Position numbers and translations under genes: made by a program. Source: a virus. Taken from it: a DNA stretch of 64,000 nucleotides. A model generated the notes under the pieces. That model did no database searches and was not told the origin of the DNA. It saw only the letters and a list, made by a program, of their open reading frames with translations. Below, piece after piece: positions 1 through 64,000 of this stretch. The DNA is taken from the IMG/VR virus record IMGVR_UViG_3300030329_005488, positions 1 through 64,000 of that record. The stretch is one strand, 5' to 3'. Numbering within the stretch: position 1 is the stretch's first letter; the number at the start of each line of letters is the position of its first letter.

Positions 1-1350
1 TCGATTGAATAGTGATTCGGAAATGTCATCCATCCCACCACCCTGTGCTGCAGGAGAATCAGCCCTCCCCGCCGACAACGAATCAAGGGCAGCACCAAGG
101 CCATCATTTGCAGTTTCATTATTGACCGCTTCCTCTGCCATTTCTTCTGCCTCTGCGGGTGATAAGTTCCATCTCTCAGCAAGCATGTCTGCTATCTTCT
201 GCCTGTTAGTGTGTCTAATCCCGAATCCTCCCATATATTGGTCAAGACCTTCATGTGTCATACCCTCCGGCATGTCTCCCCCAAAGCCACCTTCTCTCAT
301 TTGCTCCTCTCTGGCTTTACGAGACCTGCCGGGTTTGTACACGGCATCGAGTGCTTCTGTAATGAAATCAGGCTCCTTTTCTCCTCCAACTGGCGGTACT
401 GCAAGGTCATCAATTCGAGGTGGTGTTGGAACCTCAGTGGTAGTTTGACCTAAATCCTTGATGTTATCCATTGCTGTATTCAGAGCATCTTGATTAACAT
501 CAGATGATGGTACTTCTCCGTGTCTACTTGGACTAAGTCCTTCTACGAATTTGGTTTGTTGTTCAGGTGACAGACCTTGTACTCTCTCCAGTACTTCATT
601 AACCGACATGTCCGCCATATTCGCTACGGAACCTACCCTCCTGAGTTCATCAGGCCCAATACCTAAATTATTGACAAGGTTTCGTGCATTCTCTTGTTCT
701 TTTTCGTTTACTGGTGAACCTGTAAATTGTTCAGTATTAACAGGTGGAGCAGCAGCGTCAGGTAGAAGGCCGCGCCGCCTCATTCTCTCAGTGGACTTAT
801 CATGGGCCTGTTGAGCGCGCATATCTCTAATATTCTTCATTCCTCCTCTGAAAGTCGCCATCGCTTCTCTCGGCTTCTGAGTCAGACCACGCCAAGCGTC
901 TCCCATTCTCTCACGTATCCCACGCCCAACATCCACACCCTGAACTTGATATCCTTGACCGGGTTGTCTCTCTTGGCCCGGGGTTTGACGCGCCATCTGT
1001 CGGCGCGCCATTCTACCTCTCCAAGTATGAGGAGAATGGGGAGTATGAAATGCTGGGGGCTGGCCAGCAGCAGGGCGAATATTGTATTGAGTCGTAGCAC
1101 CGGCTGGCATTTGTGCCATGTCCTGCGTTAGACCACCGGGTGGTGGTTGTTGCTGTTGTTGTTGCAGTTGCTGAGGATTCTCATTAAATGATTGATTCGC
1201 TTTTGAAATAAGTTCTGAATCATTATTGAAGAGTACATATTCCCAGACGTCTTCAGCAGCATCCATTTTAAGAAGGAAATCGACAGTGGCATCCAATTCC
1301 CCGCGTGCTATACACGCAACTTCATAATCTTCCCAAGTCACGTTGGTCAT
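1..1350 (-). CDS. Unknown Gln/Pro-rich protein, 3' end outside window
   Basis: The ATG at 1348-1350 overlaps the stop of the upstream gene as ATGA, and the frame stays open to position 1, so at least 450 residues are encoded. The N-terminal 55 residues are acidic and helical. A Gln run followed by PPPGG lies at about residues 58-75, then a Met/Arg/Gln-rich stretch (about 105-135), then a long charged helical region. I see no signal peptide, membrane segment or catalytic motif. As the last visible gene of the left minus-strand block it is probably a virion or assembly protein. That is inference from position only. Confidence 0.7.
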   Translation of the reverse strand, partial: MTNVTWEDYEVACIARGELDATVDFLLKMDAAEDVWEYVLFNNDSELISKANQSFNENPQQLQQQQQQPPPGGLTQDMAQMPAGATTQYNIRPAAGQPPAFHTPHSPHTWRGRMARRQMARQTPGQERQPGQGYQVQGVDVGRGIRERMGDAWRGLTQKPREAMATFRGGMKNIRDMRAQQAHDKSTERMRRRGLLPDAAAPPVNTEQFTGSPVNEKEQENARNLVNNLGIGPDELRRVGSVANMADMSVNEVLERVQGLSPEQQTKFVEGLSPSRHGEVPSSDVNQDALNTAMDNIKDLGQTTTEVPTPPRIDDLAVPPVGGEKEPDFITEALDAVYKPGRSRKAREEQMREGGFGGDMPEGMTHEGLDQYMGGFGIRHTNRQKIADMLAERWNLSPAEAEEMAEEAVNNETANDGLGAALDSLSAGRADSPAAQGGGMDDISESLFNR

Positions 1351-3125
1351 CGAGAGGCCACCTTAATCGCACGAACCACATCATATGATAGATGTAATGC
1401 TTTCGCTAATTTTTCCCAATCACCTGCACCATGTTGAACTGCACGAACATCTTGCTCAGTGATATTGTAATGAGAAGCGAGTGAAGAGATATCTTTTGAA
1501 TTAGGTAAAGATTTCATAAGCATATCATCTAACTGGGCTTCACTGACCTGAAGCCTCTCCATGATATTATACAATGAATCAGTCGCGCCCCTCATAATTC
1601 GAAAACCACCCTCGTCCACATCAGGAAGTAACGGCTGGTCTTCCCGGGGAGGAATTACCCTCACTTGCCTTGTAGGTGGTAGCGGTAGTTCCTCTTGAAC
1701 CACTGGTGGTTGCTCCTGAATCACTGGTGGTGGTGCCATTACTCGTGGCTCTACACGGGGTACATCCATTGGCGCGTGTTGTTGAAAAACGACATGTGGT
1801 GCTTGCTGTGCTACATTGAACACGTTTTGTTGTTCCACTTTTCGTTCAGGCTCTTCTTCAGTAGGGGAGACCGTTAGAGTTTCAACATCATCAGGCCCAT
1901 AGTGCTGTAAGAATTTCTCCATACTCCCATATACTTTCGGAGTTACCTGCGTTCGGTCCATATTCAAAGACGCTCCCATTTCACGCAAGACTAACATTGT
2001 AGCAGTGAGTTCTTTCGCCGCATTGAACATACCTTTACCTCCTCCCCAACCAGAATGACTGCGTATCCTTCCCATCATGCGGGCTAAACGGTCTCTATTC
2101 TCCCCACCTTCCCCCATATCTCCCATATCTTGGAATTGACGAAGTACTTTTGTGAAGCGACTCTTTGCTGGGTTCTTATCAGGTGCTCTGGAAGCAGCAA
2201 CTAATTCACCCAGTGGGGTTCCCACAATAGCAGCGGTCTGTTCTCTATCAAGACCTGCCTTCACTCCTCTCTCTATCGCTTTAGGGCCACCTGAAAGGTG
2301 ATGTGCCTGAGAAGAAAAGAACTCATTCGGTACTATTTGTAAAAGATGCTGAGGGGCGAGTTCGATATCTGCACTTCTTTTACCTTGCGCGAAACTATCA
2401 ATTGCACCTTGTGCAGCAGTACGCTTTCTATCGAAGAAAGTGTTCCCGTTCGCGTCTAATAAGAAATGGTGAGGCTCTACATGGGGGTCACCACCAAGTG
2501 CTGAAGGTATGGCCTTCGCGTCACCGAACATATACGCTGCCGCTTTATTGATTCGCTCACGAAGTTCTCTAAAGAAAGGTAAGGTCGCACTTTCTGGGAA
2601 ATGACCACGCTTAGGATGAGGGGCGTTATTCATATGCAAAGTGTGTATGCCGCCAGATTCTAACCGCGTCGGCCTTTCATGCAGTGGTATATTATCTTTC
2701 AAATAAGGGGCGAAATGGTTCTTAGCCCACTCAGGGTGTAATTTACCATCTTCGAAAGGGAGAGGTAAAGCATGGGTAGCACTATGTTTACGCATTTTAC
2801 TGTTGAAGTCACTGACTGACGCATTAATGAGTTGGTGTGCCAGTGTCAAAAAGGGACGATATGTTTGACCATCGTGCCACATGTCTTGCGGTATTCCTTT
2901 CGCTCTCATTATATCAAGTGCTAATTTATGAGCAACTCCCTCCATTGGCCAGCGCCCGACTATTCCCTGAATAGGCTCTCCTGTCTCAGGATGGAGATGG
3001 AAATGAGAATAGTCATTAAGAAAGGGATTATCCTCATCAGCGAATCTTACACGATGAACATCATCAGTTTCAGGGTCAACGAATTCGACTCCTTCGCCTT
3101 TGAGAATAGTGTCAGGAAACATCAC
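1347..3125 (-). CDS. Unknown protein with Pro/Gln-rich linker and C-terminal helix-turn-helix-like segment
   Basis: This 592-residue protein starts inside an ATGA overlap with the gene before it and ends in another. The N-terminal two-thirds look globular. Residues about 420-500 form a proline/valine/glutamine-rich linker. The last about 50 residues contain two similar helix pairs (SHYNITEQDVRAVQ and LAKALHLSYDVVRAIK) that resemble tandem helix-turn-helix or UBA-like units. No enzyme motif is visible. Its place in a co-transcribed block with other disordered, basic proteins suggests a structural or DNA-packaging role, but I do not recognise the family. Confidence 0.7.
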   Translation of the reverse strand: MMFPDTILKGEGVEFVDPETDDVHRVRFADEDNPFLNDYSHFHLHPETGEPIQGIVGRWPMEGVAHKLALDIMRAKGIPQDMWHDGQTYRPFLTLAHQLINASVSDFNSKMRKHSATHALPLPFEDGKLHPEWAKNHFAPYLKDNIPLHERPTRLESGGIHTLHMNNAPHPKRGHFPESATLPFFRELRERINKAAAYMFGDAKAIPSALGGDPHVEPHHFLLDANGNTFFDRKRTAAQGAIDSFAQGKRSADIELAPQHLLQIVPNEFFSSQAHHLSGGPKAIERGVKAGLDREQTAAIVGTPLGELVAASRAPDKNPAKSRFTKVLRQFQDMGDMGEGGENRDRLARMMGRIRSHSGWGGGKGMFNAAKELTATMLVLREMGASLNMDRTQVTPKVYGSMEKFLQHYGPDDVETLTVSPTEEEPERKVEQQNVFNVAQQAPHVVFQQHAPMDVPRVEPRVMAPPPVIQEQPPVVQEELPLPPTRQVRVIPPREDQPLLPDVDEGGFRIMRGATDSLYNIMERLQVSEAQLDDMLMKSLPNSKDISSLASHYNITEQDVRAVQHGAGDWEKLAKALHLSYDVVRAIKVASR

Positions 3126-4384
3126 TGGTGACCCCTCCGTGGTGCGAGCAACCCGATAGGGTGAGCACCCCAGAGGGTGGGGTCATCATCAGGGTCAGCC
3201 TCAGTAGCCCCTGTTGGGGCAGAGGTCTGTCGAGGGTGAGCGTTAGGGCTGGATTTTTCCCCATCTCCCTTCCCATCATAGAATGATTTTTGGAATTCAT
3301 CGCTCTTCATGATGCGCTTCAATCGCTGTAGAAGTGTTTTGATATCAGCCACATCGGCTTGAGAGAACGCCCTTTTGGGTCGAGCCATGAGACCACCAAG
3401 AGTATGTGCGGCCATTGTAGTCAAAGCATCGCCAATTTTTCCTTTAGCCATGACTGGCTTCGGCCCCGTTTTACCTGTCGCTAACTGACTCGCACGGGTA
3501 GTCTCAGCACCTCCCGGTGTGTCAGCAGTGCGCGGTTGGCGTATTTCAGAGGGGCCGGTTAAAGCAGTGTTCCTTTTCGCCCCCGGCGCTGGGTTCTCTA
3601 CAAGAGCGCGTGGAGGCTGACCAGTCTGGAAAGGAATAGGGGGAGTTACTGGCTGTGTGACAATCTCCTTACTCTTACGAGAGCGAGCAATCTCTGCTTC
3701 ACGCCTTCTTGGGTCAGGAGCGGCTAAACTTGGACGTTGTTGACCAGTACCGCGAAATCTCGGCCCTGTTGTTGACCCAAGAGGTATAACACCGGGTGTC
3801 TGACCGACAGTTGCGCGAGCCCCTCTCACTGTACCACTGTATGTTCCGGGATGTCGAGTGAACACACTAAGAGGGCCCCCTCTCCCTCTCTTTCTTTTAT
3901 GTCGAATCGCTTCAATAGTAGGCCCTTTCTTCTTTCTTGACCTCGCACCTTTCTTAGAGCGCTCTTTCCTCTTCTCAGATTCAATTGTGACTGTGTGGTC
4001 CTTCTTCTTCCCTTTCAGCATTTCAAAAGCCATATCCATGGGCTCCCCAGTCTGCACAAGTGCTCCACCACCAAGACCACCTCCCGGTGGGAATGCTTGA
4101 GACATACCCGGTGGCCCTGTCAAAGATGCTTGCTCACCCACTTGTTCTTGAGAATCGAATGGTTCTGGGTCACGTTGTTCTACCTTCACTTTCAAATGGT
4201 GAAGTCCTGCCAGTTTGTTCTTACGCTCATCTTTATCTTTGAGTTTCTTAGCGTTTGTTTTTTCTTGCTCACGTTGGTCACCCATAGCATGAGTGCGGTC
4301 TTCCTCAATGAACTCGGGCGCTTCACGTGGGTTGAAGCGTAAACCAGAGGACGAGCCTCGATTTCCTTCTCCCGGCATGGTCAT
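3122..4384 (-). CDS. Highly basic disordered protein carrying a GEPMDMAF motif
   Basis: This 420-residue protein is very rich in Lys, Arg, Gly, Pro and Thr and looks largely unfolded. Basic clusters at about residues 125-170 resemble nucleic-acid-binding tails. Residues 113-124 read GEPMDMAFEMLK, the same short motif found in four other proteins of this window. A predicted helical stretch near 335-365 (ADVADIKTLLQRLKRIM) is the only obviously structured part. It overlaps both neighbours by ATGA. A DNA-condensing or scaffold role is plausible but unproven. Confidence 0.65.
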   Translation of the reverse strand: MTMPGEGNRGSSSGLRFNPREAPEFIEEDRTHAMGDQREQEKTNAKKLKDKDERKNKLAGLHHLKVKVEQRDPEPFDSQEQVGEQASLTGPPGMSQAFPPGGGLGGGALVQTGEPMDMAFEMLKGKKKDHTVTIESEKRKERSKKGARSRKKKGPTIEAIRHKRKRGRGGPLSVFTRHPGTYSGTVRGARATVGQTPGVIPLGSTTGPRFRGTGQQRPSLAAPDPRRREAEIARSRKSKEIVTQPVTPPIPFQTGQPPRALVENPAPGAKRNTALTGPSEIRQPRTADTPGGAETTRASQLATGKTGPKPVMAKGKIGDALTTMAAHTLGGLMARPKRAFSQADVADIKTLLQRLKRIMKSDEFQKSFYDGKGDGEKSSPNAHPRQTSAPTGATEADPDDDPTLWGAHPIGLLAPRRGHQ

Positions 4385-4809
4385 TCCCCGAGCACGGCTT
4401 CCACCGTGCTACGTAGACGACTGGCGATGTTGAAATAGAAGTTGCGGAGATTTGAGGGGGATTTGAAAGCATTAGCAAAATGGTCCATAAGACTATCAAA
4501 ACCACATAGCATCTCACCTAATTCATTACGGTGCTCGAAAAAACTCTCATCATCGCTTTCGAGCACACGCTCAATCTGATTTTGAAGGTCTCTGATACGC
4601 CCAAGGAGAGTATGATATTGTGAATATATCGCCGGGGCCATGTCCCCCATCACTTTATGCCAGCGGTCAAATGCCTCTTCCACTAAAGAGAAAAAGATAG
4701 GTAAACGGTCTGGGTGCATCTCACCCTTACCATGAAGTATCCTCCCATGAGGGACGTCCTCACACATTAGTGCCCGGGTCGGGATAAGAATATACGCGTC
4801 TTTAGACAT
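4381..4809 (-). CDS. Small helical protein, unknown
   Basis: This 142-residue protein overlaps the upstream gene by 8 nt and the downstream gene by ATGA. It is mostly alpha-helical, with a heptad-like central segment (about residues 60-90) suggesting a short coiled coil. It has no Cys clusters and no membrane segment. The family is not recognised. Position after the helix-turn-helix gene would fit a packaging or head-assembly accessory protein, but nothing in the sequence proves this. Confidence 0.65.
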   Translation of the reverse strand: MSKDAYILIPTRALMCEDVPHGRILHGKGEMHPDRLPIFFSLVEEAFDRWHKVMGDMAPAIYSQYHTLLGRIRDLQNQIERVLESDDESFFEHRNELGEMLCGFDSLMDHFANAFKSPSNLRNFYFNIASRLRSTVEAVLGE

Positions 4810-5515
4810 CTTCTACCTCATTCATGAGTTTATTACGTATGCGAGCCCAAATCTCAGGAGACTCCTTAGCCAATTCAATCTTGAGAATATTGACTGTCTC
4901 TGCCTGTATATTCTGCTCACTTTCACCCATGGCCCTGTCTTGTAATTTCATCATCGTGGTGAGTGTTTCTCTTACTTCTTTATGCAACATGGTGAGATTA
5001 CGAATATAATTGGGCTCATTTCTATCTGCGTCATCAAGCATGAGATTCAATTCACCATTGAGTCTTTCCATATTTGAATGCAGAGCACCCATCTCTTTAC
5101 CCACCTGTATTGCTATCACAGGGGCCGCACTTTTCTGCACAAGTGGTTTCAAATGATGTTTTAGATGATGATATACGCTTGATTCCGCACATCCTAATTC
5201 CTTAGCCATCTCTTCTGTAGGCATTGAACCTGTGAAATACGCATGTTCCAATTCCGCCCTAAGATGATGTGTACAAAACATACAATCACTATTCGACCCC
5301 ATATGATATTCACCCATATGGTTACGAAAATGACGGTCTGTGGTGCCTTCTCTCCAACCCATGTCTCTATCAAGGACTTTAGGAACGACAACCCCGTCGA
5401 CTAAACCTTGCTCAAATTCATCACGCTGAGCATGCTGACATAACTTGCAGGAAGCGCGCGTTATACGTTCCGACACAACCTGTGCATAACGGTAAGGCTG
5501 AAAGTCCTTACTCAC
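4802..5515 (-). CDS. Helix-turn-helix protein with Cys/His motifs, possible small-terminase-like
   Basis: This 237-residue protein has two CxxC pairs near the N-terminus (CKLC at about 23 and CMFC followed by THH at about 80), which could hold one zinc. A clear helix-turn-helix follows (about 98-125: TEEMAKELGCAESSVYHHLK), then long helices that may oligomerise. An HTH plus an oligomerising helical domain is the layout of phage terminase small subunits, but no large terminase is in the window, so this stays a suggestion. It heads the leftmost minus-strand gene string and is divergent from the small plus-strand gene 11 nt away. Confidence 0.7.
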   Translation of the reverse strand: MSKDFQPYRYAQVVSERITRASCKLCQHAQRDEFEQGLVDGVVVPKVLDRDMGWREGTTDRHFRNHMGEYHMGSNSDCMFCTHHLRAELEHAYFTGSMPTEEMAKELGCAESSVYHHLKHHLKPLVQKSAAPVIAIQVGKEMGALHSNMERLNGELNLMLDDADRNEPNYIRNLTMLHKEVRETLTTMMKLQDRAMGESEQNIQAETVNILKIELAKESPEIWARIRNKLMNEVEDV

Positions 5516-5526
5516 GTGTGCGTTCT

Positions 5527-5826
5527 ATGCGGAAATTAGGAAGGGCGCCGCGTGTAGGCGGGGTACCTATCAATTTCCGAACAGTGAAAGATGTCTCTAA
5601 AGCGATGAAAGATATCGCATTGAGGCATAACGTCAGTGAGCAAGAACAGAGACAGCGTCTCGATATATGCGGCTCGTGTGAACATTACACTGGTTCAAGA
5701 TGTGAACTGTGTGGATGCTTCATGAATTTCAAAGCAAGACTGCGCAATAGCACATGTCCTATCAATAAATGGTCGTTAAGCAGCGCGAGAGAGACTTCTA
5801 TAGACCACTCCAACCATGGAGAATGA
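5527..5826 (+). CDS. Small zinc-binding phage-type protein (CxxC...CGCFM motif)
   Basis: This 99-residue protein starts at ATG 5527. A longer start at 5482 would overlap the divergent gene. It carries CGSC then CELCGCFMNFKARL and a C-terminal CPxxKW, a cysteine pattern common in small proteins of marine tailed phages and likely to bind zinc. The function of that family is unknown to me. It is the only plus-strand gene in a 14-kb minus-strand block and overlaps the next minus gene tail to tail (5776-5826), which suggests a later insertion. Confidence 0.7.
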   Translation: MRKLGRAPRVGGVPINFRTVKDVSKAMKDIALRHNVSEQEQRQRLDICGSCEHYTGSRCELCGCFMNFKARLRNSTCPINKWSLSSARETSIDHSNHGE

Positions 5827-6015
5827 CACGAATGCTGATAGCAGCATCCACGTCAACTCTTGAGGGGTTAGAGTATTCATACTGAATAATAGAATGACTA
5901 AGGAGCCAAGAGCGAGACTAATGACTTGCACCATTATCATATCAATAATGACAGAATGATTAGTGTCAGACATATCACTGACTGCTATACTGAGTGAGGT
6001 GAAAGGACTACGCAT
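5776..6015 (-). CDS. Small membrane protein with two transmembrane segments
   Basis: This 79-residue protein starts at ATG 6013-6015, sharing one base with the upstream stop (TAATG). Two hydrophobic segments (about residues 22-45 and 52-72) are separated by a short polar turn. Size and topology would fit a holin-like or virion membrane protein, but no family match is recognised. Its 3' end overlaps the convergent plus-strand gene by about 50 nt. Confidence 0.65.
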   Translation of the reverse strand: MRSPFTSLSIAVSDMSDTNHSVIIDMIMVQVISLALGSLVILLFSMNTLTPQELTWMLLSAFVSFSMVGVVYRSLSRAA

Positions 6016-6698
6016 TATGCCACCCTACCCCCTTGTGGTAATCCGACAACTCCACGCATAAGTCCACCGAGGGCACCTCCGGCCTTCTCAAGAGCACCGG
6101 GGTTATCCATTGCTGCAGCGAGAGCACCTTGCATAGCAGTAGATTGCATCATACTGGCAATCTGTTGTTGCTTCATCATGCTTTCTTGGACTGCGGCACT
6201 GGCACTATTCTGTAATTGTTGACTGTTCATTGTGACTGAATCTGCTGAAGGTAATGGGGAGACAGCACTGAAATCGAATTTCATACTCCCATCCTCTGCT
6301 TCTTTCAAAGAAGAATTACTCAATATATGGTGTACTGAGAGACTTACAATATTAGCGATAAGTCCAGACAGGGCTTGTAAATTACCACCGGGGGTAGAAA
6401 CAGGCCCCGCCAACCAACGGTCAAATGGTACACTGGTCTGAATAAGAGCAGAGATAAGTTCCATTTCACTGGGTGGGGGAGCATACCCATAGGGTTGCGC
6501 ACCAAACCCTTGCTGAGTTTGCGCGAATTGAGTTTGTTGAGGACCCATACCCATACCCATCCCCATGCCCATAGGTTGACCCATCCCCATAGGTTGACCC
6601 ATCCCCATAGGTTGACCCATGCCCATATTATTACTACCAAGGGGTAGAGCACCTGTTGCTTGCTGATTCTGAGAATTGTTTCCGAAAGGCCATACCAT
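6015..6698 (-). CDS. Met/Gly/Gln-rich protein with tandem MGMGQP repeats
   Basis: This 227-residue protein has residues about 24-52 as tandem MGMGQP/MGMG units, encoded by three 18-bp direct repeats plus degenerate 6-bp units. The middle (about 75-125) is a hydrophobic helical core. The C-terminal part is Ala/Met/Gln-rich and ends in a Gly-rich stretch (GGALGGLMRGVVGLPQGG) that may be membrane-active. It has no catalytic motif. It lies between a small membrane protein and a Cys-containing protein in the same transcription unit. Confidence 0.65.
   Translation of the reverse strand: MVWPFGNNSQNQQATGALPLGSNNMGMGQPMGMGQPMGMGQPMGMGMGMGMGPQQTQFAQTQQGFGAQPYGYAPPPSEMELISALIQTSVPFDRWLAGPVSTPGGNLQALSGLIANIVSLSVHHILSNSSLKEAEDGSMKFDFSAVSPLPSADSVTMNSQQLQNSASAAVQESMMKQQQIASMMQSTAMQGALAAAMDNPGALEKAGGALGGLMRGVVGLPQGGRVA
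6570..6624. repeat. Tandem 18-bp repeats inside a coding region
   Basis: Three consecutive copies of an 18-bp unit (6571-6588, 6589-6606, 6607-6624; the last differs by one base) encode MGMGQP units. They are flanked on the left by shorter 6-bp CCATAC-like repeats. Such an array can expand or contract by slippage. Confidence 0.85.
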
Positions 6699-6704
6699 AT
6701 TCTA

Positions 6705-7691
6705 TCACTCCTCTGTTGGGATGTCGGGCAGTTGTGCCGCTGGTGGTGCCGAAGAGGCCAACAGTGATTGAAGTGTCGGTCCTGAAGCGGCAAGTTGAGT
6801 GGATGTTTGGGGAGGCATCTCATTAGATGTTGAAAGGATGCGTGCATTCGTCCCACTTTGGAATTGTCTCATATCGAAAACTACCATTACAATATCATTC
6901 TGTCCAGTTATGTGATTCTGCATATGTACAATAGGTAAATTGTCTCTTTTGGCCTGTTTGAAAAACTCCTCATAATGAGCGAGTTGCATAGGAGTGTTGT
7001 CCTTCTTTCTCCCGAATGAGGCAGCAGCAACGACTGGTACAGAGACAGTAGTAACTCCCTTCTTCAGTTTAGCGCGTAATGTGCCTGTGCTGGCCTCTGT
7101 TTCTCGCTCTTCCTCACGTTCCCACTTATTCAATAAATGATACAGATGGAGATGCTCAGGGCAATATGTCCCCCTCATCTTACGTCCACTTGTGACATTT
7201 TCTCGCGCAATGAACGCTTCACTTTCACCAGTGACTGGATTATGGAAATACATTTCCCATAACGACTTACCTGTTTCTTCATCACGAATATCGTCATAGA
7301 GATTACCAGCAGCCCGAATCAAGGCATCGACGTCACACCCATCAATACAACAATGTGTCGTGCTGGAATTATAACGAAACTTCCCACCTATAATTCTCAA
7401 CGGTGATAAGAATGTCCTCTTAGTGGGCTTCAGCAACCTATAGGCTTGCTTGATATCTTTCCTACGTGCCTTTTTGGGGTCATGGTGTCGAGATGGGAAG
7501 AAATTCACTTTAGGTACTTCGATATGATGCATGGTGGATGCTTCTTCTAATTGGCCCTGAGTGTCAGCCATAGCCTGTAAATCATGAAGAGGTACTTGTG
7601 ACATAGCGGCTATTCTCCGCATATCTGAAGGGGTCTGTTGACCAAGAGGGGTGTGTTGCTGCGAAGGCCAGAATGTCGACATACCTACCAT
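6705..7691 (-). CDS. Unknown protein with paired Cys motifs
   Basis: This 328-residue protein overlaps the GTPase gene by 7 nt. The middle contains CCIDGC (about residue 115) and CPEH (about 180), which could form one zinc site across a folded domain (about 85-260). N- and C-terminal tails are Pro/Ser/Gln-rich and look disordered. It is not recognised. Direct coupling to the GTPase gene makes a shared process or complex plausible. Confidence 0.65.
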   Translation of the reverse strand: MVGMSTFWPSQQHTPLGQQTPSDMRRIAAMSQVPLHDLQAMADTQGQLEEASTMHHIEVPKVNFFPSRHHDPKKARRKDIKQAYRLLKPTKRTFLSPLRIIGGKFRYNSSTTHCCIDGCDVDALIRAAGNLYDDIRDEETGKSLWEMYFHNPVTGESEAFIARENVTSGRKMRGTYCPEHLHLYHLLNKWEREEERETEASTGTLRAKLKKGVTTVSVPVVAAASFGRKKDNTPMQLAHYEEFFKQAKRDNLPIVHMQNHITGQNDIVMVVFDMRQFQSGTNARILSTSNEMPPQTSTQLAASGPTLQSLLASSAPPAAQLPDIPTEE

Positions 7692-8410
7692 TTCAACATC
7701 TCCATCAATGATTTTTCAACATTCCATCCTATTTTAGTAGCCATCATATTCACACGACAGGGTATCCCCGCTTTCTGGAGCCTGACCATCGCAGGACGAT
7801 GGGCGTTAAATATGTGATGTTCTCGTAAACGCTGAGACTGCCATAACAAATTTGCTTTATCATCCCACCAAACATCTGCTTTGTTAGCGATGACCCATAT
7901 CTGCTTGGGCGCGTATCTCTTCCCTCGCAAGCGAGAGGCGATACTTCGATATGCCCATCTTCTCTCAATAACGGCATCAGTGAGGAATTCCAAACCACCG
8001 ACGACATCCACATACCCTTTATTCTCCTTACCTAACGCCCTATCATCAGTTAAGAAGATGACAATCTCCACTCTTCTTTCCACCATGTCGTTGAGCCATA
8101 AGTTCCAGAAACGCTGCTGTCCCCCCAAATCGGTAGAGTGGACCACTCTGCGCTCATTTTCCCAGCGGACACGTTTTCTGGATGCACGTGGTAATACATG
8201 ACCGTGCCCGATGAGTCTCTTGGGATGGAGGGTCCTGTCTTCGACATCTTCCATCTCACCCGGTGTTGTCATGAATCGGTCCAGTGTTGTTTTCCCCACC
8301 ATTGTAGGGCCATACACTCCTACTCTGCGGGGTTTGAGAAAATGATAGAGTTCCCGACCATACATCAGAGCCCCCATCATAATGGAGCCACCCATTGTCA
8401 CGGCTGTCAT
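7685..8410 (-). CDS. Ras/Arf-like small GTPase
   Basis: This 241-residue protein has the full set of small-GTPase motifs in order: G1 GPTMVGKT (34-41), G3 DLGGQ (94-98), G4 NKAD (176-179) and a G5-like ATK (224-226). The DxGGQ switch II is the Arf/Ras-type form. A hydrophobic stretch (residues 6-24) before G1 may anchor it to a membrane. It is larger than a minimal Ras fold (about 170) because of insertions between G1 and G3 and after G4. It follows directly a single-span membrane protein gene. The P-loop GTPase call is firm. Its job in the virus is unknown, with membrane or virion assembly as the natural guess. Confidence 0.85.
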   Translation of the reverse strand: MTAVTMGGSIMMGALMYGRELYHFLKPRRVGVYGPTMVGKTTLDRFMTTPGEMEDVEDRTLHPKRLIGHGHVLPRASRKRVRWENERRVVHSTDLGGQQRFWNLWLNDMVERRVEIVIFLTDDRALGKENKGYVDVVGGLEFLTDAVIERRWAYRSIASRLRGKRYAPKQIWVIANKADVWWDDKANLLWQSQRLREHHIFNAHRPAMVRLQKAGIPCRVNMMATKIGWNVEKSLMEMLKW

Positions 8411-8656
8411 TCACAGGCCCACCCATCCAGCAATCTTGTCCTTCCACCAGATAACGAAATTATCCCATACACTGTAATCCATCCTCACTTCGATATATGA
8501 TGTCAGTAAAACGGCGATTACCACAGCGATTATGGTGCGAATCCAAGAAAAGCCTCGATAATAGTATTCATCTAATTTATTCTGAGTATGTAAAGCCCGC
8601 AATGTCGACTCGGTAGCATCATCTCCCGGGGTTTTGAATAACCAGCCCACATTCAT
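8411..8656 (-). CDS. Small single-span membrane protein
   Basis: This 81-residue protein has one hydrophobic segment (about residues 40-56: WIRTIIAVVIAVLLTSYIEV) followed by an aromatic-rich tail (VWDNFVIWWKD). It overlaps the upstream gene by ATGA and ends immediately before the GTPase start. It is not recognised. The three-gene run of membrane protein, membrane protein and GTPase suggests a membrane-associated complex. Confidence 0.65.
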   Translation of the reverse strand: MNVGWLFKTPGDDATESTLRALHTQNKLDEYYYRGFSWIRTIIAVVIAVLLTSYIEVRMDYSVWDNFVIWWKDKIAGWVGL

Positions 8657-9180
8657 TCCTCGTCTTTGACGAATCTCCCATCAGGCCCTCTCTTCTTTGT
8701 TGCCCCAAGGTCAAGAGACTCCTTTTTCGAGGCAGAGTGTTGAGGTATCTCCATTGCCGCTTTCGCTCTGCGCACCATCTCTTCTTGAAGAGCCATGTAT
8801 TGCACGACTTCAGGGTCGTCTTCTAACATTTTCAGTTGTTGCTCAAATTCAATCTGCTGCCTGCGCATCTCCATTTCCATCTGCTTCTGACTAAATTGCA
8901 TCTGTTGATGTTGCATTTGCTCTTTCTGGTCTCTTTGCATACGCGCAATCTTAGCATTTGATTCCAATGATTCTTGAGCAAGCAACTTGTAGAAGAAAAA
9001 GCCCATCCCTTGTAATGTGAATGTGGCCATTCCATAAGTCAATGCGTTCGTGTAAACCGAGTCTTCTTTGAGCCATAAGTCTGCATCAAACACTGCTATG
9101 ACTGCACCTACCCATATCGCTACGAATGAGATAAGTCCCACTGTTTGTATGACATCTGCCCCTTCTCTCCTTTGTGACAT
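8653..9180 (-). CDS. Membrane protein with Gln/Met-rich coiled coil
   Basis: I chose ATG 9180 because GGAGGT lies just upstream. An in-frame ATG at 9207 or TTG at 9228 would add 9 or 16 residues. The 175-residue product has two hydrophobic segments near the N-terminus (about 10-32 and 42-64), then a long Gln/Met/Lys-rich amphipathic helix (about 68-125) predicted to form a coiled coil, and a charged tail. No family is recognised. It heads the transcription unit that contains the GTPase. Confidence 0.7.
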   Translation of the reverse strand: MSQRREGADVIQTVGLISFVAIWVGAVIAVFDADLWLKEDSVYTNALTYGMATFTLQGMGFFFYKLLAQESLESNAKIARMQRDQKEQMQHQQMQFSQKQMEMEMRRQQIEFEQQLKMLEDDPEVVQYMALQEEMVRRAKAAMEIPQHSASKKESLDLGATKKRGPDGRFVKDEE

Positions 9181-9240
9181 CGTACCTCCGAGAGCAAGAC
9201 ACTTCATCAACCCTGCGGCGTTGACCAAGTTATTGAGTTT

Positions 9241-9290
9241 CTTATATTATTGTAATAGAATAATATTAATTTATTTTATCATAATAATGA
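9241..9290 (-). promoter_or_regulatory. AT-rich element, candidate promoter of the GTPase operon
   Basis: A 50-bp tract of almost pure A/T covers the stop of the 1587-residue gene and lies 60-110 bp upstream of the next minus-strand start. Read on the minus strand it contains TATA-box-like runs (around 9262-9275) at a fitting distance for archaeal transcription. A similar 50-bp sequence occurs at 15691-15740. The promoter role is inferred. Confidence 0.45.
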
Positions 9291-12200
9291 GAGAGACTTG
9301 AGAATATTACCTGCTTCCAATATACTCCATGCTATATCGAATGGAGACATCGCTAACTTATTCTGCCAAGCATCCGTCGCCATTTGCTCATCCCAGTGAG
9401 GGTGATGATGTTGAATGAGTTCTCTGACAGCATCTATGTTAATATCAGCCCACTCATTATCATGGATATGCTCCCATAGAGCATTGGGTGTGTAAAGCGC
9501 TTGCTCATTTATCATATCTACCATATGTGACTTGTGATTAATCCTTGACGCCATGCTATCTAATCCCTGAATATTTATTCCACTCTCAGGGTCTTTACTA
9601 TCAACCATAGGGGGCAAACTACCTCCAAATTCATGCGCTTCGAGATATTCACCCGCCTGCTCAGGAGTCATTTCCACTGGTTCCCTGTTGAGCGACACTT
9701 TGCTATTCTTACCCGCCTCTTCTACCATCGAGTGACCGGGATTAGACTGTGAGGATATACCAAATGAAGGGTGGAAGAAACTCACCGGTCCCTCCATTCT
9801 TTCATCCCCTGTGTCCTCATCTGTGTATGTAGTAGACACGCGTGATAATAACCATGTTGATGGGTCATCAGGGTCAAACCCATAGTCTTCACCACCAAGT
9901 GCGATGTTTTCTAAACGCGCACTGATATCATTTTGAGCATTATATATTTCCTCACCCTTTCTGTATTTATCACGGTTTATACCTTGAGGTTCATGACCGA
10001 ATCCCCAACCATCTTGTTTTCTATGTTGATAGATACTTCTCTCATCATTACCTTTACCCTTCGTATCTATTTTACCGTAATCAGCCATCCCTTTAATTTC
10101 ATAAGGGGTCATATTGTTGATGAGAGGGAGTATAACACCTCTGTCATGAGCATGGGATGGGTACATACTATGCCCAGTTACTGGCCCTTCACCCATCCCA
10201 TGTGAGGCCCAACTCCCATCAGGGTCACTAAGAGCATGTGTGTGTATATCTTCACGGTATTTACTCCCTCCCTCTGGGGAGGGGAGTTGAGGCCAGTCGG
10301 GAGTAAGGATGGCTGGGTCCATCTGAGAATAAGGTGTGGCTATCCCGTAAGGGTCCATTTCCGGGCCCTCTGTTTCTTGCTGAACAGGCTGTTGAGTAGG
10401 TTGCCCTGACAATTCATCAAGTCGGTCACCAAGAGTAGGTTGTTGAGAGCCCCCTGTTAAGACATCTTCTAATTGAGGGCCTCCACCACTATCTGTAGGT
10501 AATGAAGCCCTCGCCTGTTCAAATTGACGTGCTGGGTCAACATATGCCGGGGGCTTGAGAGGTTCTCCAGCCAGCCTTTGTAATCTTGCTTGGGTCATCA
10601 AATTAGATGACATTGAAGGTGATACAGAGAGACTTTGTAACAAACTACCAAGTCGGTCGCTCTCATCTGGTAATGGGTGTTTCACCTGTTTCAATGGGGC
10701 TTCTTCTGGGTCAACCACAGGCGCATGATGCCCTCCCCCGTCACAAGTAGGGCATACACCTAATCCTGCACAATGTAGACACTCATATCTCATGCCGGGA
10801 ATATCACCCAATCTTGCATCCGCCGCGTCATCTTCAGTGAATTCTCCTTCACCTATTGCACTACGAGCGAATGCAACACGCCCGTCTGCCCCTTCCCCAT
10901 GGTCCCGAGAACCATACACATTAGTCATACCAAGCACTCTTTGTGCCCTCGACATAGGAGATTCAGCACCTACGTCTTCCCCTTCGGGGGAATCCCCGTG
11001 GACATCATGATACATTGCTTTCGAAACGTGACCAAGACCTGCACATTCAGGACACGCTGTCGGCCCACCAGTCACATTGTATTGGTCCCCATGACCATGT
11101 ATCCCTTGCTGGGCCTCACGTCGCGCTTGCCAAGTTTCAGGAGCGTGTTTCCTTAAATCATATTCTTCCTCTATAGATATGAGTAAATCTCTCAGTTTTT
11201 TACCAGACTGACCACTGAACAACGACCCGTTTTTACTTTTAGGATGAGTTACACTGTACACTTTACGCCCGTAAGGGTCTGAATTCATGTAACCGGTAAT
11301 AATACGGAATATATTAGCGCAGAATTCCTTTTTATCATCGGCTCTTCCTTTGTATTGGTCGAAAGTACCTTGTAAAGGTAAGTCGATAAGGTCACCACTC
11401 AAACCGTCCCTATATCTCTCCATATCATCACTACCGCCGAATCGAGTGTTCAGCATGTGACCGATTGCAGTCTGTATAGGGAAATGCTGATTGGGCCAAA
11501 TGAACCCACCACCTTCTACTGCAGGATTCCTTAAATCGATAGAGTTACGCTCCTCTAAATTATCAATCTCCCTATCAATCATCCTGAGTAGTTTGTCACC
11601 CGATAATTTCTGGTCGGGGTTATCACGGTCCCTCCCCAGAAGAAAATGTGCAGCGTCTTGCCCTGCCTCGAACCGTGCACTATCTTCTTTGGCGGTTTTG
11701 GCCTTGATAGGAGCAGTGAGTGCTTCCTTGATTGCATATAAGTCATTGATTTTTTGGAGGCCCTCATTATTTTCGCGCACATGCCCCCTCGACTGGGCTG
11801 CTATTTTATGATTAGACGCCTCAATCCCTACAGGTAATCTACATACAGGCCTTACCAGCCCTGCATATCTCATGCCTCCTTCTTTCATGGCTTCAGCGAC
11901 GCGTTGCACCTTCCCGTCTCTTTCACTGTCCGCAGATTCTATTTCAGAGTTAATCTCACTTCGATGAAGGTCATGTTCAGCAAGGTCTTCTACTAATTCC
12001 ATTATCTCCCTGTCTGGATTTTCTTGGTCTTCAAATCGTTGCCGTGCCTCCTCCAAAACCGCATGCATGTCTGCACCTGTAGGGCAGTAGCGCTTTGGAG
12101 ATTTACCTTCTCCCGGCATCAACATGTCACGTATGGTATGCAGTACTTCTGGTCCGCGCATGCCTGTTGATACCATATGAGTACATGTCGGGCACGGCAT

Positions 12201-14042
12201 ATCTAATGGGTCATCCATGAGTTCAGGAGTCGAAGCAGGCTTCTTCTCACTAACATCTTCCTCTACCCCTTCATCTTCTCGCTCCGCAAGGAATGGTGAT
12301 TCGGGTTCTTCAGGCTCACCTGAGACTATATCTCTTATTTGGGGGTTAGCAGCAAAGAATTCATCTCTGACTGTGCTGAGTATATCTAATCGCGCTATCT
12401 CATTCTCCCTATGTCCCTTCAAGGTCTTTATCTCTTTTCTGTATCTTTCGATATTCCTATCAATAACACCTTCACGCTTGGGGGCTTTACCCTCTTTCTT
12501 TTGCTCAAGATTGAATTGTAATAGCCTCTCTTTCTCTTGAATGTCACTTTCGAAACCTGCTATTCTACCTTCCTGTCTTCCTACCCTGTTGTTAACTATT
12601 GAGCCTTGACGTATCAGATATTCAATCTGTCTTTGTTCATCAGTGAAGCCATCATCGACTGGTACTGTTCTCCGAGCACCTGCATTAGGTTGCTCAATAG
12701 CATTCTTAGTCGCTTGAGCGCCACCATGGTAAACATTCTTTACGAAATTCTTGAAGTCGTCGTCACCCATATTGAGACTTCTGGAGTCATCTGTAGGGTG
12801 ACGATGAGCGTTTTCATGATGACCATTCTTACACCCGGGACATTCTTGATATTCACCATCGTCGGACTCACGCCACTCCCCGCTTCTATGAGAATTATCT
12901 TCTCTCATTTCTGCCATTCGCCTTACTGCTTTCGATTGGTCAATGTGCTCTCTCACTGCTTTACCAAGTGATTGTAAAGCGGCAGGGTTTGTACCATCGT
13001 ACAATACTTGGGGAGAAACCAAATTGACAATCTTCTCTAATTGCTCTGGCTCTATATCGAGTTTTCTTGATATGTTATCGAATGCTGGAAGAATTGCGCT
13101 CTTGAAATCCCCATACAGTTTCGTGAGATTATATATCGCATTCCCCTGAAGAGTAGGTGCTATCACTTCCCAATCTTCGTCTGACAACTTAGCCTTCTCT
13201 TCATTTATTTGCTCCTCAGACATATTGTCGAATTCCTCTACCCCCAGTTTTTCTCTAAGCACATCACGTAATCTTTCTGCAATGACATTGTCTCTTTCAG
13301 GCCCAGCCTCTTCAGGTCGCTCTCTCCCTATCATGTAATGTTCTAAGTCTGGCATGTCCCCACCGACCACTTTCTTCAAATCTCTCAAGGCTCTATATTG
13401 GTGCATGAAGGCCTTCCCGCTTTCACTACCTTCTATTGCACGACCTGACTCATCAGGTCGTTGTACCAGATTACCTTCTATGTCGCTATTGAATAACTGA
13501 TGTTGTAAATGGAGAAAATTTTTCACTTGGGGGGTGCCTAAGAAAGCCAATGCGCCTTTCAATCGTGTCACTGCAGTTGGACCATCAGCGTGGGCAGAGC
13601 CATCGATAGCGTGACCTAATTCATTAGTAGTGTTTTGCTTTTGTCTATCATCACGCAATTTGTCAGTGACTCTCTTTCTCTTATCTTGCAGCGTTTCCTC
13701 ATCTTCTTCCCTTTCCGGGCCAAACATTTCTTCCGCCCATTTTCCCCAATCCCCCCTCCGGGTTATCTGTGGGGGGTTTGTGTAGACAGGCATCTCTGCT
13801 GCAACTCTACGTCGCGCGCGAGTCAGCAAATCTCGTTGATTGTTTTTCGTCAATTTTTCGAATTTTTCCTTCCCACCGGCTGCTTCTATTGCGCGCTCTT
13901 TAATGGCGCCTTCGTCATCCAAAACGGCCAACAGATGCTGAAATCTATCTTCGTGTCTCTCCATCCAATCTTTACTTTCCAACCTCTCAGGGTCAGGACT
14001 GGGCGCCTTCAGGAAAATACCCATAACGTCCCGTAGGTCCAC
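9279..14042 (-). CDS. 1587-residue protein with DnaJ-like zinc motifs
   Basis: This is a very long acidic, largely helical protein. Cys pairs occur at about residues 400 (CPGC plus His), 617 (CPTC), 995 (CPECAGLG) and 1085-1100 (CLHCAGLGVCPTCDGGG). The last two match the CxxCxGxG repeat of the DnaJ zinc-binding domain, but I see no J domain (no HPD). Residues about 1160-1250 are Gln/Pro-rich. The extreme C-terminus has SPFDIAWSIL (about 1564), a variant of the motif shared with other virion-arm proteins. The start is GTG 14042, with ATG 14024 as alternative; no clear ribosome site decides. It could be a large virion protein or an assembly chaperone, both guesses. Confidence 0.75.
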   Translation of the reverse strand: MDLRDVMGIFLKAPSPDPERLESKDWMERHEDRFQHLLAVLDDEGAIKERAIEAAGGKEKFEKLTKNNQRDLLTRARRRVAAEMPVYTNPPQITRRGDWGKWAEEMFGPEREEDEETLQDKRKRVTDKLRDDRQKQNTTNELGHAIDGSAHADGPTAVTRLKGALAFLGTPQVKNFLHLQHQLFNSDIEGNLVQRPDESGRAIEGSESGKAFMHQYRALRDLKKVVGGDMPDLEHYMIGRERPEEAGPERDNVIAERLRDVLREKLGVEEFDNMSEEQINEEKAKLSDEDWEVIAPTLQGNAIYNLTKLYGDFKSAILPAFDNISRKLDIEPEQLEKIVNLVSPQVLYDGTNPAALQSLGKAVREHIDQSKAVRRMAEMREDNSHRSGEWRESDDGEYQECPGCKNGHHENAHRHPTDDSRSLNMGDDDFKNFVKNVYHGGAQATKNAIEQPNAGARRTVPVDDGFTDEQRQIEYLIRQGSIVNNRVGRQEGRIAGFESDIQEKERLLQFNLEQKKEGKAPKREGVIDRNIERYRKEIKTLKGHRENEIARLDILSTVRDEFFAANPQIRDIVSGEPEEPESPFLAEREDEGVEEDVSEKKPASTPELMDDPLDMPCPTCTHMVSTGMRGPEVLHTIRDMLMPGEGKSPKRYCPTGADMHAVLEEARQRFEDQENPDREIMELVEDLAEHDLHRSEINSEIESADSERDGKVQRVAEAMKEGGMRYAGLVRPVCRLPVGIEASNHKIAAQSRGHVRENNEGLQKINDLYAIKEALTAPIKAKTAKEDSARFEAGQDAAHFLLGRDRDNPDQKLSGDKLLRMIDREIDNLEERNSIDLRNPAVEGGGFIWPNQHFPIQTAIGHMLNTRFGGSDDMERYRDGLSGDLIDLPLQGTFDQYKGRADDKKEFCANIFRIITGYMNSDPYGRKVYSVTHPKSKNGSLFSGQSGKKLRDLLISIEEEYDLRKHAPETWQARREAQQGIHGHGDQYNVTGGPTACPECAGLGHVSKAMYHDVHGDSPEGEDVGAESPMSRAQRVLGMTNVYGSRDHGEGADGRVAFARSAIGEGEFTEDDAADARLGDIPGMRYECLHCAGLGVCPTCDGGGHHAPVVDPEEAPLKQVKHPLPDESDRLGSLLQSLSVSPSMSSNLMTQARLQRLAGEPLKPPAYVDPARQFEQARASLPTDSGGGPQLEDVLTGGSQQPTLGDRLDELSGQPTQQPVQQETEGPEMDPYGIATPYSQMDPAILTPDWPQLPSPEGGSKYREDIHTHALSDPDGSWASHGMGEGPVTGHSMYPSHAHDRGVILPLINNMTPYEIKGMADYGKIDTKGKGNDERSIYQHRKQDGWGFGHEPQGINRDKYRKGEEIYNAQNDISARLENIALGGEDYGFDPDDPSTWLLSRVSTTYTDEDTGDERMEGPVSFFHPSFGISSQSNPGHSMVEEAGKNSKVSLNREPVEMTPEQAGEYLEAHEFGGSLPPMVDSKDPESGINIQGLDSMASRINHKSHMVDMINEQALYTPNALWEHIHDNEWADINIDAVRELIQHHHPHWDEQMATDAWQNKLAMSPFDIAWSILEAGNILKSLSLL

Positions 14043-14151
14043 ACGTGAGGCAAGAAGGGTATAGACATCAATCTTGTGATGTGTGAAAACGATTGGATGA
14101 TTGAATATGTGGTTTTGCGCGAAAACAAGCCTCGCGAGGAAAAATATTTTT

Positions 14152-14249
14152 TTTCCGCACGCTGCTAAGCAGTGCGGAAAGCACTGCGGAAAGCGCCCCT
14201 CCGGCTAAGCCTTTCCGCACCTGTATCCTTTCCGCACTTCCTTTCCGCA
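14152..14249. repeat. Six copies of the octamer TTTCCGCA (direct and inverted)
   Basis: TTTCCGCA occurs at 14152-14159, 14212-14219, 14229-14236 and 14242-14249. Its complement TGCGGAAA occurs at 14173-14180 and 14185-14192. All six are exact within 98 bp, several extended to CTTTCCGCAC. The arrangement looks like a multi-site protein-binding array (iterons or operators). Confidence 0.85.
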
Positions 14250-14260
14250 GCATATACTAC

Positions 14261-14279
14261 CATCATACAATGTATGATG
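14261..14279. repeat. 19-bp palindrome
   Basis: CATCATACA (14261-14269) and TGTATGATG (14271-14279) form perfect 9-bp arms around one base. Outer ACTAC/GTAGT arms extend the symmetry with a small asymmetry. It is probably a dimeric protein-binding site. Confidence 0.75.
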
Positions 14280-14374
14280 ATAGTAGTGCCTCAGTGCAGA
14301 GCAGCACAGCATTCAGAGCAGTTTAGCGCAGAACCACATGGTCCACCAAGTAGCAGAGCCGCTCTGTATTGCTG

Positions 14375-14397
14375 CTATACAGTGCTGCGCTGTATAG
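14375..14397. repeat. Inverted repeat with 8-bp arms
   Basis: CTATACAG (14375-14382) and CTGTATAG (14390-14397) flank a 7-base spacer, inside a GCTGC-rich stretch. Perfect arms suggest a regulator site or cruciform. Confidence 0.7.
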
Positions 14398-14545
14398 TGC
14401 TGCTATGCTTGACGGGGTTGTCGTCCTCTTCATATCACCATTCATCGTCCTCCAACCATACGGTTAGGCATTCAACCGTAGCATGATACATATTGGCGGC
14501 TGCGCCGCCCGACCCCGATTGTAGAGACCGACAGCGTTTCCCCAG

Positions 14546-14571
14546 AACGGTATATAAACGGGGAGGTTCCC
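14546..14571 (+). promoter_or_regulatory. Strong TATA promoter, copy 1
   Basis: This 26-bp element with TATATAA at 14551-14557 is followed by CGGGGAGGTTCCC. The same 26 bp, with one difference, occurs at 36152-36177. Transcription from about 25 bp past the TATA box would leave a short leader carrying AGGAG (14598-14602) before ATG 14612. Confidence 0.8.
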
Positions 14572-14611
14572 GCAAGCCGGTTGTCCCAGAGCGGGACAGG
14601 AGCCAGTGAAT

Positions 14612-15349
14612 ATGGCGACAGAACAGGAACGCAAGAAAGCGGAAACAGTGGCGGCTGATGTAGCCGCTGCGGAAAGAAACGGCACGTTGAGTGCAGAGCA
14701 CGCAGAAAGGGTGCAGCAGGAGATAGAGAACAACCCCGTCTTCGCTGAAGCCATGATGAATGCAAGAGCAGCGGGGTCCGGTCTGGACTCGTTGCAGAAT
14801 GACCTTGGTGGCATCACGTCCATCACTGAAGAGAACATGAACGAAAGCGGTAACTGGGTAGCAGCCCCTAATGATGTGGGTGGCTTTGCCTTCAAGGACC
14901 ATGATGTTGTGCAGTTAGTCGTCCTGATTGGCTGGAGAGGCAAGGGCAGCAGAGGCAGCCCAGTGCTGGAGGGACACGGTGTGTCTGTCAAGACAGCAAC
15001 ACGGAATCAAGCCTTGCTTAGTCTGACCTTCGATGCATTGGCCCGACAAGGTCAGCGCATCAACTGGAGCGACCCTCGACTGAAGAACGTCGCAGCAGGT
15101 CTTGAACACAACATCGACCTTGAGTCCATCTCCGTCATGGAGAAAGAGAAGCGAGAGTTCAATGACCGAGTCGAAGCGATGGTCAAGAAGGTGAAGCAAA
15201 AGGGACATCAGTCCAACCTCGCTGAGATTGGTACTGAACTCGACAGCATCGCCGAGCAGTTGATTGAGGCCGGTGTGACAGGTCCCTTTAATGGGTCCAA
15301 GAACACAAAGGTGCCGAAGTCAGCGAGCAAAGCCGCCTTCACTTGGTGA
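14612..15349 (+). CDS. Unknown, strongly promoted early protein
   Basis: I chose ATG 14612 because AGGAG sits 9 nt upstream; a GTG at 14606 is too close to it. The 245-residue product is soluble, helical at both ends (about 1-60 and 170-235) with a more mixed centre (about 75-150). It has no Cys, no membrane segment and no enzyme motif. Codon use is GC-richer than in many neighbours. It stands alone between the control region and a hairpin terminator, under the strongest promoter seen, so it is probably made early and in quantity. A DNA-binding or regulatory protein is a reasonable guess only. Confidence 0.8.
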   Translation: MATEQERKKAETVAADVAAAERNGTLSAEHAERVQQEIENNPVFAEAMMNARAAGSGLDSLQNDLGGITSITEENMNESGNWVAAPNDVGGFAFKDHDVVQLVVLIGWRGKGSRGSPVLEGHGVSVKTATRNQALLSLTFDALARQGQRINWSDPRLKNVAAGLEHNIDLESISVMEKEKREFNDRVEAMVKKVKQKGHQSNLAEIGTELDSIAEQLIEAGVTGPFNGSKNTKVPKSASKAAFTW

Positions 15350-15414
15350 GTCTCTCTCATGGCCGTTGAAAGAACCGGAAGGGGAGCCGGTGACATCTCC
15401 CCGACTACAATCTT

Positions 15415-15450
15415 GGGGCCGGTGCAGTCGCACCGGTCCCTCCCCCTTTT
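15415..15450 (+). terminator. Hairpin followed by T run
   Basis: Ten-base arms (15416-15425 and 15430-15439, one G-T pair) around the loop AGTC are followed by CTCCCCCTTTT. It lies 66 bp past the stop of the 14612 gene and would end its transcript. Confidence 0.65.
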
Positions 15451-15690
15451 GCCTCAGTGCCCAATGCACTTCGGCCACAAGGGCTCAGAACCAGTGCTCC
15501 TTCCCGACCATATGGATGGGGACGTCGTACAAACACGCAACATCAGAACGTCCACACATACCCCCCTACCTCACTACATCCCACTCTCAGGCTTGACCAC
15601 AAGCCATCACAGCGGACCACTACCACAGTCAGCCTACATGCTGATTGAGTATGTGATTCTGCGCCGTTCCAATACGGAACTCTTGATTCT

Positions 15691-15741
15691 CTTGTACTAT
15701 TATGATAGAATAATAGTAAATATATTGTATTATAATAATGA
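15691..15741 (+). promoter_or_regulatory. AT-rich element similar to that at 9241-9290
   Basis: About 50 bp align with 9241-9290 at roughly 80% identity, sharing ATAGAATAATA and ATAATAATGA blocks in the same orientation. It could hold the promoter of the small-gene operon (on this strand AGTAAATATATTG) or be a common protein-binding element. Confidence 0.4.
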
Positions 15742-15899
15742 AATAATATCAATAACAATACTTCAGCCAAGCGCTGAACCACTCACTCTCACTATGTCTG
15801 TCGGCGCATCCCATCCCTTAGCCGACCACAGTGAGGGGCAGCACTGTGCCGCTAACTCTGCCCCACTTCCCACTCCCAATGTATATGGAGAGATGAACA

Positions 15900-16133
15900 A
15901 TGAATAGATGGATAGCATCAGAAGAAAGAGTACGACGAATAGCCGTTAGAATGGCGTGTCATGGACACACATCGACGTGTGATGAATGCCCAGCGATAGC
16001 GTACAATCCTAACTGCGCTGTCTCAAGAGAGGCATACACAGAACGAAACTTCCCAGCACTCCACCAGATGGAGACTGAGGCAGAGAAGCAAGGAACGATT
16101 GACCACGAAGCACTGAACGGAGTGATGGCATGA
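15900..16133 (+). CDS. Small Cys-containing protein, unknown
   Basis: The 77-residue product has CHGHTSTCDEC (about 20-30), a likely metal-binding knot, with a further Cys at about 39. It is the first of a long run of overlapping small genes and its stop overlaps the next start as ATGA. It is not recognised. Confidence 0.6.
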   Translation: MNRWIASEERVRRIAVRMACHGHTSTCDECPAIAYNPNCAVSREAYTERNFPALHQMETEAEKQGTIDHEALNGVMA

Positions 16134-16321
16134 AGAAATATGTGACATGGGTAGAGGTGAAACCTCGCAGTCCACCTAAGTCGAAGAGGTTCAAGCAAGG
16201 ACGCACTGGATACCACCGAGCAATCAGAGCACAGCAAAGAGCCGAAGAGATTCGAAAGGAAACAGAGAGCATTCGATTGTCTCTCTTGAACAAATCGACA
16301 CAAGGAGAGGAAGAGGAATGA
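16130..16321 (+). CDS. Small basic helical protein, unknown
   Basis: This 63-residue product is Lys/Arg/Pro-rich at the N-terminus, then a charged helix (about 25-55). It overlaps both neighbours by ATGA. A nucleic-acid-binding role would suit its charge. No family is recognised. Confidence 0.6.
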   Translation: MKKYVTWVEVKPRSPPKSKRFKQGRTGYHRAIRAQQRAEEIRKETESIRLSLLNKSTQGEEEE

Positions 16322-16665
16322 ACGAGACAGTTACTGAGCATCGCCGGACCACATTCACCGCAATTGACATCGGTAAATGGCCGAACTTCATGAATTACGC
16401 TTGGGGACTTGCTACTAACCAAAGGCGTCATCTCCCAGAGCCTCAGACAATAGAGCAGGCTGTGGTGTACATGACGGACTTCACTACCTTCCCAAAGGGA
16501 ACTCAGTGGGGACTGAACGATGAGGGAATCACTGGACTCTGGATTCATGACCTTGACTTATTCTTAGAGGAGAACAAAGCAGAGATACAATCCTGCATCG
16601 AAGAGGGTGAGCATGTTCTATCCATGGATGAGATAAGGAAGTGTACGATTAAGGAGAGTGAATGA
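16318..16665 (+). CDS. Small protein with TxWGLxxxGxxGLW module
   Basis: In this 115-residue product, residues about 46-82 carry a module (YMTDFTTFPKGTQWGLNDEG then GLWIHDLD) that also appears twice in the 17376 protein and once in the 20812 protein. The rest is acidic. There is no known family. The recurrence in neighbouring genes points to duplicated domain use in this accessory region. Confidence 0.65.
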   Translation: MNETVTEHRRTTFTAIDIGKWPNFMNYAWGLATNQRRHLPEPQTIEQAVVYMTDFTTFPKGTQWGLNDEGITGLWIHDLDLFLEENKAEIQSCIEEGEHVLSMDEIRKCTIKESE

Positions 16666-16752
16666 ATGAATGCTTTGTCTAAGAAGTATGGCATCGATTT
16701 TGTCTACCACATCAACCGTCGATACATAGGGAATGTTTGGGTGGCAGTATGA
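16666..16752 (+). CDS. Possible 28-residue microprotein
   Basis: AAGGAG (about 16650) precedes ATG 16666 and the stop overlaps the next ATG as ATGA, the same coupling used by confirmed neighbours. The peptide is MNALSKKYGIDFVYHINRRY followed by eight residues. Supported only by context. Confidence 0.4.
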   Translation: MNALSKKYGIDFVYHINRRYIGNVWVAV

Positions 16753-16922
16753 ATAGCGATAAAAGAACCTGCACATGCGGCTTTGACTTTAGATGGTTAG
16801 ACAATGAATTGTTCGTTGGTCACACCTACGTGACTGAATTAAAATTCAGGACATATTCAAACAAAGACGTCGTGAACCACTTGTTGAGGAACGAAATAGG
16901 GAGGCATAAACAATGGGAATGA
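16749..16922 (+). CDS. Small CxC protein, unknown
   Basis: This 57-residue product starts at ATG 16749 in an ATGA overlap. It has CTCGFDFRW near the N-terminus, a half zinc knuckle, and a basic C-terminal helix. It is not recognised. Confidence 0.55.
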   Translation: MNSDKRTCTCGFDFRWLDNELFVGHTYVTELKFRTYSNKDVVNHLLRNEIGRHKQWE

Positions 16923-17149
16923 ATGAAACAGATGACAATGAGGGCACGGCATACCACACGTGGGTATTTGCATGGCCACTGGACAAGAATGGAACCCTAC
17001 TGCTTAGCGGTTGGGATAGGCGGATGAATGTAAGAGAGTCACTGAAGAGACTTCGTGCAGAGCACCCTCTGTATGAATGGCGCAGTCGTAAAGAGATTGT
17101 AGATAATCAGAAGATTCACTCCATCGAGATGAGGAAGGTGATTGGATGA
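16913..17149 (+). CDS. Small protein, unknown
   Basis: This 78-residue product has AGGGAGG 8 nt before ATG 16913. It has no Cys, a mixed fold with aromatic residues (YHTWVFAWPL) and a basic helical second half. It overlaps both neighbours. Confidence 0.6.
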   Translation: MGMNETDDNEGTAYHTWVFAWPLDKNGTLLLSGWDRRMNVRESLKRLRAEHPLYEWRSRKEIVDNQKIHSIEMRKVIG

Positions 17150-17379
17150 GTAAGGAATTCAAGTTGCCAATCCATACCCCAGAGATACAGAAGGATATGG
17201 CTACTGTATCTCTGCGTGGAGAAATATGTGCCCGTTGTGGTCACCCCATCACTGAAGAGCACGAAGCGCACACTGACTTCGATGGTAGAGACATACATGA
17301 GGAATGCTGTGAGAAACATGGCCCTTGCATGTACGAAGGCAAGGAGTATGAAATACGCAGCAAGGAGGAATCAGCATGA
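17146..17379 (+). CDS. Small zinc-binding protein
   Basis: This 77-residue product has CARCGHPI (about 27-34) and HEECCEKHGPC (about 50-60), giving enough Cys/His for one or two zinc sites in a LIM/PARP-finger-like arrangement. ATGA overlaps lie at both ends. Function unknown. Confidence 0.65.
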   Translation: MSKEFKLPIHTPEIQKDMATVSLRGEICARCGHPITEEHEAHTDFDGRDIHEECCEKHGPCMYEGKEYEIRSKEESA

Positions 17380-18101
17380 AGTTACACGCAAGATGCAATA
17401 ACTGTGGAGTTGTCACAGCGACAGCGAACCTCGATGAGAAAGAATCAGAATGGGGTGGATGGCCTTTCACTATTCAACCATGCTGCGGTCCATCATCGAA
17501 CCCTTGCATCTCGATTCACAAAGGCGCAGCACCAGCAGACGCTTGCTATGCTAACCACGTCACTGCTCCACTGTGGACAGTAGGAATGAGCCTTGCGCAT
17601 GTCTCTATTGAGATGCAAGTAATGGAGCGGAAGGACGACCCCTACCTGCGAGACTACCGACCACCTCTTGAGAATGTAACTCTCTGGGACATAAACCAAG
17701 TAGTTCTGAGTATGCTCCCCGCAAATGTGTATTCTTGGTTCGGTTTCCATGACAAGGAGAAGTCAGATGGGCAGAAGTTCATCAACATGATTGATGCTCT
17801 CAATGATTCCACACGAACCCCAGCAGGAACGCAGTGGGTAGGGGGAATCGGTGGAGGAAGATGGAATATTATGTTGATTCCCGACGAACACTATGGTCTC
17901 AAAGATGTGGGACCTTCCGCAGAGAGTCCTGTACGACTCGCTCTAAGATGGGGATTGCAAGACGAAGAGGCCACTGAAGAAGAGGCACTTGATTACCTCA
18001 ACAAATGGACAGACAGGGCTTACAATACTCAATGGGGATTCAAGGAAGAGAGTGGATTCGGATTGTACCTCTATCGAGATGGTAAACTGGAGTGTGTTTG
18101 A
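17376..18101 (+). CDS. Protein with N-terminal zinc motif and two TxW modules
   Basis: In this 241-residue product, residues 7-10 (CNNC) and 36-44 (CCGPSSNPC) likely bind metal. Two copies of a local module follow: 138-172 (MIDALNDSTRTPAGTQW) and 204-240 (ALDYLNKWTDRAYNTQWGF then FGLYLYRDGKLEC). The second copy matches the end of the 20812 protein closely. I do not know the domain. The duplicated module suggests binding a repeated or dimeric target. Confidence 0.7.
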   Translation: MKLHARCNNCGVVTATANLDEKESEWGGWPFTIQPCCGPSSNPCISIHKGAAPADACYANHVTAPLWTVGMSLAHVSIEMQVMERKDDPYLRDYRPPLENVTLWDINQVVLSMLPANVYSWFGFHDKEKSDGQKFINMIDALNDSTRTPAGTQWVGGIGGGRWNIMLIPDEHYGLKDVGPSAESPVRLALRWGLQDEEATEEEALDYLNKWTDRAYNTQWGFKEESGFGLYLYRDGKLECV

Positions 18102-18103
18102 AC

Positions 18104-18550
18104 ATGAGTAGCATACCAGCAGCCTGCGCTAAATGTCAGACTCCAACAAGGAGGTTCTCTACTACACAGAGAGCACATCAAATCTTATGCCCTGATTGTC
18201 AAGGTAAGTTGAGTGGGAAGAATGTATATTCCCGCAAGACTATGTCGATACAAGAATTAGAGAACAGACTCTCAGGTATTGAAAGAGACCTTCAGAGTAT
18301 GAAGGATGCGCAAGAGATAGCAATCAGTGGACTCAAGTACGAGATGCTACAATTACTTGAGGGCTATATTGAGAAGGCTGACTTGAAGATAGTCAAGCCT
18401 CTACTCGACGAAGTAGACTCACGATTCATGAGTAGATTCGTGACTGTGAATAACAGAACCAAGGTCAACACTCAACTCATCCACATGTTGGTTGAGGATT
18501 TACAAGATAACATTCCTGTACAAAGGAGGAAAAAATATGACGAGCAATGA
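18104..18550 (+). CDS. Zinc-ribbon plus coiled-coil protein
   Basis: This 148-residue product starts at ATG 18104 (GTG 18092 is possible). An N-terminal ribbon CAKC...CPDC (about 9-32) is followed by a predicted coiled coil (about 48-90) and a helical tail. It could be a transcription or adaptor protein. Not recognised. Confidence 0.6.
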   Translation: MSSIPAACAKCQTPTRRFSTTQRAHQILCPDCQGKLSGKNVYSRKTMSIQELENRLSGIERDLQSMKDAQEIAISGLKYEMLQLLEGYIEKADLKIVKPLLDEVDSRFMSRFVTVNNRTKVNTQLIHMLVEDLQDNIPVQRRKKYDEQ

Positions 18551-19139
18551 ACTGAAAAGAAAGACGAAAGCAGAACTGTTGGAACACATTGAATGGTTAG
18601 AGGAGAGAATGACTGAATGGCGAGAAAAGGAAAGCAGCCTAAGAATTAGCATGGGGAATGAAGAAGAGAAGCGCAATAACGCATTACAAACTCTGGACAT
18701 CGTATCATACGAAGGACTTGATAGTGCGCTTCAGCAGTATGACTTCATATCAGTGCATGATTTTGAGGAGAATCTCAGGGAACATGAGTACGAACTTCAA
18801 GACTTAGTCGCTGGCTCAATCAGTGACGAGGTGGAGTCGCAGATTGAAGACATCGATTGGTCATATCATGGTCTAATCACAGAGGACAACTTACAAGATG
18901 AGATGGAGAGGTATTCTATGGACCCATCAAGTCTCCTCTCTGAAGCATTGGATAATGTATGTGAGGATGGTAAGACGAAAGTTGCTGACCTCATCATCCA
19001 ACTTCAGAACGATGGACTTCTCACTACCCCGATGGAGGAATTGAAGTCTATACTGGCTGGGTTCGCATCACAGTTGAATGATTGTGCCTCGATGATGATG
19101 ACAGTCCTGAACGGAGGTGACGACAATGGCGCAGAATGA
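18537..19139 (+). CDS. Acidic helical protein, unknown
   Basis: AAAGGAGG (18520-18527) fixes ATG 18537. This 200-residue, very acidic, largely helical protein has an N-terminal coiled coil (about 5-55). Strong negative charge next to an ArdA-like gene makes DNA mimicry conceivable, but there is no homology to cite. Confidence 0.65.
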   Translation: MTSNELKRKTKAELLEHIEWLEERMTEWREKESSLRISMGNEEEKRNNALQTLDIVSYEGLDSALQQYDFISVHDFEENLREHEYELQDLVAGSISDEVESQIEDIDWSYHGLITEDNLQDEMERYSMDPSSLLSEALDNVCEDGKTKVADLIIQLQNDGLLTTPMEELKSILAGFASQLNDCASMMMTVLNGGDDNGAE

Positions 19140-20094
19140 AACGGAAGCATTGGTATCACACTTGACTTCCTTAACGGGAGACGAGCAGGAGAAATTGATT
19201 GACTGGTGTAAGGGAGGAGATGGTCATGGCCTCATGAGGTCAGACTTCTATTCCTTCTTGCCTGATGAGTTGGTCGATGGTATGAGTGAACGGACATGGA
19301 GTGACATGAATGTGATAGGATTCAGGGGCACTGATGAGGCATCTGTCGAACTCAGGAAATGGCTTAGGTATAATGGGAAGTTAGATTGTGAACCCATGCT
19401 TCGCTTCCTTATACATCAGCGTCGCCAATTGGAGGACGAGTCACTCTCTGATGAAGAGATGAGAGAATGGGGGGATGGATTGAGCAATGTAGTCTTGTTC
19501 GCATTCACACATCACGAAGATGAAATCACAGACTGGGTGAATCTCAATCGTGTTCGATGGTTGAAGACTTATTTCTCAGAGTCGAAGTCTGAATTGACGA
19601 CAGGTGAGAAGAACAGGATAGAGGAGACGGTCAGCAAACTCAAGGAGGGTCGCCACATGTTGACTTCAGATGGTGATTACGAAGGAGCAGATGATGCAGA
19701 GCGCTATCGAATTGATGCGACTGAATCTGAGTTGAGTTTCCATCAAGCCATGCATGAGAAGCATCTTGAGTATGAGGAGCGAGGCTTCACTGAGCAAGAT
19801 GCTCCTGATGGTTGGATTGTCGTGCCTGTTGTTATGGGGAGCCCCATGGGAATCGTCTACGGTGCTCCTCACTTTGATAACAGTGCATACATGCGTCGCC
19901 CTCTCGGTACTCACTACTGCGCCAAACCATATGTCGATGGTGTGCAGAACGGTCACATGCTTGGACGAGTGGCTCGTGTTGTCAACCCTAAACACAAGAA
20001 CACAATGATGGGGCGTGGTTCAGGCGCAAGAGTAGATGGCGAGGCCATCCTCTCTGCACTTGGATTTGATGATGCATTGGAAGTGACAGCATGA
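19126..20094 (+). CDS. Unknown 322-residue protein
   Basis: GGAGGTGA lies just before ATG 19126. The first about 200 residues are acidic and helical. The last about 100 (from DGWIVVPVVMGSPMGIVYGA) look like a beta-rich domain with conserved-looking His/Gly (APHFDN, GTHYCAK). The final codons coincide with a GGAAGTGACAGCATGA junction that also starts the next gene. Not recognised. Confidence 0.65.
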   Translation: MAQNETEALVSHLTSLTGDEQEKLIDWCKGGDGHGLMRSDFYSFLPDELVDGMSERTWSDMNVIGFRGTDEASVELRKWLRYNGKLDCEPMLRFLIHQRRQLEDESLSDEEMREWGDGLSNVVLFAFTHHEDEITDWVNLNRVRWLKTYFSESKSELTTGEKNRIEETVSKLKEGRHMLTSDGDYEGADDAERYRIDATESELSFHQAMHEKHLEYEERGFTEQDAPDGWIVVPVVMGSPMGIVYGAPHFDNSAYMRRPLGTHYCAKPYVDGVQNGHMLGRVARVVNPKHKNTMMGRGSGARVDGEAILSALGFDDALEVTA

Positions 20095-20243
20095 TGTTCG
20101 ACATTGAATTGGAGAGAAGGATAGGTGATGAGTTCTATTTCACACTCACACGTGAGGACGGAGTGAGAGGTAGGGTACAACTCAACATGAGGCTCATCGT
20201 TGAGACAGACTTTGATGACCACATTGAATGGGAGGATGATTGA
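20091..20243 (+). CDS. 50-residue acidic microprotein
   Basis: ATGATG starts inside the preceding stop, and the stop is directly followed by the next ATG. The 50-residue acidic product looks beta-rich (FYFTLTREDGVRGRVQL). Supported by packing and an upstream GGAAGTGA. Confidence 0.55.
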   Translation: MMFDIELERRIGDEFYFTLTREDGVRGRVQLNMRLIVETDFDDHIEWEDD

Positions 20244-20798
20244 ATGCAAGAAGTATTACATCACGGACAAAGAGTAGCACTTGGATGCTTGTCCTGTTAC
20301 AACGAAGGGCGATTGATATACAAGTGGCTGAACGCTGATGAACTGGAGGAAGCACATGAGTCAGGCAACCTTGCCAAAGCAGTATGCAGCAGAGCAGATA
20401 CCATCTACCACAAGAGGGACGAGTGGCACGTACAGGACTACGATGGTGAGATAGGCAGACTGCGCTTAGGTGAGAACCCCGACATCGAGAACCTCATTCA
20501 GATGATGAGACTCATAGATAATGACCCTGACAAATACGCAGTGGCATGCATAGCAGCCTACGATGCATACGAGTCACCCACTGCTGACGAAGTAGAAGAG
20601 ATTGCAGACATGATGCTTTATGTTGGAGACCAATTACTTGAGGACTACTTCATGGAGATGGCTTACGATTGTGGATACATCAAGAACGGAGACTATTGGG
20701 AATCATACATTGATTGGGAACACTATGCAAGAAACTGCATGTTTGATTACACCGAATACAAATATCGTGGCGACACATACTTGTTGCCACACCACTGA
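20244..20798 (+). CDS. ardA: ArdA-like anti-restriction protein
   Basis: This 184-residue product has the usual ArdA length (about 165-185) and layout. It has an N-terminal CLSCYNEGRLIYKWLNAD segment matching the YNxGxxxGxW start of the family, a central VQDYDGEIG, and a C-terminal YIDWEHYARN motif typical of ArdA. It is strongly acidic throughout. ArdA proteins imitate bent B-DNA and inhibit type I restriction-modification enzymes. The neighbours are small acidic unknown proteins, so this may be part of a counter-defence set transcribed early. Confidence 0.82.
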   Translation: MQEVLHHGQRVALGCLSCYNEGRLIYKWLNADELEEAHESGNLAKAVCSRADTIYHKRDEWHVQDYDGEIGRLRLGENPDIENLIQMMRLIDNDPDKYAVACIAAYDAYESPTADEVEEIADMMLYVGDQLLEDYFMEMAYDCGYIKNGDYWESYIDWEHYARNCMFDYTEYKYRGDTYLLPHH

Positions 20799-20811
20799 GG
20801 AGGAATGAAGA

Positions 20812-21135
20812 ATGGGAGAATACACAAAGGAAGACATAGGATGCTACTTCGATGGTGCGTTTGGCTATGACCATAATGCACTACGAGTATTGGACTTGGC
20901 TAAACAACATGGCTTCAATGAATGGTCGTCACGCCTTGAGCAACAGGCTTACTCACCCAATGGTGTGAAGGAAGAACACTATGAAGAGTGGATGGAAACA
21001 ATAGATAGGGCAGAGGACTACCTCAACGAACACACTACCCGACCCGACAACACATACTGGTCGTGGGAGGATGGAGACTTCGGACTATGGCAGTATGATG
21101 AGGATGGTGAATTAACATGCGAAATGCGAGAGTGA
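20812..21135 (+). CDS. Small acidic protein ending in the TxW module
   Basis: GGAGGAAT lies upstream of ATG 20812. In this 107-residue product, residues 66-104 (EDYLNEHTTRPDNTYWSW then FGLWQYDEDGELTCE) match the C-terminal module of the 17376 protein at most positions. It is acidic overall and lies directly after the ArdA gene. Function unknown. Confidence 0.65.
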   Translation: MGEYTKEDIGCYFDGAFGYDHNALRVLDLAKQHGFNEWSSRLEQQAYSPNGVKEEHYEEWMETIDRAEDYLNEHTTRPDNTYWSWEDGDFGLWQYDEDGELTCEMRE

Positions 21136-21347
21136 GTAAAGGGACATCGAGAAGCAAGCGAGAAATTATCAGAGACGTCGTGATTGAACATGGGCCTCTT
21201 ACAGCGAGAGAGATAGAAGAGTTGATGGTGGACCAGAAGATTAGGAATACACCTTCCACGACTTCAATCAGAGGACTCATCAAAGGTATTCCAGATATAC
21301 GTGCAGTGAGTGTAGGCTCGCCTGCACTGTACGGGGTGTGTGAGTGA
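21117..21347 (+). CDS. Small winged-helix-like DNA-binding protein
   Basis: This product has up to 76 residues. A GTG at 21132 in a GTGA overlap is an alternative start. A basic N-terminus is followed by a helix-turn-helix (GPLTAREIEELM) and a wing-like end. It is coupled by GTGA to the helicase gene. Probably a transcriptional regulator. Confidence 0.6.
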   Translation: MRNARVSKGTSRSKREIIRDVVIEHGPLTAREIEELMVDQKIRNTPSTTSIRGLIKGIPDIRAVSVGSPALYGVCE

Positions 21348-22672
21348 GCGATACTCTATACACATGGCAGTCGAAGGCTATCCAAGCATGGGAAGATGCA
21401 GACCAGCGTGGCACAGTGATGGCACCGACTGGTTCTGGGAAGACCAGAGTAGCCACCACCATCATCTCAGACTGGCGCAGGAATGCGTTAGAGAAGCAGG
21501 AAGGATATGGTATAGTCGTCGTCGTTCCCACTGTACGTTTGATGAAACAGTGGTACGACGTGATGACGAATGAACTCATGATGGATAGAGTTGGACGATA
21601 TGGTGGTGGCCACCTCGACAGGCATCTAAGTGTCCTTGTCGCTGTTGTGAACAGTGCGAGGAAACTATACTTCAGTAGCCCGAACACATTACTCATCTGT
21701 GACGAGGCTCATAGGATGGCCACCGAGAGGAATCGTGTCATCTTCGGCAACATGACTCACGATGCTGTGCTTGGGCTCAGTGCTACACCTGACCGTGCTG
21801 ATGGTAAGGATGTCACACATCTGACTGGGGACGTGGTGTATCGACTTGGTTATACTCAAGCAGTCGAGGATGGTGTGATACCAGAGTTCACTGTCAACAT
21901 TGTTCAGACCAAACTCAATGGCTTTGAGCGAGGGAAGTATAAGAAGATGACACGGACGATTGGAATGTTTGCCAGTAAGATTGCTGAGGTGTGGGGTAAC
22001 CGTAGCCCCATGACTATCCCTGAAGACCAAGATGAGAACGTCACCTTCTGGCGTAATGCTTGCATGGAGAGAAAACGTATGGTGAATGATAGTAAGGAGC
22101 GAGAGGATGTGCTCGACCATTTACTCTTACGTAATCGAGGAAAGAAGATTGCAGTCTTCCATGAGTCAGTCGATTCTATTGAGAGGATGGCGCATAAGTA
22201 TAGACAGGATGATGTCGAAGTCGATGTCTTCCACAGTGAAACGAAGGATGGTGACACTCAGTTCAACCGATGGTGCAACAGCGTACCCGACGAAGGGCGA
22301 GTGCTGTTCTCTTGTAAGGCACTCAAGGAGGGAATCAATGTACCTTCGATGGAGGTAGTCATCATGTTATCAGGTAGTAATGATGCTCGCTCTCGCATTC
22401 AAACTCTTGGCCGTGCTCTTCGTGGCACAGCAGCCGATGTCTATCTGCTCTACGCAGTAGGTACGACGGACAAGCGTGGCTGGCAAGAGATGGTTCAGGT
22501 CGGACAGATACCTCATCGGTTTCTACAACACACTATGTGGGACGGTTCTCGGATAGTCCCATTGGGAGTGACGCATGATGTGGGAGTCAAACCTCAAGGT
22601 GATTCATTAATGGATTTATTAGAATCATTATCAAAACTGCGCGAAAGTAATATTAACCACGCGCAGAAGTAA
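21344..22672 (+). CDS. SF2 helicase, XPB/UvrB-like two-domain type
   Basis: In this 442-residue product, motif I APTGSGKT (27-34), motif Ia VVVVPTVRLMKQW, motif II DEAH (about 119-122), motif III LSATP (about 146) and motif VI QTLGRALRG (about 352) are all present with normal spacing. Length covers just the two RecA domains, with no nuclease or DNA-binding extension. The start is GTG 21344 in a GTGA overlap. Such helicases remodel DNA in repair, replication restart or transcription. The exact role here is open. Confidence 0.88.
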   Translation: MSDTLYTWQSKAIQAWEDADQRGTVMAPTGSGKTRVATTIISDWRRNALEKQEGYGIVVVVPTVRLMKQWYDVMTNELMMDRVGRYGGGHLDRHLSVLVAVVNSARKLYFSSPNTLLICDEAHRMATERNRVIFGNMTHDAVLGLSATPDRADGKDVTHLTGDVVYRLGYTQAVEDGVIPEFTVNIVQTKLNGFERGKYKKMTRTIGMFASKIAEVWGNRSPMTIPEDQDENVTFWRNACMERKRMVNDSKEREDVLDHLLLRNRGKKIAVFHESVDSIERMAHKYRQDDVEVDVFHSETKDGDTQFNRWCNSVPDEGRVLFSCKALKEGINVPSMEVVIMLSGSNDARSRIQTLGRALRGTAADVYLLYAVGTTDKRGWQEMVQVGQIPHRFLQHTMWDGSRIVPLGVTHDVGVKPQGDSLMDLLESLSKLRESNINHAQK

Positions 22673-22693
22673 TATTCCAAAGAACGTGATACA

Positions 22694-24622
22694 ATGAGTG
22701 AACAAATGGAAATGGAAAGACGCACAGCAGTTTTCGCAACTACTGTGCTTGAAACAACGAATGACTTGGTGCGGTTCGTCTACCGCTCCCAAGTGTCAGA
22801 TGAACAGAGAACAGCAGCACCGAGAGATGCTATCGAAGGACGTAAGGGAATCAATCTCCCTGATGGTACCACTCTCTATGTGTTGAAAGATACCTCAATC
22901 GGGAATCAATCGTATCGAGTGGACATAGCATTCAGTGGGGACAGGGAACCTGTCTCCCCCACTGAGCCGATGCACATTGAGATTGTCGACATGGTAGAAC
23001 AAGGTGCTGCTATTGAGAACATACGTGAATACGTGAAACAAGAAAAAGAAGGAGGAAACGAAATGAAACAAGAAGAGGAAAAAGTGGACTTGGGAGGCTT
23101 ATTGGATAGTCTGTCTGCCATGAATGAACGAACGGAAGAGGAGCAGGTTACGACTGACAAAGTTGAACAGGCACTCTTGAATGATGAACCACAAGAGGAA
23201 GAGGACTGGGATGACACCGTCCCTAATTTCTCTGTGAGTGAAGAACAAGTGAACGAAACTATGGGAGATGCTGAAGTTGTCATCGAGACACCTAAGCCTA
23301 ACCTCAAAGAGACAGCATGGGACGGCGCTCTTTTGTCTGGCGGTCGTGATGATGACTCAGTCATATGGAGATTCGACCCACGCATGGCTCCTTGCTTCGT
23401 CCTCGTCAACGAGGATGCTGTGAACCGAGGAGAAGCCGCACCAGAGTTTGCCCGTGTGAACAACAAGAAAGGAGAGGCTGCGCTGTATGCGCTACTCAAT
23501 CCTACCCTCGCTGACGAGAAGCGACCGGCGGGAGCATCATTAGCAAGTGCTGGAGTGAGTTCCAAGTATGGATTGCTTGCTCACCCTGATTGGGTTGACC
23601 CGATACTGCGTGCTACCGCAGAAGTGGGTGGGGCACAAGCCAAAGTCACCTCATGGAAAGAGGGCGCGAAATGTAGAGTGGACCTCGATGTGAGTCAGGC
23701 TACTCAGAGTCGCAAAGAAGCAGCAACCAGAAGGAAGGAAGCGGGCGCATCTTTCCTCTCCCTCGATGCCTTTGGTGAGATGAACCAGATGCTCGATGGA
23801 ATGTACAAGTTTGGATTCGCTATTGAGAACAGCATTGATGGTAAGGGAGCATTCCACGCAGCCGCTATGGCTCTGCGTGTTTATTGTGGCAACCTTGCTT
23901 CGATGGGTGGCATTCAGGCTCTTTGGTCAGCGAGGCATACCAAGAATGTCATTGCCTCTATCAACTATGATGAGTTCGCATCGAACATCGTTGATGCCAC
24001 AATGGAACTGGAGAACTGGCTGATTAAGACTGAGATGTTGTCTTGGCTCCCAATGGATGTCCAACTCATGTCTCGTCTCATGTCAACTGCTGAGTCACAT
24101 GGTCTGTTGACTCTCCCCAGAGTCAAGTGGGAAGAGAAGGGAGGAGAACCAAAGGTCAGTGGAGGTCATCTCTGGCGTGTCATCGGAGATGGCTTCGTCA
24201 ACAATGAGCGACCTCACGTTGCTGTCTCTTCAGGAGATAAGAACACTTACTACCATGCTCTGAATGCGTTCACTGGTGCTTTCACTCACAAGCCTGAGTG
24301 GACAAGTAAGGACGGGAAGACTGTGATGAAGGGGAATGTTATCGGCATCGATGCACTCTCTAAGAAACTTCAGCGAACCAATGACATCTTCATGTCAGCA
24401 GCGACCAGTGGACTCGTAGCAGCGAAGAAGAAATGTGGTACAGGGGAGAACGGAACCCTCACTATGAATGACAAGGATGATGTGAAATCATACATCGCCG
24501 CTCATCCTGAAGTCATCTTCGTCCCTCATGTGACAAAGGACTCTCGTAACAAGAATCGCTCGACATTGAAATCAATCGTCGAGGTACCAACCATCGAGGA
24601 GGCATTGAACTTAGTAGGTTGA
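22694..24622 (+). CDS. DUF932-like phage/plasmid protein
   Basis: This 642-residue product has residues about 1-190 acidic and probably flexible. The rest contains IENSIDGKGAFHAAAMALRV (about 375-395) followed by YCGNLA, which resembles the nSHDGSsAFr...vCsN signature of DUF932 proteins of phages and plasmids. DUF932 has no firmly known function and is often near recombination or replication genes. Two GCGNNAGTAATATT direct repeats lie just before the start (22640-22675). The match is by eye, so it is moderate. Confidence 0.55.
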   Translation: MSEQMEMERRTAVFATTVLETTNDLVRFVYRSQVSDEQRTAAPRDAIEGRKGINLPDGTTLYVLKDTSIGNQSYRVDIAFSGDREPVSPTEPMHIEIVDMVEQGAAIENIREYVKQEKEGGNEMKQEEEKVDLGGLLDSLSAMNERTEEEQVTTDKVEQALLNDEPQEEEDWDDTVPNFSVSEEQVNETMGDAEVVIETPKPNLKETAWDGALLSGGRDDDSVIWRFDPRMAPCFVLVNEDAVNRGEAAPEFARVNNKKGEAALYALLNPTLADEKRPAGASLASAGVSSKYGLLAHPDWVDPILRATAEVGGAQAKVTSWKEGAKCRVDLDVSQATQSRKEAATRRKEAGASFLSLDAFGEMNQMLDGMYKFGFAIENSIDGKGAFHAAAMALRVYCGNLASMGGIQALWSARHTKNVIASINYDEFASNIVDATMELENWLIKTEMLSWLPMDVQLMSRLMSTAESHGLLTLPRVKWEEKGGEPKVSGGHLWRVIGDGFVNNERPHVAVSSGDKNTYYHALNAFTGAFTHKPEWTSKDGKTVMKGNVIGIDALSKKLQRTNDIFMSAATSGLVAAKKKCGTGENGTLTMNDKDDVKSYIAAHPEVIFVPHVTKDSRNKNRSTLKSIVEVPTIEEALNLVG

Positions 24623-24820
24623 ATACAACTTTCACCCTCCAAACGGAGGGTCAGGGGTAGTTTGGAGGGCCGTGCTTGTCCGTCTTGCATCTGTTCATCC
24701 CCTGACCCTCACCCATAACCCTGTGACCCCTCGCATGGGTCCGTGCTGATTACTACCATCTGAGATGGTCCAGTGCGAACCATGCAGGACAGGCCATCAG
24801 GGCCACAAGGAGAAATAACA
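24623..24820 (+). ncRNA. Structured untranslated region with interlocked inverted repeats
   Basis: This 198-bp gap lies between two genes in a region where genes otherwise overlap. CCCTCCAAA (24635-24643) pairs with TTTGGAGGG (24661-24669). GAGGGTCAGGGG (24646-24657) pairs with CCCCTGACCCTC (24699-24710). The order A-B-A'-B' means a pseudoknot or two mutually exclusive hairpins. ACCCAT/ATGGGT (24711, 24735) and ACCATC/GATGGT (24755, 24764) add two hairpins. It could be an RNA switch, attenuator or small RNA. It is not a tRNA. Confidence 0.5.
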
Positions 24821-25279
24821 ATGAAGAAAGTGAATAGACAAAAGAACGAGAAGAACGTAGAATATATTCTGCGCATAATAGAGAGCATGTCTGATGGTGG
24901 AACCATCAAAGATATACGTGCTCTCATGAATTCTGATAAGAAGAACGCAGCCATCAAGAGCCCATCAAGTGGCTCACTGAGTGTGACACTGAATCAAATG
25001 GTGAAGGAAGGATTGATTGAGAAGCAGAAAGGAGAGAGGGGATTGCCCACTTATCATCTCCCTCGACAGGAAGAAGTGATAGAGCAAGTAGAAAGACTCA
25101 ACCCTTCGGTCGCCATAGTGCCTCTTCAGTCATTGATTTCTCAAACTGTGAGAGACATGGAGTACATCGCCATCCGCATTCAGGCATTCATGGATGGGCA
25201 TGGAACACTGAGAACATTACAAGATGCATTAGGACGATGTATCACTGTGATGCAAGAAAGCCAGAAAGGTAGTGAGTGA
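24821..25279 (+). CDS. Winged-helix protein with coiled-coil tail
   Basis: AAGGAG 7 nt before ATG 24821 sets the start. This 152-residue product has a basic N-terminus, then a winged-helix-like fold (about 10-80: IIESMSDGGTIKDIRALM ... VKEGLIEKQKGERGLPTYHL), then a helical tail. The form is that of a DNA-binding regulator. It lies directly behind the structured RNA region. Confidence 0.65.
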   Translation: MKKVNRQKNEKNVEYILRIIESMSDGGTIKDIRALMNSDKKNAAIKSPSSGSLSVTLNQMVKEGLIEKQKGERGLPTYHLPRQEEVIEQVERLNPSVAIVPLQSLISQTVRDMEYIAIRIQAFMDGHGTLRTLQDALGRCITVMQESQKGSE

Positions 25280-25582
25280 ATGGTACAAGGAGATTGTAGT
25301 TGTAATGGAACTGTGTGTAAGGAAGGCTTCGGCTGGATATGGAAGACCGCAGACCTTGCACTCAATGCTCATCGTGGAGACATGTGGGCAGAGCCATGTG
25401 AACATTACCCTCCTGAGAATATGGTGGAGATAGAAGGGGTGGGGAAAATACCTCCTGCTCCTGAAGGGCTACCGATGAAACATCTTCTGACTTATCTCAA
25501 GGACAGGAAGGGCGCAAGGAAAGCGCAAAGTGGCTGGCATAGTAGTGAATTAGCAATGGAAGGTAAAAGGTGGAATCAATGA
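25280..25582 (+). CDS. Small Cys-rich protein, unknown
   Basis: This 100-residue product has CSCNGTVC near the N-terminus and CEHYPPE later. It starts immediately after the preceding stop and ends in ATGA. Not recognised. Confidence 0.6.
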   Translation: MVQGDCSCNGTVCKEGFGWIWKTADLALNAHRGDMWAEPCEHYPPENMVEIEGVGKIPPAPEGLPMKHLLTYLKDRKGARKAQSGWHSSELAMEGKRWNQ

Positions 25583-25803
25583 GCGCAGAACAAAGATTGG
25601 AAGAACTGAAAGATGAATTGATGGAACTGAAAAGGTCAGAAGAGATTCTGTATCGCGCTCTATCTTATGCTGAAGAAGCAGAGGATGCTTGCAGAGATGT
25701 GGGGATTCAACCTTCACATCATGCAGTGATGGAATTAGAGGATTGCCGTGCAGAAATACAGGGCCGCATCGAAGAGATAGAACTCAAGGTGGGAGATATA
25801 TGA
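25579..25803 (+). CDS. Small coiled-coil protein
   Basis: This 74-residue, almost entirely helical and highly charged product (EELKDELMELKRSEEILYRAL) has a likely helical hairpin. ATGA overlaps lie on both sides. Confidence 0.6.
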   Translation: MSAEQRLEELKDELMELKRSEEILYRALSYAEEAEDACRDVGIQPSHHAVMELEDCRAEIQGRIEEIELKVGDI

Positions 25804-26021
25804 TGAAGATTCAATGCCCTGATTGTAAAACCACATCGCCTGCGGATTTGACTTGGTGGATGAGAGGGACTTTTGGTTACACAGTTAATGGCGTCGTGGG
25901 CCGGACTCAGTTGGATGTCGATAGAGATTGTCCCGTCCATGAAGACGCAGGTTTCGATGCAGTCTCTTGTCAGTGTGGATATGAAAGTACTGATGAGAAG
26001 GATTTCATAGTGGAGGAATGA
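25800..26021 (+). CDS. Small zinc-ribbon protein
   Basis: This 73-residue product has CPDC (about 6-9) and CQCG near the C-terminus, with DCPVH between. The pairs frame a beta-rich domain as in zinc ribbons. It starts ATGATG over the previous stop. Confidence 0.6.
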   Translation: MMKIQCPDCKTTSPADLTWWMRGTFGYTVNGVVGRTQLDVDRDCPVHEDAGFDAVSCQCGYESTDEKDFIVEE

Positions 26022-26108
26022 ATGATGAAAGAAAAGATATACCTACAAGGGCCAATAGATGAAGAGACTGGATTACCCATTTGGGAATACTGGGAGATGA
26101 TTGAATGA
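26022..26108 (+). CDS. 28-residue microprotein
   Basis: GGAGG (26012-26016) precedes ATGATG 26022, and the stop overlaps the next gene by ATGA. The acidic, Trp-containing peptide starts MMKEKIYLQGPIDEE. Supported by ribosome site and coupling. Confidence 0.5.
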   Translation: MMKEKIYLQGPIDEETGLPIWEYWEMIE

Positions 26109-26344
26109 GTGACACAGACAAATACGAAGGATTGATTGATGCAGAAGGTTACATTGACTACGATGGAATAGACATCCTCCTGTCAGAAGTCAAACAGTTG
26201 CGTGAGATATTGGGCGACATCATAGCCATAGATGAATGGGGCGGTGATGGTAAAGATGTTGGTATCACCATCACATTTAGTGAAGGTGATTCCTTCATGG
26301 GTTGGTTAAGCAAGTGTGACGATGAGGTGAAGAGGAATGATTGA
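26105..26344 (+). CDS. MxDTD-family small protein 1
   Basis: This 79-residue product is the first of four consecutive genes that share a start (MSDTDKYEG here) and an EVKQLRE helix motif. The first 27 bases of this gene differ from those of the 26813 gene at only two positions. Acidic; function unknown. Confidence 0.6.
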   Translation: MSDTDKYEGLIDAEGYIDYDGIDILLSEVKQLREILGDIIAIDEWGGDGKDVGITITFSEGDSFMGWLSKCDDEVKRND

Positions 26345-26534
26345 CACAGACGATTTAGACAACATGAGCCGAAGAGATTTAGTGGAACTACTTGAAGCAT
26401 ACAATGAATCGCTCGCAGAAGTCGAGCGGTTGCAAGAACTACTCGATGCTATACATTGGGATGCTTTTGCAGAAGATGATACCACACTTGAGATTGACCG
26501 TGAGGTAGCGGAGCGAATTAGGAGAGGTGATTGA
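26337..26534 (+). CDS. MxDTD-family small protein 2
   Basis: This 65-residue product starts MIDTDDLDN and has AEVERLQEL, the second member of the local paralogue set. It is acidic and helical. Confidence 0.6.
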   Translation: MIDTDDLDNMSRRDLVELLEAYNESLAEVERLQELLDAIHWDAFAEDDTTLEIDREVAERIRRGD

Positions 26535-26816
26535 ATGATTGACACAGAAGAACAGATTGAGTTTGATGATGTATTGAAAGGGATTGAAGTCGGTGTGGAT
26601 ATATCCGAAGGCGACTACGACATACTACGATACTACCGAGACGAATACAAATACTACCGAGACGAATACAAAGACCTGCACACAGAAGTCAAGCGGCTGC
26701 GTGAAGGGCGACTTGACCTCATCAATGAGGTTGTTCGCATCATCAATAACAAGACAGGTGAGCGAGTGGATGCTGACTTGCATGACTACATCATAGACAG
26801 GTTGGTGAACGAATGA
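26535..26816 (+). CDS. MxDTD-family small protein 3
   Basis: This 93-residue product starts MIDTEEQIE and has TEVKRLREG. It contains an internal direct repeat YYRDEYK-YYRDEYK (residues about 33-46) encoded by near-identical 21-bp units. It begins directly after the previous stop. Confidence 0.6.
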   Translation: MIDTEEQIEFDDVLKGIEVGVDISEGDYDILRYYRDEYKYYRDEYKDLHTEVKRLREGRLDLINEVVRIINNKTGERVDADLHDYIIDRLVNE

Positions 26817-27157
26817 TTGACACAGACAAATACGAAGGACACACACCTGCACCGTGGAAGGCGTTGTTCAACCACCCTCAAGTGGAAGGGTCATGTGTAG
26901 TGAATGATGAAGATGAAAGTAATTTTGGATATACACATGGTGAGCGAATACTTGGGCCATTGTGGGTTGGTGAATTGACTGCTGATATGCCTGATACTAA
27001 ACTCATAGCAGACGCACCACTTCTCTTAGCAGAAGTCAAGCGGTTGCGTGAAGCAATGAAAACTATGCTTGATGATATGAATAATGCAAGTCCCGAAGAG
27101 GACATCGAGTATTGGCTCGATACATGGAAGCATTGGTTGAAGGAGATGATTGAATAA
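26813..27157 (+). CDS. MxDTD-family small protein 4 with phage-type LIADAPLLL motif
   Basis: This 114-residue product starts MIDTDKYEG, then HTPAPW and LIADAPLLLAEVKRLRE. The HTPAPW...LIAxAPxLLAEVxRLR pattern is common in small phage proteins of unknown function. Its stop shares one base with the next ATG (TAATG). Confidence 0.65.
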   Translation: MIDTDKYEGHTPAPWKALFNHPQVEGSCVVNDEDESNFGYTHGERILGPLWVGELTADMPDTKLIADAPLLLAEVKRLREAMKTMLDDMNNASPEEDIEYWLDTWKHWLKEMIE

Positions 27158-27678
27158 TGGGTAAGTACTACTACTTGGGCGACCCCTGCTATATCATTCA
27201 TGATGATGAGTGGATTGATTTCTGTAACGCTATGGCAAAGGCAGAAGTGAAACGCGAAGTCGGTACTCCATACTACTCCAAATGGAAAGGTCGAGAGATA
27301 CATTTCATCAACACAGGTGGAGATGGGAGATGGGATGGTCTGTGTGTCGATGCAGGGGTTCTTTCTTGTATCCCTGTTGAAGTGTGCGACCCTGAGAAAC
27401 TCAAGGGGGAATCAAGTGGTTGGAGAGTCATTGACCACTTCGTTGAATTGAGTATGGAGCAAGGTGATATTCTCATGATTGAGGGTGAGCCTACCGACGG
27501 CGCACAACGCTGCCAGTGTAGCGATTCTAATTGTTCTGAATTGCTGTCAAAGAACAACTTTGATTGGTGTGCGATGTGCGGTGATGGGCCGTACTGTGGC
27601 TACACTTGTCTTGAGGTTCACAATGGAGAATACTATTGTGACTGTTGCTATGATGAAGTGACTGAGGACGAGGAATAG
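27157..27678 (+). CDS. Phage-type GDPCY protein with Cys-rich RING/LIM-like tail
   Basis: In this 173-residue product, residues 1-110 begin YYYLGDPCYII and are beta-rich, as in a widespread but uncharacterised phage family. The last about 55 residues hold about ten Cys plus His (CQCSDSNC ... CAMCGDGPYCGYTC ... CDCC), enough for two zinc sites. The combination of the two parts is not one I know. Confidence 0.65.
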   Translation: MGKYYYLGDPCYIIHDDEWIDFCNAMAKAEVKREVGTPYYSKWKGREIHFINTGGDGRWDGLCVDAGVLSCIPVEVCDPEKLKGESSGWRVIDHFVELSMEQGDILMIEGEPTDGAQRCQCSDSNCSELLSKNNFDWCAMCGDGPYCGYTCLEVHNGEYYCDCCYDEVTEDEE

Positions 27679-27680
27679 AA

Positions 27681-29630
27681 ATGTCTTGGGTAAGATATGA
27701 AGACGATTACGGTTCTCGTGTCACTCTCCGCTTCGCTTGGAATGAAGAGGCCAAAGATATGCTCAAGGCTTATCTTCAGTTTCCAGCCCTGAAGTGGGAC
27801 AATGAACGCAAAGGGTGGTCGGTGAGAGATAATCCTCAAGACTTATCCCTCGCTCTCTCTGTCCTTAGTGACTATGGGATTCACTATGATGGTCTTTCAG
27901 TAGACGATTGTGTTCCACCTAAAGCGAATGTTTCAGTAGAACATAAGCGCGATGGTCTCATCCTAAAGTGGGGATTCCAGCCTAACTATCGTGACATCAA
28001 TACAGCACTAAAGTCGTCAGCGAAAGCGCGTTGGAATCCTAAAGATAAATCATGGAGGATTCCTTTCGTCGCTGGGCCAGCCGCTGCCGATGCAGTCGAG
28101 CCTCACTTCGCTCCACTCGCTGATGCCATACGTGCGGTGCCGGGAATAGCAGAAGCGAGCGAAGCAATAGCGCAGCGAATCGAATACTCAAGTGCTGTTG
28201 AAGCAGATAGTATTGCATTGAAACATCTTTCACCATCGAGGATTGATGATGTGCGTTCTTACCAATGGGTAGCACCTCACATGTTCAGTGCAGGTGGACA
28301 GAATAGAATCCTGATTGCTGACGGTATGGGATTAGGGAAATCGTTACAGGCTATCCTTTGTGTTCTCAATGGAGGATTCAGTAGAACTCTCATTGTGTGC
28401 CCTTCAGTAGTGAAGGTGAACTGGTCTAATGAGATAGAGAAATGGACAGACAAGACATGGAGTATCATTAATGGACAGAGTGGTGAGTATGAGGTGGAGG
28501 ATTTCACCATCATCAATTACGACATTCTATACCACCGCTCATCACAGTTGGTACAAGACAGATACGATTGCATCATCTTCGACGAATGCCATGCGTTGAA
28601 GAATCCGAAAAGCAAGAGAAGCATTGCGGCAGAACAGATAGCCGCAGAAGCATGTGTAGGAGGATTGATTCATCTATCAGGGACACCTATACTCAACCGG
28701 CCTATCGAAGCCTATCCTATATTGAAAATGTTGAAACCTGAGACTTTCGCTAACAAGTTCTTGTTCGGTAAGAAATACTGCGCGGCTGTGAATAATGGAT
28801 ACGGTTGGGATTTCAATGGGGCGAGTAACATCGAGCACAGTAGCGACGGGCAGACTCTCCCTCTTATGAAACTCCTGATGGATGTCATGCTTCGCAGGAC
28901 GATGGATGACGAACGACTGAGTGAGCAGATGCCTTCTCTTATCCAGAACATCATACAGATAGAACTCGACTCTGTTGAGCGCACGAAATATGATTCACTA
29001 TTCAATTCATTGATGGACGAATGGGACCATTATCGTGTGAATGAAGGCACAATGCCACAAGGTTTTGTGCTTAATATGATGACCGAACTACGTCACATGG
29101 CAGGTCGTTGTAAAGTCCGTGCTGCCCTTGAATGGGCAAGGGACTATCACGCTATCACCGGCAAGTCTCTCATCATCTTCGCCCATCATATCGATGTGCT
29201 TCAAGCACTTAGTCAAGGCATCGGGGCAGAGCATGGTTATATCGATGGGCAGACGACGGACAAGCATCGACAACGCATCATCAAAGAGTTCCAAAATGGT
29301 GACTATCCTTTCCTCATAGCGTCAACCACTGCAATGAAGGAAGGAGTGAATCTCGACAAAGCAGATACTACATTGTTCGTCGAACGTCAATGGGTACCCG
29401 CTTGGGAACAGCAAGCAGCGGCGCGTGTTCGTAGAATGACTCAGCAATCAGAGATATGTCAGCAGGTAATTATCAGCGCGCAGAACACCATAGACGGCCA
29501 CTTCGACAAAGTGGTCGCTGGGAAAGCAGCAATAGTTGAAGCGGCATTAGATGGTAGTGAACAAATCAAACATGAAATAGCAGAGGCTCTTGCGGAGTCT
29601 TTGCGCTCAGGGGAGGTAGTGATACAATGA
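27681..29630 (+). CDS. SNF2-family helicase/translocase, HARP-like N-terminus
   Basis: In this 649-residue product, residues about 1-200 contain two similar beta-rich repeats (LKWDNERKGWSV and ARWNPKDKSWRI) resembling the HARP repeats of SMARCAL1-type annealing helicases. The SNF2 core follows: motif I DGMGLGKS (about 213-220), motif II DECH (about 300), SGTP, and in the second domain STTAMKEGVNL and QQAAARVRRM. The family translocates on double-stranded DNA and can rewind or remodel forks. The stop overlaps the next gene by ATGA. The helicase call is firm; the HARP comparison is by eye. Confidence 0.88.
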   Translation: MSWVRYEDDYGSRVTLRFAWNEEAKDMLKAYLQFPALKWDNERKGWSVRDNPQDLSLALSVLSDYGIHYDGLSVDDCVPPKANVSVEHKRDGLILKWGFQPNYRDINTALKSSAKARWNPKDKSWRIPFVAGPAAADAVEPHFAPLADAIRAVPGIAEASEAIAQRIEYSSAVEADSIALKHLSPSRIDDVRSYQWVAPHMFSAGGQNRILIADGMGLGKSLQAILCVLNGGFSRTLIVCPSVVKVNWSNEIEKWTDKTWSIINGQSGEYEVEDFTIINYDILYHRSSQLVQDRYDCIIFDECHALKNPKSKRSIAAEQIAAEACVGGLIHLSGTPILNRPIEAYPILKMLKPETFANKFLFGKKYCAAVNNGYGWDFNGASNIEHSSDGQTLPLMKLLMDVMLRRTMDDERLSEQMPSLIQNIIQIELDSVERTKYDSLFNSLMDEWDHYRVNEGTMPQGFVLNMMTELRHMAGRCKVRAALEWARDYHAITGKSLIIFAHHIDVLQALSQGIGAEHGYIDGQTTDKHRQRIIKEFQNGDYPFLIASTTAMKEGVNLDKADTTLFVERQWVPAWEQQAAARVRRMTQQSEICQQVIISAQNTIDGHFDKVVAGKAAIVEAALDGSEQIKHEIAEALAESLRSGEVVIQ

Positions 29631-30226
29631 AGATAGAAGGAGAATGGACAATAGGAGATGCACGGCTGTTGAAAGAAATATCGAAGGCCGTGAAGAAGAG
29701 AGAGGAGATAGGTGTAGACCTTAGTATAGACAACAAAGGCTTACCTGACCTCTTAGTAATGAATATGAACACTGGGCATTCAGTGAGGGTGAAAGGTGAT
29801 GTTTTACGAAAGGCTGACCACACTCAACGAATTCGCCATAAGCGACCACCAAAGGTAGTAGAAGCATTACTCATGGAGGTATTAGAGTATTCACTGGAGG
29901 GTAAAGATGCCGCAGTGAAGCAGAAGTTCTGGAAAGACCTACGAGAATGGCTTGCGCAAGCCAAGGTGGGTGAAATCTGGAAGAAGTGGGAAAGGAAACA
30001 CGAACAACGAATCAAAGCGATTGAGTCAATGCTCGACGAACATCTCGAACAGACTCTTACGAAGTGCACTGGTCAGACTTTCATCAAGTCTGAAATAGTG
30101 TCACAAGAACAGCGCGCTGTTTTAGAGCGTGCACCCAACCTCTTCGCAGAGGTTGAAGGCTGGGACGAGCCTGAAATCGTCGAACAAATGGAGGAAGAAT
30201 ATGAACCCGACCAAACGATTGAATGA
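29627..30226 (+). CDS. Charged helical protein, unknown
   Basis: This 199-residue product is coupled to the SNF2 gene by ATGA. It is beta-rich up to about residue 70, then long charged helices (about 75-150) and an acidic tail. It could be an SNF2 partner. Not recognised. Confidence 0.6.
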   Translation: MKIEGEWTIGDARLLKEISKAVKKREEIGVDLSIDNKGLPDLLVMNMNTGHSVRVKGDVLRKADHTQRIRHKRPPKVVEALLMEVLEYSLEGKDAAVKQKFWKDLREWLAQAKVGEIWKKWERKHEQRIKAIESMLDEHLEQTLTKCTGQTFIKSEIVSQEQRAVLERAPNLFAEVEGWDEPEIVEQMEEEYEPDQTIE

Positions 30227-30488
30227 ACTGGAGAAAGAAGTCATGGATATTACTATCCGTGCACATGAACTGGAAACTGAACGAAATGGACTATTGAAAA
30301 TGCAAGACTGTTGGGGCGGTGGGCACTACTGGGAGATACTTGATGTAGTTGCCGACTTCACAACGACATCAGAGGTAGCAATTACATGTCAAATATGTGG
30401 TTGTGAGTCTCGATTGATACAAACTGCGCAGAATGTCTTCGGCCCGCAAAGTATCCCTTTGGGGGAAATGGTGAGTGAGGAAGAATGA
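30201..30488 (+). CDS. Coiled coil plus zinc-ribbon protein
   Basis: GGAGGAAG before ATG 30201 sets the start inside the previous gene. This 95-residue product has an N-terminal helix (about 5-33), then a beta region with CQICGCE. ATGA joins it to the next gene. Confidence 0.6.
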   Translation: MNPTKRLNELEKEVMDITIRAHELETERNGLLKMQDCWGGGHYWEILDVVADFTTTSEVAITCQICGCESRLIQTAQNVFGPQSIPLGEMVSEEE

Positions 30489-30622
30489 GCGGGTGTATCT
30501 TATGTGGTGGCACTGGTGGTAGTCATCCAGCGATTATCAATACGATTAGTACCCCTTCAGGTACTGTGTGTATGAAATGTGTGTATAGTGTTGTACAACA
30601 AGCAGCGGAGGTGACAGCGTGA
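30485..30622 (+). CDS. 45-residue zinc-knuckle microprotein
   Basis: CILCGG ... CMKC gives a CxxC-x(n)-CxxC knuckle. It ends in the GGAGGTGACAGCGTGA junction (30607-30622), which supplies the ribosome site and GTG start of the next gene. Confidence 0.6.
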   Translation: MSGCILCGGTGGSHPAIINTISTPSGTVCMKCVYSVVQQAAEVTA

Positions 30623-30786
30623 GTGAACCAGACATAACTGTTTATCGTTCAGAGATAGATGGTCATTGGGTGGTCGAGATAGACACACCTGAGATACCTG
30701 AAACCAATGAAGGACCAGTCATGCGTATTTACCTAAACGGTGGGCAGGTCTACAATGTTGGAGAAGATGTGGAGGTGACAGAGTGA
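30619..30786 (+). CDS. 55-residue acidic microprotein
   Basis: GTG start 30619 lies in GTGA. The product looks beta-rich (MRIYLNGGQVYNVG) with no Cys. It ends in a second copy of the junction sequence (30771-30786). Unknown. Confidence 0.55.
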   Translation: MSEPDITVYRSEIDGHWVVEIDTPEIPETNEGPVMRIYLNGGQVYNVGEDVEVTE

Positions 30787-30875
30787 TTGAGGCGACAATA
30801 TGGGTTTGTCCCAAATGTGATGACTTTCGCTTCCGTCTTTGGGAATGCGATTGTGTGGAGGTGGCCGTAGCATGA
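30783..30875 (+). CDS. 30-residue zinc-knuckle microprotein
   Basis: GTG 30783 in GTGA follows a GGAGGTGAC site. The sequence WVCPKCDDFRFRLWECDC has four Cys in 18 residues. It overlaps the next ATG. Confidence 0.5.
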   Translation: MIEATIWVCPKCDDFRFRLWECDCVEVAVA

Positions 30876-30991
30876 GGGAATGTGAATGTGATGGAAAGCA
30901 ATATCCATTGAAAGAAACAGGGTACTGGTTATGCATCGAATGTGGTGCACAGTCCCCAATGGAGGGGGAGCATGAACATCTTCGTACTTGA
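30872..30991 (+). CDS. 39-residue zinc-knuckle microprotein
   Basis: ATG 30872 in ATGA follows GGAGGTGG. Cys pairs CEC near the start and CIEC follow. The last 20 nt overlap the glycosylase gene. Confidence 0.5.
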   Translation: MRECECDGKQYPLKETGYWLCIECGAQSPMEGEHEHLRT

Positions 30992-31496
30992 TACCGACCC
31001 TCATGCTGCTGCACGAATGATGTGTGACAAACACATCCCGAAGATGCTTATTGAATCTGCACAGATGATGGCATCAGCACTACGACGTCATGGTTTAGGT
31101 GATGAGCATCTCCCTCTCACAAGGAGAGGTACACCATACAAAGGAGGATTCCCTCATCATCCTTGTACAATATGGGCAGGTGATTCATATGAGAACTTCA
31201 TGTGGCTGTATCAACACGCAGAATCATTAGCACGAGAGTACACCAAAAGATTCGGTAAAAGGCACCGTACACGTCGAGCCATTCGTGAGATGCATCAGGC
31301 CTTCGACAAGCACTTTACCACTTTTGATTTCCCTGAAGATGGCCTTACACCATTCGCACTGGCTATGCCTGACGAGTACCAGAATCAAGACCCTGTGAAG
31401 GCATACCGTGATTACTACAAGGCTGACAAATCCTACTTCGCTAAGTGGGACAAGGGGACACCTGCTCCCAACTGGTGGCAGGGGGTGACAGCGTGA
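30972..31496 (+). CDS. Phage-type protein annotated in relatives as pyrimidine-dimer DNA glycosylase-like
   Basis: GGAGGGGGAGC before ATG 30972 sets the start (174 residues). The opening MNIFVLDTDPHAAARMMCDK, then KMLIESAQMM, HHPCTIWA and FALAMPDEYQ follow a family frequent in marine phages. Its members are often annotated as pyrimidine-dimer DNA glycosylase/endonuclease V-like. If active it would remove UV photodimers. I recall the family pattern well but cannot confirm catalysis. Confidence 0.65.
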   Translation: MNIFVLDTDPHAAARMMCDKHIPKMLIESAQMMASALRRHGLGDEHLPLTRRGTPYKGGFPHHPCTIWAGDSYENFMWLYQHAESLAREYTKRFGKRHRTRRAIREMHQAFDKHFTTFDFPEDGLTPFALAMPDEYQNQDPVKAYRDYYKADKSYFAKWDKGTPAPNWWQGVTA

Positions 31497-31600
31497 AGGC
31501 TAATACAGGAGCAGTATGTTACGAATGTCAAGAGAATAAACCTGTGAAAATGGTTGAAGGTTTTCCTATGTGTGATGATTGTGTGGAGGTGACAGCGTGA
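31493..31600 (+). CDS. 35-residue zinc-knuckle microprotein
   Basis: GTG 31493 in a junction copy (31481-31496). CYEC ... CDDC form a knuckle. It ends in an exact junction copy (31585-31600). Confidence 0.55.
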   Translation: MKANTGAVCYECQENKPVKMVEGFPMCDDCVEVTA

Positions 31601-31854
31601 AAGTGGAAATGGTACCAATAGATGGAATGATGATTAGAGCATTAGTTGTTGATGGGAATGATGAGTATCAGAACTGTGAGAATTGCGGCAATCGCTGTTA
31701 TAATCACCCTGACCTCGCCAAAGAGGATAAGGACTGGTGCCTCAATTGTAATGATGCTGAACTACAATCCAAGATGAGTGATACAGAGGTGGCCTTGTGG
31801 ACTATTCAACAAATGGACGCTGGGAAGATTGTAATTGTGGTGAGAGAATCATGA
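31597..31854 (+). CDS. Small zinc-binding protein
   Basis: GTG 31597 in GTGA. This 85-residue product has CENCGNRCYNH and CLNC across residues about 27-50, a plausible single zinc site, then an acidic helical end. Unknown. Confidence 0.6.
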   Translation: MKVEMVPIDGMMIRALVVDGNDEYQNCENCGNRCYNHPDLAKEDKDWCLNCNDAELQSKMSDTEVALWTIQQMDAGKIVIVVRES

Positions 31855-31940
31855 GTTGTACACACTCAACTACATCCTATCTTCGTGGTATGACATGGTG
31901 CTCTGATTGTGGATTGACGTTGGGGGGTGAAGAGGAATGA
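31851..31940 (+). CDS. 29-residue Cys microprotein
   Basis: ATG 31851 in ATGA. MSCTH ... WCSDCG fits a small CxH/CxxC knuckle. It ends in ATGA with the next gene. Confidence 0.5.
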   Translation: MSCTHSTTSYLRGMTWCSDCGLTLGGEEE

Positions 31941-32182
31941 GTCTCATGTACCATCGTGTCACTATCCCATTCGAAGATATAGACCACGCACTTGGTCTAT
32001 ATAAGAATCTACAAAAAAGAGGAGTGAGTTTCGATATAGGTTTCGGCCCAGAAGGTATGGATTGGGAACTTGATTGGTCCATTAAGGGATATTATACCGC
32101 GCAAGATATCCTCCTCGAACTTGAGGACTTAGGTATAGACTACACTGTCACACTTGAACGGGAGAGGAAGGAGGATGAATAA
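31937..32182 (+). CDS. Small protein, unknown
   Basis: This 81-residue product has an alternating beta/alpha pattern (YHRVTIPFEDIDHALGLYKN ... DYTVTLERE) suggesting a ferredoxin-like fold. No motif. Packed between microgenes. Confidence 0.6.
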   Translation: MSLMYHRVTIPFEDIDHALGLYKNLQKRGVSFDIGFGPEGMDWELDWSIKGYYTAQDILLELEDLGIDYTVTLERERKEDE

Positions 32183-32273
32183 TTCAGTATATGTCTTTCT
32201 TCTCTGCGCTGCTACTTATGGTGGTGTTTTATTCTGGGCATGGAAAAAAGGCAGGGATGGGTTGTATAAATGA
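32175..32273 (+). CDS. 32-residue single-span membrane peptide
   Basis: GGAGG upstream of ATG 32175. Hydrophobic residues 5-23 (VYVFLLCAATYGGVLFWAW) are followed by KKGRDG, a typical positive-inside anchor. It ends in ATGA. Confidence 0.55.
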   Translation: MNNSVYVFLLCAATYGGVLFWAWKKGRDGLYK

Positions 32274-32581
32274 CAGGTAATTACAAACCGTATGAGCGTA
32301 GAGCCACCAAAAGAAAAAGAACGAGTGAATTGGCAAGAAAGCGCATTGATAAAATAATGTCTGATGGAAAAAAGAGGACAGTGGACGAAATTATATCTGC
32401 AATGTGGAATGAGCAGGACCGGAGGACTGGTCAACATATTCCTACAAGAAACGAATTGCGGCATCACATGGGTCGCTACTCATCCCAAAAATACGAGAGT
32501 GGTGAATTCGATATCATTACTGGGAGTAGGCGTGCCAATCGAGGTATCTACAGCGAGAAGAAATATTGGTGTAAGACATGA
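32270..32581 (+). CDS. Basic winged-helix-like protein
   Basis: This 103-residue product has a very basic N-terminus (KPYERRATKRKRTSELARKR), then IDKIMSDGKKRTVDEIISAM and a wing-like basic end. Likely DNA-binding; similar in plan to the 21117 and 46277 proteins. Confidence 0.6.
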   Translation: MTGNYKPYERRATKRKRTSELARKRIDKIMSDGKKRTVDEIISAMWNEQDRRTGQHIPTRNELRHHMGRYSSQKYESGEFDIITGSRRANRGIYSEKKYWCKT

Positions 32582-32703
32582 GGAAAAAGATTAGAGGTTG
32601 TTGGTGTCACGGCAGCGCTGTGACATGCTGGGAGTGCATGAAATATTGCACCTGCTACCAGCCAAATGATAGAGAGGGGCACTTACTGGAGGGTGTGAAA
32701 TGA
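32578..32703 (+). CDS. 41-residue Cys-rich microprotein
   Basis: ATG 32578 in ATGA. Six Cys/His-type ligands in CWCH ... CWECMKYCTC. It ends in ATGA with the next gene. Probably a zinc knuckle. Confidence 0.55.
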   Translation: MRKKIRGCWCHGSAVTCWECMKYCTCYQPNDREGHLLEGVK

Positions 32704-32900
32704 AATATGAAGTAATAAGCAACCCTTCCACAGATGAAGAGGCACTGAAGTGGAGCGATGGTGAGGCTATAGAGATTGGTTTTACTTGCCCACACTGCAA
32801 CAAGAAATTATCTACTCAGTGGCTTTTCCCTGATGCAGATATGTATCTTGACTGTATGATTTGCCATGGTGCATTACATTTTGAGCCAAGGGGGGACTGA
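32700..32900 (+). CDS. Small zinc-ribbon protein
   Basis: This 66-residue product has CPHC (about 30-33) and CMIC (about 52-55), a standard ribbon. ATGA start. Unknown role. Confidence 0.6.
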   Translation: MKYEVISNPSTDEEALKWSDGEAIEIGFTCPHCNKKLSTQWLFPDADMYLDCMICHGALHFEPRGD

Positions 32901-32901
32901 A

Positions 32902-33120
32902 ATGAGGACAGAAGAAGAAATCATCAACAAGATGTTTGAGGCTGAGAAGGTCATGACACATTGGGAAAAGGAACTACGAATGATTACTGCTACGCATGGA
33001 TTAGATAGAGCGAGGAATCGTAAAGATTTCATGGAAGCCGTGAGAAACTACAACGCTTTACGTGGAGTTGTGAAGACATGTCATTACATGTTAGGGAATC
33101 AGGAGTGTCCGTTGATATGA
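32902..33120 (+). CDS. Small helical protein
   Basis: This 72-residue product starts at ATG 32902 just after the previous stop. All-helical, two-helix layout with mixed charge. Unknown. Confidence 0.55.
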   Translation: MRTEEEIINKMFEAEKVMTHWEKELRMITATHGLDRARNRKDFMEAVRNYNALRGVVKTCHYMLGNQECPLI

Positions 33121-33150
33121 CAGTGATAATATACATGAGCCGTTGGAGGA

Positions 33151-33462
33151 GTGGATGATACTATGGGAGAGGAAGAAGAAACGGTAACTTGCCACGTGAA
33201 AGACTTGAAAGATGGCTATTGGGATAGCCCTGATGGGATATTGGAGATAGGTGTACTGACTGATATGAAAGGCGAACAACACAAAGTTGTTCATTATGAT
33301 TATTTAGGACAGACTGATTTCAGCCCTCTGGTCTGTAAGATGTGCGATGGTGAAGTCGACGACAGTCAAATCATATTGAAAACAGAATCTGGATGGTGGG
33401 TAGTGCCTCACAGGAGTTGTGATTATTTCGTGTGGTACAAAGAGGAGGTGTCTCTCGAATGA
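33151..33462 (+). CDS. Small protein with CxxC motif
   Basis: Up to 103 residues from GTG 33151; ATG 33163 is an alternative and GGAGG at 33144 fits neither perfectly. Beta-rich start, then CKMCDGEV and a later Cys. ATGA to the next gene. Confidence 0.55.
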   Translation: MDDTMGEEEETVTCHVKDLKDGYWDSPDGILEIGVLTDMKGEQHKVVHYDYLGQTDFSPLVCKMCDGEVDDSQIILKTESGWWVVPHRSCDYFVWYKEEVSLE

Positions 33463-34133
33463 GTTGGGAACCAAGCGATGTAGATATTGAGTGGACTGAG
33501 GCAGTGCTGGATACATTAGAGCCGGGGAAGTCATGGGTAGAGGGAGAGATGACCTTTCTCTGCACAGGGGAAAAGGAACTCTCTCTTGTCTCAAGAACAG
33601 AGAGGTCCGAAGAACCTGCGCAGCGTGTAGGTATTGTCCTCCAACATCTTGGCTGGAACTATGATGATACCCAAACCAGTATCATACCAGATGACCCGTT
33701 AGAAGCAATGCGTACAATGCAAGAGGTAGCACAGGCTTGGACGTGTTATGCCTGTGAGGGAGTTTCTCTCACTGATTGTGATTTAGATAAAGCCCAATGG
33801 GTAAATGACGGAAATCATACTGCGTTCACTGAAGAGGGACTACAAGAATTCCCTCGCTGGGTTGTCCGTGTTTCGTGCATTGGATGTGGTGAAGAGTTGA
33901 ACATGTCCCCTATGGACTACAGTCTTCTTGCAGGGGAGGATATTTTCTATACATGGGTTACACCATTAGGTGATACGCTCCACGCTTTAGATAGGCAGAC
34001 GTTGATTGAAATGGCAGACTTAGGTGACTATAGTGAAACCAGCATTGTCGGTACAATATGGGAGGGTCATCATGTACCCCCTCACATGCAGGGAACTTAT
34101 TGCTCAGTCACGCGCTCTTCTGAAGAGGAGTGA
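33459..34133 (+). CDS. Unknown protein with zinc-ribbon insertion
   Basis: This 224-residue product has CYACEG (about 97-102) and CIGCGEE (about 143-149) flanking a region with DCD, probably one zinc site in a beta-rich domain. No known family. GTGA overlap with the next gene. Confidence 0.6.
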   Translation: MSWEPSDVDIEWTEAVLDTLEPGKSWVEGEMTFLCTGEKELSLVSRTERSEEPAQRVGIVLQHLGWNYDDTQTSIIPDDPLEAMRTMQEVAQAWTCYACEGVSLTDCDLDKAQWVNDGNHTAFTEEGLQEFPRWVVRVSCIGCGEELNMSPMDYSLLAGEDIFYTWVTPLGDTLHALDRQTLIEMADLGDYSETSIVGTIWEGHHVPPHMQGTYCSVTRSSEEE

Positions 34134-34411
34134 GAGTGGCATCAGCACCAGCCCCTACTTGTCGAGAATGTGATGCGACACTTTCAATGAAAGGTAGGCA
34201 GAATCATAGCATCTGTTATGTTTGTTGGAACAACCCCCCTTTAGAGAAGAGATGTACTGCTACTAATAAAATAACAAAGAAGCGATGTAAGAATAGAGCC
34301 ACCAACAACGGTCTATGTGGAACTCACAGTCGCCCAGTAGGTCCAAGATTATCAAAAAATGGGGACTGGGAAGATAGAAAGAAGTGGAAGGAAAGCCTCA
34401 AGGGAGGATAG
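34130..34411 (+). CDS. Zinc ribbon plus CTATxxxxKRCKN phage motif
   Basis: In this 93-residue product, CRECD ... CYVC forms an N-terminal ribbon. CTATNKITKKRCKNRATNNG followed by LCGTH matches the CxAxTxxxxxCxNxAxxxxxCxxH pattern of small phage proteins (DUF5763-type as I recall). Both halves should bind zinc. The C-terminus is basic. Confidence 0.65.
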   Translation: MRVASAPAPTCRECDATLSMKGRQNHSICYVCWNNPPLEKRCTATNKITKKRCKNRATNNGLCGTHSRPVGPRLSKNGDWEDRKKWKESLKGG

Positions 34412-35766
34412 TTTCTGGTCAATCTGTGAGGTTGGATGAGGCAGCGAGTACAATACTTGCCGCTATCACTGCTGACTCTGCACGAGAAACAGAAAAGATT
34501 CTTTTTGATTTTCTTTCTGAGAACATCGACGAAGTAAGTGAATTCGTATCGCTTCTTTATGGTAAGTATATTTTGAGACCTGAGCACATCATGTCTGCGT
34601 TACATCGCAGCATAGGTATGTTCCCTGAAGAGTTCGAGTTGGTAGATGGTGAGCCATTAGTTCCTTCCCTTGCATCAGAATCTCCACCGGAAGTGGAGGG
34701 GTCGATGTCTATACCAGAGGCGTTGGATTTAGTTGCTGCACTGAAAGATATGCAGAGCCCACCAGATATTCGTGCCGTGTTCAAGAAGATGGGGAGGCCA
34801 GACGCGCTCGTGTTATGGAACCGTGCTTTGGGTGAGAAGCCCCTCATCCCTAAGTATCGTATGACCAGAGCGTTTGCCCATCATCTTGAGGACTATACAC
34901 CACAGAGACTTCGTTTGGCATGCGCAGTAGAAGACATGGGGACGGTTCTCCGGCGCGCGTATCACGGTATTCTACCTCATAAGTTTCACATAGAGCCGGG
35001 GTATGCTTTCAAAGGCCCATCATACAAACAATGGAGATACTGGTCCGTCCCTTTTGAGAACACACATTATGATATTGTGTCAGGCCCTCGTCATTTCGCT
35101 CACTCTGTTCAAGGTAGAGTGTTAGTATTTGATAGGGCAGGGGAGCCTGTGAAAGGAGTGACTTCATCATTCGATACATCTGCTGACTGTGTTGTTGAGA
35201 TAGACCATTCGGGGGAAGTGATTGAATGGTTACATACCGCTGACGACCCAGATATGTGGATGAGGGAGAGAGAGGAGAGAGCAGTCAATCCTACAACCAT
35301 CAAAGATGGGGACCATCTTAGAGCCCTTGCTCAATCTTTACAAGAAGGAGAACAGATGCGTCTCATCGATGGGGACAGAGCATACTTTCATAGTCAACAT
35401 GTTGGAGGTTTCATCATGCCGAGGAGAGTATTCGAAATGCCTCTTCTGATAACAGCAACAAGGTTACAGAAGAACCGAGAAGAAGACTGGGTTGATTTGA
35501 GGATAGAAGCCTTAGATGGTTTCGACCCTGTGAAAGTAGGTATTGCTAATGTTCAGCGTAGTAGACTGCCTGTTGTGGAGGCATTCCATCATCTGGCACA
35601 TTCATGGGTAGATGTGGACCCACCCATCATAGGTCAGTTTCACGCCCTTAATATCGAAGAGGGTACGCTGAAAGGTGCTTACCTTGTACGTATCGACACA
35701 TCACTTGGGTTCAGTGATGCTATGCAATATTCAGATATTCTGGAGAGAGACCATGGACCTGAGTGA
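34384..35766 (+). CDS. Unknown 460-residue protein, possibly ligase-like fold without catalytic lysine
   Basis: GTG 34384 is used; no ribosome site clearly decides. Residues about 1-180 are helical. A following segment (FHIEPGYAFKGPSYKQWRYW then SVQGRVLVFDRAGEPVKGVT) is laid out like the adenylation domain of ATP-dependent DNA ligases. A C-terminal beta-rich part resembles an OB fold. The KxDG nucleotide-binding lysine motif is absent. No other ligase is visible in the window. Treat the ligase idea as weak. Confidence 0.6.
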   Translation: MEGKPQGRIVSGQSVRLDEAASTILAAITADSARETEKILFDFLSENIDEVSEFVSLLYGKYILRPEHIMSALHRSIGMFPEEFELVDGEPLVPSLASESPPEVEGSMSIPEALDLVAALKDMQSPPDIRAVFKKMGRPDALVLWNRALGEKPLIPKYRMTRAFAHHLEDYTPQRLRLACAVEDMGTVLRRAYHGILPHKFHIEPGYAFKGPSYKQWRYWSVPFENTHYDIVSGPRHFAHSVQGRVLVFDRAGEPVKGVTSSFDTSADCVVEIDHSGEVIEWLHTADDPDMWMREREERAVNPTTIKDGDHLRALAQSLQEGEQMRLIDGDRAYFHSQHVGGFIMPRRVFEMPLLITATRLQKNREEDWVDLRIEALDGFDPVKVGIANVQRSRLPVVEAFHHLAHSWVDVDPPIIGQFHALNIEEGTLKGAYLVRIDTSLGFSDAMQYSDILERDHGPE

Positions 35767-36109
35767 TGACTTCTTCATGGGCTGGTTAGCCAGAGACGCG
35801 CGTTTCCAAGCAAGCGTTCATTTCGCACCTAAATGTAGGTTAGGCTATACAGTACATAGGAAGGTCTACGCCAGCATGGATGAAGCCCCACGTCTCACAA
35901 TGTGGTTAAGAGAGAAAGGTATCAATGGGAGAGTCCTAAGAGACCGAGATGAAATCAGCAGGCTGTTGTCCCTGCTTGGCCCAGTCTGGGAGGTCGTCAA
36001 AGACCGAGACAACCTTGAGCGTCTAATGCTCACCATGGACGCTACAAGTATGAGGAAGATGAAACACGATGAGATGTGTGAGTTGATTCAAACTCTCGAT
36101 TCTCTTTGA
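35753..36109 (+). CDS. Degenerate LAGLIDADG-endonuclease-like protein
   Basis: This 118-residue product starts at ATG 35753. FFMGWLARDARFQASVHFAP sits where LAGLIDADG proteins have GxxDxDGxF, followed by the expected GYTVHRKVYASM and a late LLSLLGPVWEV segment. The acidic active-site residues are changed (ARDAR). It may be a domesticated or dying homing endonuclease. Call from pattern only. Confidence 0.5.
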   Translation: MDLSDDFFMGWLARDARFQASVHFAPKCRLGYTVHRKVYASMDEAPRLTMWLREKGINGRVLRDRDEISRLLSLLGPVWEVVKDRDNLERLMLTMDATSMRKMKHDEMCELIQTLDSL

Positions 36110-36202
36110 TATTATCGTATGATAATAAAGCGATAATATTGACATTTTCAAAACGGTATATAAGCGGGGAGGTTCCCACTATACTGGTGAGGAGGAAAGA
36201 AC
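36110..36202 (+). promoter_or_regulatory. TATA promoter copy 2 and upstream AT-rich block for replication module
   Basis: AATATTGAC-type AT-rich sequence (36108-36142) precedes the 26-bp element 36152-36177, which differs from 14546-14571 by one base. TATATAA is at 36157-36163. The leader carries GGTGAGGAGG before ATG 36203. This marks the start of the replication transcript. Confidence 0.8.
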
Positions 36203-37090
36203 ATGAAAATAGAACAAATGATTGGAATAGACGACCCAACCCATGCGGTTGGACATGTGAAAAGAATACTTGAAGAATCAGAGGAGATTCCTGACCTTCT
36301 CTTTGTTGGGCCTCCGGGCCTTGGTAAAACGACCTTGGCTCACGCCATTGCTGACTATGTGAATGCTGAACTACATGAGTTCAATGCGAGCGATGAGCGT
36401 GGTATTGATATGGTCCGTACACGAATAAAGGAACTCTCCACCCAGCGTGGATGGGGAGAGAATCGCATCATCCTTCTTGATGAGGCTGATGGATTAACTA
36501 AGCAGGCACAGGATGCGCTGCGCAGAATCATAGAGACTGGGCAAGCGTGGTTTATCCTAACTGCTAACGTAGAGAGTAATCTCATACCTGCTCTTCGTAG
36601 CAGATGTAACACAATAACATTCACACCGTATAATGAAGAGCACATTCAACAATTCATTGGGATGCTCGACCCTTCCTATGATGTCGATGAGGAGACGGCT
36701 TGTCGTATCCAGACAGCAACAGGAGGAGACCTGCGCAGAGTGCGCAACCTCATCATGTCTTCCTCAGTGAGGGAAGACCTTGACCGCGCTATCGGTAATG
36801 AGATGAATACTATATCTCAAGCAGCCCTGTCTTTGATAGGTGGTGCTTGGGAAGATTTGAGATTGGAGATGCAGAAACTGTCATGGGAAGGACATGATAG
36901 ATTTACCATTCTGCGCAGACTCCACGACATCGTCAGAGAGATGGTACCTGATGCCATGACTGCTGATGATTTCTATGCATATTCCAGTGTATGGGGCGAC
37001 GCCGTCCTATCTGCACATCTATGGCCCTTGGGTGACTCAGGGTTCATTGATTGGTTTGTAGGTAAAGTGGCTGTCACAGCACGGGACTGA
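36203..37090 (+). CDS. Clamp loader small subunit (RFC-S-like)
   Basis: In this 295-residue product, Walker A GPPGLGKT (36-43), Walker B LLDEAD (91-96), sensor-1 region FILTANVES (117-125) and the SRC arginine-finger motif (133-135) are all present in RfcS order. It is slightly shorter than cellular RfcS (about 320), mainly at the C-terminus. It would load the sliding clamp onto primed DNA; the large subunit is presumably supplied by the host. First gene behind promoter copy 2, with a very strong ribosome site. Confidence 0.92.
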   Translation: MKIEQMIGIDDPTHAVGHVKRILEESEEIPDLLFVGPPGLGKTTLAHAIADYVNAELHEFNASDERGIDMVRTRIKELSTQRGWGENRIILLDEADGLTKQAQDALRRIIETGQAWFILTANVESNLIPALRSRCNTITFTPYNEEHIQQFIGMLDPSYDVDEETACRIQTATGGDLRRVRNLIMSSSVREDLDRAIGNEMNTISQAALSLIGGAWEDLRLEMQKLSWEGHDRFTILRRLHDIVREMVPDAMTADDFYAYSSVWGDAVLSAHLWPLGDSGFIDWFVGKVAVTARD

Positions 37091-37124
37091 AACAAACAAG
37101 GAAAGAAAAAAAAGAGGAATGAAA

Positions 37125-38462
37125 ATGACTGGATTGAAAAGAAAGAAAACGAATGGAGAATTGCCTGAAGAGGCATTGGAGCGCCTACGTTGGTGGGCTG
37201 AACTACACGGGAAGACCGAGGAAGAAGCCATTGAAGGCTTCTCGGAATATTGTGCTGAATCATTCGGCATGATGGACTTCAGTGAAGAAGACGACGGATT
37301 CATTGTTGAGGCTTCTGAGACCTTCGTGGTTGAAAGGCGCGTCAGCAGTGGTGGTGGAAGTGCAGGTGAAAGTGAAGAGTTTGTGGGAATGTTCGTCGGT
37401 ATAGAGCCGAAGGTTCGTGACCGTAGAGAAAGAGACAGGGCAGCGGCTCTCCGCATTGTGAGGGAACAAGGCCTGACTGATGCACTTGAGAGTGGAAGAG
37501 TGGCTCGCGCCTTCGTAGAGGGCGGAGTCTGGATGTTGGAGAAAGCGAATGGAATTGTCGCAAGTACACAAGAACGATATGAAGAGGGTGTAGCCCCATG
37601 GTTCCTTGTAGAGGATGGTGGGATGCAACTTGCTCTTCTGCAGAACAATCCTGAATGGGGACGACACGGGGAGCCTATCGCTCCTTACATGTGGACGAGA
37701 ACTTTCCGATTCGAGGGTAACTCAGCCGATAAACTGGATGATGAGATTCGCTCACTGCGTATCACTGTGAGTGCTTCTGACCTCAATGAATGTTCAAAGC
37801 CTGTTCGAATGTTTGAGTCGTGTAAAATACGTGTGCGTGTGAGGAAGAATGTGAATCCCGGCTGGGAGGACACATACTCAGGAGTGAATCGCTTCTTCGA
37901 TAATATCACATACACTGATGACTTTGTGCCTGAAGATGAGAGAGCACTCCTACAAGGAGAGAATTTCGTCAAGGCCTTGGGTTCTTGGGTAGATGACCTG
38001 ACTGACCTGACTGACCTCTATGAGGACAAGTCTGAGAAAATTGCAGGAATCGACAACCCGGTTGGTCCATTAGTGGCAATCAAAGCAAGGGTCATGCACA
38101 TGAACAAGGAAGGATACGACAGCGAATTCGACCCTACTGGGAAGGATTACATCATGCGCGTTTCCTCCTTCGCTCTTCAGAGGGCATACCCAACGAACAT
38201 GATGATGCAAGAGTTGAGCGTCCGCATTCACGGGCACCTTGCTCAGGAAAACCACGCATTCGATTATCACAGTGAAGATGGTTGGAAGCCTTACGCTGTG
38301 AAGTCTACTGTTATCGTCTTCGGACGCCTTGGTGTTCGCAGAACTGATGATGGTGATGTACCGAAAATCAACGCTATGGGTGTGTACGCCGTACCTCGTC
38401 TCGCTATACCTGCAGGTGAGGGTGGCAACACGAACCTGAGCCAGTTCAGCGGTGATGAATGA
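37125..38462 (+). CDS. Unknown replication-module protein, candidate ssDNA-binding protein
   Basis: AGAGGA 7 nt before ATG 37125 favours that start over 37119. This 445-residue product has a helical N-terminus. The C-terminal half (about 300-430) is beta-rich with an OB-fold-like rhythm (VGPLVAIKARVMHM ... STVIVFGRLGVRR). An acidic, Asp-rich stretch (DDLTDLTDLYED) lies at about 288. Position between RFC-S and the RecA-like ATPase would suit a single-strand-binding protein, but no homology is recognised. Confidence 0.65.
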   Translation: MTGLKRKKTNGELPEEALERLRWWAELHGKTEEEAIEGFSEYCAESFGMMDFSEEDDGFIVEASETFVVERRVSSGGGSAGESEEFVGMFVGIEPKVRDRRERDRAAALRIVREQGLTDALESGRVARAFVEGGVWMLEKANGIVASTQERYEEGVAPWFLVEDGGMQLALLQNNPEWGRHGEPIAPYMWTRTFRFEGNSADKLDDEIRSLRITVSASDLNECSKPVRMFESCKIRVRVRKNVNPGWEDTYSGVNRFFDNITYTDDFVPEDERALLQGENFVKALGSWVDDLTDLTDLYEDKSEKIAGIDNPVGPLVAIKARVMHMNKEGYDSEFDPTGKDYIMRVSSFALQRAYPTNMMMQELSVRIHGHLAQENHAFDYHSEDGWKPYAVKSTVIVFGRLGVRRTDDGDVPKINAMGVYAVPRLAIPAGEGGNTNLSQFSGDE

Positions 38463-39460
38463 TGGGTGGTTTCAAGAAACTCGTTGAGGAGAAGGACACC
38501 CCTGAAGAGGAGGTGAGTATCGAGATGGATGAGGTCCCCGGCCTCGTCCCCTCGACTCCCTCCCACACTGCCCCTCCCCCTGCTCCTACATCTATGTGGG
38601 AAGAGATAGAGAACGCTGCTGAAGATGTAGTGGAGTCTCTGATGTTCTGTGGTGTTATCGGACATGAAGGAACCTGCAAGACTGGTATAGTTCTCGACAG
38701 TCTGATGAAAGAAGAACTGGATAAAGGGGATTGTATCCTCATTGTTGATTTCGATGGCGGTGGTAAAACACTACGTTCCTCTTATCACAAAGAGAGGATG
38801 AGGAATATCCGAACATTGAACCCTTGGGTCATGCAGAAGAACAGTCGAGACGCTTTCGACTACCCTGCTACCCACAACCGAACAATGGCTATCCTGCAAG
38901 AAGCAGTCGATTGGGCAGAGAGACAACAAGCCAAAGATTACCAAGGCCCACGTCTTCATACCTTGCTCGTCACCGCACTCGATTTGTGGGACACTGTCGC
39001 TAAGAACTGCATGTTGATTGAAGACCTTGGTACTGCACCTGATGGAATAGGAGCGCAAATCAAACCTCATGAGAAAGTAGGGCTGCGATTCAATTGGCAG
39101 ATTCGTGCCACGAGATTCCATATGCTCACTGCTCAATGCAGAGAACTCATGCGATTAGGTGTGCGCTGTTTCGTAGAGACTCACCTGAAAGAAGAGTATG
39201 ATGGCCACAACCCGTCAGGTCAATACAAACCTGATTGGGAGAAGCAGACCGGGAACTACCTGAATCAGATTATCCGCATGCATAAAACGCCTGTGAGAGA
39301 TGAGGCAGGCGCGAGAACTGGAGAGGTCCGATACGAGGCTGAGTTCGTTAAGTGGAAAACCGACTCTGATTTGGTAGACCAGCGCAGAACCGTGATGGTC
39401 ACCAATGAAGGACAGCCTGCTAAGTGGTTCGGTTTACCAGAACTACGTGGTGGAGAGTAA
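38459..39460 (+). CDS. RecA/RadA-like ATPase
   Basis: In this 333-residue product, Walker A GHEGTCKT (68-75) and Walker B-like ILIVDFD (about 93-99) sit in a RecA-type fold (phage AAA_24/RadA-like). An N-terminal Pro-rich linker (28-45) precedes it. No canonical RadA N-terminal HhH domain is seen. Likely recombination mediator or ssDNA-dependent ATPase. ATGA overlap before, TAATG after. Confidence 0.8.
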   Translation: MMGGFKKLVEEKDTPEEEVSIEMDEVPGLVPSTPSHTAPPPAPTSMWEEIENAAEDVVESLMFCGVIGHEGTCKTGIVLDSLMKEELDKGDCILIVDFDGGGKTLRSSYHKERMRNIRTLNPWVMQKNSRDAFDYPATHNRTMAILQEAVDWAERQQAKDYQGPRLHTLLVTALDLWDTVAKNCMLIEDLGTAPDGIGAQIKPHEKVGLRFNWQIRATRFHMLTAQCRELMRLGVRCFVETHLKEEYDGHNPSGQYKPDWEKQTGNYLNQIIRMHKTPVRDEAGARTGEVRYEAEFVKWKTDSDLVDQRRTVMVTNEGQPAKWFGLPELRGGE

Positions 39461-39687
39461 TGGCATGCAGTGTGTGTGGGGAGACAGGGCATAAGGCTCC
39501 GAGTTGTAAATACAACGAGCCGCCCGTCCTCCACTTTGTAGTGCAGAGTGAACGCCTATGTTCTGAGGAAATCGATACTGGTGTGCCTGAGATGTGGCAA
39601 ATCGGTGACCGTGTGAAAGAAAGACCGCTCTGTGCACTATGCTCGACTGAATATCTTGTTCGTTTTGGTAGGATGTTCACATGGTGA
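39460..39687 (+). CDS. CCHC zinc-knuckle protein
   Basis: In this 75-residue product, CSVCGETGHKAPSC (3-16) is an exact CX2CX4HX4C retroviral-type zinc knuckle, which binds single-stranded nucleic acid in other systems. A second pair CALC lies near the C-terminus. It lies between the RecA-like and clamp-like genes and overlaps the latter by 7 nt. Confidence 0.7.
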   Translation: MACSVCGETGHKAPSCKYNEPPVLHFVVQSERLCSEEIDTGVPEMWQIGDRVKERPLCALCSTEYLVRFGRMFTW

Positions 39688-40436
39688 GATTGAATATCGA
39701 TAAGGCCCTCCTCAAGGGGTTCTTGACAGGCTTCGGCCCGGGGGTCGGTGACCTTCGGGCTGAGGCCAAAGCAGGGAGATTGGAGGGTATAGTTGCCCTC
39801 CCCACTCATCTCTTGAGGACTCAGATGCCTGCCGATGTGGAGGACGCAGGAGAGGTTGTCTTCAGTGACATTCCAAAGGTTCTCTCTTTCCTCAAGGCCT
39901 TACCTAAAAGCGCCAACATCATCAACATATGGCAACCAAAAGGGCGCCCACTCAAGATGTCCTGTGGGATGACCAGTGTAGAGATGCCTGCTTCTGACTA
40001 CATCCGCTCTTATGTGAATGTACCTCGCGCGCTTCTCTTGGTTGATGAGGCAGAGAATGACCTCTGGAAGAGTTGGGCTGGTCAACCATTGACCTCTCAT
40101 ATGCTACTGAAGACACAGTGGTTAGGTGAAGTCAGTGACATGCAAAAGGTCGTTGGGAAGGACATGACATATTCTACCATCTTCGACCCTCAACAAGCGC
40201 AGTTCAGTGTATCAGCAGGGCGCGCAGGTGGTGTGAAGATGAAGGTGGGTAATGAACTGGAGACCTTCGATGGTCCTGAAGCATCTTCGATATTCGGACC
40301 TTGGTTCCCTACATTGATGCAGTGCATCCCTACTGGGGTAGTGGATGTCTTCACTGCTGACGACTACATCTTGGTACTCCGACATGTTGAGAAAGAACAT
40401 CTACTCATTATTCTCGACCAGCAAGGGGGGAATTGA
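39681..40436 (+). CDS. Probable sliding clamp (PCNA-like)
   Basis: The 251-residue length is that of PCNA. The N-terminal pattern (ADVEDAGEVVFSDIPKVLSF followed by LKALPKSANIINI) and two-part alpha/beta layout fit a clamp. The C-terminal VLRHVEKEHLLIILDQQ takes the place of the usual final strand. Sequence similarity is low. Context is strong: RFC-S upstream, PolB downstream, and neighbouring proteins with PIP boxes. Confidence 0.6.
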   Translation: MVRLNIDKALLKGFLTGFGPGVGDLRAEAKAGRLEGIVALPTHLLRTQMPADVEDAGEVVFSDIPKVLSFLKALPKSANIINIWQPKGRPLKMSCGMTSVEMPASDYIRSYVNVPRALLLVDEAENDLWKSWAGQPLTSHMLLKTQWLGEVSDMQKVVGKDMTYSTIFDPQQAQFSVSAGRAGGVKMKVGNELETFDGPEASSIFGPWFPTLMQCIPTGVVDVFTADDYILVLRHVEKEHLLIILDQQGGN

Positions 40437-40535
40437 ATGGACAAGTACGAGGAAGAGAAAGAGAAGCGTCGTTTGAGTGCTCTCAAAGGTTGGGTCACAC
40501 GTCGCAAGAAACTCAAGGAGGGTGAAGAGGAATGA
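40437..40535 (+). CDS. 32-residue charged microprotein
   Basis: ATG 40437 immediately follows the clamp stop. The peptide is a Lys/Arg/Glu-rich helix (KYEEEKEKRRLSALKGWVTR). It ends in ATGA with the HNH gene. Confidence 0.5.
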   Translation: MDKYEEEKEKRRLSALKGWVTRRKKLKEGEEE

Positions 40536-41305
40536 TAGTAACGGAGAAATTCACCAACTCCCATGGGGACGAATGGGTATTTGAATATGATTCTGAGGTA
40601 GGCGAAGGTATTCTGAAAGGCTCAGATATCGACTGGGAAAGTTACCCATGTAGAGAAAGGTCTAACCTCGGCCTTATTCTCAATAGTGAGGAAAGGGAAT
40701 GGCTTGAAGAAGTATGGACGGATGTGCATGTGCATGCTCGCTCATGGTCAAATGAGGGAGTGGTGTCTCGACGAGAAAAGACAAGAGTTCGAGATTATTG
40801 GCGAGATAAACCTGAAACTCAATATTTCAACCCTGATTGGGATGAAACGAATTGGTCTTGTTTTGCGTGCGGAATAGAATGTGGTGGTTACATTGACAGT
40901 GCCCATATTAGGCCAAGAAAAAGAGGAGAAGTAAAGGGGGTAAAGCCCGGAACAGAAAACAATATCCATCTTCTTTGTAGAGTATGTCATACTGAAAGCG
41001 AAGGTCTGTTAGAACGAGCATATTGGCATTGGCTTCACCTCAAATCTATGATATATAATAAAGGGAATTTAGAGAACATTCTTTTGCGGGACCCTTATTT
41101 ACCATCAATTTCGATTGATGATGTAACGTATGATTGTTATGCCGTTCAACAAATATCAACACTCATAAAAACATCAAGAGAACATATTCATGGCGCTTCT
41201 AATAAAGTAGAGCGCTATTATACTACAGCACTCAAAGACCGTGAGGGTAATCCTATTGGCCCAGAAATGACTTCTATTATGATTGGGGATGAAGATGAAT
41301 GTTGA
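40532..41305 (+). CDS. HNH endonuclease
   Basis: In this 257-residue product, CFACG (110-114), SAHIRPRKRG (about 124) and HLLCRVCH (about 146) form the zinc-containing ββα-metal HNH site, with the catalytic His in AHI. Base composition after about 40800 is more AT-rich than the flanking polymerase. It sits exactly between clamp-like and polymerase genes, a favourite location for free-standing homing endonucleases. Probably a selfish insertion or an exclusion nuclease. Confidence 0.8.
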   Translation: MIVTEKFTNSHGDEWVFEYDSEVGEGILKGSDIDWESYPCRERSNLGLILNSEEREWLEEVWTDVHVHARSWSNEGVVSRREKTRVRDYWRDKPETQYFNPDWDETNWSCFACGIECGGYIDSAHIRPRKRGEVKGVKPGTENNIHLLCRVCHTESEGLLERAYWHWLHLKSMIYNKGNLENILLRDPYLPSISIDDVTYDCYAVQQISTLIKTSREHIHGASNKVERYYTTALKDREGNPIGPEMTSIMIGDEDEC

Positions 41306-43668
41306 TTGATAATATATTCAGAGACGATGATACTCCTATTATCTACACTCGGTCAAGAGATGAGAGTGGTAATCTTATTGAGCGTAGACAGTTCGATTTC
41401 AAACCTTATTTCTGGGTACCGGCAAGCACACCTGAGTTTCGTCTCAGTAGACTCAAGCGCTCCTTCCCTACGGCACGTGTGTGTCAAGATGAGACAGCCA
41501 CAGGTTTGGACGGGGCACCTCTGTTCAAGATAGAAGCACACAGTCCTTATGATGTCACAAAGATGCGCGAGATGTTTGAGCGCACCTATGAAGCGGATGT
41601 TCGATTTACTGACCGATGGCTCATTGATAATGTTCAGGAGATGCCAACATGGAAACCGCGTAAGTGGTGGTATGACATAGAATGTGACACTGGAGACGAT
41701 TCATTCACTACCGTCATCGCTGTCATTGATAGTGACCTTGACACCCCTGTGGTGTTCGCTTGGGCCGATGACCGAACCAATTGTCCTTACTCACTTACAG
41801 GACGAAGTAGAGAATTGATTCATAGAAAAGTGCGCGATGTAGAATATGAATTACATCTCTGTTTCAGTGAGAGGCAGTTGTATGAGAATTTCATTGACTT
41901 CCTCCATGAGCGGGACCCTGATATGATGATTGCTCACGCAGGAACTTTCTTCGACATACCTCACATGGTTGAGCGCCTTGACCATATCTATGGGCATGGT
42001 GGCGCTTCTCGATTGAGCCCTCTTGGTATCATTCGTAGACCGAGAAGAGGGGAAGACTCCTACGATTTCACAGACCAACCTATCGCTGGTCGCTGGCAGT
42101 TCGACACTGCTTCCCCTGCTCAGAGCGGTACGGGTTTCGAAAGGGTGTGGAAGGATAGTGGTGGCGGCCAACTACCAGACAGGAAGTTGAATACCATCGC
42201 TGAGATTCTGGGCCTTGGCTCTAAACTCACAGAGGAGATTGAAGGGATGGATGTACACAATGGTTGGTATGAATACTGGGAAGAATTCATCGACTATTGT
42301 CTGTTAGATACTGTTCTCCTTCGTGGTATTGACGAGGCGCGAAACGTGACAGACTTCTATGTAGAGATGGTTCGTCTCTGTGGGGTCAGTCTACAGTCAG
42401 CCTGTAACGTCACGAACTTTGCACGCGGGCTTCTATCACGTAGAACACAACGTAAGGCAGCATCGCGTTTCCGTGCATCTGATGACCAGAAATTGAAAGG
42501 CGCAGAAGTAGGGTTGAATTGTGTGACTGGTCTCCATGAGGGAGTTGCCATTATCGATTACAAGGGACTATACCCTTCTCTCATCGTTGGGCATAATTTA
42601 TCCTATGAAACAAAACGTGATGGGCCCGGGGAAGGTATTACTCAATTGGAGAATGGGTCTTACTGGGACCAGAGAGAGAAAGGACTTCTACCTAAAGTGG
42701 TCGACTATCTTTTCGAGTATCGCGCAATCTGTAAAGAGAACATGAAGCATGCTAAGAGTGTCGAAGAAAGAGATGCTTGGAACACAACCCAGTCTGCTGT
42801 AAAGAGAGTCATGGCTTCCCTTTATGGTATGACTGCGCACATTGGATATGGTTGGGCTGACGCAGACATCGCTCATACCATCACAAGTGAGGGTAGAAGA
42901 TGCATACGATTATTAGACAAGGTCTCTTCTCAGCGTGGATACGAATGTTTGTACGGTCACACTGACAGCGCCTTTGTCAAAGTACCATTAGATGACGCTC
43001 ACAATCTTGCAGAAGCCATCACAGAAGTTGTTCAGAAAGCGACTGGTAATGAAAGGCTTGTGGCGGAATTAGAAGCATGGATGCCTTACTGGCTATTAGC
43101 GAAAAAGAATCGCTATGTTGGTCGCATCGAATGGCCTGTTGAAGAAGAAGGGAAGATGAAAGTAGCAGGGTTCGGCCTAAAGGCGAGCAATACTGCACCC
43201 CTCTCTAAAGAAGTACAGAGGCTGGTATTTGAAATGGTCTTGAATGGGGCGTCAGAAGGCGAAGTATCTGAAGTCCTTCTCCCCCTTTCTAAGGACTTAC
43301 GTGAAGGTGTCATTGACATCAAACGTGTATCTCTCTCTACACGTTTAGGAATGAATCTGAGAGATTACAAAACATTGAGCGGTGGTAGTAAAGCCGCCGA
43401 TTACTACAACAGAAACATGGGAGATGACCCCTTCAAGAAGGGGGACTCTGTCAAATGGACTTACGTGTCATCAACACCTTCAGGTATGGAGGTGACTGAC
43501 ATTGTCGGGTTCCGTGAGCCTTCTGATATAGAAGGTTTCGAACTCGATGCTGAAACCATCCTTCAGAAGATGGTGAAAGCGAAACTGAAGAGTGTGTACG
43601 ACACACTCGAATGGGACCTTGAGGGAGCACTCGGGGCACCAAGACCGAAGAACTACGGATGGTGGTGA
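41299..43668 (+). CDS. polB: Family B DNA polymerase
   Basis: This 789-residue product has proofreading motifs Exo I DIE (126-128), Exo II AGTFFD (about 214-219) and Exo III YCLLD. Polymerase motifs are A DYKGLYPSLI (about 419), B KRVMASLYG (about 502) and C YGHTDS (about 551), where His replaces the usual Asp of YxDTDS. KKNRY follows. Length is typical for archaeal/viral PolB. The C-terminus (PRPKNYGWW) lacks the PIP box that archaeal PolB normally carries; the next two reading units do carry such motifs. It overlaps the HNH gene by 7 nt. Confidence 0.95.
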   Translation: MLIDNIFRDDDTPIIYTRSRDESGNLIERRQFDFKPYFWVPASTPEFRLSRLKRSFPTARVCQDETATGLDGAPLFKIEAHSPYDVTKMREMFERTYEADVRFTDRWLIDNVQEMPTWKPRKWWYDIECDTGDDSFTTVIAVIDSDLDTPVVFAWADDRTNCPYSLTGRSRELIHRKVRDVEYELHLCFSERQLYENFIDFLHERDPDMMIAHAGTFFDIPHMVERLDHIYGHGGASRLSPLGIIRRPRRGEDSYDFTDQPIAGRWQFDTASPAQSGTGFERVWKDSGGGQLPDRKLNTIAEILGLGSKLTEEIEGMDVHNGWYEYWEEFIDYCLLDTVLLRGIDEARNVTDFYVEMVRLCGVSLQSACNVTNFARGLLSRRTQRKAASRFRASDDQKLKGAEVGLNCVTGLHEGVAIIDYKGLYPSLIVGHNLSYETKRDGPGEGITQLENGSYWDQREKGLLPKVVDYLFEYRAICKENMKHAKSVEERDAWNTTQSAVKRVMASLYGMTAHIGYGWADADIAHTITSEGRRCIRLLDKVSSQRGYECLYGHTDSAFVKVPLDDAHNLAEAITEVVQKATGNERLVAELEAWMPYWLLAKKNRYVGRIEWPVEEEGKMKVAGFGLKASNTAPLSKEVQRLVFEMVLNGASEGEVSEVLLPLSKDLREGVIDIKRVSLSTRLGMNLRDYKTLSGGSKAADYYNRNMGDDPFKKGDSVKWTYVSSTPSGMEVTDIVGFREPSDIEGFELDAETILQKMVKAKLKSVYDTLEWDLEGALGAPRPKNYGWW

Positions 43669-43673
43669 AAAAA

Positions 43674-43766
43674 ATGCAAAGAAAACTGACAGAATGGAAT
43701 ATGGAAATAGAGAACGGGACGACACAAACGACGCTGACTGAATGGGGTTTGACTTTCGATGTCTAA
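43674..43766 (+). CDS. 30-residue microprotein with two PIP-box-like motifs
   Basis: ATG 43674 lies 5 nt after the polymerase stop, in another frame. The stop overlaps the next gene's ATG region (43759). The peptide is almost only two PCNA-binding-like motifs, QRKLTEWN (2-9) and QTTLTEWG (18-25), close to archaeal PIP boxes such as QxxLxxW. It could tether or compete for the clamp. Size is below normal calling limits, but packing and motif content support it. Confidence 0.6.
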   Translation: MQRKLTEWNMEIENGTTQTTLTEWGLTFDV

Positions 43767-43974
43767 ATTTGAAAAGCGTGTTGTTGACCGCATTGAAAAG
43801 CGCGCAGAGAAAGGACTGGACACATACGGGGTGAGTATGGAAAGAGGTGACCTCTCTTTACAAGAGTGGTTACAACATCTACAAGACGAACTCCTTGATG
43901 CGGCAGTCTATGTCGAGAAACTCAAAGAGGAGGTAGAAGAACTTGAGCGATACAGGGCCGAGAATATACAGTGA
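43759..43974 (+). CDS. MazG-like/phage helical protein
   Basis: This 71-residue product carries KGLDTYGVSMERGDLSLQEW and HLQDELLDAAVYVEKL, matching small phage proteins often placed in the MazG-like all-alpha NTP pyrophosphohydrolase group (EExxD-type ligands in QDELLDA). If active, it would clean the nucleotide pool. Whether this short version is catalytic is uncertain. Confidence 0.6.
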   Translation: MSKFEKRVVDRIEKRAEKGLDTYGVSMERGDLSLQEWLQHLQDELLDAAVYVEKLKEEVEELERYRAENIQ

Positions 43975-44866
43975 TGGCTCATCATATGGTTGGACTCCTG
44001 AAATGGATGATACTATCATCCGTATCAGTAAGTCTACATTGGTGAGTACTAAATGGTGTGCTCAGCAAATGTGGCTCAATAAGAACCACCCAGAGGTGGA
44101 GACTGAACTCAACTCATGGCTCGTCATTGGAAACGATGTGCACTATGCTCTGGAATACTTTTACGACAACGCGAAACCAGATGAACTACCAGAACTACAA
44201 GCAAGAGCGAAGAACGGAGATATGCGTTTAGTCAAAGGGGCCCTGAAGAATTGGTTACCTTCCACAGAGCAGATTATGGACAATAGAGATGAGCGTAGCC
44301 GGGCAGAGCCATTGTATGAAAGAGACTACAACCATAATATACAATGGCTCTTAGCGCATGAAGCCTCCCGACTTACCCACACCACAGTTGAGAATTTCCT
44401 ACCTGTGGCAAATGAAGTAATCTTGACACCGAGAATAGAGGTAGAAGGAGTACCTGTACAATTAGTCGGTATCATTGACCGCGTCTTCCTCGATGATGAT
44501 GGGGGGCTGGCTTTGATGGAACTGAAGACAGGGAAATGGGATGAGAGATACAAATTATCCGAGATGAGAATGGAGATGTCATTCTATAAGATGCTCATTG
44601 AGAATAGTGACCTTCAGGAATTACAGGAAAAGAATCTGGACCGTGCAGTGACTCACTGGGGTTGGAGGTATAGTGCCGCTGACCATGTATCATATGAGAA
44701 ATGCAAGCGTGTGAGTGAGCGGGCTATGATGAAACGTCTGGGAGACCTTGTGAAGATGTATTTGGAAGAGTCTTTCAAGATGGCTGACCCTAACCGTGAA
44801 GGCTTCAAATGCGCACGCTGTGAATATATGCAATGGTGTCCTCAATACAGGAGTGGTGACGAATGA
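43943..44866 (+). CDS. Cas4/RecB-like PD-(D/E)XK nuclease with Fe-S cysteines
   Basis: TTG 43943 has GGAGGT 8 nt upstream; ATG 44003 is the fallback start. With TTG, 307 residues. Conserved His in NDVHYALEYF (about 67), Asp in GIIDRVF (about 179) and E-x-K in MELKTGKW (about 193-195) form the nuclease site. One Cys near the N-terminus (39) and CARCEYMQWC near the C-terminus match the four-Cys 4Fe-4S pattern of Cas4/AddB-type exonucleases. Likely 5'-3' end-processing in replication-recombination. No CRISPR array is present. Confidence 0.82.
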   Translation: MSDTGPRIYSDGSSYGWTPEMDDTIIRISKSTLVSTKWCAQQMWLNKNHPEVETELNSWLVIGNDVHYALEYFYDNAKPDELPELQARAKNGDMRLVKGALKNWLPSTEQIMDNRDERSRAEPLYERDYNHNIQWLLAHEASRLTHTTVENFLPVANEVILTPRIEVEGVPVQLVGIIDRVFLDDDGGLALMELKTGKWDERYKLSEMRMEMSFYKMLIENSDLQELQEKNLDRAVTHWGWRYSAADHVSYEKCKRVSERAMMKRLGDLVKMYLEESFKMADPNREGFKCARCEYMQWCPQYRSGDE

Positions 44867-45201
44867 AAAGAAACGCGATAACATATCTACTACAAGAGGC
44901 TCTACAGGAAAGAATCAATGGCGCTAAAATCTATGTTGAATGGGGAGGTAAATCCCCAGAGCGTGGCTTTGTGATAGAGAAGTCAGGTAGGAGGGGTATT
45001 GATATCCGCCTCGATAATTCATGGTTCGTTAATGAGATAGATATCATTGAGTTGTGGAGAAACCTGAAGAAGTGGGTAGATTGGTGGAATGCTGAAGAAG
45101 CGGAGTCTCCCAGTAGACAAGCGAGGCTTGATGAATTCTTTGATGTGAACACAGGTAATGATATCACAGGGAAGCAGACTACATTGGATGAGTGGTTCTG
45201 A
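44863..45201 (+). CDS. Small protein ending in two PIP boxes
   Basis: In this 112-residue product, residues 1-80 are a small alpha/beta domain of unknown family. The tail holds QARLDEFF and, at the very C-terminus, QTTLDEWF, both full matches to the PCNA-interacting consensus QxxhxxFF/WF. It overlaps the Cas4-like gene (ATGA) and the primase gene (TGATG), so it is probably a clamp-bound adaptor in the replisome. Confidence 0.75.
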   Translation: MKRNAITYLLQEALQERINGAKIYVEWGGKSPERGFVIEKSGRRGIDIRLDNSWFVNEIDIIELWRNLKKWVDWWNAEEAESPSRQARLDEFFDVNTGNDITGKQTTLDEWF

Positions 45202-46280
45202 TGGGAGAAAGGCTTCTCGATTTTGATTTCCCAAGAGAAGTAGGATTATTCAGGAAGGTGGTTCATAATAGTAGGGACTTGGAAAAATACTGGTCTAACC
45301 TGAAGAACTCTCAATGTGCTTACACTTCAGTTTATGGTTTCCGGGCAGTGAAGCCAAGTGGTAAAAGAGGAGAATATAACACTGCCATCGTGCGCCATTT
45401 CATTCTGGATTTCGACCGGAAGGAAAGAGTGCGCGGTAATGTTATGGACGCTCCGGGAGATAAAGTTCTGGAGCAAGTCAGAAGACTCCACAAGATGCTG
45501 ATGTCCAAAGATATCCATCACGGAATATGGTTCAGTGGGAATGGTTTTCATGTTTGGATTCGACTCTCTAAAATACATAGACCGGCGACGGGGAGTGAAG
45601 TTTCGCTCATAAAAACAGCCGGTAAGAAAGTCATCAATGAATGGAAAGCCGACCTTGATTTGACTTGCATGGACCCAACTGTGCCTTTCGATATGGCCCG
45701 CCTTATACGAATCCCTAACTCTTACAATGCTAAACGTCACGTTCTCAGATGGAGTATTCCCCTCCGTAGTCATGAACTCTTAGAATGGACATGGGATAAT
45801 GTATGCGAGCAGGCAGAAGATTCCCGAGAAGGGCTCTTCCAATATGGGAATAACGGTGTAGACCTCCCTATTGAGCAGGTCAAAAAGGCGCGATTCAACA
45901 AAGTACCCGGTGAAACTATTCATTTCGATACTGTGAATATGGAAGGTGTGAAGATTCTACCATGCTTGGTAGAGGCAGCCTGCCAAGTAGGTAGCAACCC
46001 TCCTCATAATGCGAGAAAGTCTCTCGCTATATATCTCGGTAGTCGACTTCGTAATTTCTTACCGGTGGAACGAACAACACAAGAGATGAGAGATGAACAT
46101 ATAGCGCGGATTGTTTCCTTTGTTAAGACTCTGAGATGGGCAGATTTTGATGAGGGGTTGACGAACTATCATGTCTCTTCAATTGTGAATAGAGGCTATC
46201 ATCAACATTGTTCTTCCCTTGAAGGGGACGGCCTTTGTTTAGGTAGGTGCCAGTTATGGGATGGGACTGGTGATTTGTGA
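45201..46280 (+). CDS. Archaeo-eukaryotic primase, fused PriS and PriL Fe-S domains
   Basis: In this 359-residue product, the AEP core has DFD (70-72, metal ligands), SGNGFHVW (112-119) and RLIRIPNS (167-174). After about residue 250 comes a helical domain with Cys 255, 337, 346 and 350 (Cys 261 is nearby), laid out like the 4Fe-4S C-terminal domain of PriL. A single chain carrying both parts would prime DNA without a separate large subunit. ATG 45201 shares a base with the upstream stop. Confidence 0.82.
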   Translation: MGERLLDFDFPREVGLFRKVVHNSRDLEKYWSNLKNSQCAYTSVYGFRAVKPSGKRGEYNTAIVRHFILDFDRKERVRGNVMDAPGDKVLEQVRRLHKMLMSKDIHHGIWFSGNGFHVWIRLSKIHRPATGSEVSLIKTAGKKVINEWKADLDLTCMDPTVPFDMARLIRIPNSYNAKRHVLRWSIPLRSHELLEWTWDNVCEQAEDSREGLFQYGNNGVDLPIEQVKKARFNKVPGETIHFDTVNMEGVKILPCLVEAACQVGSNPPHNARKSLAIYLGSRLRNFLPVERTTQEMRDEHIARIVSFVKTLRWADFDEGLTNYHVSSIVNRGYHQHCSSLEGDGLCLGRCQLWDGTGDL

Positions 46281-46501
46281 TGGGGAGATACGGAGTGAGT
46301 AGGAAGAGAGATATGATTTCTCAAGTGGTTTCTGAAATGGAGGTGGGTGAAGAATTCACATCCAGACAAATTGTTGAGATTCTAACAGAGAGAGAAACCA
46401 AACATTACATTCCCAGCACACATTTTGTTGGGCATATATTGAGTCGAATGGATAATGTCAAGAAGAGAGGAAGACACAATACTATCTGGGTGAGGATATG
46501 A
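46277..46501 (+). CDS. Small winged-helix protein
   Basis: This 74-residue product uses GTG 46277 in GTGA (ATG 46280 also possible). Basic start, then FTSRQIVEILTERE as recognition helices and a basic wing (KKRGRHNTIWVRI). A DNA-binding cofactor or regulator, coupled by ATGA to the nuclease gene. Confidence 0.6.
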   Translation: MMGRYGVSRKRDMISQVVSEMEVGEEFTSRQIVEILTERETKHYIPSTHFVGHILSRMDNVKKRGRHNTIWVRI

Positions 46502-47187
46502 AGAACCCTCTCATTATAGATAGTAATGAAAGAGGCTCATTACCAGAAGCCATTGAGAGAAGGGCTCAAAATCGCAAACCAATCATTCCATTCAAGAAAG
46601 AGCGTTTGATTGTAGGCGATTACAAATGTGGTGAATGGTACATTGAGGCGAAGACAGTTGGTGATTTCCTTGAGTCCCTAAGAAGTGGACATCTCATGAG
46701 ACAATTGGATAATCTCGACGCTAATGCTGACCTGTTTGGTATTATGGTGTGGGGGGAAATAGGCCCTTACATTAAACAATTACAAGCGAGAGGTGGGAAG
46801 ACCACTTTCAGTGCAGCCACTAAACAAGTTGCTGGAGGACTTGCGCGCGTAGTCGCCGACTTTGGCTGTTTAGTGTATAGAGCCCCTAATGTCATGGAGG
46901 CTTCACATTTCCTTGTGGGGCTACATGAAAAGACCTACAAGTCTGCGAGTCGTCATGGTGCGCAGGCTGTTAAGAGAGTCTCAAGCAATGATGTGAGATT
47001 CGATATTCTCCGAACCATACCGGGCATTGGTCCTGATATGGTTGATGCTATACTCAACGCATGTGGTTCCGTTGAGGAAGTAGCGTGCGGGACATGTCTT
47101 CGTGATGTGCCCCGCATGGGGAAGGTTCTTCGGAACCGAGTAATCGAAGCCTTGACCAGCGAAGAACCGGTCAGGGTGGAGCGCTGA
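46498..47187 (+). CDS. XPF/ERCC4-type structure-specific nuclease with HhH
   Basis: In this 229-residue product, DSNERG (8-13), GDY (40-42) and E50-A-K52 form the ERCC4 nuclease site, followed by SLRSGHLMRQL. A helix-hairpin-helix pair (about 168-225: IPGIGPDMVDAILNACGS and VPRMGKVLRNRV) follows. The layout is that of archaeal XPF without the helicase. It cleaves branched DNA such as flaps and stalled forks. Confidence 0.88.
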   Translation: MKNPLIIDSNERGSLPEAIERRAQNRKPIIPFKKERLIVGDYKCGEWYIEAKTVGDFLESLRSGHLMRQLDNLDANADLFGIMVWGEIGPYIKQLQARGGKTTFSAATKQVAGGLARVVADFGCLVYRAPNVMEASHFLVGLHEKTYKSASRHGAQAVKRVSSNDVRFDILRTIPGIGPDMVDAILNACGSVEEVACGTCLRDVPRMGKVLRNRVIEALTSEEPVRVER

Positions 47188-47276
47188 ACCACACCCTCCG
47201 CCATCTGGGGTCACCGAGAAGTTCATAGACTTCTTTTATGTGAGAAAGATGGCAAGAAAGTAAGAAAGGTGATAAG
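47188..47276 (+). promoter_or_regulatory. Short spacer with hairpin and T run
   Basis: AGAAGT (47217-47222) and ACTTCT (47229-47234) form a 6-bp stem followed by TTTA. This may be a weak terminator before the helicase gene. An AGGTGAT site precedes ATG 47277. Confidence 0.4.
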
Positions 47277-48740
47277 ATGAGAAAATGGAAAGAGTACACG
47301 GCAATGGAACGATACCCGATATTGAAGGAATATGTTGAGCGATTTAGACAAACGTCATTCTTTAACGAGATGGCAGGTCTTCTTTCGTTCTTCTATCTAC
47401 AAGGACAGATGTTGGTTGATTATGTGAGAATCCCTGTTTGGGCTTCATATCTCGACCCTCGGGTACATGTGTTCTGGATACAGCCAACACGAACTGGAAA
47501 ATCGATAGCGTGGGAATTCACTGGTGAAGTAGCACGACATGCTGGAATAGATGCTGACATCTTTACTTCTGGCACAGATGCTGGACTGATTGGTTCCTTC
47601 AAACAATACAAGGACGAAGATGGGAATTACGTGAGTGAAGAACAACCGGGCTTGCTGAATGGAAAGAAACTTCTGAACTTCGATGAAGGGAGCATTCTAC
47701 TACAGCCGAACCCGAAGCAATTCTTCCAAGAAGTGATTCTATACCTGCAGCAAGCAATGAACCCTGTAGGGAGTCACAGTAACACATTGACTAAGCACAT
47801 GAAAGACGGTAAGATTGAGACTGAGTCGCGCGTCTCATTTTGGATAACTACCTTCCCACCATCTGGTGTGAAAGAATATGTGCTCACTAAAGGGCTGTTC
47901 CAAAGAGTCCTGTTATTCTACAGCCCTTGGACTAACGATATGAGGATGGAGACTTCCAAGCGTCGTATGAGAGGACTATGGCAAGACACTATGCAAGGCG
48001 TATCTACAACAGAAGAACTTGCTGAACATTTCATCAGTGTTGAATCAATGGTGAGGGAACATCTCTTTGCTTGCTCACCTACTTTGAATGCGACAATGTG
48101 GTCAGAGTTCGATGAGGATATCAAAGAAGAGCGTGAAGAAAGGGAACGTCTTGTGAGAGAATCCGCTCTTTACCTTTTCAATAAATCTCGCGACTTCGAC
48201 CCTACTGTAGAAGCGGCTGTTGAGGAATTCTACCATCTCGTCGCTGGCATGGATAACAAGTTAGGAGACGTGGTTCTCTCCTTCATGCCCAATATCGAGA
48301 ACTATCTCAATATCATGGCTACTCATCTTCTCATCGTTGAGAAATTGAATGAGCGCGAAGATGATGACTATAATCCTGCAGAGCCATGGGTCATCACTGG
48401 TGAGCATATCGAGATGTCAATGGAAATATTGTATGATATCTACGAGAGACTCATCATCTGGCTTGAGAGCGACCTTGAATTGGGTGCGGCTAAGGCAGAG
48501 AAGATAGCGCAGGCTGATGCTTGGAGGAAGGCCGTTGACGCTTGTAAGAGTGTGGACCTTGGTGAGAACAAAGGTGATGGATGGGTCATGAAGAAAGAAC
48601 TTCTGAAGGTCTATGCAAGACAGCAAGATAGAAGTGAGCCAGTAGTGTACAATCACTACAGAAAGGCAAAGAACCTCTTCAAAGAGACGAAGGTAGCCGG
48701 ACGCCCCCACGTGAGGTGGGTTCAGGAGGGTACGAATTGA
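47277..48740 (+). CDS. AAA+ / helicase-like P-loop ATPase, likely replicative helicase
   Basis: In this 487-residue product, the Walker A variant QPTRTGKS (69-76, first Gly replaced) and Walker B-like LLNFDEGS (about 141-148) are followed by a sensor-like SFWITTFPP. The C-terminal about 90 residues are helical with a winged-helix pattern. The overall plan resembles viral DUF3987/D5- or MCM-like helicases. No other replicative helicase candidate is present, so this is the probable one. Confidence 0.7.
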   Translation: MRKWKEYTAMERYPILKEYVERFRQTSFFNEMAGLLSFFYLQGQMLVDYVRIPVWASYLDPRVHVFWIQPTRTGKSIAWEFTGEVARHAGIDADIFTSGTDAGLIGSFKQYKDEDGNYVSEEQPGLLNGKKLLNFDEGSILLQPNPKQFFQEVILYLQQAMNPVGSHSNTLTKHMKDGKIETESRVSFWITTFPPSGVKEYVLTKGLFQRVLLFYSPWTNDMRMETSKRRMRGLWQDTMQGVSTTEELAEHFISVESMVREHLFACSPTLNATMWSEFDEDIKEEREERERLVRESALYLFNKSRDFDPTVEAAVEEFYHLVAGMDNKLGDVVLSFMPNIENYLNIMATHLLIVEKLNEREDDDYNPAEPWVITGEHIEMSMEILYDIYERLIIWLESDLELGAAKAEKIAQADAWRKAVDACKSVDLGENKGDGWVMKKELLKVYARQQDRSEPVVYNHYRKAKNLFKETKVAGRPHVRWVQEGTN

Positions 48741-49339
48741 GCGACATCATGGTATTAGATATTGAGACATCGAATTTCTCTTATGAGATAGGTGGATGGG
48801 ATAAGACCCATCTTTTCGACCCAGTCATCGTGGCTACTTGGGATGGTGAGGAAGGGCATCTTTTCTCTAAACAGGAGATAGATATCGCTGATAGTACATG
48901 GCACCCATTACATCCTAAAGTTCTCGGAGAACATCTTGAGAATCACATAAAGAAAGGCGGGAAAATCATAGGTCACAACATCTGTGGTTTCGACCTCCCT
49001 ATTTTGCGCGATGCATTAGACTGCCATTATGCAGGTGTCCTTTTGGGTAAATCGAAGGAACTCCTGATTGACACAGCGAGAGTACTTCGTCAATTGACAG
49101 GATACGGTGTGCCCTTGGATGATGTATGTAAAGCGACTCTGGGTGAAGGTAAGGAGTCCATGGGCTCCGCCGATGCGCCTGTCGCGTGGAGAGAAGGAAG
49201 GCATGCTGAGGTAGCCAAATATTGTCTTGAAGATTGTAAGATGAATCTTGAACTATTCAACCATGGTAGAGAACATGGTATGATAAAGTCACGTAACGTA
49301 TCCACTGGCATCATCGATGATATCGAGGTACTTTGGTAA
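48737..49339 (+). CDS. DEDD 3'-5' exonuclease (DnaQ/RNase H-like fold)
   Basis: TTG 48737 overlaps the previous stop and has AGGAGGG upstream; ATG 48749 is the alternative. In this 200-residue product, DIET (Exo I), GHNICGFDLPIL (Exo II) and YCLEDCKMNLELF (Exo III, YxxxD so DEDDy) are present. Separate from the polymerase's own exonuclease; could trim primers or recombination intermediates. Confidence 0.82.
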   Translation: MSDIMVLDIETSNFSYEIGGWDKTHLFDPVIVATWDGEEGHLFSKQEIDIADSTWHPLHPKVLGEHLENHIKKGGKIIGHNICGFDLPILRDALDCHYAGVLLGKSKELLIDTARVLRQLTGYGVPLDDVCKATLGEGKESMGSADAPVAWREGRHAEVAKYCLEDCKMNLELFNHGREHGMIKSRNVSTGIIDDIEVLW

Positions 49340-49353
49340 ATGGAGGAAAAAAA

Positions 49354-50856
49354 ATGACAGAAGAAAGAAAAACTGGAAGAGAAGCCCAATTGAGTAACAT
49401 ACGAGCAGCGGTGAATGTCGCTGAAACAGTGAGGTCTACATTAGGACCTGCGGGAATGGATAAATGTCTCGTGAATGAAACAGGGGACACCATTATCACA
49501 AATGATGGTGTCACTATTCTGCGAGAATTAGATGCTGTACATCCCGGCGCGAAAATGATGGTTGAAGCAAGTAAGACGCAAGAAGCGGAATGTAAAGACG
49601 GCACGACAAGTGTAGTGGTTCTTGCAGGGCAGTTGTTGGCTCTTAGTGAAGGGTTACTGATGAGGGGGATTCATCCCAGAACGATTGTGCGTGCTTTCAA
49701 TGAGGCGTGTACAATCGCCTTAGATAATTTACCTGAAGGGGACTCTGAGATAGACCCTCATGATGTGGCGAGAACAGCACTGAGAGGTAAGGCTGCCGAA
49801 AGCCATTTGGAAAAGGCGTCATCTTTGTGCCAAGAAGTTGTTTATTCTGTGAGGGGGGACCTTGACAACATCCGTGTCCTTTCACAGTCTGGTGGTTCGA
49901 TAGATGATTCTTACATCCATAGTGGTCTGGTATTAAGTAAAGGATTCTCGACTGATGTGAAACATGATACTGAGGGCCGTATTCTGATGCTTGATGGTGG
50001 CTTAGATGGATTCAATATGCAAGATGTGCAGATGCAATTCACTGACCCTACTCAAATACAAGCCATACAACAACAAGAATTGACCATGCTAAGTGCGGCA
50101 GCACAACGTATCGTGGACCTTGGAGTCGGCATTCTGTTTGTCAGAGACGGTGTCCATGAAGCCATTGTTAAATATCTATCATCTCAGAAAATTGCTGTAG
50201 TATCAAGACTGCAAGATTCAGATATGACTGCACTCTCTCACATTACCGGCCATCCAGTATATCACCGGCTTATTGATGTCACAGATGCATACCAGAACAC
50301 CGAACATAAGTCAGTGGTGGATAGCCAACGTATTGGTGACCTCGATTATGTCACTGTGAGTGTACCATCATCAACTGTAGTCACACTGGTTGTGAGAGGA
50401 GCAACACGACAGACTCTTGATGAATATGAGCGCGCTTTTGATGACGCCATTGGTGTCACTGCCTTATATCACAATAATATGGCAGCGTTGCCGGGCGGGG
50501 GAGCCTCTCTATCGAAATCTGCCATAGGTGTGAGGAATTACGCCACTGGTGAAAGCGGTCTTAGTGCCCGGGAGCGAATGTGCTTGGAGGCCTATGCTGA
50601 TTCACTGGAAATTATCCCTGCCGCCATTGCTGCTAATGCAGGTATGGACCCACTTGATGTAGTGATGGAACTTCGTTCATGCCCAGATAGTTACGGGCTC
50701 TACATCGATGATAATGGAATAGGTTCTGTATGTGATACTGGCGAGCGTGCAATCTGGGAGCCTCGTGAACTCGTAAAGCAGGTCATTACATCAGCCACAG
50801 AGGTTGCTACGGCTGTTCTACGCATTGATGATATCATTGCGAGGAAGGGACAATGA
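49354..50856 (+). CDS. Group II chaperonin (thermosome-like)
   Basis: TGGAGGA 7 nt before ATG 49354 sets the start. This 500-residue product has TLGPAGMDKCLV, ITNDGVTILREL, KDGTTSVVVLAG (about 82-93; the usual GDGTT has Lys for Gly), LPGGGA (about 378) and NAGMDPLDVVMELRS, all in family order. About 45 residues shorter than cellular thermosomes, mostly at the C-terminus, with no GGM tail. Forms ring-shaped ATP-driven folding chambers, probably for virion proteins. Chaperonin genes are a known feature of magroviruses. Confidence 0.93.
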   Translation: MTEERKTGREAQLSNIRAAVNVAETVRSTLGPAGMDKCLVNETGDTIITNDGVTILRELDAVHPGAKMMVEASKTQEAECKDGTTSVVVLAGQLLALSEGLLMRGIHPRTIVRAFNEACTIALDNLPEGDSEIDPHDVARTALRGKAAESHLEKASSLCQEVVYSVRGDLDNIRVLSQSGGSIDDSYIHSGLVLSKGFSTDVKHDTEGRILMLDGGLDGFNMQDVQMQFTDPTQIQAIQQQELTMLSAAAQRIVDLGVGILFVRDGVHEAIVKYLSSQKIAVVSRLQDSDMTALSHITGHPVYHRLIDVTDAYQNTEHKSVVDSQRIGDLDYVTVSVPSSTVVTLVVRGATRQTLDEYERAFDDAIGVTALYHNNMAALPGGGASLSKSAIGVRNYATGESGLSARERMCLEAYADSLEIIPAAIAANAGMDPLDVVMELRSCPDSYGLYIDDNGIGSVCDTGERAIWEPRELVKQVITSATEVATAVLRIDDIIARKGQ

Positions 50857-50972
50857 GTGTATGGGATGTAGTCGTCTTCCTTGTCATACTCGATGTTGGA
50901 TTATGGAGTCTTCAGTTCTTCACTTCGTGGTTCACGAATCTTTCTTCTGGGGAGTATGACGAGGAGGAATGA
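50853..50972 (+). CDS. 39-residue single-span membrane peptide
   Basis: ATGA overlap with the chaperonin gene. Residues 4-20 (WDVVVFLVILDVGLWSL) are hydrophobic, followed by an acidic tail. Last gene of the plus-strand block; its end overlaps the convergent minus gene by 41 nt. Confidence 0.55.
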   Translation: MSVWDVVVFLVILDVGLWSLQFFTSWFTNLSSGEYDEEE

Positions 50973-51639
50973 CCTTCTTGACATCGCGTCGAAGTGCCTT
51001 CACTTCTCTAAGAGTTTCGCGCTCAATCGGCTCCTCTGCCTTTAGAGTGCCACGCTCTTTGAAGTGACGAGCGCGGTTAGAATGAGGGTCCTCTGGGACT
51101 ATGGTGTGCTGCCGTGTGTGACTCATGTCAGCACCACCGTGTCCCATGACCCCTTTCTTTCGGCGCTCTCTGGCTAACTCTGCGCGATATTTATGACGGG
51201 ACGGGCTGGATTCATACTTGGTATCATATTCTTTCTTATGTCTAAACGCTTCAGGCGACTTGCGGTCTTTGAGCAACCGCCAAGAGAGGTCCATTGGTTC
51301 GCCTGTCCAGAGGTTTTGAAATTTAGGGCTAAACTCGGGAACGACTTCTGCATTCTCGTCATCCGCCATTCTCATCTGAATCTTCTTCCACCATTCCTCA
51401 TCAGTATGTTCAGTTACATCAGGGACAGCAACAGGTGGGTTATCGAGTATTTCTTCATTTGTAGGTATAGGTTCACCTTGAAAGCCGTGTGTTGTTCTCG
51501 CCTTCGGGGGGCGAGGCATTCTCTTCCATGGCTTCACCTCCGTAATAGGTTTCCCTTTAGGGAATCGTTGCTTGAGATGCCATTCAGGCACATATTGTTT
51601 TTTGAACAAACGCCAAGCGAGGTCCATTGGGAGCATCAA
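50932..51639 (-). CDS. Basic virion-type protein with two copies of the PMDLxW motif
   Basis: In this 235-residue product, LPMDLAWRLFK (3-13) and GEPMDLSWRLLK (113-124) are two copies of the short motif shared with four other proteins. Between and after them the protein is basic and disordered; residues about 125-205 (KSPEAFRHKKEYDTKYESSP onwards) follow a pattern I have seen in marine viral proteins of unknown role. Last gene of the right minus block. Structural or scaffold association is inferred. Confidence 0.65.
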   Translation of the reverse strand: MMLPMDLAWRLFKKQYVPEWHLKQRFPKGKPITEVKPWKRMPRPPKARTTHGFQGEPIPTNEEILDNPPVAVPDVTEHTDEEWWKKIQMRMADDENAEVVPEFSPKFQNLWTGEPMDLSWRLLKDRKSPEAFRHKKEYDTKYESSPSRHKYRAELARERRKKGVMGHGGADMSHTRQHTIVPEDPHSNRARHFKERGTLKAEEPIERETLREVKALRRDVKKVIPPRHTPQKKDS

Positions 51640-51824
51640 TAGCGCCTCCCAACAGGGTCAATAGCACACTTCCTATCATGCGCATAACCGCCTCTACCGT
51701 CAGGCACTATATCTGCACCAACAGGAAACAATTGGCCACATTTAGTACAGTTACCTGCAAATTTTGCAGGGAACCCTTTGAGGAATAGAAAGGCGAGGTC
51801 CACAGGGCTATGGCGCGCGCTCAC
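51636..51824 (-). CDS. Small zinc-binding protein with motif SPVDLAFLFLK
   Basis: In this 62-residue product, the shared motif variant lies at 6-16. CTKCG ... HDRKC (about 26-53) forms a single zinc site typical of small treble-clef/ribbon proteins. ATGA overlap with the next gene. Confidence 0.6.
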   Translation of the reverse strand: MSARHSPVDLAFLFLKGFPAKFAGNCTKCGQLFPVGADIVPDGRGGYAHDRKCAIDPVGRRY

Positions 51825-51862
51825 ACTATGGCGAGACGCAAATAGAAAATGAAACTTGGGGT

Positions 51863-52027
51863 CTAAGCAAGCACCTGCACAGTGATTTCATGCGGTGCGA
51901 CTACTTTGAGAACCTCGTCAGGGACGTCTTCCACAATTAGGCGCAAGGCTTTCTTATTATTGAATGTTAAGAATACAAGTTTATTGATAATATTGTGGAA
52001 TAATTGCCTCGATAATGCCACACTCAC
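51863..52027 (-). CDS. 54-residue small protein, unknown
   Basis: GTG 52027 overlaps the upstream stop as GTGA. The product (… LRLIVEDVPDEVLKVVAPHE …) has a beta-alpha pattern. The first half is unusually AT-rich. Supported by coupling only. Confidence 0.4.
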   Translation of the reverse strand: MSVALSRQLFHNIINKLVFLTFNNKKALRLIVEDVPDEVLKVVAPHEITVQVLA

Positions 52028-52167
52028 ACTTTATTCCACATAGGGCAAGAAGAATTCACTGACATATTCTTATGCATGCCACACCCTCTACTATCACCCT
52101 CATATCTATTACAATAAGCACACCTATCACCGTAGGCTTTCACAAGGACTTTTCTACGAGAAGACAT
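52024..52167 (-). CDS. 47-residue zinc-binding microprotein
   Basis: ATG 52167. CAYC, CGMH and a later Cys give a CxxC-x(n)-CxxH knuckle, after a basic start (MSSRRKVLVK). GTGA to the next gene. Confidence 0.5.
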   Translation of the reverse strand: MSSRRKVLVKAYGDRCAYCNRYEGDSRGCGMHKNMSVNSSCPMWNKV

Positions 52168-52171
52168 GTAC

Positions 52172-52306
52172 TCACTTCAGTACATTGAAGGCGATATTCA
52201 TAGCCTCGCCTTTCTTCGTGTCCGCAGTTTTCTCAGGCTTCTTCGGGGGCTTACCACCTACTGAGATGACCATTACCACTCCGGTCTTCTTCGATTTGCC
52301 TTTCAT
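52172..52306 (-). CDS. 44-residue microprotein ending in GEAMNIAFNVLK
   Basis: ATG 52306 in ATGA. Lys/Pro-rich body, and the extreme C-terminus (33-44) is the shared short motif. Strong support for a real gene despite its size, because the motif recurs. Confidence 0.6.
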   Translation of the reverse strand: MKGKSKKTGVVMVISVGGKPPKKPEKTADTKKGEAMNIAFNVLK

Positions 52307-52512
52307 AATCCCCACGCTTCATTAGCCGCAAGAGGCTTCTCTTTCTCAATCTTCCTACGCGCTTTTTGCCATAATGTTCCACAATCAATACATTCCCAAA
52401 TGAGAATACGTGTATTTCTCTCATTTACATATCGTCCCTCGATACGGCGCGCAAGCACTCGCTCTTCACAAGAAGGGCAGTGTTGCTTGAGTCGGTCGAG
52501 GATTTCACCCAT
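52303..52512 (-). CDS. Small zinc-ribbon protein
   Basis: This 69-residue product has CPSC (about 12-15) and CIDC (about 41-44) as a ribbon with a basic C-terminal helix. GAGGAT precedes ATG 52512. Confidence 0.6.
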   Translation of the reverse strand: MGEILDRLKQHCPSCEERVLARRIEGRYVNERNTRILIWECIDCGTLWQKARRKIEKEKPLAANEAWGL

Positions 52513-52516
52513 ATCC

Positions 52517-52684
52517 TCACTTCTTATTGTGGAGACGGGTCCAAGCCATGTCTTGAATCTCGCCTTTGGAAAGGCCTACATTCTGGAAAACATTGTCTAA
52601 CCATCGCTCAATGTGCCACATTAGAGCCACGTACAACACACACATTACTAAAGCAATCATCACCAGAACTTGAAGGAACTCCAT
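52517..52684 (-). CDS. 55-residue single-span membrane protein
   Basis: TGATG overlap with the upstream stop. N-terminal hydrophobic helix (about 2-25: FLQVLVMIALVMCVLYVALM), then a polar tail. Lysis or virion-membrane role possible. Confidence 0.55.
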   Translation of the reverse strand: MEFLQVLVMIALVMCVLYVALMWHIERWLDNVFQNVGLSKGEIQDMAWTRLHNKK

Positions 52685-52812
52685 CAATTTCCCTCACGAT
52701 ATGCTTCTTCAATAATCCTATCGAATTTGCGTGCAAGATAGAAGTAAAAGAACATCATAACCAAAGGTAAGAAGAAGAACATGAAAGCGAGCACAGCACG
52801 TGTATCGCTCAT
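52684..52812 (-). CDS. 42-residue single-span membrane protein
   Basis: ATGA overlap with the tail-fibre stop. Hydrophobic, Phe-rich residues 6-27 (AVLAFMFFFLPLVMMFFYFY), then a basic-acidic tail. With the next gene it forms a pair of small membrane proteins directly after the fibre, a place where phages often keep holin-like genes. Confidence 0.6.
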   Translation of the reverse strand: MSDTRAVLAFMFFFLPLVMMFFYFYLARKFDRIIEEAYREGN

Positions 52813-55800
52813 ACGGCAATCAAACCTAATTCTTTGAGTTTGTGTACAATGTCACCAAATGTATAGGCGTTCGACCCCGTACCTCCTGTATGAGTACTAT
52901 CTGCGGCGTATCCACCAAAACCAGCACCAGAATTAGCACTAAACCCAGTTCCTGTAATGTTACCACTTGCAGAAGTTGGTTGAATAACAGGGGTAACATC
53001 ATAAAAACCAAGTTTCTGACTTGTTGCTGTTCCAATTTTTGTACCATTACTTGTATCGAGGTTAATGTTTTTTCCATCAGATATAGTGATGTTACCTGCA
53101 AAAGTCGCCATATTATCACTATCTAATCTAAATGCTTCACTTTGACTTGCGTTGCCATCAGTTGTGTACATAACTAAAGCAGCACCATTCTCACTTGCTG
53201 ACCAACCAGCATCACAGATAGCCTCAATTCTTGCGCCCACAGTCATTGTCGCAGAAGCATCTTCAGCACCTGCGAATTCAATAACACCAAGTCGATGGTC
53301 ATCAGCCATTGCTGCCCCATCATTAGAAGATAAGCGCAGATTACCACCTTGGGTAGCGCTACTCGTAGTAGTATCAAGAATTTCCAAATCTACTGCAGGG
53401 GCACCTGTTCCAATACCAACAAAGCCAGCATCACTGATTCTCATGGCTTCTGCAAGTGAGTTAAGACTACTACCTGAACCACCTGCGTTTGCTACTTGGA
53501 AAATAATTTCTCCACCAGCACCTGACCCTTTACCTTGCCCACCAGCAAGTGTTAAGTTACCACCAGCAATATTGTTGGTAGTTCCAGCAGTTGTAGTCCC
53601 GGCCTTTACCAAGACTGCTGTACCTGCTGCGTTATGAGCAGTGTCAGAAGGTTTCAGTGTATCAAGACTGGTGATAGTCAAATCGCCACTTGAGTAAGAT
53701 ACATCAGAAAGGTCGTTGAGCGCAGAAGCACCTCCACCACCACCAGCAATGGATGTTCCTGAAGTTAATTGTATGTCGTCACCAGCATCTGTGGTAAAGT
53801 AGAGTTCGTTCGGTGTAGCGGTGTTGACCCAAATCTGCCCATACCCACCAGTATCGGCGTTAGCGTCTGCTTGTTCTTTGAGACTTATTGTTCCTTCAAC
53901 TGTGAGTTTTTGATTTGGGGCATCTGTGCCAATACCAACTGCATCTGCTGTTCCATCAGTAAATAATAGATTTGGGTCACTATTGCCTTCCACACGGAAA
54001 TCGAAATCAGAAGTTGCGCCTTCGTTGAATACAATATCTTGTGTAGTACCATTTACTTTGAGATAGGTAGTCTCTGTACCATTTCTTAAAACATCAAATC
54101 TCACCGACCCATCTCCTTGATAATGCTCTATTTCTGAGGCAATGGAAGCCCAAATCTTTGTTTGGTCATAGTCGGCACCATCGAAAAGGTGCCCCTTGAA
54201 TTCAACTCTACCAATCAAATCTCCACTGGTTGTGGCACTATCTGATGGGTTCCTATACAATTGTAAAATTGGACCAGCATTAGTATCAGTGTGAGTATTT
54301 TCAAGAATTACACTCGCACTATTAGAAACTGAAGTAGTAACATGTAACGCAGCATCTGGTGACGCCTCAGCAATACCAACCTTACCATCAGTATGAATTC
54401 TCATTCTTTCTGCTACAGCATCAGTTCCACTTACTTTGGTATTGAACGTCATTATAGACGTCCCAGTACCATCGCCACCACCTGCTTTTAGGATTAAATC
54501 TCCACCATCAATATTAGCACTACCAGTTGCAGATGACCCTGCTTCAATTGTTAAATCTCTACCAGCAGTTGTCGAAGTTGTAGCCGCTACAGATATAGTT
54601 GCATCTTGTGCATTTCCAAAACCAACATCTCCACCTGTAACTGTTAAATCAGTACCAACAGTTGCAGTAGTTGTAGTTGTTAGTGCACCTGTAACTGCTA
54701 ATGTGCTTCCATCAAAACTTAAATTAGATTCAGAAGTAACAGTGCCATCCCCATCATCTGTAAGTAACTGGTTATCGGCACCACTGACACCGACAGGGTG
54801 CAGGTCTGAAACAACCAATGTAGCCCCAGACCTATCTAAACCAGTAGTAGCAACTGTTCCTGCTATCGTGTCAAGTAAGTCTGACAAGGATTCTCTCTTA
54901 GCAGCGCTACTGTCATCATTATCAAGGAAGATGAATTCATCTGCCTCTGCCATAACAGCAGCGGCTGCCTCACTCAAATCCACATCTACTTGATTGGCTT
55001 GTACGTCTATCAGAGTGCCAGCACCCACTGCCATAACAGCAGAAGAGGCAGTTAGACCAGCACCTGCAAATAGTGTAGCGATGTCATCTATACTTTCCCT
55101 TCTGGTAGGGTCGTCAGTAGTGCCTTCATCAGAAAAGGCGATATAATCACCAGATGCTATCGCCTCTTCTGTGAGACCATGAACGTCTAATGTGAATGTC
55201 ATATCATATGGGTCAGAGTCACTTCCATCCGATGTGTCTGTCCAATTGATATCTACACCACCACCTTCAACGAATTTTACTTCTTTACCGTCGTTGATTG
55301 TGACTTCAGTGCCATCACCATCCTCTAATTGGAACGAGGTCATCAAAGCAGAGATGGCTGCTTGGTAGTCACAGCGAACCCATACGCTCCCTTCATAGAT
55401 GAAAGTCGCGCGCTTCCCAGCAGTGACAAGTTCACCCATACCCCCACCACCAGTGAAATTAGTTTTGGAGAAACCAGCCGCTCCAATTTCTGTTATTGTA
55501 ATAGTTGTATTACCAGAACTCCCGGGGTTGACCTGTGTAACTGTGATGACATTACTGGAATTGGTAGCAGTGAATTCTGTATGGTGATTGATAGCAGTCG
55601 CAATCTCCACTGCTTGTGCTGTGGCATGAAGCGCAGAGGTAGCATAACTACCAGAGGCCAGTGTTTTCGCATCAAGAGTGGTCCCACTCGTGGTGGCTGA
55701 AGTGGTAGAGTCTGCCTGACCCCCCATTGTTAGAGTGACAGTAGTGCCTCCGGTAGAGATTAATTGAATGGTGTCCCCTTGGCCAATATACTGGACACCC

Positions 55801-57023
55801 GGAGGGGGCGCTCCAGTATTATCTACTGTTATAGTGGCCGATGCTGTCCCATAATCATCGAACTCAATGGTACCATCACCATCATTACATACTTCGACAA
55901 TATGCCCTTCTGGGAAAAGGTAGTTACTCCCGCTCTTCTCAGGGTTGAGTGTCACAGTTACTCCAGCGTTCGGGCTTAACATGTAGAAAGCGTCACCGTA
56001 AGAAGTGATTGTGTAAGAAGCATCTGACGATATAGCAGAACTCGGGGCAGACACTCCCATACCGAAAAGACGCCTACTCACTGTTCCTGTAGCGCTGTTT
56101 TCCTGACCCGCATAAAATAATTCATCACCCATTCTATTACCGGCTCTATCTAAACCGTCTCCGGGTCCAAACCCGAGACTGGTCCCGCTTTTACCAGTAG
56201 AAGACCAAAGAGCAGAAACGTCAAGCAATGTGGCTGAACCACTGGCCGTCACTGTGCCAATATCTCCTGTTTCACTACTGGCCATAAGAGCGCGTAAATC
56301 AGCAGCGGATTGAACACCATCTGTAGCATTTCGCCGTACTTGACTTGTCACACCACCATCATCTGTGGTAAGTGCTCCACTTGTAAGTGGGGTCATGTAA
56401 AGAGGGTTATTACGAATGAAAGTGCGCTTGTCATTTATCTCAATCACATCTACCTTATGATTGCCCCCACCACTGCTTTTGTATTCGCAACGCACTGTGG
56501 CGAGCACCACAACTTGCGCATTCACTTGTGATGTACCAGTGTCATAATCTACCAGATATTGGGAAGGAAGACTTGGGTACAATCCTTGACCTGTGGCTAC
56601 AGCGGCCCCACCTGCATGATAAGTTCTTGATTGACCTCCTTGGGAGCCCACGTAGATAGTATAGAGGGATTGCTCACCAGATGCCGCTAAAGCGGTTCCT
56701 GAACCATGAGAAGAATTACCTATTGTCATTGTGACTGTGTTACCCGGACCATTTGCGAACTCGTATATTTGACCATCCAGAACAACATATCCTCCTTGTA
56801 TTGTAAGTGTATATGCACTTGCCCTACTCACTGCCCCGGGTTGACTATTCACTGCATTTCTGGTAGAGCCAAGAACAGTATCTTCTAATCGAAGGATACC
56901 ATTCCCATGCACCCCTTGAAGGAGATTGGTCATTGTTGGTGATGAAAGAGCGTCACCATCACGAAGCCCATCGGCTCCAAGTGTATTCTGCGCTGCTGTG
57001 TGTCCGCTTAGTGGGTCAGTCAT
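52809..57023 (-). CDS. Long tail-fibre-like protein
   Basis: This 1404-residue product is Ser/Thr/Gly/Asp-rich and beta-rich. Residues about 900-1400 repeat the VGIGTxAPxxxLxV pattern of phage tail fibres (for example VGIAEASPDAALHV and VGIGTDAPNQKLTVEGTISL). The N-terminal about 250 residues may attach it to the baseplate. Likely the host-recognition fibre. Base composition and codons resemble those of neighbours. The missing chaperone domain at the C-terminus is notable but not unusual. Confidence 0.85.
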   Translation of the reverse strand: MTDPLSGHTAAQNTLGADGLRDGDALSSPTMTNLLQGVHGNGILRLEDTVLGSTRNAVNSQPGAVSRASAYTLTIQGGYVVLDGQIYEFANGPGNTVTMTIGNSSHGSGTALAASGEQSLYTIYVGSQGGQSRTYHAGGAAVATGQGLYPSLPSQYLVDYDTGTSQVNAQVVVLATVRCEYKSSGGGNHKVDVIEINDKRTFIRNNPLYMTPLTSGALTTDDGGVTSQVRRNATDGVQSAADLRALMASSETGDIGTVTASGSATLLDVSALWSSTGKSGTSLGFGPGDGLDRAGNRMGDELFYAGQENSATGTVSRRLFGMGVSAPSSAISSDASYTITSYGDAFYMLSPNAGVTVTLNPEKSGSNYLFPEGHIVEVCNDGDGTIEFDDYGTASATITVDNTGAPPPGVQYIGQGDTIQLISTGGTTVTLTMGGQADSTTSATTSGTTLDAKTLASGSYATSALHATAQAVEIATAINHHTEFTATNSSNVITVTQVNPGSSGNTTITITEIGAAGFSKTNFTGGGGMGELVTAGKRATFIYEGSVWVRCDYQAAISALMTSFQLEDGDGTEVTINDGKEVKFVEGGGVDINWTDTSDGSDSDPYDMTFTLDVHGLTEEAIASGDYIAFSDEGTTDDPTRRESIDDIATLFAGAGLTASSAVMAVGAGTLIDVQANQVDVDLSEAAAAVMAEADEFIFLDNDDSSAAKRESLSDLLDTIAGTVATTGLDRSGATLVVSDLHPVGVSGADNQLLTDDGDGTVTSESNLSFDGSTLAVTGALTTTTTATVGTDLTVTGGDVGFGNAQDATISVAATTSTTAGRDLTIEAGSSATGSANIDGGDLILKAGGGDGTGTSIMTFNTKVSGTDAVAERMRIHTDGKVGIAEASPDAALHVTTSVSNSASVILENTHTDTNAGPILQLYRNPSDSATTSGDLIGRVEFKGHLFDGADYDQTKIWASIASEIEHYQGDGSVRFDVLRNGTETTYLKVNGTTQDIVFNEGATSDFDFRVEGNSDPNLLFTDGTADAVGIGTDAPNQKLTVEGTISLKEQADANADTGGYGQIWVNTATPNELYFTTDAGDDIQLTSGTSIAGGGGGASALNDLSDVSYSSGDLTITSLDTLKPSDTAHNAAGTAVLVKAGTTTAGTTNNIAGGNLTLAGGQGKGSGAGGEIIFQVANAGGSGSSLNSLAEAMRISDAGFVGIGTGAPAVDLEILDTTTSSATQGGNLRLSSNDGAAMADDHRLGVIEFAGAEDASATMTVGARIEAICDAGWSASENGAALVMYTTDGNASQSEAFRLDSDNMATFAGNITISDGKNINLDTSNGTKIGTATSQKLGFYDVTPVIQPTSASGNITGTGFSANSGAGFGGYAADSTHTGGTGSNAYTFGDIVHKLKELGLIAV

Positions 57024-57370
57024 TATTCAACCTCCAATACAAATGAGAAGATGACTTCATTTTGCGCGTCTTTAGTGAAAGGCTGGATGTCTGCGCGATA
57101 TACAGGAATGAATTCACCAGTGCTCGGGTCTTTATACTGAAGATAGACCTCTTGCACATTATCATTAAACACATGGCTTGTACTGAAAGAACCTTCGACG
57201 AGAATACTTGTGTCGTCAATAATACGAACAGTAGGGGTCACGGACGCTATTGTCCTCGCACCTCCATCATCAGCAGATGCAGCAGTGCCATCTGTACCAA
57301 TATGTAATTCATTCACTAACGAGGCAAGATGTTCTACAAGTCTTCTCTTTATGGCATTTAACATCGGCAT
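57023..57370 (-). CDS. Small beta-rich tail-associated protein
   Basis: In this 115-residue product, an N-terminal helix is followed by a beta-rich domain (TVRIIDDTSILVEGSF ... EVIFSFVLEVE). It shares one base with the next start. Tail-adaptor role inferred from position between baseplate-like and fibre genes. Confidence 0.6.
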   Translation of the reverse strand: MPMLNAIKRRLVEHLASLVNELHIGTDGTAASADDGGARTIASVTPTVRIIDDTSILVEGSFSTSHVFNDNVQEVYLQYKDPSTGEFIPVYRADIQPFTKDAQNEVIFSFVLEVE

Positions 57371-59151
57371 TAGATTCTCCTCCTACGAAGTCCACCTTTC
57401 ACTTTACGCATTTCATGAGAGCGGGGGCGAAGAAGGCGAATAGATAATCCGCTTGAGCCGATAGTGGCACCATTCGGCGCTCTCACAGTAACTCCTGTGA
57501 AAGTAGTGGATGTAGTTCCTGTATATGAGGCGTGTATAGATTCATTGATTAGTAAATGACCAGTACTTGGGAATCCTGTAGTTGAAGACACAGTGATAGT
57601 TGTAGACGAGAAAGACCCTCCTGTCAATCGGGGAGTCAATCCAGTACCTACAGAACTACGTGCTGAGGAATCACCTGCGTTATACCCCCTATGTCCCAAA
57701 AGGAGACCAGCGTGGATATCATTACCACTGTTTGTCATGGTTATACCTGTCACGGCACTATTGTTTCTTGAAAGAGTAACTAATACATTTCTTCGTATAA
57801 CCTCACCAAATACACGGATATTTGCTCTCCCCACTCCTGACTTCTCTAACGTGATTCTTTGCTGAGTGTTATCAGAAGCGTCCATTTCTGAGTTGAATGC
57901 GTTCGCATCTTCGAATGCCATAAGGACTCCTTCTATGCCCTTCTCATATGATAGTAACATGAGATTACTTCTACCATCTCTCAATCTATGATTTACTTCT
58001 ACTACTGCTCGTCTTGTTTGGTTCCCAGTAGTAGGATTCTCATAGTCAACTACATCCCCCGGGCCTATATCCCATACCTGAGCATGGTCTTCGCTCTTGA
58101 TTGCTTCTTGCGCTTTTCTATTCAGGCGTAGAAGTTGAGCGGCTGTTTTTCTCGCACCTGCTTTCGTACCCGCTGTGGGGTCAGATACCGTGGTAGATTT
58201 TACAGCACCGTGTTTCTTTTGTAATTCAGCATCGTCGACAATAGCCTCAATGATATCATTTATTGCTACACTACGCCCTCTTACAACTATTCGATTCGCC
58301 ACATCCACAACTGGGTCTACTTCTACTGAACCTTCACCTCTATTTGGCCCTGTTTTCCTATCTGTCGCATAGAAGATATCAGGAGCATAGATGAAATTAC
58401 CGAATTTATCAAAGAAGATTGCATAATGGTCGTGGCGTGCCACGAATCGAATTGCGCTGGGGACTGCGACTGATTTGAAATCTTGAGCAAGGAAATTCAT
58501 TGAGTGGCGGGAAACATCAACGCCTTTATGAGAACTGATTGTGCCTGCTCTGGGACCTGAGAAGGGCAAACCTACACTCACGCTGTTGAAATTATGCAAG
58601 TGGTCTTTCAAGATTCGAGGGACAAGGTCAGTGGTTCGAAGACCTACGCTTGTTAATTGACCTGTGTAAACATGCTCCGCCTCGAATCCTTTCTCAACAA
58701 GGGTTTTACCTTGCATGTTCTGGAAAATGAATCTATTTCCAAAATTGGCAGCCCCTACACGGTCAGGGCGAATACGTACAGAGGGGTCGTCGTCAGCAAA
58801 AAGTAACATGGGTGGTGTAGAATCTGCACTCAGTACACCATCTCTGAAAAATACACTTGTGTCGTCTTTAATTCCGGCGCGGTCAGGATATGTGACGCGG
58901 CCAGCGCTTTCTTCCTCAATTAATCGGTATCTCCCTCCCCTTGTTGTTTGGAAGTCACTCGTTGAAAAGCGCGACAAAGATAGGTATCTCCCAGAAGTGT
59001 GACTCTCTCTATCATATACTGCGTGGTGGACAGCATTATCTACAAATTTTGGCGCCTCTGTGATGCTTCCTACTGCACTTCTGATATTGTCATCCCTACC
59101 CGTGCCGGGCTCGATAATGGTCCTCGCTGTCTCTGCTATACTATACGTCAT
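57370..59151 (-). CDS. Baseplate-like tail protein
   Basis: In this 593-residue product, the central part (about 235-420: FVARHDHYAIFFDKFGNFIY ... RIVVRGRSVAINDIIEA ... WDIGPGDVVDYENP ... AVVEVNHRLRDG) has the order seen in tail-hub/gpD-like proteins that start with beta domains and carry a VxxGDxV-type loop. The C-terminus has a Ser/Thr-rich beta segment ending in a basic RRRR tail. The hub call is tentative. ATGA overlap with the preceding large gene. Confidence 0.55.
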   Translation of the reverse strand: MTYSIAETARTIIEPGTGRDDNIRSAVGSITEAPKFVDNAVHHAVYDRESHTSGRYLSLSRFSTSDFQTTRGGRYRLIEEESAGRVTYPDRAGIKDDTSVFFRDGVLSADSTPPMLLFADDDPSVRIRPDRVGAANFGNRFIFQNMQGKTLVEKGFEAEHVYTGQLTSVGLRTTDLVPRILKDHLHNFNSVSVGLPFSGPRAGTISSHKGVDVSRHSMNFLAQDFKSVAVPSAIRFVARHDHYAIFFDKFGNFIYAPDIFYATDRKTGPNRGEGSVEVDPVVDVANRIVVRGRSVAINDIIEAIVDDAELQKKHGAVKSTTVSDPTAGTKAGARKTAAQLLRLNRKAQEAIKSEDHAQVWDIGPGDVVDYENPTTGNQTRRAVVEVNHRLRDGRSNLMLLSYEKGIEGVLMAFEDANAFNSEMDASDNTQQRITLEKSGVGRANIRVFGEVIRRNVLVTLSRNNSAVTGITMTNSGNDIHAGLLLGHRGYNAGDSSARSSVGTGLTPRLTGGSFSSTTITVSSTTGFPSTGHLLINESIHASYTGTTSTTFTGVTVRAPNGATIGSSGLSIRLLRPRSHEMRKVKGGLRRRRI

Positions 59152-62100
59152 GATGACACCTGATTATCGCTATGGGATGACTCATTTGTGTGAGTCGATG
59201 TATTCTGATAAGAGCCGGGATAGACACTTTGTGTGAATCGTGGCTGTACTGAGTAATCATTTCGGATAACATCCTCATCTCCTGACCTTCTTGATTGTCT
59301 CCGAGCAGCATCTGCTCTGAAATGTTGTAGAGTATTGGAGGAAACAATAATTCTCGCAACTGTTTGTTTAAGGCTTTCAGAGAAACCACTTGCCTCAGTA
59401 CCGGGAATAACAGGCCCACTACTTGTAGGGGTTGTATAATCTGAAGTTGCGAATAAATAGGTAGGAGCATAAGGTGGATTATCAGGAGCAGGATTAGTGC
59501 TTCTCACAAATCTACCACTGGACGCTCTTGCGTTCGGCGCACTATATGTGAATACACCATATCTACCAGCAGCAGTGCCTGATAATGCATGACTTGTATC
59601 TCTGAATATCTCAATATGGCGATGGTCTAAAACACGCACGGGCTTCACAAGCAGACGGAGCAGTTTGTCAGTGGTATTCGTTCTGGTGCCACTGCTCGCA
59701 AGAGGGTTGTGACTACTGGTCTGATATGGATTAGCACTCCCCCCAGATGAAGAACCCCACCCAGCGTCACTGATAGGTTCCATGTAATTCAACAAGTCCA
59801 GTATCAGAGTTCCCCCCATTGGCCATAATCCATGAGTCATATTCAGTCTCATAACTTGTTTGAATGAAGAAGTGAAATCTAATGACGTTAAATCATAATC
59901 GGCAACTGCACGAGTATCTGTTTTGATTCCCGCAGCCATGATGTACCTTCTACCTATTGCTCTGTCAGTGTGAAGACTGTGGGCCTCTGTAGCCATAGCC
60001 ACGTATTCAGAAGACAGACCATCATTGAATTCACTCACGGTCATAGTATCTAATCCGATACGAGGGGATAGTCTTGAAATCGGCTCTTGGATGAATTCAT
60101 TAGCAGGGACAAAAGTATCTTTTGCGCGCTCTATGTTAGAGCCCGCCATACCTTCAGGTTTGAGTAATCCGTCATCTGAAGACACTCCTAATTTGTTACT
60201 GATGCCTCTCTTCAATTCATCTGAGGCGAGGTCTGAATTACTCGGTCTTATGAGGCCTTTACCGAATACTGGTTCTGATGTATGATGTGAAAGAACGTGC
60301 CCTGTTGGATTCATTACAGTATCAACACTTTGTAGAACATCTTCGTTGAAAACTGTAGGCCAGCGTACACCTCTACCATCACCTCTATCACCTATACGTT
60401 TGGCGGTGGCAGGGTCAAAGAAATCTAATTCTGCCCGTGATGGTTTATGCCTTGCAGGGTCGTCAAATGTTTGGGCTGACTTCGTCCTATCTGTAGCACG
60501 ATACGCGTCTTCTGGGTCCCAAGCAGGTCTTATACCGAACCCTCTCAACGGGAATCTTCTCACATCCTCACCTGTTGTATTACCCCACCAATCTATCACA
60601 TAGTGGCTGATAGCCAAAGCCAGATTTCTGCGCTGTTTAGAAACAGTGCTCATTATACCTGCTATCCTATCTCCTTGGTGATGTCTCAAGACTGTATCAG
60701 TATTGACGAAGTTTCTGACAGCACAGCCATAAGGTCTTGTCATCCTACGCCCTTGACTATAACGCACTTGTTGTATTTTAAGGTCTGAGCCCACCATAGC
60801 ACTTGCGTTGGTGATACGCTCAAGGACACCCACATAAGACGTAGAAGTGGTCGCAGTGGATGTAGAGTGAATACCTGAATTACTACTACTACTACCTTCT
60901 ATGAAAGTGGATGTAGTCTGGCTATCATTCTGCACGAATGGGCCGGGCTTATACCCAGCATGTATGTTGGAGTAAGGGTCAACTAAAGATGTCGTAGACC
61001 AGATAGCCCAACGTGGTCGATTGAATGGTTGACGTATCCCGAATCTATAACCAAAGCCTCTATTTCTACTGATATTATCACTACCAGTGACTGGGTCACT
61101 CAATGTTTCACTATCGACCGTACCCATGGAAGTGCCATTAGAACCAGTATCTCTGTAGATGCTTCTATTATCCCAATATTTACCCCATCCCGGAGCAGCG
61201 GTGCCCCACAACGTAAGAGTAGACATCTGAGCACCGAATCTTGAACCACCGGGCCAGAATGCCCCAAAGTGATATTTCTTCGCTGATGATTGTGTGTCAT
61301 TTCGCGCCTGTGGAGGATATGAGACATTGAATGAATCAGGGTCAACTATCGTACCACCTGCTTGAGACCAGTGGCGGGCTCGGAAATCGAATGGTCCATC
61401 ACTCATCGTGTAAACGAATTCGTGATAATGAACAGTCTCGAAATGTTCAGGTAAGTGATTGTAAGGGCTTTTATCAACTGCTGCATCACCAATATTGGTA
61501 CGTGAGTCTGAATAATATGTCATTGGTCGTCCAAGATTATAGTGCCACGCGCAAAGATAAGCATCTGGTGAATGTAGACTGTTCGTGTCTCTTGTCCCTG
61601 CTAATAATTGGGGTAAGTTACGTGTGGCTATACTCCTATCTGACTTTGTATAGACTTCACCGGGTGACAATGTACCATAGGCGCCACTCAATCGAATTGT
61701 TGTCCCATCACTAAGTGCAGACCAGAAAGCAGCATTACCTGAGACTCCTGTGAATCGTGAGGTATTAGTCAACGCTGTTCCACTACTATATCCTCTATTC
61801 GTATATGTAGCAGTGTGCTCACGACCGGAACTATCTGTAATGACTAATTTATGGTTCCAATAATCTCTCCCTACAAGAGGGAAGAGGTCATTGTTGTCTA
61901 CAGCGATAACCCCGTCTGCTGATGAACCTGCTGAGGTTTCAGCAGTTGTGGTCTTCTTGAAAGTACATGTGGGGGTAAGACTACTGTAAGTATGGATATA
62001 CGGGTCAATGTAATATGTAGGATATCCTGCAAGTGTTATTTGGCTACCTACAGCACCAAGCGTGCTTCTACAGAAATGATAGTAGTCATCAGGGAGATAA

Positions 62101-64000
62101 TGTTCTAATTTTCTCCATGGGTTGGTAGCGTAAACTGTAGATGATTTGATGGCTGGTGCCCACCATGGGACTGTTAATGTGTAACCCGGTGTTGCTTTCC
62201 TGAACATATTCGGACGGTAAGGTAGAGACCTACGAGTGAAAGCGCCAGATGTTCCCTCGTTGACACCAAATGCATTATACAATCCTAATGTAGGTACTGA
62301 GGTGAATTGTTGACCGGGTGCTGGGTCAATATCAAGCATGACCTCATTGATGATTATCTCACAGCCTCGTATATCAGCCATAGTGGCTTCAGCCAAAATG
62401 AGGTCGAATCCAGTAGCACCGTCTGCCTGTAAAGCAATTACAGTGTTGACTTGTTGGTCTGTGAGAGTAGGATATACAGTACCTGTGGGTTTCCCTGTGG
62501 CGCCGAATGACTCATTCGCATTATTACCCATAAATTGTTGAGCGAAAAGATTAGGCTGGATGACTATTTGATATGCTCCTGCCTCTAATGGGTCAGGGAA
62601 ATTCCAATGCAGCGCGTAATTAGTGCCTTTCTCAAGACGGATTCTATGACCACCTGTTGAATTGACTGTATCCGTACTTGCTATACCATATCCATCAAAC
62701 CTCATTTTCGTTTCAGTCAAGAGAGTGAAAGCACCCCCATGTATATCTGATGGTTTATGTGCCGATGTAAGAGAAGAGAACCACATTAAAGGATTAATGC
62801 CCACTCCTTTCTTGTTATTCATCAATCCGTCTGTACCGTCAGCATGGAATGTTCTACTATTATCTAAAGTAGTATATCCTTCATCTTGCTCGACACTGTC
62901 TATACTGGTAGTTGCACATCCAAATGCTGACGAGTAAATCCTTTGATAGAGAGGATGAGCAAGATGCCCCGGCATCATCGCCATAGTCGGCGTGACATAA
63001 TGGTGTCCCATTCTCGGGATAGGCATAGGTGTTAAACGGTCTGAGCGAATAACAGTAGAAGGACAAGTAGTATTACCTACACTACTCCATGTAATGGGCT
63101 TCTTATCGGGACTTTCCCCACTCACTTCAGCATGGTCTCTCAATCTTCGCGCTGCGAAGTGCCGAGTAGAACCTGCTGGGACATAGAATGATAATTTGAT
63201 AGTGTCTCCTGAAGAAGCAGAAAAGTCGGGTGGGAAAACACAACCTGTGAATGTAGAGCCACTTACGTTAGTGTAAGATACAACATGGCCATTCACAACT
63301 AAGAAGTATCTCCCGTCGGGAGTAGCGTCTTGTTTCCACACAGTGCTATCCACAGCACTGTCTGCTGTCAATACAGTCCCAGAATAAGATACGAAAGTGT
63401 GCTCGTCGTGAGTGATGACACCAAGACTACTGATATACAACGGCTCTCTTTCTGTGTAAGTATATCCCTGTCTAACTACATGGAAGTATAGAGCACGGTC
63501 ATGAGGCTCATAGGAAGTAGCAAGCGGGTTCTCATTATCCATATCTCCTACGCGCCCATCTGGGAAATTATTTGGTCTTGGGTCAATTCTTTCCCATCCC
63601 TCATTTTCCCAGAAGGGACCAGTACTGGGATTAGTATTCGTGCTATCGAAATTAGATTGAACGACGCTGTCTGGTAATGATGGTCGTTGTAGGCCTCCTG
63701 TCCCCATAGTCTCGTGCTGATACGCTTGAAGTCTGTCGAACCCAGAACGTACCAGTATATCTCCCGGAATACTATCAGCATCAGGGAGTTGAATTTTGAG
63801 ATTAGGGGAGTCCCCGCTACCAGATAAAGCCGGTGCGAGCCCTCCTACATCACGATTAGATGTGAGTTCATAATCTCTAATGACGGTACCGAAAGGTGAA
63901 CCTCCCTCTAATGTGTGTATTTGACCGGTATCGTCTATAACTTCAATCTCTTCAAACTGAGACTCCTCATTTGGTATATCTAAGGCGTTCTTTATTTCAT
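59148..64000 (-). CDS. Very large virion/tail protein, 5' end outside window
   Basis: An ATG occurs at 63707, but the frame continues open to the right edge (63998), so at least 1616 residues are encoded and the true start is outside. It is Gly/Ser/Thr/Asn-rich with many Tyr and Trp and beta-rich throughout, with no recognised domain; internal repeats are not obvious by eye. Near the N-terminal end of the visible part, IPGDILVRSGFDRLQAYQHE would be an alpha segment. Its position before baseplate and fibre genes points to a large tail or decoration protein. Confidence 0.7.
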   Translation of the reverse strand, partial: EIKNALDIPNEESQFEEIEVIDDTGQIHTLEGGSPFGTVIRDYELTSNRDVGGLAPALSGSGDSPNLKIQLPDADSIPGDILVRSGFDRLQAYQHETMGTGGLQRPSLPDSVVQSNFDSTNTNPSTGPFWENEGWERIDPRPNNFPDGRVGDMDNENPLATSYEPHDRALYFHVVRQGYTYTEREPLYISSLGVITHDEHTFVSYSGTVLTADSAVDSTVWKQDATPDGRYFLVVNGHVVSYTNVSGSTFTGCVFPPDFSASSGDTIKLSFYVPAGSTRHFAARRLRDHAEVSGESPDKKPITWSSVGNTTCPSTVIRSDRLTPMPIPRMGHHYVTPTMAMMPGHLAHPLYQRIYSSAFGCATTSIDSVEQDEGYTTLDNSRTFHADGTDGLMNNKKGVGINPLMWFSSLTSAHKPSDIHGGAFTLLTETKMRFDGYGIASTDTVNSTGGHRIRLEKGTNYALHWNFPDPLEAGAYQIVIQPNLFAQQFMGNNANESFGATGKPTGTVYPTLTDQQVNTVIALQADGATGFDLILAEATMADIRGCEIIINEVMLDIDPAPGQQFTSVPTLGLYNAFGVNEGTSGAFTRRSLPYRPNMFRKATPGYTLTVPWWAPAIKSSTVYATNPWRKLEHYLPDDYYHFCRSTLGAVGSQITLAGYPTYYIDPYIHTYSSLTPTCTFKKTTTAETSAGSSADGVIAVDNNDLFPLVGRDYWNHKLVITDSSGREHTATYTNRGYSSGTALTNTSRFTGVSGNAAFWSALSDGTTIRLSGAYGTLSPGEVYTKSDRSIATRNLPQLLAGTRDTNSLHSPDAYLCAWHYNLGRPMTYYSDSRTNIGDAAVDKSPYNHLPEHFETVHYHEFVYTMSDGPFDFRARHWSQAGGTIVDPDSFNVSYPPQARNDTQSSAKKYHFGAFWPGGSRFGAQMSTLTLWGTAAPGWGKYWDNRSIYRDTGSNGTSMGTVDSETLSDPVTGSDNISRNRGFGYRFGIRQPFNRPRWAIWSTTSLVDPYSNIHAGYKPGPFVQNDSQTTSTFIEGSSSSNSGIHSTSTATTSTSYVGVLERITNASAMVGSDLKIQQVRYSQGRRMTRPYGCAVRNFVNTDTVLRHHQGDRIAGIMSTVSKQRRNLALAISHYVIDWWGNTTGEDVRRFPLRGFGIRPAWDPEDAYRATDRTKSAQTFDDPARHKPSRAELDFFDPATAKRIGDRGDGRGVRWPTVFNEDVLQSVDTVMNPTGHVLSHHTSEPVFGKGLIRPSNSDLASDELKRGISNKLGVSSDDGLLKPEGMAGSNIERAKDTFVPANEFIQEPISRLSPRIGLDTMTVSEFNDGLSSEYVAMATEAHSLHTDRAIGRRYIMAAGIKTDTRAVADYDLTSLDFTSSFKQVMRLNMTHGLWPMGGTLILDLLNYMEPISDAGWGSSSGGSANPYQTSSHNPLASSGTRTNTTDKLLRLLVKPVRVLDHRHIEIFRDTSHALSGTAAGRYGVFTYSAPNARASSGRFVRSTNPAPDNPPYAPTYLFATSDYTTPTSSGPVIPGTEASGFSESLKQTVARIIVSSNTLQHFRADAARRQSRRSGDEDVIRNDYSVQPRFTQSVYPGSYQNTSTHTNESSHSDNQVSS

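What the first reader, a model, noticed from the sequence alone, without database searches (positions are those of the whole stretch)
43674..45201. Clamp-binding microproteins next to a polymerase that lacks a PIP box
Directly after polB a 30-residue frame consists of two PIP-like motifs (QRKLTEWN, QTTLTEWG). A kilobase later a 112-residue protein ends in QARLDEFF and QTTLDEWF, both full PIP consensus. The polymerase C-terminus itself has no PIP box. The virus may have moved clamp tethering into separate small adaptors, or uses the microprotein to bridge or block host PCNA.
Basis: partly seen in the sequence, partly recalled or inferred. Interest (0 to 1): 0.78.

Follow-up and report, generated by a model that had tools for sequence, protein, structure and literature searches.

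The report
Viral microproteins made of clamp-binding motifs
Viruses of ocean archaea carry, directly behind their DNA polymerase gene, a tiny conserved gene whose product is little more than two copies of the short motif that proteins use to grip the ring-shaped DNA sliding clamp, probably to occupy a clamp (the host's or their own) during infection.

Summary
The 30-codon gene at 43674-43766 lies right behind polB with its own Shine-Dalgarno-like site and overlaps the next gene. It recurs directly behind polB in 28 of 56 non-redundant related viral loci (25 with two PIP motifs, 3 with one), in two deep polB clades (down to 43-46% polB identity). The motifs are kept, linkers and tails vary, frame relative to polB varies, and pooled pN/pS is about 0.20. 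Chance of two motifs there is about 1e-4 per genome. The 112-aa protein is a folded domain with a disordered tail carrying two PIPs; its slot-mates in other clades carry PIPs too. The 251-aa protein is a PCNA-fold clamp. PolB has no canonical PIP, but its conserved tail (P-K/A-x-Y-(G)-W/F) lies exactly where host and halovirus PolBs have theirs. The 'tethering adaptor' reading is weak: nothing beyond the motifs is conserved to grip polB, and one large polB clade, including a 103-kb record, lost the gene while keeping polB and clamp. Viral PIPs match host RNase HII and second-PolB PIPs. Best reading: a free PIP competitor, host PCNA slightly favoured over the viral clamp. Binding was not tested. 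New variant of a known kind.

The parts
43674..43766 (+). Tandem-PIP microprotein gene (30 aa): PIP-like motif 1 QRKLTEWN at 43677-43700, motif 2 QTTLTEWG at 43725-43748
   Evidence: recurs behind polB in 28 of 56 non-redundant relatives; pooled pN/pS 0.20
43661..43668 (+). GGTGGTGA, Shine-Dalgarno-like site overlapping the polB stop, 5 nt before the ATG
   Evidence: GGTGGTGA or GAGGTGA equivalents before the start in most relatives
44863..45201 (+). 112-aa second PIP protein: predicted alpha-beta-beta-beta-alpha domain (residues 2-81) plus low-confidence tail with PIPs QARLDEFF (45118-45141) and QTTLDEWF (45175-45198)
   Evidence: AF2 mean pLDDT 75, tail <50; relatives with PIP; no fold match
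41299..43668 (+). Family B DNA polymerase (789 aa); C-terminal PKNYGWW in register with the host PolB PIP
   Evidence: Pfam PF00136 2.4e-34, phrog_262; tail alignment
39681..40436 (+). Viral PCNA-fold sliding clamp (251 aa)
   Evidence: AF2 pLDDT 94.8; Foldseek best hit A. fulgidus PCNA-FEN1 peptide complex 1rxm, E 7.7e-13, TM about 0.66; relatives in 37 of 41 loci, upstream of polB
36203..37090 (+). AAA+ protein, probable RFC small-subunit-like clamp loader
   Evidence: Pfam AAA 6.3e-18, DNA_pol3_delta2 2e-12; role inferred
43759..43974 (+). Next gene (71 aa, PHROG 17558-like); its ATG overlaps the end of the microprotein gene
   Evidence: in other genomes an unrelated gene sits here while the microprotein stays behind polB
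43943..44866 (+). PD-(D/E)XK nuclease gene between the two PIP genes (start uncertain)
   Evidence: Pfam PF12705 2.7e-15

Best explanation
The 43674-43766 gene makes a free-standing PIP peptide: a microprotein whose only conserved features are one or two canonical clamp-binding motifs. It is made together with viral PolB and acts in trans by occupying PIP pockets of a PCNA-type clamp, so that other PIP proteins cannot bind. I judge host PCNA the more likely target: the virus has its own very divergent clamp and a PolB whose tail no longer follows the canonical PIP code, so canonical PIP peptides would mainly displace host PolB, FEN1 and RNase HII. The 112-aa protein would be a second PIP ligand in the same operon. 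Shown here: gene reality, conservation, motif identity, presence of a clamp-fold protein, degenerate PolB tail, host-like motif. Inferred: translation, clamp binding, competition, and which clamp.
For: Purifying selection and conservation of the motifs only; position and start site; no other conserved segment that could bind polB. Host Poseidoniales PIPs: FEN1 and PolB end Q-x-[ST]-[LI]-F-[DS]-F, RNase HII has QTSLDEW / QSSLNEW / QSSLDDW, second PolB QTRLDEWM, close to viral QTTLTEWG and QTTLDEWF. In the window, the only strong PIP candidates on replication-module genes are in the microprotein and the 112-aa protein. Viral clamp and host PCNA share a fold but no detectable profile similarity. 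PolB tail has P where hosts have Q. Secondary loss in clade B with polB and clamp retained fits an accessory, host-directed role. Precedents: p21 PIP QTSMTDFY (PMC10087552) and the small archaeal PCNA inhibitor TIP (PMC4929162).
Against: The gene stays immediately behind polB even where the following gene is swapped, which suggests a partner inside the viral replisome. In lineages without it, small PIP proteins sit directly upstream of the viral clamp gene (L086, L102, L103). The most frequent host motif (QxSLFxF) is not copied exactly. Whether the viral clamp also accepts canonical PIPs is unknown. No expression or binding data.
Confidence: 0.45

Rival explanations
1. Viral-clamp ligand: the peptide binds the virus's own clamp as part of the viral polymerase holoenzyme, either supplying in trans the PIP that PolB lost, or shielding clamp sites from host PIP proteins.
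For: Always directly behind polB, with clamp and loader upstream. Halovirus and host PolBs carry the PIP in cis at the same place. Small PIP genes next to the clamp gene in L086, L102, L103. Precedent: in human Pol delta the catalytic subunit has a non-canonical PIP and small subunits carry others (PMC10087552).
Against: No conserved sequence outside the motifs to hold polB. 28 loci with the same kind of PolB tail lack the gene. Viral PolB and the other viral replication enzymes scanned lack canonical PIPs.
Confidence: 0.35
2. Recruitment peptide: one PIP holds a clamp and the other holds a second clamp or partner, crosslinking host and viral machinery or two clamps.
For: Two motifs are kept in 25 of 28 carriers with glutamines 13-16 residues apart.
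Against: One clade keeps only the second motif (L073, L076, L084), so two are not essential. The short linker probably cannot span two sites of one ring (inference, not modelled).
Confidence: 0.08
3. The motif binds something other than a clamp.
For: Short motifs are ambiguous; position 8 is often G, not aromatic; no complex modelled.
Against: The motif matches the host clamp clients' PIPs closely; the gene sits beside clamp, loader and polymerase.
Confidence: 0.08
4. Chance ORF or a programmed-frameshift extension of PolB.
For: The ORF is short and close behind polB.
Against: About 1e-4 chance per genome; purifying selection; its frame relative to polB is 0, +1 or +2 in different genomes and each has its own start codon.
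Confidence: 0.02

Closest known systems
p21/Cip1 PIP peptide (QTSMTDFY), a competitor on PCNA
   Same: Short, probably disordered PIP that competes for the PIP pocket; the viral ...RQTKLTEFG... and QTTLTEWG resemble it
   Different: Viral one is a whole gene of 25-69 aa, usually two motifs in tandem, no other domain, behind a viral polymerase gene
TIP, Thermococcales inhibitor of PCNA (64 aa; PMC4929162)
   Same: Small archaeal protein; proposed N-terminal PIP; inhibits PCNA stimulation of PolB and FEN1
   Different: TIP is cellular, has a putative PH-like part and changes PCNA structure; no such part in the viral peptide
PIP-bearing small subunits of Pol delta (p12, p66/Pol32)
   Same: PIPs on small accessory proteins while the catalytic subunit has a non-canonical one (PMC10087552)
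   Different: Those subunits have parts that bind the polymerase; none is visible here
PBP1/PBP2 of Sulfolobus PolB1 (PMC5418573)
   Same: Small archaeal PolB partners
   Different: Not compared by sequence here; no claim of relatedness
Magrovirales replisome (Aoguangviridae and relatives; PMC10768690)
   Same: Same virus type: PolB, clamp, clamp loader, primase-like protein, chaperonin, Poseidoniales hosts
   Different: The profile read here does not mention PIP microproteins

Membership tests
PIP-motif (PCNA-binding) proteins | QxxhxxAA motif (h = L/I/M, A = aromatic) | tested here: met
   112-aa protein: QARLDEFF, QTTLDEWF full consensus. Microprotein: Q, h and first aromatic present, second position often G/N/L/M/I
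PIP-motif (PCNA-binding) proteins | Motif conserved across relatives and exposed or disordered | tested here: met
   Conservation; 112-aa tail predicted with pLDDT <50; the microprotein itself was not folded
PIP-motif (PCNA-binding) proteins | Measured binding to a clamp | not testable with these tools
   No complex prediction or assay available
PIP-type clamp inhibitors (p21, TIP) | Displaces PIP clients or inhibits clamp-dependent enzymes | not testable with these tools
   Needs biochemistry
TIP family | Putative PH-like C-terminal part | tested here: not met
   Microprotein is 25-69 aa with only the motifs conserved; no Pfam match for the window member. Not a TIP homologue
DNA polymerase accessory subunit | Conserved polymerase-binding segment in addition to the PIP | tested here: not met
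   No conserved column outside the motifs except the start Met
PCNA-fold sliding clamp (39681-40436) | Two-domain clamp fold of about 250 aa | tested here: met
   AF2 pLDDT 94.8; Foldseek to PCNA 1rxm E 7.7e-13, prob 1.0, TM about 0.66; viral PCNAs also hit
PCNA-fold sliding clamp (39681-40436) | Sequence similarity to host PCNA | tested here: not met
   hhalign probability 1.2 against 8 Poseidoniales PCNAs; no PCNA Pfam hit

The most novel reading that the evidence does not exclude
These viruses run a private clamp code plus a jammer: viral clamp and PolB tail have drifted from the canonical PIP code (Q to P, plug L/I to Y), and a canonical tandem-PIP peptide made in the same operon saturates host PCNA, shutting out host replication and repair enzymes without affecting viral replication.
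Probability: 0.25. Interest if true: 0.82.

Novelty: new variant of a known kind. Interest (0 to 1): 0.62.

Why it matters
It appears to be a conserved family of viral genes whose product is almost nothing but clamp-binding motifs, missed by the family libraries searched because it is 25-69 aa long. If it targets host PCNA it is a natural PIP peptide inhibitor and a takeover mechanism in abundant uncultured ocean viruses. If it targets the viral clamp it shows clamp binding supplied in trans after loss from the polymerase. The two are directly separable with synthetic peptides and two purified clamps.

Tried and rejected
Frameshift fusion to PolB: rejected, frame relative to polB varies and each gene has its own start. 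Chance: rejected. Microprotein elsewhere in genomes lacking it: not found in full records of L010, L081, L103 and others. Host chromosomal copies: only one weak hit in 10 genomes, E 0.09. Known family for the microprotein: none in PHROGs for the window member, no credible match in Pfam or PDB sequences. Fold match for the 112-aa domain: none below E 0.4. Mapping the PIP pocket of the viral clamp through profile alignment to host PCNA failed, so pocket compatibility is untested. The chaperonin query for host genomes found nothing; a 16S probe pattern recalled from memory found 78 loci, mostly Poseidoniales genomes. Named magrovirus references did not appear among the phage-collection PolB hits listed. 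A first scan with the primase-like protein gave only one locus.

Full report
WHAT IS THERE. The window is part of a 69,695-base IMG/VR virus record. It encodes a family B polymerase, an AAA+ protein that looks like an RFC small-subunit clamp loader, a PD-(D/E)XK nuclease, an ERCC4-type nuclease and a thermosome, a gene set like that described for magroviruses of marine Poseidoniales archaea (PMC10768690). PolB ends at 43668. GGTGGTGA at 43661-43668 is followed by ATG at 43674 and a 30-codon ORF, MQRKLTEWNMEIENGTTQTTLTEWGLTFDV, whose end overlaps the ATG (43759) of the next gene. At 44863-45201 a 112-aa protein carries QARLDEFF and ends in QTTLDEWF.

THE CLAMP. The 39681-40436 product has no Pfam or PHROG match, but an AlphaFold2 model from 28 relatives has mean pLDDT 94.8. 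Its best PDB match is A. fulgidus PCNA in complex with a FEN1 PIP peptide (E 7.7e-13, probability 1.0, TM about 0.66); viral PCNA-like proteins also match. It is a PCNA-fold clamp with no detectable profile similarity to eight Poseidoniales PCNAs (hhalign probability 1.2). Relatives were found in 37 of 41 related loci, upstream of polB.

THE MICROPROTEIN IS REAL AND CONSERVED. Relatives of polB were collected from IMG/VR. Among 56 non-redundant loci, 25 have a tandem-PIP ORF and 3 a single-PIP ORF immediately behind polB; 28 have none. Examples: MEEKKKYRQTTLHEFMPEATRQTTLEEFL (L006), MEEERQHRQTKLWEWIPNRTRQTTLEEFGVRRTTNTN (L033), MKKTRQTTLDEYGLTTDGRRQTKLTEFGMTFEVDIKRNSKDDVGEEE (L090, polB only 45% identical). 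In the alignment only the start Met, Q18, T19 and E23 (window numbering) are invariant; linkers and tails differ. Pairwise counts within close groups give pooled pN 0.045 and pS 0.221, ratio 0.20; the pairs are not independent. In first-order Markov simulations of three genomes the chance of two motifs in such an ORF was 5e-5 to 2e-4. The ORF lies in frame 0, +1 or +2 relative to polB in different genomes, each with its own start, and most have a GGTG- or GAGGTGA-like site before it, so it is not a frameshift tail of PolB. What follows it changes (a 71-aa PHROG-17558-like gene in the window, an unrelated '...MDDKLSRLARG' family in others) while the microprotein stays behind polB.

HISTORY. On a maximum-likelihood polB tree the dual-PIP label needs 4 changes against 16.8 for shuffled labels. 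It occurs in two deep clades. A 20-row clade without it (clade B) is nested among carriers with strong support, so loss there is the simplest reading; some branches elsewhere are long and their placement unsure. A profile search of whole records found no copy elsewhere in non-carriers, including 102,931-, 106,907- and 104,930-bp records, and a motif scan of most of the first two found no convincing small PIP protein.

A SECOND PIP PROTEIN. The 112-aa protein is predicted as alpha-beta-beta-beta-alpha (residues 2-81) with a low-confidence tail holding both PIPs; the domain has no PDB fold match. The same gene slot, between nuclease and primase-like gene, holds proteins of about 90-125 aa in many genomes. 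PIPs are C-terminal in L001, L002, L007, L037 and L038 (QTTLREYF, QTSLTEYL), in a middle loop in L086, L093, L095, L102, L103 and L128 (RQTTLDDFF, QTSLLEYF, RQTTLDEFF, KQMTLDEWF, KQLTLDEWF) and degenerate in L004, L033 and L036 (DPIPIDEYLD-like). Orthology across the deepest clades rests on position and a weak alignment (22% mean column identity). L086, L102 and L103 have another small PIP protein directly upstream of the clamp gene.

THE POLYMERASE TAIL. Host PolBs end in PIPs such as RQTSLFSF, RQKSIFEF and RQQSIFDF; two halovirus PolBs end in QTGLAAFC and QSGLGAFI. Viral PolBs align with them so that the PIP glutamine column holds proline and the tail reads P-[KA]-x-[YL]-(G)-[WF] in nearly all loci. 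So 'lacks a canonical PIP' is right, but a conserved aromatic tail occupies the place. Because that tail also occurs where the microprotein is absent, loss of the canonical PIP does not by itself explain the microprotein.

HOST MOTIFS. From ten Poseidoniales genomes, FEN1 and PolB end in Q-x-[ST]-[LI]-F-[DS]-F in most genomes; RNase HII has QTSLDEW, QSSLNEW or QSSLDDW in several; a second PolB has QTRLDEWM. Viral QTTLTEWG, QTTLDEWF and QTTLEEF match the RNase HII style. p21 has QTSMTDFY, and replacing its glutamine lowers affinity 58- to 126-fold (PMC10087552).

MECHANISM. The only conserved content of the microprotein is one or two PIPs, so the likeliest activity is occupying PIP pockets. A tether needs a second surface for polB, and none is visible. 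In the window, the canonical PIP users found are host enzymes plus the two small viral proteins; viral PolB's own tail is not canonical. I therefore favour a competitor acting mainly on host PCNA (0.45), with a viral-clamp role close behind (0.35), supported by strict linkage to polB and by PIP genes beside the clamp gene. Translation, binding and target are not shown.

LIMITS. All relatives are metagenomic contigs; PIPs are short; no complex was modelled; host assignment rests on gene content and literature, not on linkage; the two leading readings differ only in the target and cannot be separated by sequence alone.

Noticed in passing
window 40532-41305: HNH-domain gene between clamp and polB, with no relative in any of the 41 related loci; looks like a recent, possibly homing-type insertion.
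   Followed up: partly
L030 6001-8323 and L031 34-2356: PolB is frameshifted near residue 626 in contigs from two different data sets; could be a split gene, a programmed shift or a shared error.
   Followed up: partly
window 8411-8656 (-); locus L250 in record G001, 94103-94348: Small gene on the minus strand with PIP-like QNKLDEYY, QNTLDTYY in the distant G001 record; may be coincidence.
   Followed up: no
window 43759-43974 and equivalents: The gene after the microprotein alternates between two unrelated small families in related viruses.
   Followed up: partly
L086 3035-3238; L102 and L103 3951-4193: Small proteins directly upstream of the clamp gene with RQSTLDEFF or RQSTLGEFG motifs.
   Followed up: partly
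L251 9510-10793: 427-aa protein with QRSLDDYL near its C-terminus in the clade E record; only a sub-threshold Pfam match.
   Followed up: partly
window 49333-50856: Virus-encoded thermosome/Cpn60 chaperonin, Pfam E 1.7e-113.
   Followed up: no
p112 slot in L004, L033, L036, L047, L084: PIP position carries DP[VI]PI-x-x-Y-[LI]-D, with Q replaced by P as in the viral PolB tail; perhaps a viral-clamp variant of the motif.
   Followed up: no
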